This document shows, one piece after another, positions 1-49,285 of a stretch of 49,285 bases of DNA (position 1 is the first letter of the stretch; every line of letters starts with the position of its first letter). Below the pieces are notes generated by a model. It was not told the DNA's origin. It did no database searches and saw nothing but the letters and a program-made list of their open reading frames with translations. This stretch comes from Mycobacteriales bacterium. Its GTDB lineage: Bacteria > Actinomycetota > Actinomycetes > JAFAQI01. The position numbers and the translations under genes were made by a program. The stretch spans positions 1-49,285 of the forward strand of contig DATJSI010000086.1 of NCBI GenBank assembly GCA_035504215.1, given 5' to 3'.

Positions 1-65
1 GCGGCGACACGCTCAACGATCAGACGACGAGCGAACAGGTTCGTACGGGCACTAGCGTGAACCAT
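1..65 (-). CDS. IS481-family transposase, N-terminus only (partial)
   Basis: The ORF opens with ATG at 65 and runs off the window edge after 21 codons. An AGGAGGT site at 71-77 lies 5 bases upstream. The peptide begins MVHASARTNL and continues to an Arg-rich stretch (FARRLIVERVA). This matches how I remember actinobacterial IS481 transposases starting, just before their helix-turn-helix. The catalytic DDE domain is not in the window, so the family call rests on the N-terminal signature and the IS-like leader. It could be another HTH protein. Confidence 0.5.
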   Translation of the reverse strand, partial: MVHASARTNLFARRLIVERVA

Positions 66-70
66 CGAAG

Positions 71-115
71 ACCTCCTGCGGGTAGATGCGAGACACATCC
101 ACTCCGCCTGGAGGT
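71..115 (-). promoter_or_regulatory. Hairpin covering the transposase ribosome site
   Basis: ACCTCC at 71-76 (the complement of the AGGAGGT ribosome site) pairs with GGAGGT at 110-115. TAGATG at 83-88 pairs with CATCCA at 96-101 (one G-U type mismatch) around a 7-base loop. In mRNA made by read-through from outside, the ribosome site would be hidden. The pairing is seen directly; the regulatory role is inferred from known insertion sequences. Confidence 0.45.
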
Positions 116-229
116 CCTCCCACTTTCAAGCAGGCGCGCCGCCAACAACCTCGCGGGTCACTACGGCTAGGTCACAAACCAGCGGCCGCGTCACGAACAA
201 GCCACGTGAAGGGCCGTCGTCGAGACTGC

Positions 230-1462
230 TCATTCGCGCCAGACGCGGATGCGGTTGTTGTCGTCTTTGCTGATGCGCCACTGGGCGTGGTGGACGAGCC
301 AGTGATGGAACTCGCAGATGTGGATCCCGTTTTTCTTGTCGGTGCGTCCGGATCGGGACCAGAACAGGATGTGGTGGATCCGGCAGCGTTCGAGTGGGGC
401 CTGGCAGCCGGGCCACCGGCAGCCCCGGTCCTCGAGGCGCAGCGCGCGGCGCTGCGCGGGGCTCCAGGTCTTGGTTTTGCGGCCGAGGTCGAGCACCTCA
501 CCGTGAGAGCCGAGCACGGCCGGGATGATCCCGGCGTCACAAGCGATCATCCGGGCGGTCGCCGGGGTGACCTCGATGCCGTTCATGGTGACCGGCCCGG
601 TCAGGCCACTGAGCGGCCCGGTGCGCGGCCCGGTGCGGGTGTCGGTGCGGGTGTCGGCGTGCGCGGCGAGCTCGGCGTTGAGCTGGTCGTAGCCGATCGT
701 GACGATCACCTGCGGTTTCTCCCCGCCGTGCTCGGGCAGCCCACCGGCGGCCAGCGCGATCTCCGCGACGGTGACCAGCGCGTCCGCGGCCCGCTGCCCA
801 CCGGCGCGCTCGTCCTGCGGGCCGGCTTTGCCCAGCAGCGGGGTGAGCGCTGCCTTCACGGTGGCGGCGCCGGCCGGGTCGAGCATCCCGTCCAAGGCGA
901 CCATCCCGTCGAAGGTCGGGGACAGCCGGACCCAGCGGGAGTCGTAGCGCCGCTGCGCGGCGGCTTCGGCGTCATCGCCGGTGAGCCGGGCGGCCAGCTC
1001 CCGGGCGAACCGGCCCAGGGCGGCCGGGTCGACGGTCTCGGCCGCGGTGACCAGCTCCTTTTCGACCACGTCCCGGATCGGTGCTGGGCTCTTGGCGACC
1101 GCGGTGGTGATCAGCCGGGCGTGGTCGAGAGTGATGCGCGCGTCGGCGAGCGCCTGGTCGATCACCGGCCGGTACGGCAACGCGCGGGCCACGGTGAGCA
1201 GCCGGTTGACATCTTCCGCGCCGCATCGCAGCTCCTCGACCAGCCACCCGCGGGTGGCCCGCCCGAACTCGTTCACGGTCGCGTCCCGGGTATCGATCAC
1301 CTGCAGCTGGCGGACCAGGACCGCGTCGAGCTGGCTGCGCAGGCGCAACAGCAGCTCGGTGGAGTCGGTCAGCTCCAGGTCGGAGCGGGTGTGCGGGTCA
1401 CGGGCGAGCAGCGCGGTCACTCCCGCGGTGATCTGCTCGATCTCCGGACCCGGCGAGTACAT
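230..1462 (-). CDS. DUF222 / HNH endonuclease domain protein (13E12 repeat family)
   Basis: A 410-residue protein with an N-terminal DUF222 helical region (about 10-300) and a C-terminal HNH nuclease. Zinc/active-site residues are visible: Cys348 and Cys353 (CRWPGC), His363-His364, Asn378, Cys383 and His386-His387. These proteins occur in many copies in actinobacterial genomes and are thought to be DNA nucleases spread by homing or recombination, but their role is not known. The start is ATG at 1462, with AAGG 8-9 bases upstream. Residues about 280-300 hold a short TDTRTG/PRTGP repeat, a typical length-variable spot in this family. It stands next to the IS fragment, consistent with a mobile or variable spot. 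Confidence 0.93.
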   Translation of the reverse strand: MYSPGPEIEQITAGVTALLARDPHTRSDLELTDSTELLLRLRSQLDAVLVRQLQVIDTRDATVNEFGRATRGWLVEELRCGAEDVNRLLTVARALPYRPVIDQALADARITLDHARLITTAVAKSPAPIRDVVEKELVTAAETVDPAALGRFARELAARLTGDDAEAAAQRRYDSRWVRLSPTFDGMVALDGMLDPAGAATVKAALTPLLGKAGPQDERAGGQRAADALVTVAEIALAAGGLPEHGGEKPQVIVTIGYDQLNAELAAHADTRTDTRTGPRTGPLSGLTGPVTMNGIEVTPATARMIACDAGIIPAVLGSHGEVLDLGRKTKTWSPAQRRALRLEDRGCRWPGCQAPLERCRIHHILFWSRSGRTDKKNGIHICEFHHWLVHHAQWRISKDDNNRIRVWRE

Positions 1463-1747
1463 GCGACTGACCTTAAGGGCCAGATCTGACAGTTTCTGGG
1501 GTCGAGAAACCGTTGATACACAACATGTTTTCGGCTCTCAGCGAACACAGTCCTGTCCACAACCGTGGACGAGAACACCACCGTCCACAGATCGCCGGCA
1601 GCCCGTTGACACCGACCCACGAGACGCAGCGAACGGCGACGCTCCCTGTTATTGCCAGCCTTGAGACAGCCCGGCGATCACACGAGCGCGATCACCTTCT
1701 GCACCAACGCCAACGACCCATCAGGCATCCCTTGGACACGCCCGTTG
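1463..1747. other. Intergenic stretch with small inverted repeats, no gene seen
   Basis: This is upstream of the DUF222 gene. It holds two short perfect inverted repeats: GTTTCT/AGAAAC (1492-1497, 1505-1510) and GTCCAC/GTGGAC (1555-1560, 1565-1570, 4-base loop). A few DnaA-box-like GTCCACA words occur here but too few for an origin. Open frames crossing it have no ribosome site or recognisable product. Confidence 0.5.
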
Positions 1748-2212
1748 CTACGACGGCCCGAGCCACAAGGCAGCAAGCAACTGTGCAGCCGCCTCGAAGC
1801 GCGCGATGCTCTCGCCGGAGAAGGCACCGACGCGATCGCTTTCGAGGTCGAGCGTGCCGATGACCCGACCGTCGACGACGATCGGGACGATCAGCTCGGA
1901 GCCGGAGTCGTCCTGGTTGGCCAGATAGCGCGGATCACGTGCGGTGTCGTTGCTCACCGCGATCGCGCCGGCTGCGATGGCATGTGACGTGAGGCCTTCA
2001 GTGACGGCGAAACGCGGGTAGGCCGGGGCGGCAGGGCCGGCCCACGCTTCGTTTCGAACCTCGGAGTCGTCCACCGAGTAGATCCCCACCCAGCGAGCGT
2101 TCCCGTGATCCTGAACCGCCGTCGCCGCTGCCTGTGCTCGAACCGGCAGCGCGGCCTCGCGTCGCAGCGCCGCTTCAACCGCGGCGATCATCTCGTCCAC
2201 ACCGGCGACCAT
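1748..2212 (-). CDS. GAF domain protein, free-methionine-sulfoxide-reductase-like but without cysteines
   Basis: A 154-residue single GAF domain (about 20-150). The pattern WVGIY, then EGLTSHAIAAGAIAVSND, then SELIVPIVVDGRVIGTLDLESD closely follows the fRMsr (free methionine-(R)-sulfoxide reductase) subgroup of GAF proteins. Those enzymes use conserved cysteines, and this protein has no cysteine at all, so reductase activity by the known mechanism is not expected. It may be a small-ligand sensor. It starts 24 bases after the stop of the upstream acetyltransferase gene on the same strand, so the two are probably co-transcribed. The ribosome site is weak. Confidence 0.85.
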   Translation of the reverse strand: MVAGVDEMIAAVEAALRREAALPVRAQAAATAVQDHGNARWVGIYSVDDSEVRNEAWAGPAAPAYPRFAVTEGLTSHAIAAGAIAVSNDTARDPRYLANQDDSGSELIVPIVVDGRVIGTLDLESDRVGAFSGESIARFEAAAQLLAALWLGPS

Positions 2213-2236
2213 AAAGGGGCTCGCCGGCGCGGGCCA

Positions 2237-2797
2237 TCAGGTTTCTGCCCAGTCCCTCCGGAGCAGCCCGAACACCCACGAGTCCGATACCTCGCCGCTC
2301 ACGATGCAGTCCTCGCGCAAGGTCCCTTCCCGCACGAAGCCGAGTTTTTCCAGGACCCGCGCCGAGGCCAGGTTGCGGGTGTCGGTCTCGGCCTGGACCC
2401 GATTCAGGTCCAGCGTGTCGAACGCCCACTGCAGCAGTGCGCGCGCTGCCTCCGTGGCAAACCCTTGGCCCCAGGCCGGCTCGTCGAGGCAGTAACCCAA
2501 CGACGCGCTGCGGTACTCGGGGTTCCACTTGGTCAGGCTGCACCAGCCGATGAACGTGCCGTCGGACTCACGGTCCATCGCCAGCCGCGCCGCAGTTCCT
2601 TCCGCGGCCTGCTGCCAGCAGTTCGCGATGAAACGCTCGGCGCGCGCACGCTCGGTCCACGGTGGTGCGTCCCAGTAGCGCAACACACGAGCGTTGCTCT
2701 GCAGCGCGAACAGCGCTTCCGCGTCGTCGTCTGCGAAGGGACGCAGGCGCAGGCGGGCGGTGTGCAGGGTCGGGGTCGGCAGGGACACGCCTGCCAT
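2237..2797 (-). CDS. GNAT family N-acetyltransferase, RimJ/RimL type
   Basis: A 186-residue acetyl-CoA-dependent N-acetyltransferase of the RimJ/RimL group, which acetylate protein N-termini or small amines; the substrate cannot be read from sequence. The acetyl-CoA loop is seen as WGQGFATEA (109-117), followed by the conserved N-x-x-S-A-x-x-x-x-E-K-x-G-F region (132-144). The start is ATG at 2797, with AAGGAG just upstream; a longer open frame upstream has no family similarity. It is first in a likely two-gene unit with the GAF protein and diverges from the secreted protein gene at 2981. Confidence 0.92.
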   Translation of the reverse strand: MAGVSLPTPTLHTARLRLRPFADDDAEALFALQSNARVLRYWDAPPWTERARAERFIANCWQQAAEGTAARLAMDRESDGTFIGWCSLTKWNPEYRSASLGYCLDEPAWGQGFATEAARALLQWAFDTLDLNRVQAETDTRNLASARVLEKLGFVREGTLREDCIVSGEVSDSWVFGLLRRDWAET

Positions 2798-2980
2798 CCT
2801 GCTCCTTGCGAGGCCCGACTCGACGTACGACGTCGATCGAGCCGGCTCCGATCGCGAGGCTGCGACATTCTGAGATTCTCGCTCGCGCACCGGCCGCTCA
2901 TGCTTAGGATCGTGCCTCGCGACGATCTCGCGCTCGTGCTGCGGGCGCGCGCCCTGAGTCCGACGAGACCCGAGGTACTG

Positions 2981-3772
2981 ATGACCCACCGGCGCCACCT
3001 CACCGCTGTTGTGCTCACGTCTGCAGCCCTCTTCACAGCCGCGCTTCCCGCCGCAGCAGCCGCGGGAAGCCCGCGTCAAACGCCCGGCAGTGCATCCGCG
3101 GCGGTGCAGGCCCGTCGACCGGCGGCGCAGCCGGCGAAGTCGAAGCTCGGCACGGTCAAGGGAAAGATCAAGGCGGCGCATCCCCTGAAAAGCGTGGTCG
3201 TCACCCTCTACGTGCCCAAGACGGCGCAGGACGGCAGCAAGGGCTGGGTGGTCAGCGAGGATGTGCTCGCGAGCGGTGGTCACGGTGTCACTCTGAACAA
3301 GAAGACCGGCGACTACTCGTTCAACGTCAAGCCCGGCACCTACCGGGTGGAGTTCTACGGCGAGTACCGCTCAGGCAAGGAGTGGGGCAACGTCGCCTAC
3401 GGCCCGGACAAGCCCGCCGGGCCGCCGTTCGGAAAGTCGATCAAGGTCCGGAAGGGGAAGGCCACCAAGCACATCTCCATCAAGGCCGCCGGCGACTTCG
3501 GCACGGTGCCGCAACCCGATCCGGGCCCGAGCCTCTCGCCGACCGTCCCGACGGCGGGCGGCACGGAGACGGTCGTGCTCGGCACCTGGCCGAAGGGAAC
3601 CGCGTTCACCTACACCTGGCAGCTCGGCAGCAGCGAGAAGTTCCTGAGCCTGAAGCGGACGATCAAGGTGCCTGCCAGCGCGGCCGGTAAGGCGATCAGC
3701 GTCGACATCTACGCGTTCGTGTACGGGAAGAACGGTGCCGCCGTCTCGATCAGCACCATCGTCGCGCACTGA
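2981..3772 (+). CDS. Secreted protein with two beta-sandwich-like domains
   Basis: A 263-residue exported protein of unknown function. Residues 1 to about 28 form a Sec signal peptide (MTHRR, hydrophobic core, AAAAAG cleavage region). After a Pro/Ala/Gln-rich linker there is a Cna-B or carboxypeptidase-regulatory-like segment (about 55-165; G-x-V-x-G-x-I start and GTYRVEFYGEY strand). A PKD/Ig-like segment follows (about 180-263; TFTYTWQLG and YAFVYGKNG). Such domains usually mediate adhesion or structural display. The start is ATG at 2981 with GAGG 5 bases upstream; the upstream extension of the frame is not coding. It is convergent with the permease gene, 16 bases apart. Confidence 0.82.
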   Translation: MTHRRHLTAVVLTSAALFTAALPAAAAAGSPRQTPGSASAAVQARRPAAQPAKSKLGTVKGKIKAAHPLKSVVVTLYVPKTAQDGSKGWVVSEDVLASGGHGVTLNKKTGDYSFNVKPGTYRVEFYGEYRSGKEWGNVAYGPDKPAGPPFGKSIKVRKGKATKHISIKAAGDFGTVPQPDPGPSLSPTVPTAGGTETVVLGTWPKGTAFTYTWQLGSSEKFLSLKRTIKVPASAAGKAISVDIYAFVYGKNGAAVSISTIVAH

Positions 3773-3788
3773 CTCGAACGCCCGCGGG

Positions 3789-4601
3789 TCAGTGGGCGTT
3801 GGCGCGGCGGTGGTTGTAGAGGCGGACCGCCCACAGGTACGACACGATCGCAATGCCGACACTCCACGCGATGGCAGCAACCGCGTGCGCGTAGACGGCG
3901 TGACCGGTGAGCAGGCCGCGGATGGTCTCGATGACCGGAGTGAACGGCTGGTACTCGGCGAACTGGCGTAGCCCGGCCGGCATCGTCGAGGTGGGGACGA
4001 ACCCACTGGACAGGAACGGCAGCAAGGTGAGGAACATCGGGGTGTTGCTTGCCGTTTCGACGCTCTTCGCGACCAGGCCCAGTGCGGTCGACAGCCAGAT
4101 CAAGGCGAAGGAGAACAGGGCGAGCATCCCGACCGCGGCCAACCACTCGAGCGGGTTGGCGCGCGGACGGAATCCGATCGCGACGCCGACGCCGAGCACG
4201 AGCGCGAGCACGACCAGCGCCTGCAGCAGGCTTCCGACCACGTGCCCCGTGAGGACTGCGCCGCGGGCGATCGACATGGTCCGGAACCGGTCGATGATGC
4301 CCTCGGTCATGTCCTTCGCGACCATGATCGCGGTGCCCTGCGCGGCGGCCGCGGACGCCATGATCAGTACGCCGGGCATGACGTAGTCGAGGTAGCCGGC
4401 CCGGCCGGTGTGGCCGCCCGAAAGGCTCGCCTGCAGACCGGCCCCGAGCTGGCCGCCGAACACGTAGACGAACAACAGCAGGAACACGATCGGCATCCCG
4501 GCAAGCAGCAGGGTCAGCGACGGATAGCGCAGCTGGTGCTTGAGGTTGCGACGAAGCATCGTCGTGGAATCGGACACGCTCAAGGCGACTGCGGAGCTCA
4601 T
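3789..4601 (-). CDS. ABC-2 type permease (DrrB-like)
   Basis: A 270-residue membrane subunit of an ABC exporter. It shows about six hydrophobic spans and the ABC-2 signature region (MTEGIIDRFRTMSIARGAVLTGHVVGS, then a conserved FTPVIETIRGLLTG loop). With the ATPase next to it, it should export a hydrophobic compound; in the best-known member this is daunorubicin. The start overlaps the ATPase stop by 4 bases (ATGA), so translation is coupled. No antibiotic biosynthesis genes are nearby, so the substrate is unknown. Confidence 0.92.
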   Translation of the reverse strand: MSSAVALSVSDSTTMLRRNLKHQLRYPSLTLLLAGMPIVFLLLFVYVFGGQLGAGLQASLSGGHTGRAGYLDYVMPGVLIMASAAAAQGTAIMVAKDMTEGIIDRFRTMSIARGAVLTGHVVGSLLQALVVLALVLGVGVAIGFRPRANPLEWLAAVGMLALFSFALIWLSTALGLVAKSVETASNTPMFLTLLPFLSSGFVPTSTMPAGLRQFAEYQPFTPVIETIRGLLTGHAVYAHAVAAIAWSVGIAIVSYLWAVRLYNHRRANAH

Positions 4602-5566
4602 GGCTGGAGGGCTTCCTGGACGGTTGGCTGGGTGGCCCGGCCGGTGACGGCGAAGAACACGTCGTCGAGGTCGGGGGTGTGGATCGAGAGCTGCTCGACG
4701 TCGATCGCGGCATCGGCCAGCTGGTTGAGCATCCGGCGTACGACGTCGACCGAACCGGCTCCGGGAACCTCGAGGCTGAGCTGCTCCGCGTCCGCCGATG
4801 ACGCGGGGAACAGCCGGGCCGCATCGTCGAGTGCGCGTGGATCCGCGAACTGCAGCTGGACGTGACCGCCGTCGATGTGGCGCTTCAGCTCAGCCGGCGT
4901 GCCCTCGGCGACGATGCGGCCGTGGTCGAGCACCGCCACCCGGTCGGCCAGCTGGTCGGCCTCGTCGAGGTACTGAGTGGTGAGCAGGATCGTGACACCA
5001 CCGGCGGCAAGCTCGCCGATGATCTGCCACATCGTGCGCCGGCTGCTCGGGTCCAGCCCGGTCGTCGGCTCGTCGAGAAAGATCAGCCGCGGCTTGCCCA
5101 CCAAGGTCATCGCGAGATCGAGGCGGCGACGCATCCCACCCGAGTACGTCGACAGCGGCTTGTCCGCGGCGTCGGTGAGCTCGAAGCGGTCCAGCAGCTC
5201 GGCCACGCGTCGCGCTCCGTCGCGACCGAGGTGGCACAGGTCGGCCATGAGGCGAAGGTTCTCCCGGCCGGTGAGCAGGTCGTCGACGGCGGAGAACTGG
5301 CCGGTGACGCCGATCGCCGCGCGCACCCGAGCCGGCTCGGTGGCGACATCGTGTCCGGCGACCCGGATGTCGCCGCCGTCGGCGGCGATGAGGGTCGAAA
5401 GGATGCGGACGAGCGTCGTCTTGCCCGCGCCGTTGGGCCCGAGCAGCGCGACGATCGTGCCCTCGTCGACCTGGAGGTCGACTCCGTCCAGGACGGTCTG
5501 CTCGCCGAAGGACTTGCGGACGCCGGTCGCGTCGATCGCGGTACGGCGTACCTCGATGTCCGTCAT
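4598..5566 (-). CDS. ABC transporter ATP-binding protein (DrrA-like)
   Basis: A 322-residue ATPase of the daunorubicin-resistance DrrA family. Walker A GPNGAGKT is at 43-50, Q-loop Gln90, signature YSGGM 141-145 and Walker B LIFLDEP 161-167. The switch position carries Gln (TTQYLDEAD, about 196-204) instead of His, as is usual in this family. The C-terminal tail with HTPDLDDVFFAVTG is also the DrrA hallmark. The start is ATG at 5566, overlapping the regulator stop by 4 bases. It is the middle gene of a three-gene coupled operon with regulator and permease. Confidence 0.95.
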   Translation of the reverse strand: MTDIEVRRTAIDATGVRKSFGEQTVLDGVDLQVDEGTIVALLGPNGAGKTTLVRILSTLIAADGGDIRVAGHDVATEPARVRAAIGVTGQFSAVDDLLTGRENLRLMADLCHLGRDGARRVAELLDRFELTDAADKPLSTYSGGMRRRLDLAMTLVGKPRLIFLDEPTTGLDPSSRRTMWQIIGELAAGGVTILLTTQYLDEADQLADRVAVLDHGRIVAEGTPAELKRHIDGGHVQLQFADPRALDDAARLFPASSADAEQLSLEVPGAGSVDVVRRMLNQLADAAIDVEQLSIHTPDLDDVFFAVTGRATQPTVQEALQP

Positions 5567-6081
5567 GAGCGGTCGCCCTTCGCGTGCGGTGGTTGGTGGG
5601 GTAGCTCGCCCGAGTCGCGCAGCCGCTCGCGATGGGCGAGCCAGTCCCGCTCCCACTCGGGCAGTCGCGCGGTCAGCCAGTCGGCGAAGACCGCCATCTC
5701 GACCAGCGCGGCGCGACGCTCGGCCGGCGCGTCGGCGAGGACGGTCAGCCCTTCGCGGGCCAGCTCGGCCAGCCCCTCGTACTCCGAGACGTCGAAGCCC
5801 ATCGAGTGCGGGGAGTTCAGGTCGATGCTCACCCGGTCCATCCGCTCCCCCGCCGCGCGCGAGCGCCGGATCAGGCGAAGGGTCTCCAGGGAGTTGACCG
5901 CGCCGGCAATCGCGCTCCGGCTGGCCAGCAGCGCATCGGCCAGCTCCGCGATGCTCTGCTCGCGCGGCTCGCAGATCAGCAGGTAGCCGAGCAGGCGGCC
6001 GACCATCGGGGCCATCCCGTAGCGGCGGGCATAGAAGCGCCCGGCGTGGTCGGCGAAGGTGAGCTCGGCGTCCATCGGCAT
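5563..6081 (-). CDS. MarR/GbsR-like winged-helix regulator of the DrrAB-type operon
   Basis: A 172-residue helix-turn-helix protein. A winged-helix segment (about 30-105) contains SIAELADALLASRSAIAGAVNSLETLRLIRR, the recognition region, and a wing with RMDRVSIDL. The helical C-terminal part probably dimerises. It is the first gene of the exporter operon and likely represses it, responding to the exported compound. A 13-bp perfect palindrome sits 23-52 bases upstream of its start and is the obvious operator. The start is ATG at 6081 with AAGG about 8 bases upstream; a second ATG at 6075 is possible. Confidence 0.88.
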   Translation of the reverse strand: MPMDAELTFADHAGRFYARRYGMAPMVGRLLGYLLICEPREQSIAELADALLASRSAIAGAVNSLETLRLIRRSRAAGERMDRVSIDLNSPHSMGFDVSEYEGLAELAREGLTVLADAPAERRAALVEMAVFADWLTARLPEWERDWLAHRERLRDSGELPHQPPHAKGDRS

Positions 6082-6103
6082 ATGACGACCTTATCACTAG
6101 TTC

Positions 6104-6133
6104 CTGGGATAACACAAATCTGTGTTATCCCAG
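6104..6133. promoter_or_regulatory. 13-bp perfect inverted repeat, probable operator
   Basis: CTGGGATAACACA (6104-6116), spacer AATC, then the exact reverse complement (6121-6133). It lies between the divergent regulator (start 6081) and the secreted phosphoesterase (start 6275). It is A/T-richer than its surroundings, has no following T-run and lies upstream of both genes, so a protein-binding site is far more likely than a terminator. Confidence 0.75.
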
Positions 6134-6156
6134 CAGGACGCGCTGCGAGGCTGGCC

Positions 6157-6207
6157 TTCACCGGGCGATGTCCGAATATTCACTTCTATCCACTTGTGCG
6201 AGATAAG
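6157..6207 (+). promoter_or_regulatory. Possible promoter with PHO-box-like direct repeats
   Basis: TTCACC at 6157 and TTCACT at 6179 are 22 bases (two 11-base steps) apart, with a weaker CCACTT at 6190. This spacing resembles actinobacterial PhoP-binding direct repeats. TTCACT (6179-6184) also forms a -35-like element 17 bases before GATAAG (6202-6207). It precedes a phosphoesterase-like gene, which makes phosphate control plausible but unproven. Confidence 0.3.
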
Positions 6208-6274
6208 GGCGTTTCGTAAGGTTGCCGCCACGGAGGGTGGGGTCGCGCCGTTCGGGGGCTGTGGAGGTTCATCC

Positions 6275-8419
6275 GTGCGCACGCGTCTTCTGAGCGCAAC
6301 AGCGGTCTCGGCGGTCATCGCCGGGTCGGCTGTCGTCGGCGTCACGGCAGCGGCTCCGGCCGGTGCCTCACCGCATCACGACGCCTCGTCCAGCTGCCGG
6401 CTGGCGAACGGCATCAAACACGTCATCCAGATCCAGTTCGACAACGTGCACCTGACCCGGGACAACCCGAACGTGCCGAGCGACATGGAGCAGATGCCGA
6501 CCCTGTACAACTTCCTGAAGGACAACGGGGTCGTCCTCGCCAACACCCACGACGACCTGGTGCACACCGCGACGAACTTCATGTCGAACCAGACCGGGCT
6601 CTATCCCGACCGCACCGCGATCACCCAGTCGAACAGCTTCAGCTACTACACGCCGAGCGGCAGCACGCAGACCGGTATCTCGTTCGCGTACTGGACCGAC
6701 CCGCTCTACGACCCGTCGGGCAAGCCGGCCGACACCAGGTACAACCTCGAGTACACCGCGAACCGCGACGACGTACCGAACGACACGAACGTCAACGTGC
6801 CGGCACCGTGGGTTCCCTACACCCGCGCGGGCTGCAACGTTGGCGACGTCGGCATGTCGAACGAGGTGCTCGAGAACATCGGCACCGACATCCCCACCGT
6901 GTTCGGCCCGGACTCCCCGCAGGCGGCCGAAGCGGCCACGAACCCGAACAAGGCGACCGCCGACGTCGTCGGGTATGCCGTGCACTGCGCCGCCGGCTCC
7001 GCGACGTGCGCGAACGGCCAGACCGACGCGCTCCCCGATGAGCCGGGTGGCTACCACGGCTACAAGGCGCTGTTCGGCAACGCGGAGATCCAGCCGGTCA
7101 TCAGCCCGTCCGGGCCGGTCAAGGCGCTGAACGGTACGACGATCAGCGACGCCTACGGGAACGTCGGGTTCCCTGGCTTCGACTCGCTCACTCCGACCAA
7201 CTCACTCGGCTACGCCGCCACCATGCTCGAGCACAACGTGCCGGTCGTGGACGTCTACGTGTCCGACGTGCACACCGACCACACCGCTGCGGACACGGGC
7301 GACCTCGGCCCGGGCGAGCAGACCTTCGAACAGCAGCTGCACGACTACAACGTCGCCTTCGGGCAGTTCTTCAGCCGGCTCAAGGCCGACGGCATCACGC
7401 CGGCGAACACCCTGTTCTCCGTCACGACCGACGAGGGCGACCACTTCTCCGGCAGCCAGCCGACGCCCGCCAACTGCACCGGGCTGAACGGCAACTACTG
7501 CTCCTACACCACGAAGTCCGAGGTCAACGTCAACCTGCCGGGGCTGCTCGCCACGAAGGACGGGGACACCACGCCGTTCGCAATCCACAGTGACCCGGCG
7601 CCCTCGCTCTGGGTGACCGGCAACCCTTCGCCGACCAACCCGCAGGTCCGCCAGCTCGAGCGCGACATCAGCGGCCTGACGGTCACCAACCCGATCACGG
7701 GGAGTACGGACAAGGTGGCCTACCAGCTCGCCGATCCGGTCGAGGAGAAGATCCTGCACTTCGTGTCCTCCGACCCGGCGCGCACTCCGACGATGACCGC
7801 GTTCTCCGGCGAGGACGAGTACGTCGGCGGCGGCGCGCAGAACTGCAACGAGCCGTGCGTCTACACCTCGTCCGGCTATGCCTGGAACCACGGTGGGCTC
7901 TGGCCCGACATGCAGGACATCTGGTCGTCGTACGTCGGACCGGGCGTGCGGGCACGGGGTGTCAACACCTCGGTCTGGGCGGACCAGACCGACACCCGTC
8001 CGACGTTGCTTGCCCTCGCCGGCCTGAGGGACGACTACAACGTCGATGGCCGGGTGCTCACCGAGCTGCTCTCGCCGAACGTGCTGTCGCCGGCGGTTCG
8101 TGGTGACACCAACGACATCGTCGATCTCGGCCATGTGTACAAGCAAATCCTCGCGTCCGCCGGGCAGTTCGCCGCCGACACGCTGACCGCGTCCACCCGG
8201 GCGCTCGCCAGCGGCTCGAGCAGCAACGACCAGGAGTACCAACGGATCGAAGCGGCGCTCTCCGCTTTGGACCACGCACGGAACGCGCTTGCCAACCGGA
8301 TCGGTCCGGCGTTGCTCGACGCGCAGTTCGACAACCAGCCGATCTCGCACCGCCAGGCACGCAGCTGGATCGTGCAGGCCGACCTGTTGCTGGCCGCCGC
8401 ACACGTGCTCGCGAGGTAG
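6275..8419 (+). CDS. Secreted alkaline-phosphatase-superfamily phosphoesterase-like protein
   Basis: A 714-residue exported protein. Residues 1 to about 31 form a signal peptide (MRTRLL, Ala/Val core, AGAS). The mature part has alkaline-phosphatase-superfamily features: an early Asp in QIQFDN, a THDDLVHTATNFMSNQTGLYPDR segment where the nucleophile normally lies, a late metal-site motif TTDEGDHFSG, and a WNHGG motif. Hydrolysis of a phosphate ester or sulfate outside the cell is likely; the substrate is unknown. The start is GTG at 6275 with GGAGG (6263-6267) 7 bases upstream. The gene ends shortly before a strong hairpin. Confidence 0.85.
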   Translation: MRTRLLSATAVSAVIAGSAVVGVTAAAPAGASPHHDASSSCRLANGIKHVIQIQFDNVHLTRDNPNVPSDMEQMPTLYNFLKDNGVVLANTHDDLVHTATNFMSNQTGLYPDRTAITQSNSFSYYTPSGSTQTGISFAYWTDPLYDPSGKPADTRYNLEYTANRDDVPNDTNVNVPAPWVPYTRAGCNVGDVGMSNEVLENIGTDIPTVFGPDSPQAAEAATNPNKATADVVGYAVHCAAGSATCANGQTDALPDEPGGYHGYKALFGNAEIQPVISPSGPVKALNGTTISDAYGNVGFPGFDSLTPTNSLGYAATMLEHNVPVVDVYVSDVHTDHTAADTGDLGPGEQTFEQQLHDYNVAFGQFFSRLKADGITPANTLFSVTTDEGDHFSGSQPTPANCTGLNGNYCSYTTKSEVNVNLPGLLATKDGDTTPFAIHSDPAPSLWVTGNPSPTNPQVRQLERDISGLTVTNPITGSTDKVAYQLADPVEEKILHFVSSDPARTPTMTAFSGEDEYVGGGAQNCNEPCVYTSSGYAWNHGGLWPDMQDIWSSYVGPGVRARGVNTSVWADQTDTRPTLLALAGLRDDYNVDGRVLTELLSPNVLSPAVRGDTNDIVDLGHVYKQILASAGQFAADTLTASTRALASGSSSNDQEYQRIEAALSALDHARNALANRIGPALLDAQFDNQPISHRQARSWIVQADLLLAAAHVLAR

Positions 8420-8440
8420 CCGGCCGCACGGTTCGGTACG

Positions 8441-8491
8441 GATGGCCGGCGGCGGGTTCGGGACTACGGTCCTACCCTGCCGCCGGCCATC
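8441..8491 (+). terminator. Strong hairpin downstream of the phosphoesterase
   Basis: A 16-base arm (8441-8456, beginning GATGGCCGGCGGC) pairs with 8476-8491 with a single mismatch. The 19-base loop can itself form GGAC/GTCC (8461-8464, 8469-8472). There is no T-run, as is common for actinobacterial terminators. It lies 21 bases after the stop codon and before the next gene. Confidence 0.7.
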
Positions 8492-8575
8492 GGCCGTTCG
8501 CAGCTCGCGGTCTGCGTCGGCCGCTACCTCCGCTGATGCGACGATGACCCGGTTCATCGGTGAGGAGGTCGTGCT

Positions 8576-9604
8576 GTGGGCTCGGTGCTCAAGAGCCTGG
8601 GCGTCGAGCTTCCCGTCGTCGCGGCGCCGATGGCCGGTGGTCCGTCGACACCTGCCCTGGTCGCCGCGGTCGCGCGCGCCGGCGGGCTCGGCTTTCTCGC
8701 TGCCGGCTACCGGACCGCACAACGGATGAGCGAGGAGATCGCCGGCGTCCGCGCGACGGCATCGGCATTCGGGGTCAACCTGTTCGCACCGAATCCCTTG
8801 CCGGTCGGCCTGTCCGCCTTCCGCACCTATGCGCGCGCGCTCCAACCGGTCGCCGACCGCTTCGGGGTCATGGTCGAGTCGGCCGAGCCGGTCGAGGACG
8901 ACGACGACTGGGCGGCGAAGATCGACGTACTGATCCGCGACCCGGTTCCCGTGGTGAGCTTCACCTTCGGCATTCCGGACGGCGGCACGGTCGCGCGGTT
9001 GCGGGCGGGCGGCTCACTGGTGATCCAGACCGTCACCAGCGCCGACGAGGCCCGCCGTGCACGCGACGCGGGCGTGGACGCGCTGGCGGCGCAGGCCTCG
9101 GTCGCAGGCGGGCACTGGGGCACGCTGACCCCGCAGCAGCCCCCTGCGACGATGCCGCTCGCCCAGCTCACCGGTGCCGTCATCGCGGCATCCGAGCTGC
9201 CGGTGATTGCAGCGGGTGGCGTCACAGACACCGAGCAAGTGCGTGACCTGCTCGGCATCGGTGCCGAGGCAGTGGCGGTCGGCACCTTGCTGCTTCGTGC
9301 CGACGAGAGTGGGGCCTCGGACGTGCACAAGGCCGCTCTTGTCGAGGCGCGAGGCGAACCGGTCCTGACCCGAGCGTTCACCGGGCGCCCGGCAAGAGGC
9401 CTGCCCAACGAGTTCATCCGCCGGTACGACGAGCTCGCACCGTTCGGCTACCCCGCGGTCCATCATCTGACGAGCGGCCTGCGCAAGGCAGCCGCGGCTG
9501 CCGGCGACCCAGAGTGGGTGAACCTGTGGGCCGGTGTCGGCTATCGAGCCGCGACGGCAGAACCTGCCGAGGTGATCGTCCGCCGCCTGAGCGCTGCGCT
9601 GTGA
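8576..9604 (+). CDS. Nitronate monooxygenase (2-nitropropane dioxygenase family)
   Basis: A 342-residue FMN enzyme with a TIM-barrel fold that oxidises alkyl nitronates such as propionate-3-nitronate. Visible motifs: APMAGGPS (17-24) at the FMN site, QASVAGGH with the catalytic His180, AAGGVTD (202-208) and AVGTLLL (224-230) for FMN phosphate. The length is normal. The start is GTG at 8576, 6 bases after GAGGAGGT (8562-8569). It is a likely detoxification enzyme. The next gene begins 46 bases later in the same direction. Confidence 0.92.
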   Translation: MGSVLKSLGVELPVVAAPMAGGPSTPALVAAVARAGGLGFLAAGYRTAQRMSEEIAGVRATASAFGVNLFAPNPLPVGLSAFRTYARALQPVADRFGVMVESAEPVEDDDDWAAKIDVLIRDPVPVVSFTFGIPDGGTVARLRAGGSLVIQTVTSADEARRARDAGVDALAAQASVAGGHWGTLTPQQPPATMPLAQLTGAVIAASELPVIAAGGVTDTEQVRDLLGIGAEAVAVGTLLLRADESGASDVHKAALVEARGEPVLTRAFTGRPARGLPNEFIRRYDELAPFGYPAVHHLTSGLRKAAAAAGDPEWVNLWAGVGYRAATAEPAEVIVRRLSAAL

Positions 9605-9650
9605 CCGCGCCGGGTCGATCTAGGGTTGACCCGCACGAAAGGGGGCGGAC

Positions 9651-10937
9651 ATGACCTCGTCAGCGCTATCGACCGGTGACCTGGCCGCTGCCCGGGACGC
9701 CGTGCTCTCACTGTGCCCCGTCGGCGCGGACCTGGATGAGGACGGCAGCCTGAGGATCGGCGGGATCCCCGTCGACGAGCTCGCGTCGACCTACGGCACA
9801 CCGGCGTACGTCGTCGATGAGGACGCATTGCTGGCCCAGGCCGGCCGTTTCAGGACGGCCCTCACCGCCGCCTGGCCGCGATCGCGTGTGGTCTTCGCAT
9901 CCAAGGCCTTTCCGTGCACCGCCGGTTACCGGACCTTGTCCGCGGCCGGGTTGGCGATCGAAGTGTCAGGCGGTGGTGAGCTCGCGGCGGCACTCGCCGG
10001 CGGCGTCACCCCGGCGGACATCGTGATGCAGGGCAACGCCAAGACCGACGAGGAACTCGAGTTGGCACTCGACGCCGGGGTCGGCACGATCGTCGTCGAC
10101 AACTTCGACGACATCGACCGGCTCGAGCGACGGGTCGTCGACACCCAGCGCGTCCTGCTTCGCGTCATCCCGGGCGTTCGTGGCGAGACCCATGACGCCA
10201 TGTCGACCGGTCAGGCCGGGTCGAAGTTCGGTCTGGCCGCAGCCGACGCCGAACGTGCGATCGCGATGTTGCGAACCAGCGACCGGCTGTATCTCGCCGG
10301 CGTACACATGCACATCGGCAGCCAGATCTGTGCGACCGAGCCGTTCGTCGCCGCGGTGGAGGCGCTGAGCCGGTTCGGCGAGTTCGACACCTACGACCTC
10401 GGCGGCGGGCTCGGGGCGCGCTACACCTACGCCGACGCACCACCTGGTGTGGAGGACTGGGTTTCGGCGCTCGTGGCGGCGGCCCGGCGCTGCCTGCCGG
10501 CAGAAGCCGAGATCCTGATCGAACCCGGTCGGCGGCTGGTGGCCCGGTCCGGCGTCACGCTCTACCGCGTCGTGTCCGTCAAGGGACACCAACCGACGTT
10601 CGTCGCCGTCGACGGCGGCATGGGTGACAACCTCGACGTCTCGCTCTACGGGCAGCGGTTCGAGGCCACGCTTGCGCACCGGGTCGGAGGTGGTGAGCCG
10701 GTCGAGCTGGTCGGCCGGCACTGCGAGTCCGGCGACGTGATCAGCCACGCCGTGCCCCTGCGCGACCCGAAAGTCGGTGACATCGTCGTCGTGCCGGTCA
10801 CCGGGGCCTACTGCTACACGATGTCCAACAACTACAACGGTGCCCGCCGCCCGCCGGTCGTGTTCTGCCGTGGCGGTGAGGCCCGGCTGGTCGTGCGCCG
10901 GGAGACCTACGAGGACCTGCTGCGCCGCGACCAGTGA
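9651..10937 (+). CDS. lysA: Diaminopimelate decarboxylase
   Basis: A 428-residue PLP enzyme of the alanine-racemase-fold decarboxylases, converting meso-diaminopimelate to L-lysine. The PLP lysine is Lys85 (FASKAFP). HMHIGSQ is at 219-225, GGGLG at 251-255, EPGR 291-294, CESGD 358-362 (Cys and substrate site across the dimer) and YCYTMSNNYN 387-396. Start ATG with AAAGGGGG just upstream. It is not next to argS or homoserine genes as in many actinobacteria, so it may be a second copy or a relative acting on a related amino acid, but all catalytic residues are intact. Confidence 0.9.
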   Translation: MTSSALSTGDLAAARDAVLSLCPVGADLDEDGSLRIGGIPVDELASTYGTPAYVVDEDALLAQAGRFRTALTAAWPRSRVVFASKAFPCTAGYRTLSAAGLAIEVSGGGELAAALAGGVTPADIVMQGNAKTDEELELALDAGVGTIVVDNFDDIDRLERRVVDTQRVLLRVIPGVRGETHDAMSTGQAGSKFGLAAADAERAIAMLRTSDRLYLAGVHMHIGSQICATEPFVAAVEALSRFGEFDTYDLGGGLGARYTYADAPPGVEDWVSALVAAARRCLPAEAEILIEPGRRLVARSGVTLYRVVSVKGHQPTFVAVDGGMGDNLDVSLYGQRFEATLAHRVGGGEPVELVGRHCESGDVISHAVPLRDPKVGDIVVVPVTGAYCYTMSNNYNGARRPPVVFCRGGEARLVVRRETYEDLLRRDQ

Positions 10938-10948
10938 GCGGTGCCGCC

Positions 10949-13195
10949 TTATGGCGAGCCGGGTGCGGCGGCCGGGCTCGACGACGACGAGGCCGGACTC
11001 GACGACGACGGCGTCGGTGACGGCGAGGAGCTCGATGTCGCGCTCGATGTCGCGCTCGAGGTCGGCGACGCCGAGGACGATCCACCCGCCGGCGGAGAAG
11101 CAGGCGTGGATGCGGTCGGTGACGGCGAGGTGGACGACGACGGACTCGGGCTCGGCGACGTGCTGGTGTACGCCGGCTTGCCCTTGGCGGGCTGCAACAG
11201 GCTCGGTGTGTGCACCGGCCCGCGTTGCGGTGCCAGCAGGCCGAGGACGATCACCACGATGAGAGCGCTGGCCCCGGCCGCGCCGAACGCAAGCGTGACC
11301 CGAGCGCCGGGCGACCCGCGCAGCCACTCGGTACGGCGCCGCGCGGCCAGCTCCGGCGGGAGCGACGCACGCTGTGCTGCGCGCGAGTTCACCAACGCCG
11401 CGCCGTAGCTGATCGTCGGCCAGACCAGCAGGATCGCGGTGAGCGGACCGGCATAGGTCGTCGGCCTGGTCAGCGAGGTGATGATCGCGGCCAGCCCGGC
11501 GAGCGCGAGCAACGTCTCGCCGCGGTTTCCCTTCACCGCGTCCCAGAGGGTGGAGCGGTCGCTCGTCTTCGGCGTACGCAGGAACTCGGCCTCGCGCGCG
11601 TAGAGAGCCTGGACGGATGCCCGCGCGGTGACCAGCGACGTCGACTGCCAGATGAGGAACGCGCCCAGCGCCTCTCGCCAGCTTGCTCCCGTCCGCCGGC
11701 GAAGCAGAGCGATCGCACGGATCAGACCGAGCGCGAACAGCAGCGGGATGGTGGCGATCAGGAAACCGGTGAGCTTGCGGAACAACAACCCACCGCCGGC
11801 GCCGATGTTCGCGGCGCCGGCCAGGAGAAAGAGAAAGAACAGCAGGCCGAGCAGGTCGCCGTACCACTGCAAGGCCCCCGACAGGTAGGCCCAGCGCTGG
11901 CCGGTCGACATCCGGTTGTCCGCCGCCGCCTTGCCGAACAGCAACGACCGCCAGTGCATGCGGAGGATCTGGATGCCGCCGAAGCACCAGCGAAACCGTT
12001 GCCCCTTCAGCGCCTCGAAGGTGAGCGGCATGATGCCGTGGCCGAACGACCGATCCACGTGCAGGCCGGACCACCCGGCGCGAAGCAGCCGCAGAGAAAG
12101 CTCGGCGTCCTCGGTGATGCACCACTCGTTCCAGCCGCCGAGCTCGTCGAGGGCACGACGCCGGATCAGGCCCATCGTCCCGGCGAAGATCGCGCCGTCA
12201 CGCTCGTTCCGCGACGGCTGCGACACGGCGAAGAAGTACTCGTAGGAGTAATACAGCCGGCGGTAGTAGCGGTCGCCCTGCCACTCCCGGTAGTCCTGCG
12301 GCGCCTGGATGAACCCTACGGACTCGTCGCGGAACAGCGGCGCGCATCCTCGCAGGAAGTCCGGGTTCATCTGGTAGTCCGAGTCGCACACGCCGACCAG
12401 CTCGGCCCGCGGGTCGGTGAGGTGCTGGAGCGCGTAGTTGAGCGCGCCCGACTTGTAGCCCGGCCAGTCCTCGAGGTGCTGGAACTTGACGCCGTGCTCG
12501 AGACACCATGCTTCGACCGGTCGCCACAACTGCGGATCGTCGCTGTTGTCGTCGATGGCAACGACCTCGTACGACGGGTAGTCGAGCCGAAGGAGCGTGG
12601 TCAGGGTTTCGATCACCATCTCGGGTGGCTCGTTGTGCGCGGGGACGTGCAGGCTCACGAACGGCAGCGGCCCGGTCTGGAACGCCTCCGTGCTGGCCCC
12701 TTGGCCGACCCGCCGGCGCCAGCGCTGGCTGCCCAACGCGTCGCACAGCTCCCATAGATAGGCGCACGCAAGGAACGCCGCGAACAGCTCGAGCAGCCAC
12801 AGCAGGAAGCCGCCGGCCTCCGACAGCGCGGACAGGCCGCTCTGGAAGGTCCAGTCGAGCATGAACGCGAGGTAGGCGACGAACAGAAAGACCGTGCAGG
12901 CCCAACACAGGTGGGCGCGCGCGCTCCATCGCCGCGTAGCGGGAAGCCACAGCAGCGAGCCGAGCGCAAGCGCGGATGCGGATCCGATCAGGTTGATGCG
13001 AGTGGCGCCGATGACGTCCAGCACACCGACACCGACCGCCACGGTGATCGCCGTGCCGACCACGGCAAGGATCAGGCGTCGGCTCCACGCCCACGTCCCG
13101 CCGGCGTTGCCCATCACGATGGGGACCGGAGCGAGCAAGAGCGCGGTGCTCAGCACGGCGCACGCGAGGCCGGCGATCAGCCACGACGCGAGCAC
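10949..13195 (-). CDS. Membrane GT2 glycosyltransferase (cellulose-synthase-like) with Ser/Pro-rich C-terminal tail
   Basis: A 748-residue processive-type glycosyltransferase. Four or so N-terminal membrane spans precede a cytoplasmic GT2 domain with Asp215-Asp216 (IDDNSDD), DSD 271-273 (nucleotide-sugar/metal), TED 361-363 (catalytic base) and QRFRW 399-403. More membrane spans follow. This set is that of BcsA-type polymerases, so it probably makes and extrudes a beta-linked glycan. The last 70 or so residues are almost only Ser, Pro, Thr and Ala, after a final span. Start GTG at 13195, AAGGAGC 6 bases upstream. No PilZ domain is visible. It follows topoisomerase IB by 90 bases on the same strand. 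Confidence 0.9.
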   Translation of the reverse strand: MLASWLIAGLACAVLSTALLLAPVPIVMGNAGGTWAWSRRLILAVVGTAITVAVGVGVLDVIGATRINLIGSASALALGSLLWLPATRRWSARAHLCWACTVFLFVAYLAFMLDWTFQSGLSALSEAGGFLLWLLELFAAFLACAYLWELCDALGSQRWRRRVGQGASTEAFQTGPLPFVSLHVPAHNEPPEMVIETLTTLLRLDYPSYEVVAIDDNSDDPQLWRPVEAWCLEHGVKFQHLEDWPGYKSGALNYALQHLTDPRAELVGVCDSDYQMNPDFLRGCAPLFRDESVGFIQAPQDYREWQGDRYYRRLYYSYEYFFAVSQPSRNERDGAIFAGTMGLIRRRALDELGGWNEWCITEDAELSLRLLRAGWSGLHVDRSFGHGIMPLTFEALKGQRFRWCFGGIQILRMHWRSLLFGKAAADNRMSTGQRWAYLSGALQWYGDLLGLLFFLFLLAGAANIGAGGGLLFRKLTGFLIATIPLLFALGLIRAIALLRRRTGASWREALGAFLIWQSTSLVTARASVQALYAREAEFLRTPKTSDRSTLWDAVKGNRGETLLALAGLAAIITSLTRPTTYAGPLTAILLVWPTISYGAALVNSRAAQRASLPPELAARRRTEWLRGSPGARVTLAFGAAGASALIVVIVLGLLAPQRGPVHTPSLLQPAKGKPAYTSTSPSPSPSSSTSPSPTASTPASPPAGGSSSASPTSSATSSATSSSSPSPTPSSSSPASSSSSPAAAPGSP

Positions 13196-13285
13196 GCGAT
13201 AGCTCCTTGCCGGATCTTGGGGGATGGCGTTGGCGTGATCATTTCCGCGATCCGGCCACCAGAAACCGGCGCCCGATAGCCGCGC

Positions 13286-14329
13286 TCACGCGCGCCGGTC
13301 GACCCTGTCGTGAAGGAAGCGGTGCATGAGGTTCTCGTCGGCACCGAGGTAGCGGGTCGCGCGGGCGCGGTGCCGGCTCAGGAAGGTGTCGAGGTCGCTG
13401 GTGAGGTAGGCCTCGAGGATCTCGGGATGCACATAGTGCGCACGGGCGACCGCCCGGGTGTTGCCCAGCGCCTCGGCGGCCGCGTCGATCGCGTCCACCA
13501 CGCAGCTGCTGCGGTCGGGTTCTCCCAGCCGGGCCCGAAGGTGAGCGAAGGCGACCCGGGACCCGCGCCAGGTGCGGAACTCCTTCAGCGTCACGTGGGA
13601 GCCGCACAGCTCACCCAGCCGCTCGTTGATCTCCTCCGCCGTCACCGGCGACCCGTCGACCGTGAACAGCCGGCGGCCACGCTGATCGGCCAGCCGCCGG
13701 ACCACCCGGGCCACCTTGGCGTCCTCGAGGACCACGAGCGCCTGCCGCTTGGACTTCGCCGGAAACGAGAAGGTCACCGTGTCGCGCGTCACGGACACAT
13801 GCTTCTTGGTCAGCGTGCTCAACCCGAAGCTGTCGTTCTCCTCGGCGTACACCTCGGAGCCGGCGCGCAGCCCGCAGCGGTCGACGATGCGCAGCATCGC
13901 CGCCGTCACCAATGCGCGGTCGAAGGTACGCCGGCGCAGCTGGCTGTCGACGTCGGACCGGACCGCCGGCAGGTCATTGCCGAAGTCGACCAACCGGTCG
14001 AAGTTGAGCCGGTCGCGCACTTCCCGCCATCGCTCGTGGTACAGGTACTGCTTGCGTCCGCGGTCATCGATGCCGGTGGCCTGCAGATGCCCGTCCTCGT
14101 CGGCGCAGATCCAGACCTCCTGCCAGGCCGGCGGGATCACGAGTGCCTGCACCCTCGCTCGCACTGCCGCGCTGACGGGCCTGCCGTTCGACTTCCGATA
14201 GCTGAACCCGGAGCCGGCCCGCGCCCGACGCAGCCCCGGCTCCTCCGCCTGCACGTAGCGCAACCCGGCGAGCTCCGCGCAGCGTTCGGCATCGTCGTAG
14301 AGATCAACGACCGGCACAGCCTCGGGCAT
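13286..14329 (-). CDS. DNA topoisomerase IB (poxvirus/bacterial type)
   Basis: A 347-residue enzyme relaxing supercoils through a 3'-phosphotyrosine. The catalytic set is complete: Arg155 (GLRAGSEVY), Lys175/Lys176 (LTKKHV), Arg252/Arg255 (KEFRTWRG), His298 and nucleophile Tyr299 (ARAHYVHP). An N-terminal IB domain is seen (GSGFSYRKSNGRPV; IPPAWQEVWIC). I chose ATG at 14329, with AAGGGG about 12 bases upstream; a TTG at 14356 with GAAGG 7 bases upstream would add 9 residues. Confidence 0.93.
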   Translation of the reverse strand: MPEAVPVVDLYDDAERCAELAGLRYVQAEEPGLRRARAGSGFSYRKSNGRPVSAAVRARVQALVIPPAWQEVWICADEDGHLQATGIDDRGRKQYLYHERWREVRDRLNFDRLVDFGNDLPAVRSDVDSQLRRRTFDRALVTAAMLRIVDRCGLRAGSEVYAEENDSFGLSTLTKKHVSVTRDTVTFSFPAKSKRQALVVLEDAKVARVVRRLADQRGRRLFTVDGSPVTAEEINERLGELCGSHVTLKEFRTWRGSRVAFAHLRARLGEPDRSSCVVDAIDAAAEALGNTRAVARAHYVHPEILEAYLTSDLDTFLSRHRARATRYLGADENLMHRFLHDRVDRRA

Positions 14330-14678
14330 GGCGAACAGATGCCCCTTGCTCCGCAAACGGAACCTTCGGCCACCTTCCGGAATCGGGACCTTCGGCGACT
14401 CGTACGGGGTAGTTCGGCCGCGGTGACAGTGGCAGCTGCGCGCCTACGGTGCGGGCATGCGAAGCCGCCACGAGCGCCGCCGCACCGCCCACGAAGCAGG
14501 TATCCCCCCGACCGCGAGCTGGACCTGCCCCCACGACGTCGATCATCCGGCCTGGTGCCCGACCTGCCGAGTGCACTGGCAGGCAAGGATGCGGCATCCG
14601 TCCTGGCCGCGACGCGAGGAGGCGTCAGCGACGCACCGCTAACGGATTAACCCGTGGGCACGCGGGGACCATCTGCGC
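14330..14678. other. Gap between topoisomerase IB and the Mrp operon
   Basis: The region holds the divergent control region of the topoisomerase and Mrp genes and one doubtful small ORF (14457-14642, listed separately). No clear palindrome or promoter match was found by eye. Confidence 0.4.
14457..14642 (+). CDS. Possible small Cys/His-rich protein
   Basis: A 61-codon frame with good third-position G/C and a compact putative zinc site, CPHDVDHPAWCPTC (about residues 24-37), followed by HW. It has no convincing ribosome site and other frames are open here, so it may be chance. If real it would be a zinc-ribbon-like miniprotein of unknown role. Confidence 0.3.
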   Translation: MRSRHERRRTAHEAGIPPTASWTCPHDVDHPAWCPTCRVHWQARMRHPSWPRREEASATHR

Positions 14679-15161
14679 GTGACGAAGATCGCCAAGGTCG
14701 GCGGGGAGTGGCTCGCGTGGACGGCGGCGGCGCTCGGTGTGTGGCTGCTGACGCTGTCCTCCGTGACCGGCGCCGACCTGATCGTGGCTGGTCCGTCCGC
14801 CGCATCGTGCGCGGCGGCGGCAGTCGCCGTACGCCGCACGCTCGGTGTGCGGCTCGACCCGTCGCGGCGATACCTGCGCTGGGCCGTTGCCGTTCCCGCT
14901 GCGGTCGTCGCCGACACGGTCGCCGTGCTGGCACTCCCCTGGCGCGAGCGTTTCCGTCCCCGCAGCGAGGGCCACTGGCAGCGCATCCCGGTTGCGCCCG
15001 GTCCTGACCCGCGCCCCTCCACGACCCGCGCTGCCGCGACCCTGCTCGTCTCGCTGAGCCCGGGAAGCTTCGTCGTCAACGGTGACGTCGACACCGGCGA
15101 GCTGCTGACCCACGTCTTGGCCGGCGGGCGCCGGTCGATGACGGATGCGGTACGCCGATGA
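14679..15161 (+). CDS. mrpE: Mrp cation/proton antiporter subunit E (MbhA-like)
   Basis: A 160-residue membrane protein of the MrpE/MnhE family. It has two to three N-terminal hydrophobic spans and a cytoplasmic C-terminal region ending in the family pattern LVSLSPGSFVVNGDVDTGELLTHVL. It is part of a multi-subunit Na+(K+)/H+ antiporter. The start is GTG at 14679. It is the first gene of a seven-gene operon and overlaps the next gene by 4 bases (ATGA). Confidence 0.88.
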   Translation: MTKIAKVGGEWLAWTAAALGVWLLTLSSVTGADLIVAGPSAASCAAAAVAVRRTLGVRLDPSRRYLRWAVAVPAAVVADTVAVLALPWRERFRPRSEGHWQRIPVAPGPDPRPSTTRAAATLLVSLSPGSFVVNGDVDTGELLTHVLAGGRRSMTDAVRR

Positions 15162-15412
15162 ACGCCTGGCTCGCGGCGTCGGCCGCGCTCATCGTGATCG
15201 GCCTGGTGCCGGCTCTACTGATCGGATCGCACGGTGACGCGATCTCCCGCCTGGTCGGCCTCGAGCTCGGCGTCGCGGTCACCGTCCTGTTCCTGATGGC
15301 GTTCGCGGCAGCCGTTGACCAGCCGAGCTACCTGATCGTCCCTCTCGTGCTGGCCGCATTGAACGTGGTCGGCACGCTGGTCTACACCAGGCTGTTGGGA
15401 CCGCGGCCATGA
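15158..15412 (+). CDS. mrpF: Mrp antiporter subunit F
   Basis: An 84-residue protein with three membrane spans, typical MrpF/MnhF length. The R-L-V-G-L-E-L motif lies between spans 1 and 2. It overlaps the genes on both sides by 4 bases, so translation is coupled. Confidence 0.9.
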   Translation: MNAWLAASAALIVIGLVPALLIGSHGDAISRLVGLELGVAVTVLFLMAFAAAVDQPSYLIVPLVLAALNVVGTLVYTRLLGPRP

Positions 15413-15714
15413 CGCGAGACGTCATCTCCGACGCGTTGCTCGCGGCCGCGCTGCTCGTGATCCTGCTGTCGGGCGTGGGCGCGCTGACAATGCGTACGAC
15501 GTTCGGCAAGCTGCACTACCTGACGCCGGTCACCTCGGTGGCGGGTCCGCTGTTCGCGGCCGCGATCGTCGTGCACACGGGCTGGGGCATCACTGCCGGG
15601 TTGCAGCTGTTGATCGTCGCGTTACTCGGAGTCACCGGGCCGATCCTGCAGATGGCGACCGGCCGGGTGGAAGCCCAGCAGCGCGGCATCCTCGACCCGA
15701 CGAGCCCACCGTGA
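15409..15714 (+). CDS. mrpG: Mrp antiporter subunit G
   Basis: A 101-residue MrpG/PhaG family protein with three membrane spans and the family region MRTTFGKLHYLTPVTSVAGP (about 28-47). It overlaps mrpF by 4 bases; the next gene starts 10 bases downstream. Confidence 0.9.
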   Translation: MTRDVISDALLAAALLVILLSGVGALTMRTTFGKLHYLTPVTSVAGPLFAAAIVVHTGWGITAGLQLLIVALLGVTGPILQMATGRVEAQQRGILDPTSPP

Positions 15715-15724
15715 CGAGGGCAGC

Positions 15725-15961
15725 ATGAGCTTCCTCGTGGCCATCTCGCTCACGCTGGTGCTGGCCGCGGCGATCGCGGTCGTCATGACCGAGGACCCCC
15801 ACCGCCAGGCCGTGACGTTGTCGCTGTTCGGCGTCTGCCTCGCCGTACTGTTCTTCGTCCTTCAGGCACCGGACGTCGCGCTCAGCCAGGTCGCGGTCGG
15901 GACGGCCATCGTTCCCCTCATGGTGCTTCTGACCATCAGCAAGATCCGGGGCAGCCGGTGA
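15725..15961 (+). CDS. DUF4040 / MbhD-like antiporter subunit
   Basis: A 78-residue protein with three membrane spans carrying QAPDVALSQVAVGTAIVPLMVL, the signature of the DUF4040/MbhD domain. In classical Mrp systems this domain is the C-terminal part of the large MrpA; in Mbh-type modules it is a separate small subunit, as here. It overlaps the next gene by 4 bases (GTGA). Confidence 0.87.
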   Translation: MSFLVAISLTLVLAAAIAVVMTEDPHRQAVTLSLFGVCLAVLFFVLQAPDVALSQVAVGTAIVPLMVLLTISKIRGSR

Positions 15962-16695
15962 GCAGGCGGGCTCGGCTCTGGATGGTGGGTATCGCCGGCG
16001 CGGCGCTGGCCGTCGTGCTGGCCTCCGCGTTCCTCGACCTGCCGGCCTTCGGCGGGTCACACCATCCGTACCGCACGGCGGCGGTGCATGCGGCGGTGGC
16101 TCACCGGACCGCGAATGCGGTGAGCTCGGTGAACTTCGACCAGCGCGGGCTGGACACGTTGGGTGAGGAGTCCATCCTGTTCGTCTCGATCATCGGCGTG
16201 TCAGCCCTCCTCCGGCCGACCAAGGAGGAGCGCGAGGCCGGCCCGTCGGACACCGGCCGGGTCATGGAAGCGACCAGGGTGCTCGGCTACGCGATGATCC
16301 CGCTCGCGCTGATCATCGGTCTGGACGTGATCGCGCACGGCGTGGTCACCCCCGGTGGCGGGTTCCAGGGTGGCATCGTGCTCGCCACCGCGATCCACCT
16401 GCTGTACGTCGCCGGCTCGTACGGGCCGCTCCAGCGGCTGCGCCCGGTCCGGATCTTCGAGCATGGCGAGGCGATCGGCGCGGCCACGTTTGCCTGCTTC
16501 GGGATCGCCGGCGCGGCCACGACCCTCGGTTTCCTCGCCAATACCCTCCCGCTCGGGACGTTCGGGCAGCTCTTCTCGGCCGGCACCGTGCCGCTGCTCA
16601 ACGGCGCCGTCGGCATCGAGGTTGCGTCGGGCGTGATCGTCCTGGTCGCAAAGTTCCTCGACCAGGCCATCCTGCTGGGCCCACGGCCACGATGA
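15958..16695 (+). CDS. mrpB: MrpB with fused MbhE-like N-terminus
   Basis: A 245-residue protein. The N-terminal part (about 1-85) has one span, an extracytoplasmic loop with SSVNFDQRGLDTLGEESILF (the MbhE pattern) and a second span. The rest (about 100-245) is the MnhB domain with HGVVTPGGGFQGGIVLA. So MbhE and MbhF/MrpB appear joined in one chain. The GTG start overlaps the previous stop; the end overlaps mrpC by 4 bases. Confidence 0.88.
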   Translation: MSRRARLWMVGIAGAALAVVLASAFLDLPAFGGSHHPYRTAAVHAAVAHRTANAVSSVNFDQRGLDTLGEESILFVSIIGVSALLRPTKEEREAGPSDTGRVMEATRVLGYAMIPLALIIGLDVIAHGVVTPGGGFQGGIVLATAIHLLYVAGSYGPLQRLRPVRIFEHGEAIGAATFACFGIAGAATTLGFLANTLPLGTFGQLFSAGTVPLLNGAVGIEVASGVIVLVAKFLDQAILLGPRPR

Positions 16696-17039
16696 GCTAC
16701 TACGCGTATTTCGTTGCCGGAGCGATCCTGCTCATCGGCGCAGTCGGGGTCGCGCGAAGCCGGAACCTGGTCCAAGCCGTGGTCTGCCTGTCCATCAGCC
16801 AGGCAGGGACCTATGTCCTGCTGCTGAGCATCGGCTACCAGTGGAAGGCACTGGCACCAGTGTTCGGTTCCACCGTCAAGCCGTCCACGGATGTCGTCGA
16901 CCCGGTCGTGCAAGCGCTCTGCCTGACGGACATCGTCGTCTCCGCGATGGTCACCGCGCTGTTGCTTGCCCTGTCGTTGCAGATCGCCAAGCAGCACGGC
17001 ACGACCGACCCGGACAAGCTGTCGGCGCTGAGGGGCTGA
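16692..17039 (+). CDS. mrpC: Mrp antiporter subunit C (NuoK-like)
   Basis: A 115-residue homologue of NuoK/MnhC with three spans and the conserved tail VQALCLTDIVVSAMVTALLLALS (about 73-95). It sits between mrpB (4-base overlap) and mrpD (TGATG, one shared base). Confidence 0.92.
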   Translation: MSYYAYFVAGAILLIGAVGVARSRNLVQAVVCLSISQAGTYVLLLSIGYQWKALAPVFGSTVKPSTDVVDPVVQALCLTDIVVSAMVTALLLALSLQIAKQHGTTDPDKLSALRG

Positions 17040-18871
17040 TGCACTTCAACGACGGGCTGGCTCAGCTGGCACCCGTCAGCATCGCCATCCCGATCATCGT
17101 CGCCTGCGTGTTGCTGTCGATCGGCCACCGTGCGCCCCGCCCGCTGGTGGACGGTACGGCGATCGCGGGCGCGGCCGCAGTCGTGGGACTCGACGCCGCG
17201 CTGTTCGCCGGAAGCGGCGGACGGGTGATCAACTGGATCGGCAACTGGCTTCCCGGCGCCGGCCATCCGGTCGGCATCGTGTTCGTCGTCGATCGGATCG
17301 GCGCCGGCATCGCGCTGCTCGCCGCGACGCTGATGCTGCTCGCGATGGTCTACTCCGCGCGCTACTTCGAGTCCGCGGATGCCCACTACCACTGCCTGAT
17401 GATGCTGTTCCTTGCCGGCATGAACGGCTTCGCCCTGACCGGCGACCTGTTCGACATGTTCGTGTTCTTCGAGCTCATGGGTGCGGCGGCGTATGCGTTG
17501 ACCGGCTTCAAGGTCGAAGATCGCAGCTCGCTTCAAGGTGCGTTGAACTTCGGCATCGTCAACTCGCTCGGGGCCTACGTCACGCTGATGGGGATCGGGC
17601 TCGTGTACGCCCACACCGGCCAGCTCGGCCTCGCCCAGATCGGTGCGAGCCTGAACCACCAACGCGTAGATGCGCTGATCGCCGTCGGCTTCGTCCTCGT
17701 CATCTCCGGCTGGTTGGTGAAGGCGGCGGCCGTGCCGTTCCACTTCTGGCTCGACGACGCTCACGCAGCGGCTCCGACGCCGGTGTGCGTCCTGTTCTCG
17801 GGAGTCATGGTGGAACTCGGACTGTACGGCGTGCTGCGGGTCTACTGGTCCGCGTTCGCGGGCACGATTCCGGTCGCCGACGTCCGTCGTACCTTCATCG
17901 TCCTCGGTGCGGTCACCGCACTGGTCGGTGCGGTGATGTGCCTGGCGCAGCGGCACCTCAAGCGGCTGCTGGCCTTCTCGACGATCGCGCACATGGGCTT
18001 GTTCATGTGCGCGGCGGGCACCATGGGCGCCGCGGGTACGACGGGAGCGGCGGTGTACGTCGCCGGCCACGCCGGGGCGAAGTGCGCACTGTTCCTGCTC
18101 GCGGGCATGCTGCTCAACCGCTACGGAAGCGTCGACGAGGTCACCCTGCACGGCCGGGCCCGCGACGCGCCGGTTCTGGCGGTGCTCTTCGGCATCGCCG
18201 CGCTGGCGCTGGCCGGCCTGCCGCCCTTCGGCAGCGCCCTGGGCAAGGCGATCGGCGAGGATGCGCTCAGCGCGAACGGCTACTGGTTCGGTCCTGTGCT
18301 GTTCGTCGCGGTTTCCGCCATGACCGGCGGCGCGGCGCTGCGCGCCGGTGGCCGGATCTTCCTCGGGATCGGGCCGCGTCCCACCGAGGGCAGCCAGCAG
18401 ACGACCGGCGACGAGGAGCAGCCGGAGACGATCGAACGGTTCCGCGCACGTTCGGTCAGCCTGGTCGGTCCGATCATCGTGCTGCTGGCCGGCTCCCTCG
18501 CGATCGGCGTGGACTCCTCCGCGGTCAACGCGATCGGGGGCGGCGCCGAGCGCATGCTCGACCATGCCGGCTACCTCGCAGAGACCCTTCGCCATGCCGT
18601 GCCACGCCCCATCCGCACTCCCGCCGGAATCGGTTGGACCACGAAGGGCGTCGTACTCGGGCTGGTCTCCACCGTCCTGGCGGTCTCGGTCGCCACTATC
18701 GGCTGGTACATCGAACCGATCACCCAGCGCTTCGCGTCCGCGCTGAGTCCGTTTCAACGAGGCATCGCCGGCATCCGCGCGCTGCACTCCGGGCACGTCG
18801 GCGACTACGTGGCCTGGCTGATGGTCGGCGTGGTCGCACTCGGAGCGCTGGTCGGACTGCCTCTGCGCTGA
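17039..18871 (+). CDS. mrpD: Mrp antiporter subunit D (proton-conducting, NuoN/M-like)
   Basis: A 610-residue membrane protein of the proton-conducting transporter family. The key residues of the half-channel are present: Glu145 (FVFFELMG), Lys228 (GWLVKAAAVPFHFWL) and the following His235/Asp239-Asp240. A later helix has HMGLFM and HAGAKCALFLL. It is the only large antiporter subunit in the cluster; no 700-900-residue MrpA is present. The start ATG at 17039 shares a base with the mrpC stop. Its last 67 bases overlap the convergent DMT transporter gene. Confidence 0.93.
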   Translation: MHFNDGLAQLAPVSIAIPIIVACVLLSIGHRAPRPLVDGTAIAGAAAVVGLDAALFAGSGGRVINWIGNWLPGAGHPVGIVFVVDRIGAGIALLAATLMLLAMVYSARYFESADAHYHCLMMLFLAGMNGFALTGDLFDMFVFFELMGAAAYALTGFKVEDRSSLQGALNFGIVNSLGAYVTLMGIGLVYAHTGQLGLAQIGASLNHQRVDALIAVGFVLVISGWLVKAAAVPFHFWLDDAHAAAPTPVCVLFSGVMVELGLYGVLRVYWSAFAGTIPVADVRRTFIVLGAVTALVGAVMCLAQRHLKRLLAFSTIAHMGLFMCAAGTMGAAGTTGAAVYVAGHAGAKCALFLLAGMLLNRYGSVDEVTLHGRARDAPVLAVLFGIAALALAGLPPFGSALGKAIGEDALSANGYWFGPVLFVAVSAMTGGAALRAGGRIFLGIGPRPTEGSQQTTGDEEQPETIERFRARSVSLVGPIIVLLAGSLAIGVDSSAVNAIGGGAERMLDHAGYLAETLRHAVPRPIRTPAGIGWTTKGVVLGLVSTVLAVSVATIGWYIEPITQRFASALSPFQRGIAGIRALHSGHVGDYVAWLMVGVVALGALVGLPLR

Positions 18872-19734
18872 GCCTGCACGTTCGGTGCCGCGCGCTGCAC
18901 GAGTGGCGAGGTGTCGAGGGTGACGATGCTGCCCAGCAGCACGGCCAGCGCGATCGCCGCCAGCCCGAGCCGCGCCGGCGAGCCGGTGATCTGCTCGCCG
19001 AAGAGGGTCAGGCCGATCACGATGGACAGCAGCGGCGCGACCGCGTCGACGATCGGCAGGCTCACGGCCAGCGGGCCGGACTCGAACGCCGACTGGAGCA
19101 TGAGCGTGGCGGTGATGCTGCAGACCGCCATGGCGTACGGCTCCCACGCGGTGAACCCGGCGGCCACCCCACCCTCGAACCGGCGCGTCGTCGCCGCCAT
19201 CAGTGCGGCCTCCAGCCCGGTCAGTACGGCGGCCGACAGCGCGAAGGACATCGGCCGCCGGGTGCCGCCGGCGGCGCGTCCGACCGCGGCGGCAGCTGCG
19301 GCGCCCACGCCGAGCGGGACAACCACCGGGACCCACGACGACAACGGCGCCAGCGGGGTGCCGCCACGCGGGTCGGCCAGCGCGATCGACACCGCGAGCC
19401 CGAGCCCTACCCCGAACACCCCGACCCAGTCGCGGGCCCGCAGGCGCACGCGGCGCAGGCGCACGGAGAGCGGGATGGCGAACACCACTTCGCAAGCCAG
19501 GATCGGTTGCACCACCGCCAAGGGTGCTTGGGACAGCGCGACGGCTTGTACGGCGTAGGAGAGCGCCGCCGTGCCGACGCCCGCCAACCAGAGTGGCTCT
19601 CGTGCAAGCGCGAGCAACAGCCGTGGCGACAACACCTCTCCCGGAGGGCGGGTCGCCGCTGCCCGCTGCTGAAGAACCGCCGCGACCGCGAAGCACGCCG
19701 CGGCCGCGAGCGCGCTAAGTACGCCGAACAGCAT
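18805..19734 (-). CDS. DMT-superfamily (EamA-like) transporter
   Basis: A 309-residue protein with about ten hydrophobic spans in two repeated halves, the usual layout of drug/metabolite transporters. It starts MLFGVLSALAAAACFAVAAVLQQRAA, an actinobacterial DMT subgroup pattern; the tail (about 275-309) is polar. The substrate is unknown. Its start lies inside the end of the upstream PAP2 phosphatase gene (20-base overlap), so they form an operon. Its end overlaps mrpD by 67 bases on the opposite strand. Confidence 0.88.
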   Translation of the reverse strand: MLFGVLSALAAAACFAVAAVLQQRAAATRPPGEVLSPRLLLALAREPLWLAGVGTAALSYAVQAVALSQAPLAVVQPILACEVVFAIPLSVRLRRVRLRARDWVGVFGVGLGLAVSIALADPRGGTPLAPLSSWVPVVVPLGVGAAAAAAVGRAAGGTRRPMSFALSAAVLTGLEAALMAATTRRFEGGVAAGFTAWEPYAMAVCSITATLMLQSAFESGPLAVSLPIVDAVAPLLSIVIGLTLFGEQITGSPARLGLAAIALAVLLGSIVTLDTSPLVQRAAPNVQAQRRGSPTSAPSATTPTISQAT

Positions 19735-20518
19735 GGGCCGACCCGACCGCGAACCGGTGGCGAAGCCGCTCGCCGACCCCGAGCACCAGGTAGCCGACCG
19801 GTGTCAGCGCTGCGCCGGCGAGCACGTCCAACATGTAGTGGTTGCCGGTGGCGAGGACTGACACCGCGGTGGCCACCGGATGCAATGCGGCGAGCAGCCG
19901 AACCCACTTGCGTGCGGTCAGCGCTCGGACCGACACGGCCACCCACACCGCCCATGCGACGTGCAGCGAGGGCATCGCGGCGTACAGGTTCGCGCCGTCC
20001 GTCTCTGCCTGGTAGGCGAAGGGAAGGTCGTGGCGGACGGTGTCGTGGAAGCCGGGAAGCAACCGGGGCGGGGCGGTCGGGTAGACCCAGAACACGATCA
20101 GCGCGAGCAGGCTGAGGATGAGCAAGGCGTTGCGGTGCCGGCGGTACGCCGGAGACCACAAGAAGAGCGCGAGCAGCATCCCCGTCGTCGCACCCAGATG
20201 CATGACGACGTAATAGCCGGCCAGCAGGATGCCGGCGGTGGCATGCCCCGCGAGCCAGGTGTCCATCGGTTGCGACCACGCCACGTGCAGCCAGCGATCG
20301 ACCGAGAGCACCTCACGTCCGTTGTGCACGGCGACGCCGACGACGTTGCCGTGCCAGGCTCGAAGCTGGTCGTAGGCGAAGAGAAACCCGACCACGAGGA
20401 CCAGTTGCGACCACCAGCTCGGTCTCGACGACATGAGCCGGGCGCGATGCATCGGCCGTAGAGTCGTCGACCAGCCGTTGCGCCTGCGGTCTGCCGTCCG
20501 GCCCGGAGTGAAGTGCAT
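19715..20518 (-). CDS. PAP2-family membrane phosphatase / AUR1-like
   Basis: A 267-residue membrane protein with about six spans and phosphatase motifs PSLH (183-186) and GNHYMLDVLAG (225-235), the pattern of the PAP2_3 (AUR1/inositol-phosphorylceramide synthase-like) group. It probably dephosphorylates or transfers from a lipid phosphate. The start is uncertain: ATG at 20518 was chosen, but GTG at 20572 and ATGs at 20452 and 20434 are also in frame and none has a good ribosome site. It is cotranscribed with the DMT gene. Confidence 0.85.
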   Translation of the reverse strand: MHFTPGRTADRRRNGWSTTLRPMHRARLMSSRPSWWSQLVLVVGFLFAYDQLRAWHGNVVGVAVHNGREVLSVDRWLHVAWSQPMDTWLAGHATAGILLAGYYVVMHLGATTGMLLALFLWSPAYRRHRNALLILSLLALIVFWVYPTAPPRLLPGFHDTVRHDLPFAYQAETDGANLYAAMPSLHVAWAVWVAVSVRALTARKWVRLLAALHPVATAVSVLATGNHYMLDVLAGAALTPVGYLVLGVGERLRHRFAVGSAHAVRRT

Positions 20519-20654
20519 CGCCGCGCCACCGGCCGCACGCCGGCCGGCCGGCAAGTCGTGGTAGCTGGGCACAGTGAGAAAAGTGTTCCCCGTGCGTGCG
20601 CTTTGACTCCGTTAGCTCCGCTGCGCGATCACCGGAGAGCGCGCCAAAGCTCGC

Positions 20655-21356
20655 TCAGCGCAACCCGGCTACGGTCAGGCCCCGCATCGAGGGGTGGTCG
20701 GCCAACAAGGGCAGAGCAGCCGCGGTGTTGCGCCAGGACCCGGTCGCGCTCATCAGGTCGGAGTCGTGAAGCAGGACGACCCCGCCGTCGACCTGTCCGG
20801 TGGCGATCGTCGTGACGATCGAGCGCGGTGAGGCTGACGCGCGCCAGTCCTTGCCCCACGCCGACCAGAGCCTCGGCCTGACCCCGACCGCCCGCGCGGC
20901 CACCAGCGCAGGGCCGGTGAGGACGCCGTACGGCGGCCGCCACCACAGCGGCGCGCGGCCGAGGGCATCGGCGGTCACCTGGTGAGCGCGCCGAAGGTCG
21001 GAGTACGCCGAGCGCGGGTCGCGGGCCAGCAGGTACCGGTGTTCGTAGCCGTGCACGCCGACCGTGTGACCTCGGGCCGTGATCTCGGCGACCAGGTGCG
21101 GCCGCTTGACCACCTCCGCGCCGAGGACGAAGAAGGTCGCCGTCCAACCCTGCTCGTCAAGGGCATCGAGGATTGCGGGCGTGCCATCGGGATGCGGCCC
21201 GTCGTCGAAGGTGAGCGCCACCGTGCCGGCGGGCATCTGGCCGTTCAACGCCGGCGCAAGCCGGCGACGCAGCGACGGCAACCACGACCCGGCGGGAACG
21301 ATCTGAGCCGCCGCGAAGGAGCCGGCAACGCAGACTGCCGCGCTCGTTGCTCGCAT
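20655..21356 (-). CDS. Polysaccharide deacetylase (carbohydrate esterase 4)
   Basis: A 233-residue exported deacetylase with all five NodB motifs. TFDDGPH is at 49-55 (Asp51 base, Asp52 metal) and HGYEH at 102-106 supplies the two metal His. RPPYG is at 140-144, WSAWGKDW near 164-171, and LLHD at 195-198. An N-terminal hydrophobic stretch (1 to about 22) serves as signal or anchor. It removes N-acetyl groups from a glycan. The start ATG at 21356 is 32 bases after the stop of the glycosyltransferase gene, so both probably act on one product. Confidence 0.92.
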   Translation of the reverse strand: MRATSAAVCVAGSFAAAQIVPAGSWLPSLRRRLAPALNGQMPAGTVALTFDDGPHPDGTPAILDALDEQGWTATFFVLGAEVVKRPHLVAEITARGHTVGVHGYEHRYLLARDPRSAYSDLRRAHQVTADALGRAPLWWRPPYGVLTGPALVAARAVGVRPRLWSAWGKDWRASASPRSIVTTIATGQVDGGVVLLHDSDLMSATGSWRNTAAALPLLADHPSMRGLTVAGLR

Positions 21357-21388
21357 CTGCCCATCCTCGCCGCCGCGGCCGGTCGGCC

Positions 21389-22525
21389 TTAGCGGCGGCC
21401 CGCCATCGGCTCGGAGACAGCGGTGGCGAGGACGACGGCGGCCGGATCCGGCGCCGGCGGCAGCAGGTCCGGCCGCGCCGCGGGCGCCGAGCGCACGGCA
21501 CTCTGAAGCTCGCGGTCGGTCTGCGTGACCGTGACCAGGCCGGCGTCGCGCAGCGTGGCTGCGTTGAGTCGCCCGTGTCCGGCGAGCGGGCGGTGCAGGA
21601 CGACCGGTCGCCCGGCGACGATCGCCTCCCAGCAGGTCGTGCCACCCGCGCTGTCGACGACCACGTCGGCCGCGGCGATCCACGCGGCGACATCGTCGGT
21701 CCAGCCGACCGCGTGGCAACCCGGCAGTCGGCGTACTGCCCGCGCGAGCCGCTCGCACTGACCGCAGAGCACGTAGGTCCGGGTGCCGCTCGTACCAAGA
21801 GCGCCAGCGGCCAGCCGCACCGCACCGACCCCCCAGCTGCCGCCGTTGACGAGAGCGACGCGGCCCGGCGGCAGGTTGAGGGTCGCGCGGGCCTGCGACC
21901 GCGACCGCTCGGCCGGCGCGGCGACGAGCGGCTCGACGACCTGCACCCGAGCGGCACCGAGATCCGACAACGCCCGAGCAGTGGCCGAGAGCGGCGCAAG
22001 GTGAAGGTCGGCGCCGTCGGACACCCAGTAGGGGTGGGCGCCGGCGTCGGTGACATAGGCGATCAGCGGCACGTCAAGCCGACCGCCGCGGCGCATCCGG
22101 CCGAGCAGCTGCCCGGCGAGGTTGTAGGTGGAGATCACGGCCGTCGGTGGGAAAGCGGCGAACTCGCGCTCCAACCCATTGATGTAGGCGCCTTCTCCGA
22201 CCGCGCTCAGGCGCTCGAACAAGGCCGGGTGGGCGCGCCAGCCACGAATGATCCCGTCGTACAGGCCGGGTGCGTGGGTCACCATCCGGCGGTAGAGCTC
22301 ACGAACCAGGCGCCCCTGCGGGCCGGCCGGCAGCGCCAGGTAGTCGACCACCCGGACGGACGCCCCGCGATGGCGGGCGCGCCGCGCCAGCTCGCGTGCC
22401 GCGGTCAGGTGTCCGGAGCCCATCGAAGACCCGACGATCAGCAGCCGAGACGCGCCGGGCGCAGCCCGGCCGTCGCCGACCGCACGCGCGCGTCGGGAGA
22501 AGACGTCGGTCGCCTCGATGGCCAC
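21389..22525 (-). CDS. GT28-like glycosyltransferase (MGDG synthase / processive diacylglycerol type)
   Basis: A 378-residue GT-B enzyme. The N-terminal MGDG_synth-like domain has GSSMGSGHLTAA (32-43), and the C-terminal donor domain has VVDSAGGTTCWEAIVAGRP (289-307) as in MurG and MGDG synthase. It likely transfers a sugar to a lipid at the inner membrane face. A polysaccharide deacetylase gene follows after 32 bases, so the product may be an N-acetylhexosaminyl lipid that is then deacetylated; that is inference. Confidence 0.88.
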   Translation of the reverse strand: MAIEATDVFSRRARAVGDGRAAPGASRLLIVGSSMGSGHLTAARELARRARHRGASVRVVDYLALPAGPQGRLVRELYRRMVTHAPGLYDGIIRGWRAHPALFERLSAVGEGAYINGLEREFAAFPPTAVISTYNLAGQLLGRMRRGGRLDVPLIAYVTDAGAHPYWVSDGADLHLAPLSATARALSDLGAARVQVVEPLVAAPAERSRSQARATLNLPPGRVALVNGGSWGVGAVRLAAGALGTSGTRTYVLCGQCERLARAVRRLPGCHAVGWTDDVAAWIAAADVVVDSAGGTTCWEAIVAGRPVVLHRPLAGHGRLNAATLRDAGLVTVTQTDRELQSAVRSAPAARPDLLPPAPDPAAVVLATAVSEPMAGRR

Positions 22526-22610
22526 GATCCGGTTGCTCCCCCGTCGACGCAGCCGTAATCCGCACCGGTCGGTCGCCGTTGCGCTGTGGCCGAGGGCGTG
22601 CCGCGGCGAT

Positions 22611-22832
22611 TCAGTGGTGAAGTGGATGCACGACGTGGTCGAGCGAGCGATGCCGGCAGCGCCAGCAGCTCGAGTGTGGCGAGGTGGGACTGACCCGGAG
22701 GTGGCCGCAGTCCTGATAGCGGGGACCCGTGCTCGGCGTGACGAGGTTCACCAAACCGATCCACTCCATCACCGCGGTGACGATCAGCAGCAGCCCGCCG
22801 AGAACGATGATGACAACGAGGTACGGGTCCAT
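22611..22832 (-). CDS. Small membrane protein with Cys/His-rich tail
   Basis: A 73-residue protein: one strong membrane span near the N-terminus (residues 5-28) and a cytoplasmic or periplasmic tail. The tail has a Cys near 42, a CWRC pair and six His in the last 20 residues. Start ATG at 22832 with GGAAGG 8 bases upstream. I do not recognise the family. The tail could bind a metal. It lies 85 bases upstream of the glycosyltransferase on the same strand. Confidence 0.6.
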   Translation of the reverse strand: MDPYLVVIIVLGGLLLIVTAVMEWIGLVNLVTPSTGPRYQDCGHLRVSPTSPHSSCWRCRHRSLDHVVHPLHH

Positions 22833-22849
22833 CTCATGCCTTCCGTCGG

Positions 22850-23131
22850 CTAACCGCCCGCGGCGGTGGTCACTGTCACACGCACCAGCTCGCCCGGCGG
22901 GAGCCGCGTGAAGCGGCTCGAGATCACCCGCGGCTTCTGGTCTCCGAACACGCTCAGCCGCGCCTCGGCGACGCGCGCGAGGCTTCGCCGATCGGCCACC
23001 TCGACGGTCAGGCAGTGCGTCGCGGAGAGCCGAGTTCCGAGGCCGTCGAGGAAGTCGCGCAGGCGCCGGAAGCACACCAGTGCCTGCACGTCGACCGTGC
23101 CGTCGGCGCCGTCGAAGCGTGCGATGGTCAA
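22850..23131 (-). CDS. Hypothetical small protein divergent from MarR
   Basis: A 93-residue protein of unknown function, predicted to be mixed alpha/beta, with no export signal. I start it at TTG 23131 because AAGGT lies 6-7 bases upstream. The longer frame starting at ATG 23191 would run through the twin palindromic operator and its first 20 residues look non-coding. It ends 17 bases before the start of the small membrane protein, so the two may be one operon controlled by the divergent MarR. Confidence 0.55.
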   Translation of the reverse strand: MTIARFDGADGTVDVQALVCFRRLRDFLDGLGTRLSATHCLTVEVADRRSLARVAEARLSVFGDQKPRVISSRFTRLPPGELVRVTVTTAAGG

Positions 23132-23178
23132 CGCGCGACCTTGACGGCGGCACCGGCGTGCCACAGCTTCGCTGGTAC

Positions 23179-23206
23179 GTGCATAATGCATCTATGCATA
23201 ATGCAC
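23179..23206. promoter_or_regulatory. Twin palindromic operator for the MarR regulator
   Basis: TGCATAATGCA occurs twice (23180-23190 and 23195-23205). Each copy is a perfect 11-base palindrome, and copy starts are 15 bases apart. The block is flanked by a symmetrical G...C, making a larger near-palindrome. It lies between the divergent small protein (start 23131) and marR (start 23293). It is strikingly A/T-rich for this genome. Confidence 0.75.
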
Positions 23207-23292
23207 GAGCATACGCCGGCAACCGTAAAACGTCGAATCGGCACCGCGCGGTTCGGGTGGACGTGCAAGGAGCCGTCGGCTCAGGCACAGTG

Positions 23293-23781
23293 ATGCCCAT
23301 GGTGACGCGGCAGAAGCACGCGGAGCAGGACGAGCTGACCGATGCGATCGTCGGCGCGAGCCGGGCGCTGCTGGCGGTGGCCGTCCGCTCCCTCGGCGCG
23401 GTCGGCGACGGGCTGACCCTGGTGCAGTACCGCGCCCTGATCGTGCTGCACTATCGCGGCGCCCAGCGAGTCGTCGACATGGCAGAGCTACTGGGGGTCA
23501 ACAGCTCGACCGTGACCCGCCTCGTCGAGAGACTCACGCGCAAGGGCCTCGTACGCCGGGTAGAAGACCCTGCGGATCGCCGGACGACCCGGCTGGTGAT
23601 CACTCCAGCCGGCGAGCGAGCGGTCGCGACCGTGATGGCGCGCCGCCGGGAGGAGATCTCCGCCATCGTCGCGAAGATGCCGGCGTCCAGCCGTGGCGCC
23701 GTGGTCGACGCGCTCACCGCCTTCACAGTGGCGGCCGGCGAGGCGCCGGAGCAGAGCTGGACCCTGGGCTGGACCAGCTGA
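23293..23781 (+). CDS. MarR-family transcriptional regulator
   Basis: A 162-residue MarR protein. The winged helix (about 40-125) shows VVDMAELLGVNSSTVTRLVERLTRKGLVRR (recognition helix) and the wing with EDPADRRTTRLVITPAGE. The start is ATG at 23293; ATG 23299 is also possible. AAGGAG lies about 20 bases upstream, too far to be ideal, so the start is not certain. It probably autoregulates through the twin palindromes. The ThDP enzyme gene follows 107 bases downstream and may be part of its regulon. Confidence 0.9.
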   Translation: MPMVTRQKHAEQDELTDAIVGASRALLAVAVRSLGAVGDGLTLVQYRALIVLHYRGAQRVVDMAELLGVNSSTVTRLVERLTRKGLVRRVEDPADRRTTRLVITPAGERAVATVMARRREEISAIVAKMPASSRGAVVDALTAFTVAAGEAPEQSWTLGWTS

Positions 23782-23888
23782 GCCGGTAGCTGCCACTTCC
23801 CCGGCCGCTGCCCACGCTTGCTGCCGGGCAGGGCGGGTAGGTCTCCCTACGCGTATTTCCCGCACGCCCACACGTGAGGAGCCCGACG

Positions 23889-25661
23889 TTGTCCCGCATC
23901 ACTTCTGAGGTACTGATCGAACGACTTTCCGAGTGGGGCGTCGACACCGTCTTCGGCCTGCCCGGGGACGGCATCAACGGGATCATGGAAGGCCTGCGCC
24001 GGCAAAGCGACAAGGTGCGCTTCTTCCTCGTGCACCACGAGGAAGCGGCCGCGTTCATGGCAACGGCGTACGCCAAGGCGACCGGCAAGCTCGGCGTGTG
24101 CCTGGCGACCTCGGGACCGGGCGCGATCCACCTGCTGAACGGCTTGTACGACGCCAAGCTCGACCATCAGCCGGTGCTCGCGATCACCGGCATGCAGGAG
24201 ACCTCCGTCCTTGGAACGGGGTACCAGCAGGAGGTCCACACCGACCGGCTCTACGCCGACCTGGCCGAGTACAACCTGGTCGTCGACAACCCGGCCCAGC
24301 TGCCCGGCGTCGTGGACATCGCCATCCGAACTGCACTGGCCCGCCGCGGGGTCGCGCACCTCACGGTGCCCAACGACGTGCAGATCGCGGACGCCGGCGC
24401 GAACCCGTACGAGGGCGTCGCACCCGCGCGGCCGCCGGCCACGTCGCCGATCTACATCGCCCCGCCCGGACTGCCGAGCGCATCGACGCTGGAGTCCGCG
24501 GCGCAGGTGCTGAACGAAGGCGAGCGGGTCGCGCTGCTGGTCGGCGTCGGCGCGCTGCACGCCCGCGAGGAGGTGCTGGCCGTCGCGGAGCGGCTCGCTG
24601 CTCCGGTCATCAAGACCCTTCCCGGCAAGGCGGTGATCCCCGACGACTCCGAGTTCGCGGTCGGGGGGATCGGCCTGCTCGGCACAAAGCCGGGCGAAGA
24701 CCTGGTCGAGGACTGTGACGTGCTGTTCATGGTCGGCACCAACTTCCCCTACACGAAGCACCTGCCCGAGCCCGGCTCGGTCCGCGTCGTACAGATCGAC
24801 TCCGATCCCACGCGCGCGGGCGTGCGGATGCCGACCGAGGTGCCGATGGTCGGCGACTCGAAGGAGACCCTGCAGGCGCTGCTGCCCTTGCTGAACGCGA
24901 AGACCGACCGTGGCCACCTCGAGAAGTACCAGAAGGAAATGGCGAAGTGGCGCTCGAACATGGCCGACCTGGAGTCACCGAAGCGCTCCCCCATCGCGCC
25001 GCAGTACCCGATGAGCGTCCTCGACGACCTGGCGACGGATGACGCGGTGCTCACCTGCGACAGCGGCACGATCGCGACCTGGGCCGCACGGCACTGGACC
25101 ATCCGCGGCAACCGGCAGTTCTACCTGTCCGGCAACCTCGCGACGATGGCGCCGGGCCTGCCCTACGCGGTCGGCATCCAGCATGCCTTCCCCGGTCGCC
25201 AGGTGATCGCCTACGTCGGGGACGGCGGCTTCGCGATGCTGATGGCCGAGTTCCTGACCGCTGCCAGGAGCGGCCTGCCGATCAAGGTCGTCATCAACAA
25301 CAACAACAGCCTCGGCCAGATTCTCTGGGAGCAGATGGTGCTCGGCTATCCCGAGCACGGGGTGCGTTTCCCGCAGCCGGTGGCGGACTTCGCCGCGTGG
25401 GCTACGGCGTGCGGCGGGTACGGCGCAAAGGTGAACGACCCGGCGAATGTCGAGTCCTCGATCAAGGAAGCACTCGCCTTTGACGGCCCGGCGCTCGTCG
25501 ACATCGACGTCGACCCGAACGAGCCGCCGATGCCCGGCAAGGTGGAGTACGACCAGGCCAAGAAGTTCGCCCAGGCGTTCCTCAAGGGCCAGCCGCACAA
25601 GGCCGCGATCGCGAGCACGTTGTTCAAGGACAAGATCCAACAGCTGGGCCGCAACGACTGA
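23889..25661 (+). CDS. Thiamine-diphosphate enzyme, pyruvate oxidase / acetolactate synthase-like
   Basis: A 590-residue enzyme of the POX/ALS family with three domains. The N-terminal PYR domain has GLPGDGINGI and HHEEAAAF with catalytic Glu51. The middle domain (about 190-320) has a Rossmann-type fold. In the PP domain, GDG at 444-446 to NNNN at 470-473 forms the ThDP-Mg motif. Its overall look is closest to pyruvate dehydrogenase (quinone)/pyruvate oxidase. There is a C-terminal tail that might bind membrane, but it is short. The start is TTG at 23889, 7 bases after TGAGGAG; GTG at 23874 is in frame but overlaps that ribosome site. Confidence 0.88.
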   Translation: MSRITSEVLIERLSEWGVDTVFGLPGDGINGIMEGLRRQSDKVRFFLVHHEEAAAFMATAYAKATGKLGVCLATSGPGAIHLLNGLYDAKLDHQPVLAITGMQETSVLGTGYQQEVHTDRLYADLAEYNLVVDNPAQLPGVVDIAIRTALARRGVAHLTVPNDVQIADAGANPYEGVAPARPPATSPIYIAPPGLPSASTLESAAQVLNEGERVALLVGVGALHAREEVLAVAERLAAPVIKTLPGKAVIPDDSEFAVGGIGLLGTKPGEDLVEDCDVLFMVGTNFPYTKHLPEPGSVRVVQIDSDPTRAGVRMPTEVPMVGDSKETLQALLPLLNAKTDRGHLEKYQKEMAKWRSNMADLESPKRSPIAPQYPMSVLDDLATDDAVLTCDSGTIATWAARHWTIRGNRQFYLSGNLATMAPGLPYAVGIQHAFPGRQVIAYVGDGGFAMLMAEFLTAARSGLPIKVVINNNNSLGQILWEQMVLGYPEHGVRFPQPVADFAAWATACGGYGAKVNDPANVESSIKEALAFDGPALVDIDVDPNEPPMPGKVEYDQAKKFAQAFLKGQPHKAAIASTLFKDKIQQLGRND

Positions 25662-25685
25662 CGCGACGGGTAGCGGGCGACTCGT

Positions 25686-27461
25686 TCAGTCCGAGTAGGT
25701 GTAGGCGCACGCCGCGTTGATCAACGCGAGATGGCTGAGCCCTTGCGGGAAGTTGCCGAGCATCGCTCCTGAGTCAGGGTCGATCTCTTCGGCAAGGAGG
25801 CCGACGTCGTTGGTGAGCGCGACCGAATCGTCCATCAGCTTGCGGGCGGCGTCGCGTTGCCCGTTCAGCACCATGGCGATGACCAGCCAGTATGTGCAGG
25901 CAAGGAAGGCCCCCTCCTCGTCGGCGGCGCCGCTGTAGCGATACACCATCGGGCCGAGCGCCAGCTCGTCCTGGATCGCCGCGATCGTGCCCGCCAGCCG
26001 CTCGCCGACGTCGAACCCGGTCCGGGCGGCGAGCAAGGTCGCGGCGTCGAGGTCCTCGGTGCCGGCGTACGCGGTGAAGGACCGCTTGGTGGCCGACCAG
26101 CAGTTCTCATGGATCCAGGACTTGATCCGCTCGCGCTCGCTCGCCCACCTGGGCGCGCGTGCGGACTCGAGCTGACCCGCGTCCACGAGCTGAAGGGCAC
26201 GATCGAGCGCAGTCCAGCAACCGATCTTGGCAACCGTGTAGTGCTGGCTGTCGGGCAGTTCCCAGATTCCGGCGTCCTGGAGCATCCAGGTGTCGCAGCA
26301 ACGGTCGGCGAGGTCCGCCAGCAGCCGGGCGCTCGCCGCGTCGAGTCGATGGCCGTCCTCGACGTACTGCCAGATCATGTCGAACAGGTCGCCGAAGGTG
26401 CCGAGCTGGGTCTGTCCTGCCGCGCGGTTTCCCGACCGCACCGGCCGGCTGCCGCGGTACCCGTCGAAATCCACCGCGTGGTCCGAGGGCGGGTCGAGGC
26501 CTTCGAGCGTGTAACAGACCCGAAGGTCAGGCGATGTACGCCGAAGCGCGCCGAGCATCCATTGGACTGCCGCGTGCGCTTCGTCCTGCAGGCCGAGGGT
26601 GAGCAACGCGTCAATCGTGAACGAGGTGTCCCGGACCCACATGTACCGGTAGTCCCAGTTCTTGTCACCGCCGATGCGCTCCGGAAGGGACGTGGTCGGG
26701 GCCGCGGCGATGGCACCGGTGCCGGAGTAGATCAGCAGCTTCAAGGCGAGTGCCGAGCGGCGCACGGCGTCCTTCCACGGCCCGTCGTAGCGGATCTGGC
26801 GCGACCAGTCTCGCCAACGCTGCGCCGTGAGCTCGACCAGGTCGCGGCACTGGTCGAGGGTCGGGATGACCGCCGGCTGGTCGGCCCCGCCGGATACCGC
26901 CAGCACACCGCTCGAGCCCGCGGCAGTGGTGAACGTGCCGTCGATGCTCCGATCGGTAACCGTCGGTTCGCCGCAGTCCCAGGCCTGTACGGCGAGCAGG
27001 TCCGGCCCGCAGGAGACCAGCACCGCCTCGCCTTGCCGTCGTACCCACGGCTGACCGGTCGCGAAGCGGTTTCCCGGGACTACCGACCAACGCATCGGCA
27101 CGGCGCCGTCGATGCCGTCGACCTGCCGAACGAGCTGGCCCCACGAGAGCCGGCCGCCGTGGCCGACCGGCAGCGTGTCACGCACCCGTACCACACCCGA
27201 TGCGGTGGTGAAGATCGTCTCGAGGATGTTGGTGTCGGTCAGATAGCTGCGGCTGACGGTGTGCGCAGCGGTCGGGCAGAGGGTGAGGACGCCGCCGCGC
27301 TGCGCGTCGAGCAGCCCGGAGAAGGTCGGGGTCTCGTCCATCCGGCCGACCGGCCACCAGTCGATCGAGCCATCGGCCGCAACCAGGGCGACCGACCGTC
27401 CGTCACCGATCGCGGCGTACTGCTCGATGGGCGCGTAACCTCCGACCCGTACCGGCTTCAT
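25686..27461 (-). CDS. Glycoside hydrolase family 15 (trehalase / glucoamylase-like)
   Basis: A 591-residue enzyme. The N-terminal beta-domain begins with PIEQYAAIGDGRSVALVAADGSIDWW. The (alpha/alpha)6 barrel has NWDYRYMWVRD, general acid Glu401 (DAGIWEL) and base Glu558/559 (AEEIDPDSG), followed by GNFPQGLSHLALI. These match actinobacterial GH15 trehalases and glucoamylases; mycobacterial trehalase is of this type. There is no signal peptide, so it acts in the cytoplasm. It is 24 bases from the convergent ThDP gene and 1.4 kb from the sugar importer, which suggests hydrolysis of an imported alpha-glucoside. Confidence 0.92.
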   Translation of the reverse strand: MKPVRVGGYAPIEQYAAIGDGRSVALVAADGSIDWWPVGRMDETPTFSGLLDAQRGGVLTLCPTAAHTVSRSYLTDTNILETIFTTASGVVRVRDTLPVGHGGRLSWGQLVRQVDGIDGAVPMRWSVVPGNRFATGQPWVRRQGEAVLVSCGPDLLAVQAWDCGEPTVTDRSIDGTFTTAAGSSGVLAVSGGADQPAVIPTLDQCRDLVELTAQRWRDWSRQIRYDGPWKDAVRRSALALKLLIYSGTGAIAAAPTTSLPERIGGDKNWDYRYMWVRDTSFTIDALLTLGLQDEAHAAVQWMLGALRRTSPDLRVCYTLEGLDPPSDHAVDFDGYRGSRPVRSGNRAAGQTQLGTFGDLFDMIWQYVEDGHRLDAASARLLADLADRCCDTWMLQDAGIWELPDSQHYTVAKIGCWTALDRALQLVDAGQLESARAPRWASERERIKSWIHENCWSATKRSFTAYAGTEDLDAATLLAARTGFDVGERLAGTIAAIQDELALGPMVYRYSGAADEEGAFLACTYWLVIAMVLNGQRDAARKLMDDSVALTNDVGLLAEEIDPDSGAMLGNFPQGLSHLALINAACAYTYSD

Positions 27462-27518
27462 CGGCAGCGCTCAGCGAGCCGGCCGCCCGAGTGGTCCACG
27501 CCTCTGACATCACCGGAT

Positions 27519-28562
27519 TCAGGCGGTTTTAACCCCGACCAGGGCGGCGCCGGACTGTGGGTACGACGCCGCCTCGGCGGAGCGAGCGTCCGGCGTCGAC
27601 CGGCTCCTCGCGATCATCATCGGCTCGAGAAGCTGGCGAGCGAGCACGTGGATCGGGCGAGCTCTGGTGCTCGCGTGCTCCACCGTGACCGGGCGACCCA
27701 CGAGACCGGTGCGGCACGGCACGGTTGCCGGCGCGGGGAAGCGGGCCCGGCCGACGAGCACGTCCCAGACCGTCAGCACGATGCCGAGATTGACGTCCTG
27801 CTCACCCTCCGCGGCGTGATGAAGCCGGTGGTACGCCGGGCTGACCACCACGCGGCCGGCCGGACCGAAGGTCCACGACAGGTTCGCGTGCGGCAGGGTT
27901 CCCAGGCAGACATAAGCGGTCACGGCGGCCGGGGTGATCGAGCGATCGCCGAGGAACACCAACGCCGTCACGGTCGCGAGGAAGAACCCGGTCGTGTGCA
28001 TGAGCGGGTGCGCGCGAAACGATGTCAGGACGTTGAGCTCCTCCTGGCTGTGATGCACCGAGTGCAGCCGCCATAGCCCGCTGACGGTGTGGTCGAGATA
28101 GTGCGCCAGCCAGTTCGCGCCATCCATCGCGACGAGCGTCACGGGCACCAGGAGCCACCATGGCCAGGTTCTCGTCCACGAGGTCTCGATCCAGGACGCG
28201 TGACCGTTGAGGATTGCCGCGAAGCCGACGCCCAGAAGCGTCATCAGAGGGACGACGAACGCGATGTGCACCGCGACCCAGGCGAGGTCCTGGACCCGGC
28301 CCCGGCTCAGGCCGGGGGTTGGCACCGCCGGCCACCGCCCCTCGGCGAGGACAGCGAGCGCGACCAGGACGATCAACGCGGGAGCGACCAGCTCCGCCCG
28401 CCCGCCCGCAAGGGTCGAACCGAGCCGGCCCTGATCGGCGAGCCGTTCGATCGCGACGGCAACGACGACGCTCGTCACCCCGGCGAGCACAAGCGAGCAG
28501 CCACTGATCCGCCGCACCTTCTCCACATCCACGCCCACGGGATCGGCGAGGCCGCGGTTCAC
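27519..28562 (-). CDS. Sterol desaturase / fatty acid hydroxylase superfamily membrane protein
   Basis: A 347-residue membrane di-iron oxygenase with several spans and the three histidine boxes: HYLDH 154-158, HSVHH 167-171 and HRLHH 245-249. Family members hydroxylate or desaturate lipids; the substrate is not evident. The GTG start at 28562 has only a weak ribosome site. The C-terminal 50 residues are polar. It diverges from the sugar importer operon and lies 57 bases from the GH15 start. Confidence 0.88.
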   Translation of the reverse strand: MNRGLADPVGVDVEKVRRISGCSLVLAGVTSVVVAVAIERLADQGRLGSTLAGGRAELVAPALIVLVALAVLAEGRWPAVPTPGLSRGRVQDLAWVAVHIAFVVPLMTLLGVGFAAILNGHASWIETSWTRTWPWWLLVPVTLVAMDGANWLAHYLDHTVSGLWRLHSVHHSQEELNVLTSFRAHPLMHTTGFFLATVTALVFLGDRSITPAAVTAYVCLGTLPHANLSWTFGPAGRVVVSPAYHRLHHAAEGEQDVNLGIVLTVWDVLVGRARFPAPATVPCRTGLVGRPVTVEHASTRARPIHVLARQLLEPMMIARSRSTPDARSAEAASYPQSGAALVGVKTA

Positions 28563-28870
28563 TATCCCGGCTTCGGCTAAGAGGGCAGGTCCGTTCCGGC
28601 CTGCGAGGCCACGATGTAGGCGGCGTACGCCGAGCGCACGCGCAGGCCGGCCGGCCGCGCTCGAAAGCGCCTGAAATCGTCATAAACGACGCAAGCGGAC
28701 CGCGGGCGATGACCGATCAACCGGAGATCGGTGCGGCGACAGGTGTGATCCACCACACAACGGGGGAATTACGTCATTTTCCGCGGACGCCGCACCCGCC
28801 GGGACCCGGACTGTGCTGCAGGGCTTCCGCGCCGAACGGTGTGTCGAGCACCGTAGAGGAGGTGGTGGCC
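28563..28870. promoter_or_regulatory. Divergent control region of hydroxylase and sugar importer
   Basis: 308 bases without a gene. It contains a perfect inverted repeat ACCGATC/GATCGGT (28712-28718, 28726-28732, 7-base spacer) and a GTGTG/CACAC repeat near 28744-28759, both plausible regulator sites for the importer. No local regulator gene is present. Confidence 0.4.
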
Positions 28871-30139
28871 GTGCGCACCAACACACTGCGCGGACTCGCA
28901 GCAGGGATCACCGTGGTCGTGCTTGGTGCCGTGGCGGCGGCGTGCGGGGGGTCGAGCAGCGGCGGCAGCCAGACATCGGGATCGGCCAAGCAGACCATCC
29001 AGTTCGCCGAGTCGGGGCTGGGAACGGAAGGAAAGCAGACCGAGGTCGCGATCAGGCAGTTCGAGGCGGCCAACCCGAACATCACGGTGAAGACGGACGT
29101 GCTGTCGAGTGACTCGACAACATTCCTCCAGCAGCTCCAGCAACGGTTCATCGCGGGCTCAGGAACACCTGACGTGATCGAGTCGGACGTCACGTACCCG
29201 GCGAAGTTCGCCCAGGCCGGCTGGATCATGCCGCTCACCCAGTTCAACCCCGATATGAGCAAGTTCTTCTCGGGCATCACTGCGGCCGGGACGTTCGACG
29301 GCAAGACGTATGCCATTCCGTGGTTCGACAACCCGGAGGGCTTGTTCTACCGGACCGACCTGATCAAGACGCCACCGACCAGCCCGGCACAGGTGGTCTC
29401 CGATGCGCAGCAGGCCATGAAGGCCGATCCGTCGTTGAAGGAAGGTCTCGCCTTCGAGGGTGACAAGTACGAAGGCGCGATCACCGCGTTCCTGACCGTC
29501 GACGCGCCGTTCGGCGGGAAACTCAACCCGAGCAACATCAACACGCCGGGCAACCGGGCCGCACTGCAGTGGCTGCACGATGCGATCTACAAGAGCCACA
29601 TCGCGCCGCAGGCCGTGACCGGCTGGCAGGAGGGTCAGGTCCAGCAGGAGTTCACCTCCGGCCACGCTGCCTTCGCGATCAACTACCCCTTCGTCGAAGC
29701 AGTTGCAGCGGCCGGCGGCCCGGCCAAGGGCCACGTCGGGTACATCCCGTTCCCGGCGAGCAGCGGCGGCTCCCCCGGCTCGGCGCTGGGCGGCGAGATG
29801 CTCGTCATCAACGCGAAGAGCCAACACGCTGCGGCGGCGTACAAGCTGATCCAGTTCCTCACCTCGTCCAGCGTCGAGATCGCCCGTGCGAAGGCGACCG
29901 GCGACCCGCCGGCGTTGCCGTCGGCATACGGCGCGAAGCTGTACGCCGCTGCGCCGTACTTCAAGGCGGTCAAGACGCTGAACAACTACTCGCAACCTCG
30001 ACCGGTCAACCCGAACTACCTGCAGATCTCGAGTGACCTGCAGGTGATGCTGTCGAGCGTCTTCGCCAACCAGAAGCAGCCGGCGAGTGCGCTGAGCTCG
30101 GCCGCCTCGCAGGTGAAGAGCGACGCGAGCGGCGGGTGA
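28871..30139 (+). CDS. Sugar ABC transporter substrate-binding lipoprotein (LpqY-like)
   Basis: A 422-residue extracytoplasmic solute-binding protein. The signal peptide ends in a lipobox with Cys25 (VAAAC), so the mature protein is lipid-anchored. The domain layout is that of family 1 oligosaccharide-binding proteins (TPDVIESDVTYPAKFAQAGWIMPL; GKTYAIPWFDNPEGLFYRTDL). Start GTG at 28871, 8 bases after AGGAGG. It is the first of four genes in the order binding protein, permease, permease, ATPase, as in mycobacterial lpqY-sugA-sugB-sugC, the trehalose importer. The sugar itself cannot be read from sequence. Confidence 0.92.
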   Translation: MRTNTLRGLAAGITVVVLGAVAAACGGSSSGGSQTSGSAKQTIQFAESGLGTEGKQTEVAIRQFEAANPNITVKTDVLSSDSTTFLQQLQQRFIAGSGTPDVIESDVTYPAKFAQAGWIMPLTQFNPDMSKFFSGITAAGTFDGKTYAIPWFDNPEGLFYRTDLIKTPPTSPAQVVSDAQQAMKADPSLKEGLAFEGDKYEGAITAFLTVDAPFGGKLNPSNINTPGNRAALQWLHDAIYKSHIAPQAVTGWQEGQVQQEFTSGHAAFAINYPFVEAVAAAGGPAKGHVGYIPFPASSGGSPGSALGGEMLVINAKSQHAAAAYKLIQFLTSSSVEIARAKATGDPPALPSAYGAKLYAAAPYFKAVKTLNNYSQPRPVNPNYLQISSDLQVMLSSVFANQKQPASALSSAASQVKSDASGG

Positions 30140-31080
30140 GCGCACAGGCGGCTGCGCCTGACCGCGCACTCCGTCAACCGGGCCGCCGGCGGTCGCGCTC
30201 CTCACGCAGGAGCGCGACCGACCGTCGGCTCGGCTACGCCCTGGTGGCACCGGTCGTCATCCTGCTCCTGGCGGTCAGTGCCTACCCGCTGGTCTACAAC
30301 CTGTGGAACTCCTTCCACCACGACAATCTCAGCGTCGTCGGCGCGCACTCCTTCGCGGGCGGCAGCAACTACTCGAAGATGGTCACCTCCTCGGAGTGGC
30401 TGCACGCGCTTGAACGCACGGCGGGGTTCACTGTCGTCTCCGTCGTGATCGAGACCGTTGCCGCGGTCGCTCTCGCGCTCATGCTCAACGCGAAGTTCCG
30501 CGGTCGGGGCGTCCTTCGCGCCGCGATCCTCGTGCCCTGGGCGGTGCCGACGGTCGTCTCGGCAACGCTGTGGAAGACCATGTTCGACCCGCGCCAGGGC
30601 TTCGTCGACTACGTGCTCGGCGGCCTGCATCTTCCGGGTGCACACACAACCTGGCTGGCCGGCACCTGGACGTCGTGGGTGGCGATCTTCGTCGCCGATG
30701 CCTGGAAGAACGTCCCCTTCGTCGCCATCATCCTGCTCGCCGGGCTCCAGGTGATCCCGACCGAGATCTATGAAGCGGCGCGCATGGACGGCGCCACGAC
30801 GATGCAGATGTTCCGCCGGCTCACTCTTCCGCTGTTGCGGCCGGCGCTGATGGTCGCGCTGATCTTCCGGACGCTGCAGGCGTTCCTGGTATTCGACGTG
30901 GTCTACATCATGACCGGCGGCGGCCCCGGCACATCGACCGAGACGTTGTCGTACCTGAACTGGGAGACCTTCCTCGTCCGCACCGACTTCGGGTACGGCG
31001 GCGCGATCTCGGTGGGTCTCGTGGTGATCGCCCTCATCATCGCGGCCGGGTATGTCCGGGTGCTACGGACGGAGGTATAG
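30136..31080 (+). CDS. Sugar ABC transporter permease, MalF/SugA type
   Basis: A 314-residue inner-membrane permease with six spans after a basic cytoplasmic N-terminus (1-35). The EAA loop that contacts the ATPase is EAARMDGATTMQMFRRLTLP (about 214-233). The GTG start overlaps the binding-protein stop by 4 bases. Next gene begins immediately after its stop. Confidence 0.94.
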   Translation: MSAQAAAPDRALRQPGRRRSRSSRRSATDRRLGYALVAPVVILLLAVSAYPLVYNLWNSFHHDNLSVVGAHSFAGGSNYSKMVTSSEWLHALERTAGFTVVSVVIETVAAVALALMLNAKFRGRGVLRAAILVPWAVPTVVSATLWKTMFDPRQGFVDYVLGGLHLPGAHTTWLAGTWTSWVAIFVADAWKNVPFVAIILLAGLQVIPTEIYEAARMDGATTMQMFRRLTLPLLRPALMVALIFRTLQAFLVFDVVYIMTGGGPGTSTETLSYLNWETFLVRTDFGYGGAISVGLVVIALIIAAGYVRVLRTEV

Positions 31081-31989
31081 ATGGCGTCCGCCGACGCTGT
31101 CTCGAGCCGTGCGGTCCCGGTGCCGAGACGAGCCCGCGGTAGAGGTCCGAAGGCGAGCACGGTCGTCAAGCGCGCACTGTTCTACCTCGCGGTGCTGATC
31201 GTGATCGCGATCGCATTGTTCCCCTTCTACTGGATCCTTCGGACCTCCCTGCTCTCGGACACCCAGGTCGCACAGGGTGTCGGCGGCCAGAACGGCCTGT
31301 TGCCCGCCCACCTCACGATCGCGGCCTACCGCGAGGACTTCACCCAGGAAAACTTCTGGCGCCCGCTGCTGAACAGCGCGATCGTGGCGCTCGGCACCAC
31401 GGTGGTCACCGTGATCGTCGCGTCGCTCGGCGGTTACGCGCTCGCGCGCCTGCCGATCCGCGGTGCCGGCGCGATCCTCGGGTTCATCCTGCTGGTCGGC
31501 TTCTTCCCGGTGCTCGCGATGGTGGGCCCGCTGTTCCTGCTGCTTCGGCACCTCGGCCTGCTGAACTCGATCTATCCGCTGATCGTCGTCTACCTGATCT
31601 ACACGCTGCCGATCGCCACCTGGTTGCTACGCAACTTCTTCCAGCAGATCCCGGCCGAGCTCGAGGAAGCCGCGCTGGTCGACGGTGCCACCCGGCTGCA
31701 GGCACTGCGCCGTGTCGTCGTACCGGTCGCCGTGCCGGGCGTCTTCACGGCGGCGATCATGTCGTTCATCCTCGCCTGGAACGACTTCGCGTTCGCCGTC
31801 TCGTTCCTCGAGACGCCGAACCGGTTCACCGCCCCGCTCGCGATCGTCAACCTCGGCCAGAGCCAGTTCCAGGTCTTCTACAACCGGATCGATGCCGCGG
31901 TCGTGATCATCAGCATCCCGATCGCTCTGCTCGTGCTGTTCGCGCAGCGTCGCATCGTGTCCGGGCTCACGGCCGGGTCATTCCGATGA
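31081..31989 (+). CDS. Sugar ABC transporter permease, MalG/SugB type
   Basis: A 302-residue permease with six spans. Its EAA loop is LEEAALVDGATRLQALRRVV (about 197-216). It starts one base after the stop of the first permease, and its stop is 13 bases before the ATPase start. It pairs with that permease to form the channel. Confidence 0.94.
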   Translation: MASADAVSSRAVPVPRRARGRGPKASTVVKRALFYLAVLIVIAIALFPFYWILRTSLLSDTQVAQGVGGQNGLLPAHLTIAAYREDFTQENFWRPLLNSAIVALGTTVVTVIVASLGGYALARLPIRGAGAILGFILLVGFFPVLAMVGPLFLLLRHLGLLNSIYPLIVVYLIYTLPIATWLLRNFFQQIPAELEEAALVDGATRLQALRRVVVPVAVPGVFTAAIMSFILAWNDFAFAVSFLETPNRFTAPLAIVNLGQSQFQVFYNRIDAAVVIISIPIALLVLFAQRRIVSGLTAGSFR

Positions 31990-32002
31990 GAGGGGCGCCA
32001 TC

Positions 32003-33202
32003 GTGGCAACGGTGACGTTGGAACACGTGTCGAAGGTCTATCCCAACGGAACCCACGCGGTGAGCGACCTGTCGATCGACATCGGGGACGGGGAGTTCCT
32101 CGTCCTGGTCGGCCCGTCGGGATGCGGCAAGACCACTGCGCTGCGGATGGTCGCCGGTCTCGAGGACATCTCGGACGGCGTTGTGCGAGTGGGTGACCGG
32201 GTCGTCAACGACGACTCACCTCGCGACCGCGACATCGCCATGGTGTTCCAGAACTACGCGCTTTACCCCCACATGACGGTCGCCGAGAACATCGGCTTCT
32301 CCCTTCAGCTGCGCAAGCTGCCGAAGCAGGCGGTCCGACAGCGGGTCGAGTCGGCCGCGGAGGTCCTCGGCCTGACCGAACATCTCGACCGCAAGCCGAG
32401 CCAGCTCTCGGGCGGCCAGCGTCAGCGCGTCGCCATGGGCCGGGCGATCGTACGGGAGCCTTCGGCATTCCTGATGGACGAGCCGTTGTCGAACCTCGAT
32501 GCCAAGCTCCGCGTACAGATGCGCGGCGAGATCTCCCGGATCCAACGTCGGCTCGGTGTCGCCACGATGTACGTGACCCACGACCAGACCGAAGCCATGA
32601 CGATGGGTGACCGCGTCGCCGTCCTACGCGACGGCAGGCTTCAGCAATGCGACGCCCCGCAGGTTCTCTACGACCACCCGGCGAACACCTTCGTCGCGGC
32701 GTTCATCGGGTCGCCGGCGATGAACCTCTACAAGGCGACCATCAGCGAGGACGGCAGCAGCGCACAGCTCGGGTCCCAACGGCTCGACCTACCCCCGGCG
32801 CTCCGCCAGGACCCCGCGCTGGCGCCCTACCGCAACCAACCGGTGATCATCGGCTTCCGTGGCGAGAACATGCACGAGGCGAACGGAGACGCGACTTCGC
32901 GCGGAAACCTGCTGACGGCGACTGTCGAGCTCGTCGAGTCGCTCGGCTCCGAGCACCTGGTGCACTTCCAGATCGATGCCGAGCGGGTGCAGACCTCCGA
33001 TGCCATGACGGCGACGACCTCCGCGGACGAGGCAGCTTCGCTCCGCGCCGGCGACATCGGGGCGGCCACGCTGTCCGACGGAATTGCCCGCACTCCGCCC
33101 AACAGCACGATCAAGCCGGGCACGACGGCGAGCTTCGTCATCGATCCCGATGGCCTGCGTCTGTTCGACGAAGAGAGCGGACGGGCAATCCGGAGCACCT
33201 GA
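32003..33202 (+). CDS. Sugar ABC transporter ATP-binding protein (MsmX/UgpC/SugC type)
   Basis: A 399-residue ATPase. Walker A GPSGCGKTT is at 37-45, Q-loop VFQNYALYPH 81-90, LSGGQ 135-139, Walker B AFLMDEP 155-161 and switch His193. The C-terminal TOBE/MalK-type regulatory domain (about 240-399) carries a Thr/Ala/Ser-rich insertion near 335-360. The start is GTG at 32003 with GAGAGGGG upstream. Such ATPases often serve several importers. Confidence 0.95.
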   Translation: MATVTLEHVSKVYPNGTHAVSDLSIDIGDGEFLVLVGPSGCGKTTALRMVAGLEDISDGVVRVGDRVVNDDSPRDRDIAMVFQNYALYPHMTVAENIGFSLQLRKLPKQAVRQRVESAAEVLGLTEHLDRKPSQLSGGQRQRVAMGRAIVREPSAFLMDEPLSNLDAKLRVQMRGEISRIQRRLGVATMYVTHDQTEAMTMGDRVAVLRDGRLQQCDAPQVLYDHPANTFVAAFIGSPAMNLYKATISEDGSSAQLGSQRLDLPPALRQDPALAPYRNQPVIIGFRGENMHEANGDATSRGNLLTATVELVESLGSEHLVHFQIDAERVQTSDAMTATTSADEAASLRAGDIGAATLSDGIARTPPNSTIKPGTTASFVIDPDGLRLFDEESGRAIRST

Positions 33203-33218
33203 GAGACCGCTGACTGGC

Positions 33219-34778
33219 TCACCAGAGGTTGTGGCGCAGGTAGGTCGGGTCACCCACCCACGGATGCACCGCGTCGAGGTTGTCGTGAGCCTCGAGACCG
33301 CGTTCGAGCGCCGGCCCTTTGGCGAACTCGGTGAGCAGCCGCGACGTGACCGCCGTGACGAGCCGGGTGGTGCGCCGACTCAGTTGCCCCTGGCTGCCGG
33401 CCAAGCCGTGCACCCAGCTCATGGTTCCGGCGTTGAAGACCCCTGCTCCGCTAGGGCGCGTGTAGTAGGCGGAATCACTGAAGCTGTGAATGCCCTTGCA
33501 GGTCAACCGGGAGTGCGACAGGACCTGCATCGGTCGCGGCAGCGGTACGACCGGGTTGACCCGGTCGTACTCTGGCCCGATCAGCCCGGGAAACTCCTCG
33601 CCGGTCTCCACCTTCACGTCTCCGAACAGCCAGCTGTCCGGGGAGTACACGGTGTACGACGCGGATGTCGGGTAGGCCTCGTAATACGTGCCGGTCAGTG
33701 TGCACTCCGGATCCGGGTCCGGAGGTTCGCGGTAGTCATTCGTCACCGCGGCGTTGTCGACGCCGTAGTCGGGGTCGAGCTGGTAGTCGGTCTTGTAACA
33801 CACGACGTCCCGGTCGCCGGTGGGCCGGCTGCGCTCGAGCCGGATCCGTCGGAAGCAGGCGTTTGCGCCGAGAAACGCGACGTTGACGCCGCGGTCGCGA
33901 GCCGTCGTCACCCGCTCCCGCATCGTCGGCGTCCAGTACTCGTCGTGGCCAAGCGAGATCACCGCGGTAGCGCCGTCGAGCCGTTGCGGGTCGAGGTCGA
34001 GCTGCTCGCTGGTCGTGTGTGCGACCGGCAACCGCAGCCGCTCGATCAGCGCGACCACACCAAGCTCGCTGTCGAGGAAGCGCTGCGCGCCGTTTCCGTC
34101 GAACGGTCGGGCGAAGCTGACGACGTACGCGCGGTTGTCGTAGTCGGCCGGGCCGCCCGGACCTTGGTAGAGGCTGTAGCCGCCCCAGGTGTTGTAGGCC
34201 TGCCAGGTGGCGGTCGAGTGCACGACAACGGGCGCACCCAGCGTGCGCGGCGAGGTGAGGATGAACGGCACGTGCCGCTCACCGTCGTCACAGCGCAGCC
34301 GGATCAGATATGCACCGGGTGTCCAACCACCGGTCCCGAATCGCAGAACCGGACTCCACCCGGCGGTGATGGTCCGCGTGGCCGGATCCAGCGCCGGCTC
34401 GGACGGCCGCGGCACGATGACACGCTCGAAACCGGCGACGCGGCGGGCCAGCTTGCCGGCGTACCACCCCATCCTGAAGACGTCGGCCCGAATGGCGGCG
34501 TTGGTGGACGCTGCGAACAGCTGCACGGCATCGCCGGGCATGACGGTCGTGCGGTCGAGGTAACCGTTGACGGCCAACAGTGGCCCCGGTCTGGTCACCC
34601 GCCAGTGCGAGTCGCCCGGCTGGTCGTACTCCGGGACCGTACGGCGCAACGGGTGGACGGCGACCGACATGCGCGTCGGCGCCGTCGTCGCATGAGGTCG
34701 GGCACAGCCCGCTGCAGCCGCCGCGACGCCCGCCGCACCGAACAAACGGATGACGTCCCGCCGCGACCAGGTGGCCAT
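33219..34778 (-). CDS. Exported N,N-dimethylformamidase beta-subunit-like protein
   Basis: A 519-residue protein of the dimethylformamidase large-subunit-like family: WQAYNTWGGYSLY, SLGHDEYW and FLGANACFRRIRLE are the hallmark segments. The N-terminus has a Tat-type SRRDVIRLF followed by a lipobox with Cys25 (AAAGC), so it is probably exported folded and lipid-anchored. Dimethylformamidase itself is a cytoplasmic iron amidohydrolase; exported relatives are not characterised as far as I know. An Ig-like N-terminal domain (about 60-165) precedes the core. Convergent with the ATPase gene, 16 bases apart. Confidence 0.85.
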   Translation of the reverse strand: MATWSRRDVIRLFGAAGVAAAAAGCARPHATTAPTRMSVAVHPLRRTVPEYDQPGDSHWRVTRPGPLLAVNGYLDRTTVMPGDAVQLFAASTNAAIRADVFRMGWYAGKLARRVAGFERVIVPRPSEPALDPATRTITAGWSPVLRFGTGGWTPGAYLIRLRCDDGERHVPFILTSPRTLGAPVVVHSTATWQAYNTWGGYSLYQGPGGPADYDNRAYVVSFARPFDGNGAQRFLDSELGVVALIERLRLPVAHTTSEQLDLDPQRLDGATAVISLGHDEYWTPTMRERVTTARDRGVNVAFLGANACFRRIRLERSRPTGDRDVVCYKTDYQLDPDYGVDNAAVTNDYREPPDPDPECTLTGTYYEAYPTSASYTVYSPDSWLFGDVKVETGEEFPGLIGPEYDRVNPVVPLPRPMQVLSHSRLTCKGIHSFSDSAYYTRPSGAGVFNAGTMSWVHGLAGSQGQLSRRTTRLVTAVTSRLLTEFAKGPALERGLEAHDNLDAVHPWVGDPTYLRHNLW

Positions 34779-35139
34779 CAGGCGCCGGAAAGAACGTCAG
34801 CCCCGGCACCCGCGCATCGAATCTCTTCTCGTGCCACCGCACTGCCTGCCCGCTACTTGCTCCGCCTTGGATCATGCCGGTTGTTCCCGGATACCGGCGG
34901 ATTATGCGTTGCAACGGCTCGAAGCAACGGCCGGTGCGCAGGCCGGCGCCCGCATGCAGCACACGGTTTGACCGGCGCGGTTTGACCAGCGATGCACACC
35001 GTGCAATCGTCGAGAGGTAGCCGGTGCCGGGCTTGCTGGCCGCTCGGTTGGTGCTCAGCAGCGAGCGCCCCCTGTTAGGTGCTCAGAAGTGAGCGCGCGT
35101 CGTCAATCCACTTCGTCGTGCCCACTCAAGGAGCCGCCG
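34779..35139. repeat. Gene-free stretch with two pairs of direct repeats
   Basis: 361 bases with no believable gene. It holds a tandem pair of 14-mers, CGGTTTGACCGGCG (34964-34977) and a copy with one change (34978-34991). A second pair of 19-mers begins GGTGCTCAG (35050-35068 and 35078-35096, two differences), each copy with GCTC/GAGC half-palindromes. An inverted repeat GCCGGT/ACCGGC lies at 34876-34898. These sit upstream of the small protein and STAS genes and may be control sites. Confidence 0.55.
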
Positions 35140-35466
35140 ATGCGGCCGAAGTCCGTACCCCCAGCCCAGGCTGCCGATCTGCTCATGGCCGAGTTATGCC
35201 ACAACCTCGCCGACCGGTTCCCGACCTACCCCCGTGTCGTCATCGTCAATGAAGTGCTGCGTGCCTACGAGGCCACCAAGCTGTTCGGGCTCAGTGGTGA
35301 GGACCAGCAGCAGATGATGCTGCAGGTCGCGACCCAGCAACTCGGGCAGCGCAATGGTGAGATCGTCGTGAAGGCCCGGCTCGACCCGGAAGTGCACCAC
35401 CGCCGAATGGGCGCCGTAGCCAAGCCCGCATCCGAGCCGGGCACCTCCGACATCGATGTGGCGTAG
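35140..35466 (+). CDS. Conserved-looking hypothetical protein upstream of STAS antagonist
   Basis: A 108-residue, probably helical soluble protein (LCHNLADRFPTYPRVVIVNEVLRAYEATKLFG). It may belong to a small dimerising helical-bundle group seen in actinobacteria, but I cannot name the family with confidence. Start ATG at 35140, 6 bases after AAGGAG. The STAS gene starts 6 bases after its stop, so the two are cotranscribed and likely act together. Confidence 0.7.
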   Translation: MRPKSVPPAQAADLLMAELCHNLADRFPTYPRVVIVNEVLRAYEATKLFGLSGEDQQQMMLQVATQQLGQRNGEIVVKARLDPEVHHRRMGAVAKPASEPGTSDIDVA

Positions 35467-35472
35467 GAAGCC

Positions 35473-35901
35473 GTGCAAACGCGGGCCCGTCGCGCCGCCG
35501 ACGGCAAGCTCATGGTCCTGAGGCTCGACGTCCGGGAGCAGTCGATCCTCACCGCGACCGGTGAGTTGGACATCGCAACGGCGCCGGCCTTCCGGGAGGC
35601 ACTTCTCACCCTGATCGCGGCCGGTCATGCCCGGGTGGTCGTCGACCTCGACAGCGTGACGTTCATGGACAGCACCGGCCTCGGCGTTCTCGCGAGTGCC
35701 AACAAGCGGATGCGGTCGGAAGGACGCGAGCTGCTCGTCGTCTGCCACCGCCCCGAGATTCTGCGGCTGTTCAGCATCACCGGGTTGCATTCGTTCTTCA
35801 CGGTGCGCAACGGCGACGACCGCCCGATCCCGCCGCCGCCCGAGCACGGGCGTCGGCACCGCGAGCATCCCGGTCTCAACGGCGGCACGGTCTCGTCATG
35901 A
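35473..35901 (+). CDS. STAS-domain anti-sigma factor antagonist
   Basis: A 142-residue SpoIIAA/RsbV-like protein. The STAS domain (about 15-115) has the phosphorylatable Ser67 in FMDSTGLGVL and GELDIATAP near 30-38. Such proteins release sigma factors by binding an anti-sigma kinase when unphosphorylated. No RsbW-type kinase or sigma gene is in the window. The start GTG at 35473 is weakly supported; ATG 14 codons in is an alternative. The C-terminal 25 residues are Pro/His/Arg-rich. Confidence 0.9.
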   Translation: MQTRARRAADGKLMVLRLDVREQSILTATGELDIATAPAFREALLTLIAAGHARVVVDLDSVTFMDSTGLGVLASANKRMRSEGRELLVVCHRPEILRLFSITGLHSFFTVRNGDDRPIPPPPEHGRRHREHPGLNGGTVSS

Positions 35902-35978
35902 GCGCGGGCTCGTCATAGGCGAACCGCTGCCGCCCTCGAACGAACCTCGACCGAACTCACCGGCCGGGCTGCGCGACC

Positions 35979-36004
35979 GGTTGGTCCGCGGCGTACCCGG
36001 GTAG
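35979..36004 (+). promoter_or_regulatory. SigB/SigF-like promoter match before DUF1360
   Basis: GGTT (35979-35982), 16 bases, then GGGTAG (35999-36004). This fits the actinobacterial stress-sigma pattern G-N-N-T-N14-16-GGGTA. Transcription from it would begin almost at the DUF1360 start codon. Confidence 0.45.
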
Positions 36005-36019
36005 GCGGAAGGTATGACC

Positions 36020-36517
36020 ATGACTGCTGTTGAGCGGATAAAGCACAGGTACGAGCACGGTTCTGACCGCCCGCTCGGATCGTTCCTGATCCTGCTCACG
36101 ATCTACAGCTCGAGCGTGTCGGCGGCAGCGGGTGTGCTGCGACACAAGGGGCGCCGGCTCCCCGCCGAGTTTCCGTTGCGGGACGTCGCCCTCGGAATGG
36201 TCGCCACCCACAAGGCCTCGCGGCTGCTCGCCAAGGACCCGGTGTCGAGCCCGTTCCGCGCGCCTTTCACCGAGTTCGAAGGGCAGAGCGGCGAGTCGGA
36301 AGTCTCCGAGAAGGTGGTCGGGACCGGATTCAGCCATGCCGTCGGTGAACTGGTGACCTGCCCGTTCTGCCTCGACATGTGGGTGGCCACCGCATTCGTG
36401 CTCGGTTACGTCGCGAACCCCCGGCTGGCCCGAACCGCTGCAACCGTTCTCACCGTGGTTACTGGTGCCGACCTGCTGCAGTTCGGCTATGACGCACTTC
36501 AGCGAGTCGCGAGCTGA
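36020..36517 (+). CDS. DUF1360 protein
   Basis: A 165-residue membrane-associated protein of the DUF1360 family. Diagnostic segments: ATHKASRLLAKDPVSSPFRAPFTEFEG and GELVTCPFCLDMWVA with a CxxC pair. Similar proteins in Bacillus are sporulation- or stress-linked, but the biochemical role is unknown. ATG at 36020 is 7 bases after GGAAGG; ATG at 36014 is too close to it and would fit only leaderless translation. Its last 59 bases overlap the convergent SDR gene. Confidence 0.9.
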   Translation: MTAVERIKHRYEHGSDRPLGSFLILLTIYSSSVSAAAGVLRHKGRRLPAEFPLRDVALGMVATHKASRLLAKDPVSSPFRAPFTEFEGQSGESEVSEKVVGTGFSHAVGELVTCPFCLDMWVATAFVLGYVANPRLARTAATVLTVVTGADLLQFGYDALQRVAS

Positions 36518-37469
36518 CCCGCCCAGCTGCGATCGCCAACCCCGACCACGGGTCGTGCGGATGTGCCTTGCGGTCGAACATGCCCCTCGCGCCGCGGTCC
36601 GTGTGCTGGTCGCGGGGCTGGAACAGGTTGGCGCCGTGCCGCGGCCCAGGCTGGTCCGAAAGCTGACCCTTCACACCTGAGCGGCCGAGGTACCAGTCGA
36701 GAACGCCCGGAATCAGACGGTTGCCGAGAATGGTGTACGCCGTCGATGCGCCGACCCACATGTTCCGCCGCGGATGCTCCACCGCGAACCGAATCGCCCG
36801 TGCCGCCGCCTCCGGCTGGAAGATCGGCGCCACCGGCTGGGGGTGCTTGTCAAAGGCGTTGTCGTTCCAGTCGAACTGAGGAGTGTTGAGGCCGGGCAGC
36901 TGCACCATTCCGAGATGCACCTGGCTCTGCTCGCTCTTCAACTCCGTTCGCACGGACTCGGTGAAACCCTTCACGGCATGCTTTGCACCGCAGTACGCCG
37001 ACTGCAGTGGTATGCCGCGGAAGGCAAGCGCCGAACCGACATTGACGATGACGCCACGATCTCGGGGACGCATCAACTCGAGGGCCACCCTGGTGCCGTT
37101 AACCTGTCCGAAATACGTCACATCGGTGATGCGACGGAAGGACTCTGGATCGGTGTCCCAGAAATAGCGCAACGCACCTACGAAGGCCACGTTCACCCAG
37201 GCGTCGATCGGACCCAGTTCCCGCTCGACGTCGGCGGCTGCGACTCGCAGCTGCTCGAGGTCAGTGACGTCGATCGTGAAGCCGCGACCGCGCCGCCCGG
37301 CGTCCTCCACGTCTTGCACCGCGGAATCAACGCCGGCCTGGCCGCGCGCGAACACCACAACGTCCCACCCGCTCGCGGCTAGTTCACGCACCACCGCTCG
37401 GCCGACGCCCGCGCTACCTCCCGTCACGACCGCGATACCCGGATTCGGCGCTGTTCCGTTGCTGTTCAT
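36459..37469 (-). CDS. Short-chain dehydrogenase/reductase
   Basis: A 336-residue SDR. Nucleotide motif TGGSAGVG is at 16-23; catalytic Ser146, Tyr159 and Lys163 (SAYCGAKHA) are present. It has a C-terminal extension of about 80 residues beyond the usual 250, polar and Arg/His-rich. The substrate is unknown. The start ATG at 37469 is preceded by GGAAGGA. It starts 16 bases after the small hydrophobic protein gene stops, so it belongs to the same transcript and possibly the same stress regulon. It overlaps DUF1360 at the 3' end. Confidence 0.9.
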   Translation of the reverse strand: MNSNGTAPNPGIAVVTGGSAGVGRAVVRELAASGWDVVVFARGQAGVDSAVQDVEDAGRRGRGFTIDVTDLEQLRVAAADVERELGPIDAWVNVAFVGALRYFWDTDPESFRRITDVTYFGQVNGTRVALELMRPRDRGVIVNVGSALAFRGIPLQSAYCGAKHAVKGFTESVRTELKSEQSQVHLGMVQLPGLNTPQFDWNDNAFDKHPQPVAPIFQPEAAARAIRFAVEHPRRNMWVGASTAYTILGNRLIPGVLDWYLGRSGVKGQLSDQPGPRHGANLFQPRDQHTDRGARGMFDRKAHPHDPWSGLAIAAGRVSSRLAEVRHSRTAAGRHQ

Positions 37470-37485
37470 GAGTCCTTCCGATGAG

Positions 37486-37620
37486 CTAAGCCCGCCGCCC
37501 GGTAAGGGCGTGGGCGATCGCAATGATCACGGCGAGAATGAGTCCCCACCACAGGACGTGGAGTAGGAAACCGAGGCCCCCGAAGACGACCAGCAGAATC
37601 AACGCAATGATCAGCAACAT
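37486..37620 (-). CDS. Small hydrophobic membrane protein
   Basis: A 44-residue protein made of two membrane segments (MLLIIALILLVVFGGLGFLL and LILAVIIAIAHAL) and ending GRRA. It belongs to the short 'hydrophobic protein' family common in actinobacteria and often stress-induced. A strong GGGAGG lies 6 bases before ATG 37620. It is too short for standard ORF cut-offs. A SigB-like promoter match lies 46-71 bases upstream of the start. Confidence 0.85.
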   Translation of the reverse strand: MLLIIALILLVVFGGLGFLLHVLWWGLILAVIIAIAHALTGRRA

Positions 37621-37665
37621 GCCCGACCTCCCAATCCGTCGGCCGCGCTCCGGCCTGTCTGGTCG

Positions 37666-37691
37666 GTACCCGTTGTGATCGTGATCGACAC
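37666..37691 (-). promoter_or_regulatory. SigB/SigF-like promoter match before the hydrophobic protein and SDR
   Basis: On the minus strand, GTGT (37691-37688), 16 bases, then GGGTAC (37671-37666). It matches the Streptomyces SigB pattern GNNT-N14-16-GGGTAC/T and lies 46 bases before the ATG at 37620. Confidence 0.5.
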
Positions 37692-37822
37692 CTGATGTCG
37701 CGCCGGCCGCGAGGTCGTGGTCGGGGTGTACTTGGCCGCCGCCCGGGCAAATACTCCTCCGAACCGCACGAACGCCCCTGGGAGGGCGATCTGTGAGCGA
37801 ACCTTGACGGAGGAGTCCGAGC

Positions 37823-38527
37823 GTGGCGGCACCCTCGGTTCCCGGCAACCTCGCCGATCTGATTCGCCGGCTCGGTGACGAGCACGACGAAGAAACCTTG
37901 CTGAAGCACGTCATCGAGGTGGTCGTCTCCGAAGTGCCCGGCGCCGACTACGCCGGCATCACGGTGGTCGACGAGACGGCGATGTTCACCTACGCCCCGT
38001 CCGACGAGTTGGTGCGACAGATCGACAAGGCGCAGTACGCGACCCGCCAGGGCCCGTGCCTGGATGCCGCGAGACCCGACAAGTCGGTCGTCGTCGTCGT
38101 TGACGACATGCAGAGCGAGCCGCGATGGCCGGAGTTCACACGGCATGCGCTGACCTATGGCATCCGGTCGATGAAGTGCTTCCACCTGTTCACCGAGTTG
38201 CAGGCGATCGGGGCGCTGAATCTCTACTCGCGGGAGGCCGGCGCGTTCCGCGCGTCGGCCGACCAGGTCGGTGAGCTGCTGGCCGCACACGCTGCAGCCA
38301 CCATGGCCGCCAGCCGGGTCCGCGCCAACCTGCTGGTGGCCCTCGACAGCAGGGACGTCATCGGCCAGGCGAAGGGGATCTTGATGGAGCGGCACAGGAT
38401 CGGTGCCGACCAGGCCTTCCAGCTGCTCATCGCAATGTCGCAACGCACTCAGCGCAAGCTTCGCGATGTGGCGGAGGAGCTGACAGAGACCGGGACCGTT
38501 GTCCTCGGAGAAGGTTCGCAGGCATAA
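37823..38527 (+). CDS. GAF and ANTAR domain transcription antiterminator
   Basis: A 234-residue regulator: GAF sensor domain (about 15-150) followed by ANTAR (about 165-225; DSRDVIGQAKGILMERHRIGADQAFQLLIAMSQ). ANTAR domains bind paired RNA hairpins to prevent termination. The start is GTG at 37823, 7 bases after GGAGGAG. The sensed ligand and RNA target are unknown. Between two STAS genes, it fits a signalling cluster. Confidence 0.93.
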   Translation: MAAPSVPGNLADLIRRLGDEHDEETLLKHVIEVVVSEVPGADYAGITVVDETAMFTYAPSDELVRQIDKAQYATRQGPCLDAARPDKSVVVVVDDMQSEPRWPEFTRHALTYGIRSMKCFHLFTELQAIGALNLYSREAGAFRASADQVGELLAAHAAATMAASRVRANLLVALDSRDVIGQAKGILMERHRIGADQAFQLLIAMSQRTQRKLRDVAEELTETGTVVLGEGSQA

Positions 38528-38692
38528 CGACGTGCGCGATCGCGTCGCGGCAGAGCCGCAGAGTTGACCGTCCATCAGACGGCTGACAAGATCATTCACC
38601 AGCCGAGCAAATGATGTCCGCGAGGCTACTGTTCAGCAGCGAGCAGGCTCCCTACGTACGGCCGACGCCGTAGTTGTGGATTCCGTGCGCAG

Positions 38693-39085
38693 ATGGACTC
38701 TGACTTCAGCATCGACATCGACCATCCTTCGGGCGCACTGGCAACCGTGCGCGGTCAGCTGGACATCGCGACCGCGCCGGCGTTGAGAGATGCCCTTCTC
38801 AGCTTGATCAACGAGGGTGCCACAGACCTCGTTGTGGACCTCGAAGGCGTCTCGTTCGTCGACAGCACGGGACTCGGCGTGTTGGTCAGCGCTACCAAGC
38901 GGGTGCAGTCAAAGGGCGGGAGCATGACTGTCATCTGCACGCGACCGCAGACGTTGAAGGTGCTGAAGATCACGGGCCTGGAGTCGATCTTCGCCGTTCG
39001 GGACACGCTCCCGGCAGCGCTGCGCATCGACGCCACCGACCCCATAGAACCGGGCGGTCTCATGACCGGCCGAGACGAGAGCTAA
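38693..39085 (+). CDS. STAS-domain anti-sigma factor antagonist (second copy)
   Basis: A 130-residue SpoIIAA/RsbV-like protein with GQLDIATAP (21-29) and phosphoserine site Ser58 (FVDSTGLGVL). It is clearly related to the STAS protein at 35473-35901 (same DIATAPA, DSTGLGVL, and ITGL segments), so the pair probably arose by duplication. Its upstream region shares the 12-mer TCAGCAGCGAGC with the upstream region of the first locus. Its stop overlaps the convergent MFS gene by 4 bases. Confidence 0.9.
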   Translation: MDSDFSIDIDHPSGALATVRGQLDIATAPALRDALLSLINEGATDLVVDLEGVSFVDSTGLGVLVSATKRVQSKGGSMTVICTRPQTLKVLKITGLESIFAVRDTLPAALRIDATDPIEPGGLMTGRDES

Positions 39086-40656
39086 GGGCCTCTCGTGCCC
39101 GACGCCGCGGGCACCGGCTCCTCGCCCGAGCGCTGCGGCTGCGCCGACGTGTGTCCCCGTTCGCGCGCGTGCCGTGGATGAGACCTGACCGCGTCGAACA
39201 ACGGGGGCGAGATCCAGGCGGGGTTGTCGCGCTCCTGCCACTCCTCGATGTCCGGTCGGGGCAAGCCGCCGCCGCCGGCGATCAGTGTCGTACCCGCAAC
39301 GACCCCGCCGCCGGCGGCTAGCAGCAGGCACACCCAGACACCCACCTGCAGGCCGGACTGCGGCGAGCTTCCAACGACCGATACGACGAAGACCAGCAAC
39401 GGCGCGGTGACGAATGCCGCCACGCCGCGCAACAGCTCGATCAGGGCGAAGACCCGCTGGATCTGCACGGATCGCAGCGACAAACCGGCGAGGAACAGCG
39501 CGGGTGACACCGAGGCGGCAAGGCCCAGCCCGATCAAGGTGGTCGCTGCATAGGCAAGGTCCTCGGCGCCACCGGCCACGATCACATGGCACACAACTGC
39601 CGACGCGACGAGGAGGACGAGACCGGACAGGGCGAACACAGCGATGCCTCTGGTCGGCAACACCAGGCCGAAGGCACCAGCCACCAGCACTGCAGCACCG
39701 AACTCCGGAGCGAACAGTGCCGCGATATGCAGCGGACTGGTCACCGACTTCAGGTACTGAAGCAGAAGCTCCATGAGGCCGAACCCCGCGGCGCTCGCCA
39801 GCAACGCCGTCAACAAGCCCACCGTCGGCATCGTCGTCGCAAGCAGCCGGACCGGGGTGAGCGGCTGGCGCGCACGGTATTGATGAATGACGAGGATCAC
39901 GAGGGCGAGCACCCCGCCGGCGAGCGGCCCGATCGTTGCCACCGTCGCCGACAACCGGCCCTCAAGCAGTCCGACACCGAAGAAGGCCGCGGCGCACGCG
40001 ACGGCGGCGAGAACCACGGCAACGATGTCCCACGGAGCGCTACGGTCGGCCGGGTCATCGTCCTGGAACGTGAGGAGCGCGAACAGCACCGTGCTCGTGC
40101 TGGAGACGACAACCGCAATGAACAACGGTCTCCACTGCTTGGCGTCGGCAAGCAAAGCCCCGATCGTGGGGCCGAGTGCGACGGCGCCGAAGATGCATAG
40201 GTTCATGAACGACGCCGTCACCGGCACCTTTCGTGCCGGCCAACCGATGACCAGCGGAGGCACCGCTGCGATGAGGAGCAGGCTGGTGCAGAGCCCTTGT
40301 CCGACGAAGCCGGCCGCAAACACCGCGCCGGTGGGCGCCCAGACCGCGAGCACCGAGGCCACCACCAAGAGAACCGCGTAGCGCACGAGCATCCGCCGCG
40401 GCCGCAGATGCTGGGCGAACTGCACAGCGAGCACGGTGCCGAACGCGTACGCAGCATCCGACATCGATAGAACGATCGTGAAGCTCTCTTTGCTCAACCC
40501 CACGCTTGTTGCAAGCACAGTGCTCAACGGCAGCACCGCCGCCGTGAGCATGAGGTACGGCGCAAGCGCAACGACGACGAGCACGACCGCCGCCGGATAG
40601 CTATCGGCCAGCGGGCCGGATCGACGGGTCGCGACCCGATGTCCCGACTCGCTCAC
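39082..40656 (-). CDS. MFS transporter, drug/proton antiporter-like (DHA2)
   Basis: A 524-residue membrane protein with about 14 hydrophobic spans, the DHA2 layout. Motif-A-like RPRRMLVRYA appears after span 2. The polar C-terminal tail is about 60 residues. It likely exports a small molecule using the proton gradient. Its GTG start overlaps the upstream Rieske-fusion stop by 4 bases (GTGA), so it is the last gene of a long minus-strand run and may export that run's product. Confidence 0.9.
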   Translation of the reverse strand: MSESGHRVATRRSGPLADSYPAAVVLVVVALAPYLMLTAAVLPLSTVLATSVGLSKESFTIVLSMSDAAYAFGTVLAVQFAQHLRPRRMLVRYAVLLVVASVLAVWAPTGAVFAAGFVGQGLCTSLLLIAAVPPLVIGWPARKVPVTASFMNLCIFGAVALGPTIGALLADAKQWRPLFIAVVVSSTSTVLFALLTFQDDDPADRSAPWDIVAVVLAAVACAAAFFGVGLLEGRLSATVATIGPLAGGVLALVILVIHQYRARQPLTPVRLLATTMPTVGLLTALLASAAGFGLMELLLQYLKSVTSPLHIAALFAPEFGAAVLVAGAFGLVLPTRGIAVFALSGLVLLVASAVVCHVIVAGGAEDLAYAATTLIGLGLAASVSPALFLAGLSLRSVQIQRVFALIELLRGVAAFVTAPLLVFVVSVVGSSPQSGLQVGVWVCLLLAAGGGVVAGTTLIAGGGGLPRPDIEEWQERDNPAWISPPLFDAVRSHPRHARERGHTSAQPQRSGEEPVPAASGTRGP

Positions 40657-41537
40657 GTGCCTACCGGGTTGCGGCGAAGCGCACGCGCCTCGGTCCGGCG
40701 TACCTCGATCCGTCCGTTGCGCTCTCGGGTCTCGTACACCGGCTGCGGCCGAACCGCGGGACCCTGCTTGACGTCACCGGTGCGCAGGCTGAACCGGCTG
40801 CCGTGCCATGGGCAGATGACGCAGTCGCCGTCGCGTTCACCGTCGCTCAACGGACCGCCACGATGCGTGCACCGGTCGGCGAGCGCTACCACCTCGCCAT
40901 CGATCCGGCTCAGCACCAGCGCAACGCCGTCGGCCACCACCTGGCGCAGCTCATCCGTGACTTCCTCGACCGCGGCCACGTCCTCCCAGTCGGTCGGGCC
41001 GGTCTGGAACGCCGTCGTGTCCACGCCCACGCCGAGACCGAACGACAGGTGACCGCCGAGCCAGCCACCGACGCAGAGCGCCGCGATGCCGATCGCGGCG
41101 CTTGGCCGGCCGCGGTGACCGCGCGAGCGGCTTGCAAACGAGACGAGATAAGCGCCGAGTGCCACGGTGTTAGTCCCCGCGTGCACGACGCCGACCCGGC
41201 GCTCCGCGCCCTCGGTGTCCAGCCAGTCGGACAGGCCGGCGAGTGCACTGGGAACTGCACTGAGCAGGCCGAGGCCGATCAGCCGCCGGGCGGCCGGACG
41301 CGCTTTGCTGCCACCGATGAGGTCGAGCGCGGTCGCGCTCATCAGCGACCCGCCGGTGAGCTGCACGAGGATCGGATGAAGCGGATGACCGATGGCTCGT
41401 CCGGCCAGCGCATCCCGGGCGGCCGGTGATGCCAGCGCGACATCGCCTGCGGTGTGCAGCTTTCCGGCCGCGGGATCAAGCCGGCTCGCGGTTTCGATTC
41501 GCGCGGTTAGCCGCGCCAGTACGTCACTGATCGACAC
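40653..41537 (-). CDS. DUF2231 membrane domain fused to a Rieske [2Fe-2S] domain
   Basis: A 294-residue protein. The N-terminal DUF2231 domain has four spans (about 50-170) and begins with GHPLHPILVQLTGGS (50-64). The C-terminal Rieske domain (about 185-285) has CTH at 223-225 and CPWH at 242-245, so both Cys and both His ligands are present. It looks like a membrane-attached electron carrier for an oxygenase or quinone reaction. Start GTG at 41537. It lies 43 bases after the GT2 gene and overlaps the MFS gene. Confidence 0.92.
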   Translation of the reverse strand: MSISDVLARLTARIETASRLDPAAGKLHTAGDVALASPAARDALAGRAIGHPLHPILVQLTGGSLMSATALDLIGGSKARPAARRLIGLGLLSAVPSALAGLSDWLDTEGAERRVGVVHAGTNTVALGAYLVSFASRSRGHRGRPSAAIGIAALCVGGWLGGHLSFGLGVGVDTTAFQTGPTDWEDVAAVEEVTDELRQVVADGVALVLSRIDGEVVALADRCTHRGGPLSDGERDGDCVICPWHGSRFSLRTGDVKQGPAVRPQPVYETRERNGRIEVRRTEARALRRNPVGT

Positions 41538-41580
41538 CCGGTCGACCTACCCCGCGACCCCTGCGGCACTCCCTCAATGG

Positions 41581-42261
41581 TCAACCCGCCACCGATCGCA
41601 GGTAGTCGCCGAACCCACCCGAAGCCCGGGGCGAGGTGCGTGCGCTGGTCAGCACGCCGTGGCTGGCGGTCCGGATCACCCGCCGACCGGCAAGCCGACC
41701 GACCAGCGCGACATCCTCACCGAGTGGAAGTGGCGGGAACCCGCCGGCCGCCAGGTACGCCGCCGCAGTGAGTCCGAGGTTCGCGCCATGAATGTGCGGA
41801 TGGTGCTCGACCGGTTGGTAGCCGTCGCGCCATGCACGACGGGCGTCGTCGGGATGGCCGGACCAGTCATCGACATCGACCGTGCCGACCGTCACCTCCC
41901 AGCCATCGGCGGCCAGCTGAAGCTGGGTCGACAGCCAGTCCACGGGCACTGTCGAGTCCGCATCCGTGCATGCCAGCCACAGCTCTTCGGGGCCGTGCTC
42001 CCCGCAGACCGTCAGAGCCGTGGCGGCAGCGGCCGCGCGTGCCGCTCCGACGCTTCCGGCATCGAGTTCGACCGACGTGACCCATGGGCGGGCGCGGACG
42101 ATACCGGCAGTTCCATCCCGGCAGCTGTCGAGCGCGACGACCACATGCACTGGCACGTCGACCACGCGAGCTGACGCGGCAACGGCGTCCAGGCAGGCGG
42201 GGAGCAGCTCCTCCTCGTCGCGAGCCGGAATGATGACCGCAACCGCGGTGATCGACGGCAT
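41581..42261 (-). CDS. GT2-family glycosyltransferase
   Basis: A 226-residue nucleotide-diphospho-sugar glycosyltransferase: IIPARDEEELLPACLDAV (10-27) at the N-terminus, CTDADS as the metal/UDP site near 97-102, HIHGANLGLTAAAYLAAGGF and GEDVALVGRL as acceptor and catalytic regions. There is no membrane segment. Its ATG shares one base with the methyltransferase stop (TGATG). It forms a coupled set with methyltransferase, PIG-L deacetylase and acyl-CoA dehydrogenase-like genes. Confidence 0.9.
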   Translation of the reverse strand: MPSITAVAVIIPARDEEELLPACLDAVAASARVVDVPVHVVVALDSCRDGTAGIVRARPWVTSVELDAGSVGAARAAAAATALTVCGEHGPEELWLACTDADSTVPVDWLSTQLQLAADGWEVTVGTVDVDDWSGHPDDARRAWRDGYQPVEHHPHIHGANLGLTAAAYLAAGGFPPLPLGEDVALVGRLAGRRVIRTASHGVLTSARTSPRASGGFGDYLRSVAG

Positions 42262-42869
42262 CAGACCAGTCCTTCCCGCTCGGCGACGGACGGTGCGCCC
42301 AACGGGGCGAAGACGTCGAGCCGGAAGTCGGTCTCTTCATGAGCGGCCACGAGTTGCAACCCACCGGCGGATCGGAAGGCCGCGTGGACGTCGTCACCGG
42401 TCAGGGGGTAGTCCGGAACTTCATGGCGCCAGTGCACGACGACGAGGTCGCCGTCGGGCTCCAGGCTGCTCGCCGCCCGTTCGACCAGTCCGCCGAGCTC
42501 TGAGTGAGACAGGTAGTAGCCCAGCTCGCTGATAACGAGCAGGTCGAACCGGCCGTCAGGCCACTGGCGCGGCACGGCGAGTTCACGCACGTGGACGTGG
42601 GGCGATGCCGCCACCCGACGGCCGGCGATCTCGACGGCCTGCGGAACGACATCCGTGGCGATCAGCTCGTCGCATCGCGCGGCAAGGGCTTTGCTGAGGA
42701 CCCCGATCGAGCAGCCGGGTTCGAACCCGCGCCGGTACCGTTCGCGCCGCAGGCTGGCCACGGTCAGCGCGTACTTGCGCTGCTCGTACCAGCGACTTGC
42801 CAATGACCACGGGTCGGCGCTGTCGGCGTACATCTGCTCGAAGTAGGAAGGCGCAAGGCTCACGGTCAT
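42261..42869 (-). CDS. Class I SAM-dependent methyltransferase (NodS-like)
   Basis: A 202-residue methyltransferase. The SAM motif FEPGCSIGVLS is at 49-59, then the acidic residue in ATDVVP, and FDLLVISELGYYLS as motif IV. The EPGCSIG form is that of NodS, the N-methyltransferase of rhizobial Nod factor synthesis. Acting after a PIG-L deacetylase, it could methylate a freed amino group of a sugar. That is inference from family and neighbours. The ends overlap both neighbours by 1-4 bases. Confidence 0.9.
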   Translation of the reverse strand: MTVSLAPSYFEQMYADSADPWSLASRWYEQRKYALTVASLRRERYRRGFEPGCSIGVLSKALAARCDELIATDVVPQAVEIAGRRVAASPHVHVRELAVPRQWPDGRFDLLVISELGYYLSHSELGGLVERAASSLEPDGDLVVVHWRHEVPDYPLTGDDVHAAFRSAGGLQLVAAHEETDFRLDVFAPLGAPSVAEREGLV

Positions 42870-43594
42870 TCGACGAACACGACCTCAAACGGCCGGACGA
42901 ACCGCTCGACGACGTGCGGCGGCAGGATCGCGGCATCCGCGGGCTCTGGACCGAGTGCCTCGGTCTGGCTGGTGAAGCAGGCGATCGCCGTCGCTTTCGC
43001 CGCACCATCGATGGCGGGCACGCACCGGGCATGACGCCACGGCACCATCCGATCCGCCGGCTCCGCCCATTGCCACATCCAGATCGGGAATTGCCAGCAC
43101 TCGACGCCCAGCCCGGAAGTGACTGCACCGACCGTCTCGTGGTCGGGATGCCGGTCCTCCCGCCACGTACTGAGCACGAGGTCGCCGGGTGCGACCAGCC
43201 GGCGCAGCGCAGCGGCGAGATTGTCCCGGCACTCGAAGAGACGTCCGTCCGGCAAGCCGAGGTGGTGGCTCTCGACCGGTACGACGTCAAGGGACGCGAG
43301 CGCGCGCTGGGATTCCTGACGCCGGATGACGGCCAGGGCTTCGGGCCGCACGACCGACGAGCCCGGGTGTGACGCCTCGCCGTCCGTGGCCCACACGATG
43401 GCGATGGGATGCTGTCCCGCCAGCCGGTGGAGCAGCCCGCCCACGCCGAGCACCTCGTCGTCCGGGTGGGCGGCGACCACGAGGATCCGTCGGCCCGGCG
43501 CCGGCAGCTGAACCGGCGCGAGAGCGGTAGCCGTCAGCCATGCCCGCCAATGCCGCTCATCCGTGCGCGGACGGTTGACGTCGATCGTCACCAC
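42866..43594 (-). CDS. PIG-L family N-deacetylase
   Basis: A 242-residue zinc deacetylase of the LmbE/MshB/PIG-L fold. AHPDDE is at 42-47 (zinc His43, Asp46; catalytic Asp45) and HPDH at 149-152 provides the second zinc His. Family members remove acetyl from GlcNAc-linked compounds such as GlcNAc-inositol. In some other bacteria PIG-L and a class I methyltransferase occur fused in one chain, matching the adjacent gene here. It overlaps the acyl-CoA dehydrogenase-like gene by 7 bases and the methyltransferase gene by 4. Confidence 0.93.
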   Translation of the reverse strand: MVTIDVNRPRTDERHWRAWLTATALAPVQLPAPGRRILVVAAHPDDEVLGVGGLLHRLAGQHPIAIVWATDGEASHPGSSVVRPEALAVIRRQESQRALASLDVVPVESHHLGLPDGRLFECRDNLAAALRRLVAPGDLVLSTWREDRHPDHETVGAVTSGLGVECWQFPIWMWQWAEPADRMVPWRHARCVPAIDGAAKATAIACFTSQTEALGPEPADAAILPPHVVERFVRPFEVVFVE

Positions 43595-44646
43595 TCGGGA
43601 CCTCGTGCGGCCAGTTGCCGGCCGAGCTCGGCGAGGTCGCGGTCCGCGTGGCTTTGCCGGAGGTAGAGCTGCAGGTCGGCGACCTTCCGCCAGTGCCGGT
43701 CGTCCGTGACGAATGGCGACGGACCGAGCGCGCGGCCCACGCGGTCGATCACCTCGGTGGCCGAAGCCTCGACGACCGCGCGGGTGCTGCGTGCGCGCGC
43801 CTCGCCAAGCTCCGCACGGTCATCGGGATCGGCGTCGATTGCCCTTGCCGTTTCGAGCAGGACGGCGCGTCCCGCGGTCAGGGCGGCGTCGACCGCACCC
43901 AGATGGGCCAGGTCGATGTCGGGCAGGTCACGACGCCGGCTCGAGTCGAGCAGCCGCCGACCCACCGCCACCGCACCGCCGTACCAGACCGCCGCGACGC
44001 CGGCGGCGCCGTGCCAGAAGCCGGGGCGAGTCAGGTAGCTGCCGACCGCGCCGATCGGCACCGCGACCGCGCCGTGGAACTCGACCGCCCGAGTGTCCGC
44101 GCCGGCCAGCGTGGGCGAGGGCCACCGCGCACTATCCGTACGGACCGCGGGCTGATCGAGCTCGACCGCGAAAGGACGCGAGCCTTCCCCGTCGTCGGCC
44201 GTCACCAAGGCGTGGGTGCTGCCGGTCGCGCCGCTGCACCAACCCTTGCGGCCCTCGAGGGACCAGCGGCCGAGGGTGTCGCGACCGGCATGCAGCCGCT
44301 GCCGCGGGTCCTCGGCCGCCCACACCCCCCACAACGATCGCGCCGGCCGCGGGTAGTCGGGCGCGAGCTCCGCCAAGATCGCCACCGCGTCCGCGTGCGC
44401 CTCCGCAAGCCGGCCGAGGTTGAGGTCGATCTCGCCGATCCCGGTGAGCGCCGCGAACCGCGCCGTCGTCCGGCCGGACCCTGGCAAGGGGAGCCGGTCG
44501 AGCACGTCGGCGGCCAGGTCAGTGAGCACTTCGCTCACCACCTCGGGCCGGGCGAACTCGGCGCCGTCGATGCTGCGGGCACCGTGATAGCGGTCCCACC
44601 AGGCCTCCACCGCGCCGCGCGACCCGACGATCGGTGCCGTCGTCAC
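43588..44646 (-). CDS. Acyl-CoA dehydrogenase-like protein
   Basis: A 352-residue protein with the acyl-CoA dehydrogenase fold. A helical N-terminus is followed by a beta-domain near 120-220 (WSLEGRKGWCSGATGSTHALVTA, resembling the G-x-K-x-x-x-S/T-G FAD region) and a helical C-terminus. The usual catalytic Glu and the C-terminal FAD-dimer motif are not clearly recognisable, so it may be a divergent flavoenzyme. The GTG start at 44646 follows the F420 oxidoreductase stop by 25 bases. It is always seen here as part of the coupled gene set. Confidence 0.8.
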   Translation of the reverse strand: MTTAPIVGSRGAVEAWWDRYHGARSIDGAEFARPEVVSEVLTDLAADVLDRLPLPGSGRTTARFAALTGIGEIDLNLGRLAEAHADAVAILAELAPDYPRPARSLWGVWAAEDPRQRLHAGRDTLGRWSLEGRKGWCSGATGSTHALVTADDGEGSRPFAVELDQPAVRTDSARWPSPTLAGADTRAVEFHGAVAVPIGAVGSYLTRPGFWHGAAGVAAVWYGGAVAVGRRLLDSSRRRDLPDIDLAHLGAVDAALTAGRAVLLETARAIDADPDDRAELGEARARSTRAVVEASATEVIDRVGRALGPSPFVTDDRHWRKVADLQLYLRQSHADRDLAELGRQLAARGPEW

Positions 44647-44671
44647 GTCGGCTGTGTCACCTTTCAGCAAC

Positions 44672-45631
44672 TCAGGCTCGGCCGCGCAGCGACGGAAGCA
44701 CTTCTTCGGCGAGGAACTTGATACCGCCCTCCTGGTCGGGACCGATCTGGGAGACATAGACCTCGTCGAAACCGGCGTCGACGTAGGAGCGAATCAGCTT
44801 CGCGGCCGGCTCGGGATCGGGCCCGCACGGGAAGGTCTCCGCGACCTGGTCAGGCGTGACGGCCTCGCCGAGCGTCTCGAACTCGGTCCACGACAGCAGA
44901 TCCTGGGCGCTCTGCCCACCAACGGCCTCGTGGCCCCAGAGCCGGTACGCCGTCTTCGCCGCGTCATCCGCCGAGCCGGCCCAGCAGATCTTGAGACCGC
45001 CCTGGACCGAGCCCCTTCCGCCGGCGTCCCGGTATGCCTTGACCAGATCGCCGTCGGGCTGCACGTTGATATAGCCATCACCAACCGCTGCGGCGAGCTT
45101 TGCCGACTCCGGCCCGAAGCCAGATACGAGGATCGACGGCAGCTGCTCCGGAAGCGAGAAAACCCGTGCCGCGTCGACGACGTAGTGCGCGCCGCGATGG
45201 GTGAGGGTCTCGCCGGACCAGAGCCGACGAACGATCTCGATCGCCTCGGCCAGTCGCTCGCGTCGAATCTCTGCCGGCGGCCACAAGCCGCCGAGAATGT
45301 GCTCGTTCAGCCGCTCTCCGGTGCCGACCCCAAGCGTGAATCGGCCCGGCGCGACGGAGGCGACGGTCGCAGCAGCCTGCGCGATGACAGCGGGATGGAT
45401 GCGGTCGGTCGGGCAGGTCACGGCCGTCGTCATCCTCAGCTCGGTCTGCGCCGCGATCGCTCCGAGGATCGTCCAGACGAAAGCGCTTTCGCCCTGCTCC
45501 CTCGTCCACGGGTGGTAGTGATCGGAGATCCAGATCCGATCGAACCCTGCGTCCTCCGCAAGGTGCGCGGCGCGGACCAGCTCCGCGGGCGAGAGCTCTT
45601 CTGCGGAAAGGAAGTAGCCGAACTCAGTCAT
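44672..45631 (-). CDS. F420-dependent LLM-class oxidoreductase
   Basis: A 319-residue luciferase-like TIM-barrel enzyme of the F420-dependent glucose-6-phosphate-dehydrogenase-like group (begins FGYFLSAEE; DHYHPW; VGTGERLNEHILG; SGFGPESAKLAAAVGDGYI). It uses coenzyme F420 for hydride transfer; the substrate is unknown. AGGAGGT abuts the ATG directly, an unusually short spacing, and a GGGTAC element (45641-45646, minus) lies 9 bases before it, so leaderless translation is possible. It may head the acyl-CoA dehydrogenase/PIG-L operon. Confidence 0.9.
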   Translation of the reverse strand: MTEFGYFLSAEELSPAELVRAAHLAEDAGFDRIWISDHYHPWTREQGESAFVWTILGAIAAQTELRMTTAVTCPTDRIHPAVIAQAAATVASVAPGRFTLGVGTGERLNEHILGGLWPPAEIRRERLAEAIEIVRRLWSGETLTHRGAHYVVDAARVFSLPEQLPSILVSGFGPESAKLAAAVGDGYINVQPDGDLVKAYRDAGGRGSVQGGLKICWAGSADDAAKTAYRLWGHEAVGGQSAQDLLSWTEFETLGEAVTPDQVAETFPCGPDPEPAAKLIRSYVDAGFDEVYVSQIGPDQEGGIKFLAEEVLPSLRGRA

Positions 45632-45664
45632 ACCTCCTGAGTACCCGGATCGGAGTTCGCCGAC

Positions 45665-46381
45665 TCATGGCAGATCGGCGAGCAGTTCGCGCAGCCGTCG
45701 AGCGTCTTCGACCGCGGCACCGCCCGGGTCGTTGTTGGCGTAGGCAAAGCCATCGTGGGCCGACAGCCGGCGAGCCCATCGACGCAACGTCGACGTGTCG
45801 TACGACCACGAGTCACGGCCATGATGCAGCCGCAGGTAACGCCAGCTCGCGGTCTCCCACAGCGGCCCCGTCGCACGCCCGTCCCGGTCGGCCCATACCA
45901 GCGGCGCGTCGAACGCGGCCAGGACGTCGCGCACGTCGGCGTGAAACCAGGACGGGTCGCGGAGCTCGACCGCGACCGGGACGTGCCCGTTCAAGCAGGC
46001 GAGGGTCTGCTCGAGGCGCGGGCAGTCGACCGGGAAGGCGGGCGGTAGCTGGAGCAGCACCGGGCCGAGCAAGGCGCGCTCGCGCAAGGGCTCGATCCGG
46101 TCGAGTAACCGCTGCACCGGCTCCTCGGGATCGCGCAGTCGTTTGATGTGGGTGAGGTAGCGGCTGGCCTTGACGGTCATGAGGAAGCCGTCGGGCAGCG
46201 TGTCCGCCCAGCGTTGCACCGCCTCCCGCTTGGGCAGCCGGTAGAACGTCGCATTGACCTCAACGCTGTCGAAGGCTGCGGCGTACCAGCTCAGCCATTC
46301 GCGTTGCGGCAACCGATCGGGGTAGAACAGGCCGCGCCAGTCTGCGTACTGCCATCCGCTCGTTCCGACGCGGATCGTCAT
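45665..46381 (-). CDS. DUF72 domain protein
   Basis: A 238-residue TIM-barrel protein of the DUF72 (YecE-like) family: VGTSGWQYADWRG at the start, VEVNATFYRLP (about 41-51), F-x-M-T-V-K-A-S-R-x-x-T-H, ELRDPSW near 139-145 and YANNDPGG near the end. Function is unknown; relatives are tied loosely to iron-sulfur or nucleic-acid metabolism. It starts 27 bases after the ferritin-like gene stop on the same strand. Confidence 0.93.
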   Translation of the reverse strand: MTIRVGTSGWQYADWRGLFYPDRLPQREWLSWYAAAFDSVEVNATFYRLPKREAVQRWADTLPDGFLMTVKASRYLTHIKRLRDPEEPVQRLLDRIEPLRERALLGPVLLQLPPAFPVDCPRLEQTLACLNGHVPVAVELRDPSWFHADVRDVLAAFDAPLVWADRDGRATGPLWETASWRYLRLHHGRDSWSYDTSTLRRWARRLSAHDGFAYANNDPGGAAVEDARRLRELLADLP

Positions 46382-46408
46382 CGACGGCCCCGCGCCGCGC
46401 GGGCTAGC

Positions 46409-46939
46409 TCAGATGCCGAGCAGGTCGACCAGATCGTCGGCGTGCTCCTCCTCCTCTTCGAGGATTCCCTCCATCAGCCGCCGAGTGGTCGGATCGCCGT
46501 CACCGAGCCAGCGGATGATCTCTCGGTAGCTGGCGATCACGATCCGCTCCGCGACGAGGTTCTCCTCCAGCATGGCCTTGAGGTCGTTGCCCGCCGCCGT
46601 CGCGTAGTCGGTATGCGATCGCTTCAGCGCGTCCGGGCTGAAGTCGGGGTCGCCGCCGAGCTGGCTGATCCGCTCGGCCGCTCTCTCGGCGTGCGCTCGC
46701 TCCTCTTGCGCATGTTCGCTGAACTCGGCCGCCACTTGGGCCCGATCGATCCCTGACGCGACGATCGCGTGCTGCGTGTAACGCAGGTAACAGACGATCT
46801 CGGTGGCGACCACCTGGTTGAGTACGTCGATCACGGCATCGACATCGGCGCCGAAGTCCTTCGTGACGGGACCGCGATCGATCTGCTCACGAGCTTGCTC
46901 GCGGATTCGCGTGACATCGAGCGCGAACTGGTTCGGCAC
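46409..46939 (-). CDS. Ferritin-like / bacterioferritin-type protein
   Basis: A 176-residue four-helix di-iron protein. Ferroxidase-type residues: Glu in VVATEIVCYLRYTQH, E-x-x-H in EERAHAERA, Glu in LEENLVAER, and E-x-x-H in EEEEHADDL. It probably stores iron and removes peroxide. I start it at GTG 46939, 9 bases after GAAGGA; the upstream GTG 46957 would put that ribosome site inside the gene. A SigB-like promoter match lies 40-65 bases upstream. Confidence 0.9.
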   Translation of the reverse strand: MPNQFALDVTRIREQAREQIDRGPVTKDFGADVDAVIDVLNQVVATEIVCYLRYTQHAIVASGIDRAQVAAEFSEHAQEERAHAERAAERISQLGGDPDFSPDALKRSHTDYATAAGNDLKAMLEENLVAERIVIASYREIIRWLGDGDPTTRRLMEGILEEEEEHADDLVDLLGI

Positions 46940-46978
46940 GTTAAAGCTTCCTTCCACGGGGATGACTACGTCTGGCGG

Positions 46979-47004
46979 GTACCCGCGACCACGGTGACGC
47001 ACAC
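46979..47004 (-). promoter_or_regulatory. SigB/SigF-like promoter match before the ferritin-like gene
   Basis: On the minus strand, GTGT (47004-47001), 16 bases, then GGGTAC (46984-46979). It has identical hexamers and spacing to the match before the small hydrophobic protein at 37620. The -10 sits in a 12-base palindrome, GCGGGTACCCGC. Confidence 0.5.
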
Positions 47005-47027
47005 CTGGCCGCATGCCGCCGGCAGTG

Positions 47028-47058
47028 CCGAGTAGGCAATGAGCCAGCCGAGTAGGCA
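47028..47058. repeat. Direct repeat CCGAGTAGGCA in the divergent control region
   Basis: CCGAGTAGGCA occurs at 47028-47038 and 47048-47058, 20 bases (about two helix turns) apart, with a third partial copy GGGTAGGC at 47070. It lies between the ferritin-like and histone-like genes and could be a regulator site. Confidence 0.35.
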
Positions 47059-47114
47059 GCGAGGCGGGCGGGTAGGCCATTGACACTGACGGCTCCACTT
47101 CTCAGGAGGACCAG

Positions 47115-47384
47115 ATGGCCAGTGGGAAGCAGGTTGCGGCGGCTCGTAAGAACGTCAAGAAGGCGCAGGCGGGCGCTCGCTCCAAGCGCTCCATCGCCAA
47201 CCTCCCGAAGTCCACCAGGACAGCGTTGGGAAAGCAGGGCGCAGCGGTCGCGCAACGCAAGCGGACGGGAAGCCGGACCCCGGCCACCCGCGCTGAGCTG
47301 TACGAGGAGGCGAAGCGCCGCGACCTTCCCGGTCGATCGAGCATGGGCCGGGACGAGCTGGCCCGCGCGCTCGGCCGTCGCTGA
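47115..47384 (+). CDS. Basic histone-like small protein with SAP/Rho-N-like C-terminus
   Basis: An 89-residue, very basic protein. Residues 1-55 are Lys/Arg/Ala-rich like histone H1 tails (KQVAAARKNVKKAQAGARSK). The C-terminus TRAELYEEAKRRDLPGRSSMGRDELARAL (about 58-86) resembles the Rho N-terminal/SAP helix-turn-helix, a nucleic-acid-binding fold. DNA or RNA binding is likely. AGGAGG lies 5 bases before ATG 47115. I do not know a characterised homologue. Confidence 0.8.
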   Translation: MASGKQVAAARKNVKKAQAGARSKRSIANLPKSTRTALGKQGAAVAQRKRTGSRTPATRAELYEEAKRRDLPGRSSMGRDELARALGRR

Positions 47385-47401
47385 TCGCCCGACGTCGGCA
47401 A

Positions 47402-48055
47402 CTAGCGGTCGATCAGCGCCCCGATGGCCGACTGCGCAAGCCGCTCGTGAAGCGCACTGACATCCTCGTAGATCTCGATCGCGCCTGCATCGCGTAGCTC
47501 GCGTTCGTCGATCCCACCGGTGAGGACGCAGATGCACGGCATGCCGGCCCGTTTTGCGGCCTCCACGTCCCACGTCGTGTCCCCCACGAAGACGCAGTCG
47601 GCGGCGTCCAGCCCGGCGCCGCGAAGCGCGGCGTTCACGATGTCCGGGTCCGGCTTCGAGGAGTCGGCGTCGTCGTTCGTCGTGAGGTGGTCGATCGCGT
47701 CATCGGCGTCGATCGCATCGGCCAGGAACCGGGCGTCACGCTTGGCGGCGCTCGTCGCCAGGACCACGCTGACCCCGGATGCTCGGATCTTGCGAAGGAG
47801 GTCCGCCGCCCCATCAAATGCGCACAGGTGGTGAAGGTGCGGACCGTAGAAGTCCGCGTGCGCCTCGGCCACTGCAGGATCATCCTTGCCCAACACCGAC
47901 GTCACGAGCCGATCCGAACCCTGCCCGATCAGATGATGCAGCCGGCTCGTGGCAACGGCGTACCCGCAGGAGCGGAAGGCCTCGGCCCAGGTCACCGCGT
48001 GCAGGTAGTTGGTGTCGACCAGCGTGCCGTCGATGTCGAACAGCACTCCCTTCAT
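47402..48055 (-). CDS. HAD-superfamily phosphatase (phosphoglycolate phosphatase-like)
   Basis: A 217-residue HAD hydrolase with all four motifs: DIDGT (Asp7 nucleophile, Asp9), Ser/Thr in VVLATSAAKRD, Lys in SSKPDPDI, and VGDTTWD. The cap domain lies between residues about 16 and 85. It dephosphorylates a small metabolite; the substrate is unknown. It starts 16 bases after the enolase-superfamily gene stop, so it may remove phosphate in the same sugar-acid route. Confidence 0.92.
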   Translation of the reverse strand: MKGVLFDIDGTLVDTNYLHAVTWAEAFRSCGYAVATSRLHHLIGQGSDRLVTSVLGKDDPAVAEAHADFYGPHLHHLCAFDGAADLLRKIRASGVSVVLATSAAKRDARFLADAIDADDAIDHLTTNDDADSSKPDPDIVNAALRGAGLDAADCVFVGDTTWDVEAAKRAGMPCICVLTGGIDERELRDAGAIEIYEDVSALHERLAQSAIGALIDR

Positions 48056-48071
48056 CCGGCCGACCGCCGCA

Positions 48072-49184
48072 TCACGCCACCCGCCACTGCTCGGCGTCCG
48101 CTTCGCGCAGCACGTACCCGTGCCCGCACTCCCCGGACGGAGTCAGCTGCCCGGTCGACGGCTGCCGGGCGCCGTCGAACAGGAGCCGTTCCTCGATCCG
48201 AGAATGGTCATGGAAGTACTCGATATGCCGGAGGTTCGACACCGCCGAGCCGAACGAGCCGTGCAGGTGCGGTGCGCAGTGGGCGGACACCTCGAGGTTC
48301 GCGGCCGCGGCCGTCGCGGCGGCCCGCAGGAACTCGGTGATGCCGCCGCAGCGTGTCGCATCGATCTGCAGGCAGTCGACCGCCTCCGCCGCAATCATCC
48401 GGTAGAAGTAGGGCAGGTCCCAGCCATACTCCCCCGCGGTCACGTCGGCCATGAGCGCCTGCCGGACGGTGTTCAACCCGGGCAGGTTGTCGGAGCTCAC
48501 CGGCTCCTCGAACCAGCTCACCCCCAACTCGTCCAGGGCGTGACCCACCCGCACCGCCTGACCGACGTCGTAGCCGCCGTTGGCGTCCACGAACAGCGCC
48601 CGGTCGCCGATCAGCTTCCGCACGATGGCCACGCGCTGCAGGTCACGGTCGGCGCAGGTGCCCCACGACTCGCCGATCTTGATCTTCACCATCGTGATGC
48701 CGCAGTCGTCGATCCACTGCTGCACCTGCTTGGTGGTCTGCTGGTCGTCGTACGTCGTGAAACCGCCGCTTCCGTACGCCGGCGTGCTCTCCCGCGTCGC
48801 GCCGAGCAATCCGATGATCGGAAGGTCGAGCAGGCGCGCCTTGAGGTCCCACAGGGCGACATCGACGGCGGAGATGGCCGTTGCCGCGATGCCCGGCCGC
48901 CCGATGTTGCGCACCGCCTTGCTCATCCGGCCATTGGCGCCAGACACGTCGAAGGCCGATCGACCGCACAGCAAGGGTTCGAGGGTCTCGTGGATCAGAT
49001 GCGCGGCGGCCGCGCTGCCGTAGGTCCAACCCATCCCTCGGCGACCGCCGGCGTGCGCGTGAACCACCACCACGGTCGTTGAATCCCAGGCGAGCGTGCC
49101 GTCCGCCTCCGGCGCGTCGGTGGGTATCGAATAGGCCGCGACATCGATCCGGACGATGGCCGGGTCGGGCTGCGTAACGGTCAC
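48072..49184 (-). CDS. Mandelate racemase/enolase-superfamily enzyme
   Basis: A 370-residue enzyme. Catalytic Lys167/Lys169 (VKIKIG) and metal ligands Asp200 (DANGGYD), Glu226 (FEEP) and Glu252 (AGEYGWD) are visible. His302 (SAHCAPH) lies near the usual base position. Such enzymes abstract a proton next to a carboxylate, for example in dehydration of sugar acids. The exact substrate is not evident. The GTG start overlaps the upstream GMC oxidoreductase stop by 4 bases (GTGA), so sugar oxidation followed by acid dehydration is a plausible pairing. Confidence 0.92.
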   Translation of the reverse strand: MTVTQPDPAIVRIDVAAYSIPTDAPEADGTLAWDSTTVVVVHAHAGGRRGMGWTYGSAAAAHLIHETLEPLLCGRSAFDVSGANGRMSKAVRNIGRPGIAATAISAVDVALWDLKARLLDLPIIGLLGATRESTPAYGSGGFTTYDDQQTTKQVQQWIDDCGITMVKIKIGESWGTCADRDLQRVAIVRKLIGDRALFVDANGGYDVGQAVRVGHALDELGVSWFEEPVSSDNLPGLNTVRQALMADVTAGEYGWDLPYFYRMIAAEAVDCLQIDATRCGGITEFLRAAATAAAANLEVSAHCAPHLHGSFGSAVSNLRHIEYFHDHSRIEERLLFDGARQPSTGQLTPSGECGHGYVLREADAEQWRVA

Positions 49185-49285
49185 GCCGCGCCCGAGACAA
49201 GGGTGCCGTCGCGCTGCCGCGCGACCAAACCGTCGGCTGCACGCGCCGCGAGCGCCATGATCGTCAGCGCCGGGTTCGCCGACCC
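49181..49285 (-). CDS. GMC oxidoreductase, C-terminal fragment (partial)
   Basis: The last 34 codons of a gene entering from the right edge. The peptide GSANPALTIMALAARAADGL is the conserved C-terminal motif of the GMC flavoprotein oxidoreductases (glucose/choline oxidase family), where the Asn-Pro loop closes over FAD. It is translationally coupled to the enolase-superfamily gene. Confidence 0.75.
   Translation of the reverse strand, partial: GSANPALTIMALAARAADGLVARQRDGTLVSGAA

Follow-up and report, generated by a model that had tools for sequence, protein, structure and literature searches.

Four tightly coupled genes in a contig from a Mycobacteriales bacterium are not an isolated arrangement: an acyl-CoA dehydrogenase (ACAD)-like flavoprotein, a PIG-L family deacetylase, a NodS-like methyltransferase and a family 2 glycosyltransferase (GT2) form a cassette that is supported as one functional unit and that recurs in distant bacterial phyla. 

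The contig is DATJSI010000086.1 of assembly GCA_035504215.1, and the window is the whole stretch of 49,285 nucleotides that was analysed. We consider it an even bet that the cassette specifies a cytosolic pathway to a stress-protective glycoside of the N-methylglucosaminyl type. All of its genes lie on the minus strand, beginning with the ACAD-like gene (43588..44646; 352 aa, GTG start) and continuing with those for a zinc-dependent PIG-L N-deacetylase (42866..43594; 242 aa), a NodS-like class I SAM methyltransferase (42261..42869; 202 aa) and a soluble GT-A family 2 glycosyltransferase (41581..42261; 226 aa). A gene for an F420 oxidoreductase (LLM; 45631-44672, minus strand, Bac_luciferase/TIGR03557) precedes them with a 25-base gap, and the cassette genes then overlap by 7 bases (ACAD-like/PIG-L), 4 bases (PIG-L/NodS-like, ATGA) and 1 base (NodS-like/GT2, TGATG). 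The coordinates and junctions originally given for these five frames were all exact on re-reading.

The proposal that the coupled genes belong together withstood a search of gene neighbourhoods. A genome collection yielded at least 575 relatives, of which the 80 best by methyltransferase match, a non-random sample, were examined. At 76 of these loci the complete set lies on a single strand within 5.5 kb, and at 15 of the 80 the PIG-L and methyltransferase genes are fused into a single reading frame. A 4-base overlap joins neighbouring cassette genes at most loci, and GT2 is shifted to the 5′ end in 14 of the 76 complete loci (Rhodococcus, Gordonia, Mycobacterium and others). When the window's genome and 60 relatives were compared, a close methyltransferase was found in 8 genomes, including the window's own, and nearly all of these have the ACAD-like, PIG-L and GT2 genes adjoining it; the exceptions are one contig that ends early and a few genes that are displaced or missing. 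An independent draw of 296 genomes from the same phylum contained the methyltransferase in 33, the ACAD-like protein in 31 and both in 29 (hypergeometric p ~1e-33, a value that ignores phylogeny). The cassette is also present in Proteobacteria, Deinococcus and cyanobacteria, is often plasmid-borne, and is rare in the Pseudomonas class (7/369 genomes). Its carriers, among them Rubrobacter, Nostoc, Pseudomonas syringae and hosts of Acinetobacter plasmids, include many soil, plant and desiccation-tolerant bacteria. That this gene set, usually with 4-base overlaps, recurs in dozens of genera is far beyond chance. No flanking gene is constant or dominant among the actinobacterial copies, that of the window included.

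The five-gene operon originally proposed stands for its four coupled genes but not for the F420 oxidoreductase. Very few loci have LLM next to or close to the cassette, and the gene is present in 11 of 11 genomes checked from the same family, of which a single one (G004) has the cassette, on a contig separate from that of LLM. Few adjacent loci, family-wide presence and the separate contig together indicate that LLM is a chance neighbour of the window's cassette, and we rejected it as a member. Other neighbours were noted. Just upstream of LLM are a DUF72 gene and a Dps/ferritin-like gene (45665-46381 and 46409-47098), and genes of one or the other kind occur near some distant cassettes (L117, L184, L200, L041, L085 and L181). 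Downstream of the cassette is a DUF2231-Rieske fusion gene (40653-41537), which also adjoins actinobacterial cassettes at L029, L049, L059, L085 and L088; it is possibly a redox partner, or else a coincidence.

The window's PIG-L protein scores 87.1 bits against the Pfam family (gathering score 28.2), its zinc motifs HPDDE and H-x-DH (HPDH) are unchanged across 33 relatives, and among proteins of solved structure it is closest to diacetylchitobiose deacetylases. At 15 loci of a Rubrobacter type (L160-L164, L166, L168, L169, L171, L173-L176, L178 and L179) there is no PIG-L gene, and a deacetylase of family PF01522 (CE4, NodB-type) is encoded just upstream of the ACAD-like gene. We refer these loci to Rubrobacteraceae on the basis of one named member, Rubrobacter indicoceani, the rest being assigned by a shared family (f46) or by layout. 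The exchange of PIG-L for an unrelated enzyme of like activity is the strongest evidence that the step conserved across cassettes is de-N-acetylation, as it seems to be. These loci also carry a Pyr_redox_2 flavoprotein gene between the methyltransferase and GT2 genes, and its product is a possible electron donor.

The methyltransferase belongs to the NodS family (Pfam NodS, 63 bits) but is not a true NodS, scoring 68.7 bits against an NCBIfam NodS cut-off of 300. Phylogenetic analysis places true NodS on a separate long branch outside the cassette enzymes, in a tree whose deep nodes have low support. From this family membership and the deacetylase partner we infer that the enzyme is a predicted sugar N-methyltransferase, acting on an amino sugar. 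It matches PDB entry 4isc, named only 'Methyltransferase', with an E value of 1e-46; because 4isc is 63-90% identical to the cassette copies of Pseudomonas, the structure of a cassette member has already been solved. The GT2 protein matches Pfam Glycos_transf_2 and, judged by its motifs and modelled fold, is a GT-A glycosyltransferase. It has invariant DxD (D100, D102) and ED (E182, D183) motifs, and its model (pLDDT 96.4), that of a soluble protein, matches WrtF, TarS/TarP and the chondroitin and heparosan synthases with Z scores of 17-21.

The ACAD-like protein matches Pfam Acyl-CoA_dh_M weakly, under the Pfam cut-off. Its AlphaFold model (mean pLDDT 94.6) has the ACAD/DszC fold with Z ~33, true ACADs and the DszC group scoring alike. 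A profile search of the PDB returned DszC and TdsC first, followed by KijD3 and nitrososynthase among many ACADs. KijD3 and nitrososynthase are ACAD-fold N-oxygenases whose substrates are amino sugars of antibiotic biosynthesis. Identity to enzymes of the DszC/KijD3 type is about 15-17% over the fold, and a G-x-K-x-x-CSGA stretch is common to the cassette protein and DszC. When aligned with ACADs from its own genome, the cassette protein has LRQ at the EGT position and WH at the IVD-type position, with no Glu, and on the missing catalytic Glu we rejected an ordinary acyl-CoA dehydrogenase. We give about even odds to a flavin monooxygenase-like enzyme, as these sequence comparisons suggest. In Deinococcus, the ACAD-like copies (L128:4898-7261 and L036:2199-4538) are extended at the N terminus by a domain of about 400 aa, which has no confident family match in Pfam and reads like a putative glycoside-hydrolase-like barrel. 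Such a fusion would fit a glycoside substrate rather than an acyl-CoA.

The logic of the cassette resembles that of Nod factor synthesis (GT2 NodC, CE4 NodB and NodS), in that a GT2, a GlcNAc de-N-acetylation and a NodS-family N-methylation are combined, and the Rubrobacteraceae cassettes even use a NodB-type deacetylase. However, the cassette lacks NodA and the membrane protein NodC, and it adds an ACAD-fold flavoprotein. No acyltransferase or chitin synthase of the nodA/nodC type was found in the cassette or its flanks, and real nod loci read differently. Together with the sub-threshold score and the separate branch of true NodS, this set aside Nod factor as the product. In mycothiol and bacillithiol synthesis, a glycosyltransferase makes a GlcNAc glycoside, which a PIG-L enzyme (MshB, BshB) then processes. 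The cassette differs in having no cysteine ligase; its PIG-L scores 48 bits where the BshB1 cut-off is 182, with no match to MshB at an E value of 0.001. Moreover, the genome has its own MshB on a separate contig (388 bits), which shows that the cassette is not a mycothiol pathway. A match to a known pathway such as mycothiol, which had been named as grounds for abandoning the idea, was therefore not obtained. The N-methylated amino-sugar conjugate of the original prediction is consistent with the deacetylase, NodS-like enzyme and GT2, and is strengthened by the CE4 exchange. Its two redox roles were not supported: the F420 oxidoreductase is found in genomes nearly all of which lack the cassette, and the second enzyme, proposed to act on an acyl or aglycone part, looks monooxygenase-like and lacks the Glu of an acyl-CoA dehydrogenase.

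A connection that the original prediction missed is with trehalose, alpha-glucan and stress genes. In Pseudomonas, malQ, treY and glgX lie upstream of the cassette in 9 of 9 loci, and the cassette follows immediately after glgX in trehalose/alpha-glucan operons (treY/Z-glgX); in P. syringae the stop codon of glgX and the start codon of the ACAD-like gene share an ATGA. A Pseudomonas operon glgA-treZ-malQ-treY-3129-glgX is described in PMC8982409, and the cassette, judged by position, would follow PSPTO3130 in this operon. PMC8982409 and PMC8084333 cover glgA to glgX, and the four downstream enzymes are not mentioned in the searched portions of their text. Two Comamonas species have the order otsA-ACAD-PIGL-MT-GT2-otsB, and otsBA adjoins the cassette on Acinetobacter plasmids, some of which also carry catalase. 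This trehalose link was seen in proteobacterial loci only, and TreY of the window's genome is encoded on another contig. Catalase genes lie near the cassette at 10 loci in several phyla, and also in N. resinovorum, and further neighbours include Dps/ferritin-like, DUF72, Ku/LigD, PRC-barrel and PA2169-type genes. The neighbour counts given here are raw and were not set against matched random windows.

Upstream sequences add to this picture. A stress-sigma-like motif, GTTT-N13-17-GGG[TC]A, precedes 16 of 76 actinobacterial cassettes versus 4 of 389 control genes, with 6 of the 16 from Streptomyces and with controls drawn from the same loci and in some cases operon-internal. The motif is absent upstream of the window's cassette, and an EcfG-type motif was not found in the alphaproteobacterial copies, save for one relaxed match in Sulfitobacter. 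A general-stress paper on Sphingomonas melonis Fr1 lists an EcfG-dependent glycosyltransferase cluster, 3505-3509, which may or may not be the cassette. The context as a whole points to a role in water and oxidative stress. Two further features of the surroundings were recorded: UDP-galactopyranose mutase genes adjoin or lie near the cassette in two unrelated groups, Gordonia (L046, L054, L068 and L113) and Deinococcus (L040 and L128), and the cassette operons of sphingomonads contain extra glycosyltransferase genes, so the product may be larger in those organisms.

The substrate, the order of steps and the product are what we infer from these observations. GT2 would first add an N-acetylhexosamine to a soluble acceptor, and PIG-L, or the CE4 deacetylase in Rubrobacteraceae, would then strip the acetyl group. 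The NodS-like enzyme would N-methylate the freed amine, and oxidation of the resulting compound by the ACAD-fold flavoprotein would follow, most likely as flavin-dependent monooxygenation of the amine or the sugar. The insertions between otsA and otsB and after glgX make trehalose or a short alpha-glucan the acceptor to consider first in Proteobacteria, a possibility to which we assign about one chance in five. It is possible, though we lean against it, that the cassettes of all these phyla make an undescribed class of N-methylaminosugar solutes, for example N-methylglucosaminyl-trehalose or -glucan, that confer tolerance of drying and osmotic stress.

Other products can be envisaged. Instead of making a soluble solute, the cassette might decorate a glycan or glycolipid of the cell envelope or one destined for export, a modification of the cell surface with amino sugar, as could be supposed from the additional glycosyltransferase genes of sphingomonads, the UDP-galactopyranose mutase beside Deinococcus and Gordonia copies and the likeness of the GT2 fold to wall and polysaccharide glycosyltransferases. 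Nevertheless, the four window proteins are of soluble size and the conserved set includes no transporter, flippase or membrane glycosyltransferase, and we regard an envelope product as rather doubtful. A secreted small molecule, such as a signal, a siderophore or an aminoglycoside-like compound, would make the stress neighbours incidental. The presence of the whole set in widely separated phyla without a shared exporter, and its repeated siting in trehalose operons and by catalases, render this unlikely, even though KijD3 and nitrososynthase serve antibiotic pathways and the cassette has the patchy spread (33/296 in the phylum, 7/369 in the Pseudomonas class) and plasmid carriage that a secreted product might show.

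Least probable, in our estimation, is a repair role during stress, in which the cassette would recycle or detoxify modified sugars such as damaged derivatives of trehalose or glucan. A SAM-dependent methyltransferase and a glycosyltransferase suit synthesis better than breakdown, although the stress context and the glycoside-hydrolase-like fusion in Deinococcus would be compatible with repair, and a monooxygenase-like flavoprotein could demethylate or oxidize such sugars.

The component families of the cassette are known, but their combination, spread and stress setting are undescribed as far as the searched literature goes: searches with PIG-L plus NodS or other enzyme names, and broader ones, returned no description of the cassette from a literature in which most subscription papers were beyond search. 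The cassette supplies a context for the orphan structure 4isc, and the widespread annotation of its flavoprotein as an 'acyl-CoA dehydrogenase' is probably wrong. It also extends the NodB-NodS logic beyond symbiosis. Trehalose and related solutes play a central part in how bacteria endure drying. If the cassette does direct synthesis of a stress-protective N-methylglucosaminyl-type glycoside, a whole class of protective sugar would have been overlooked.
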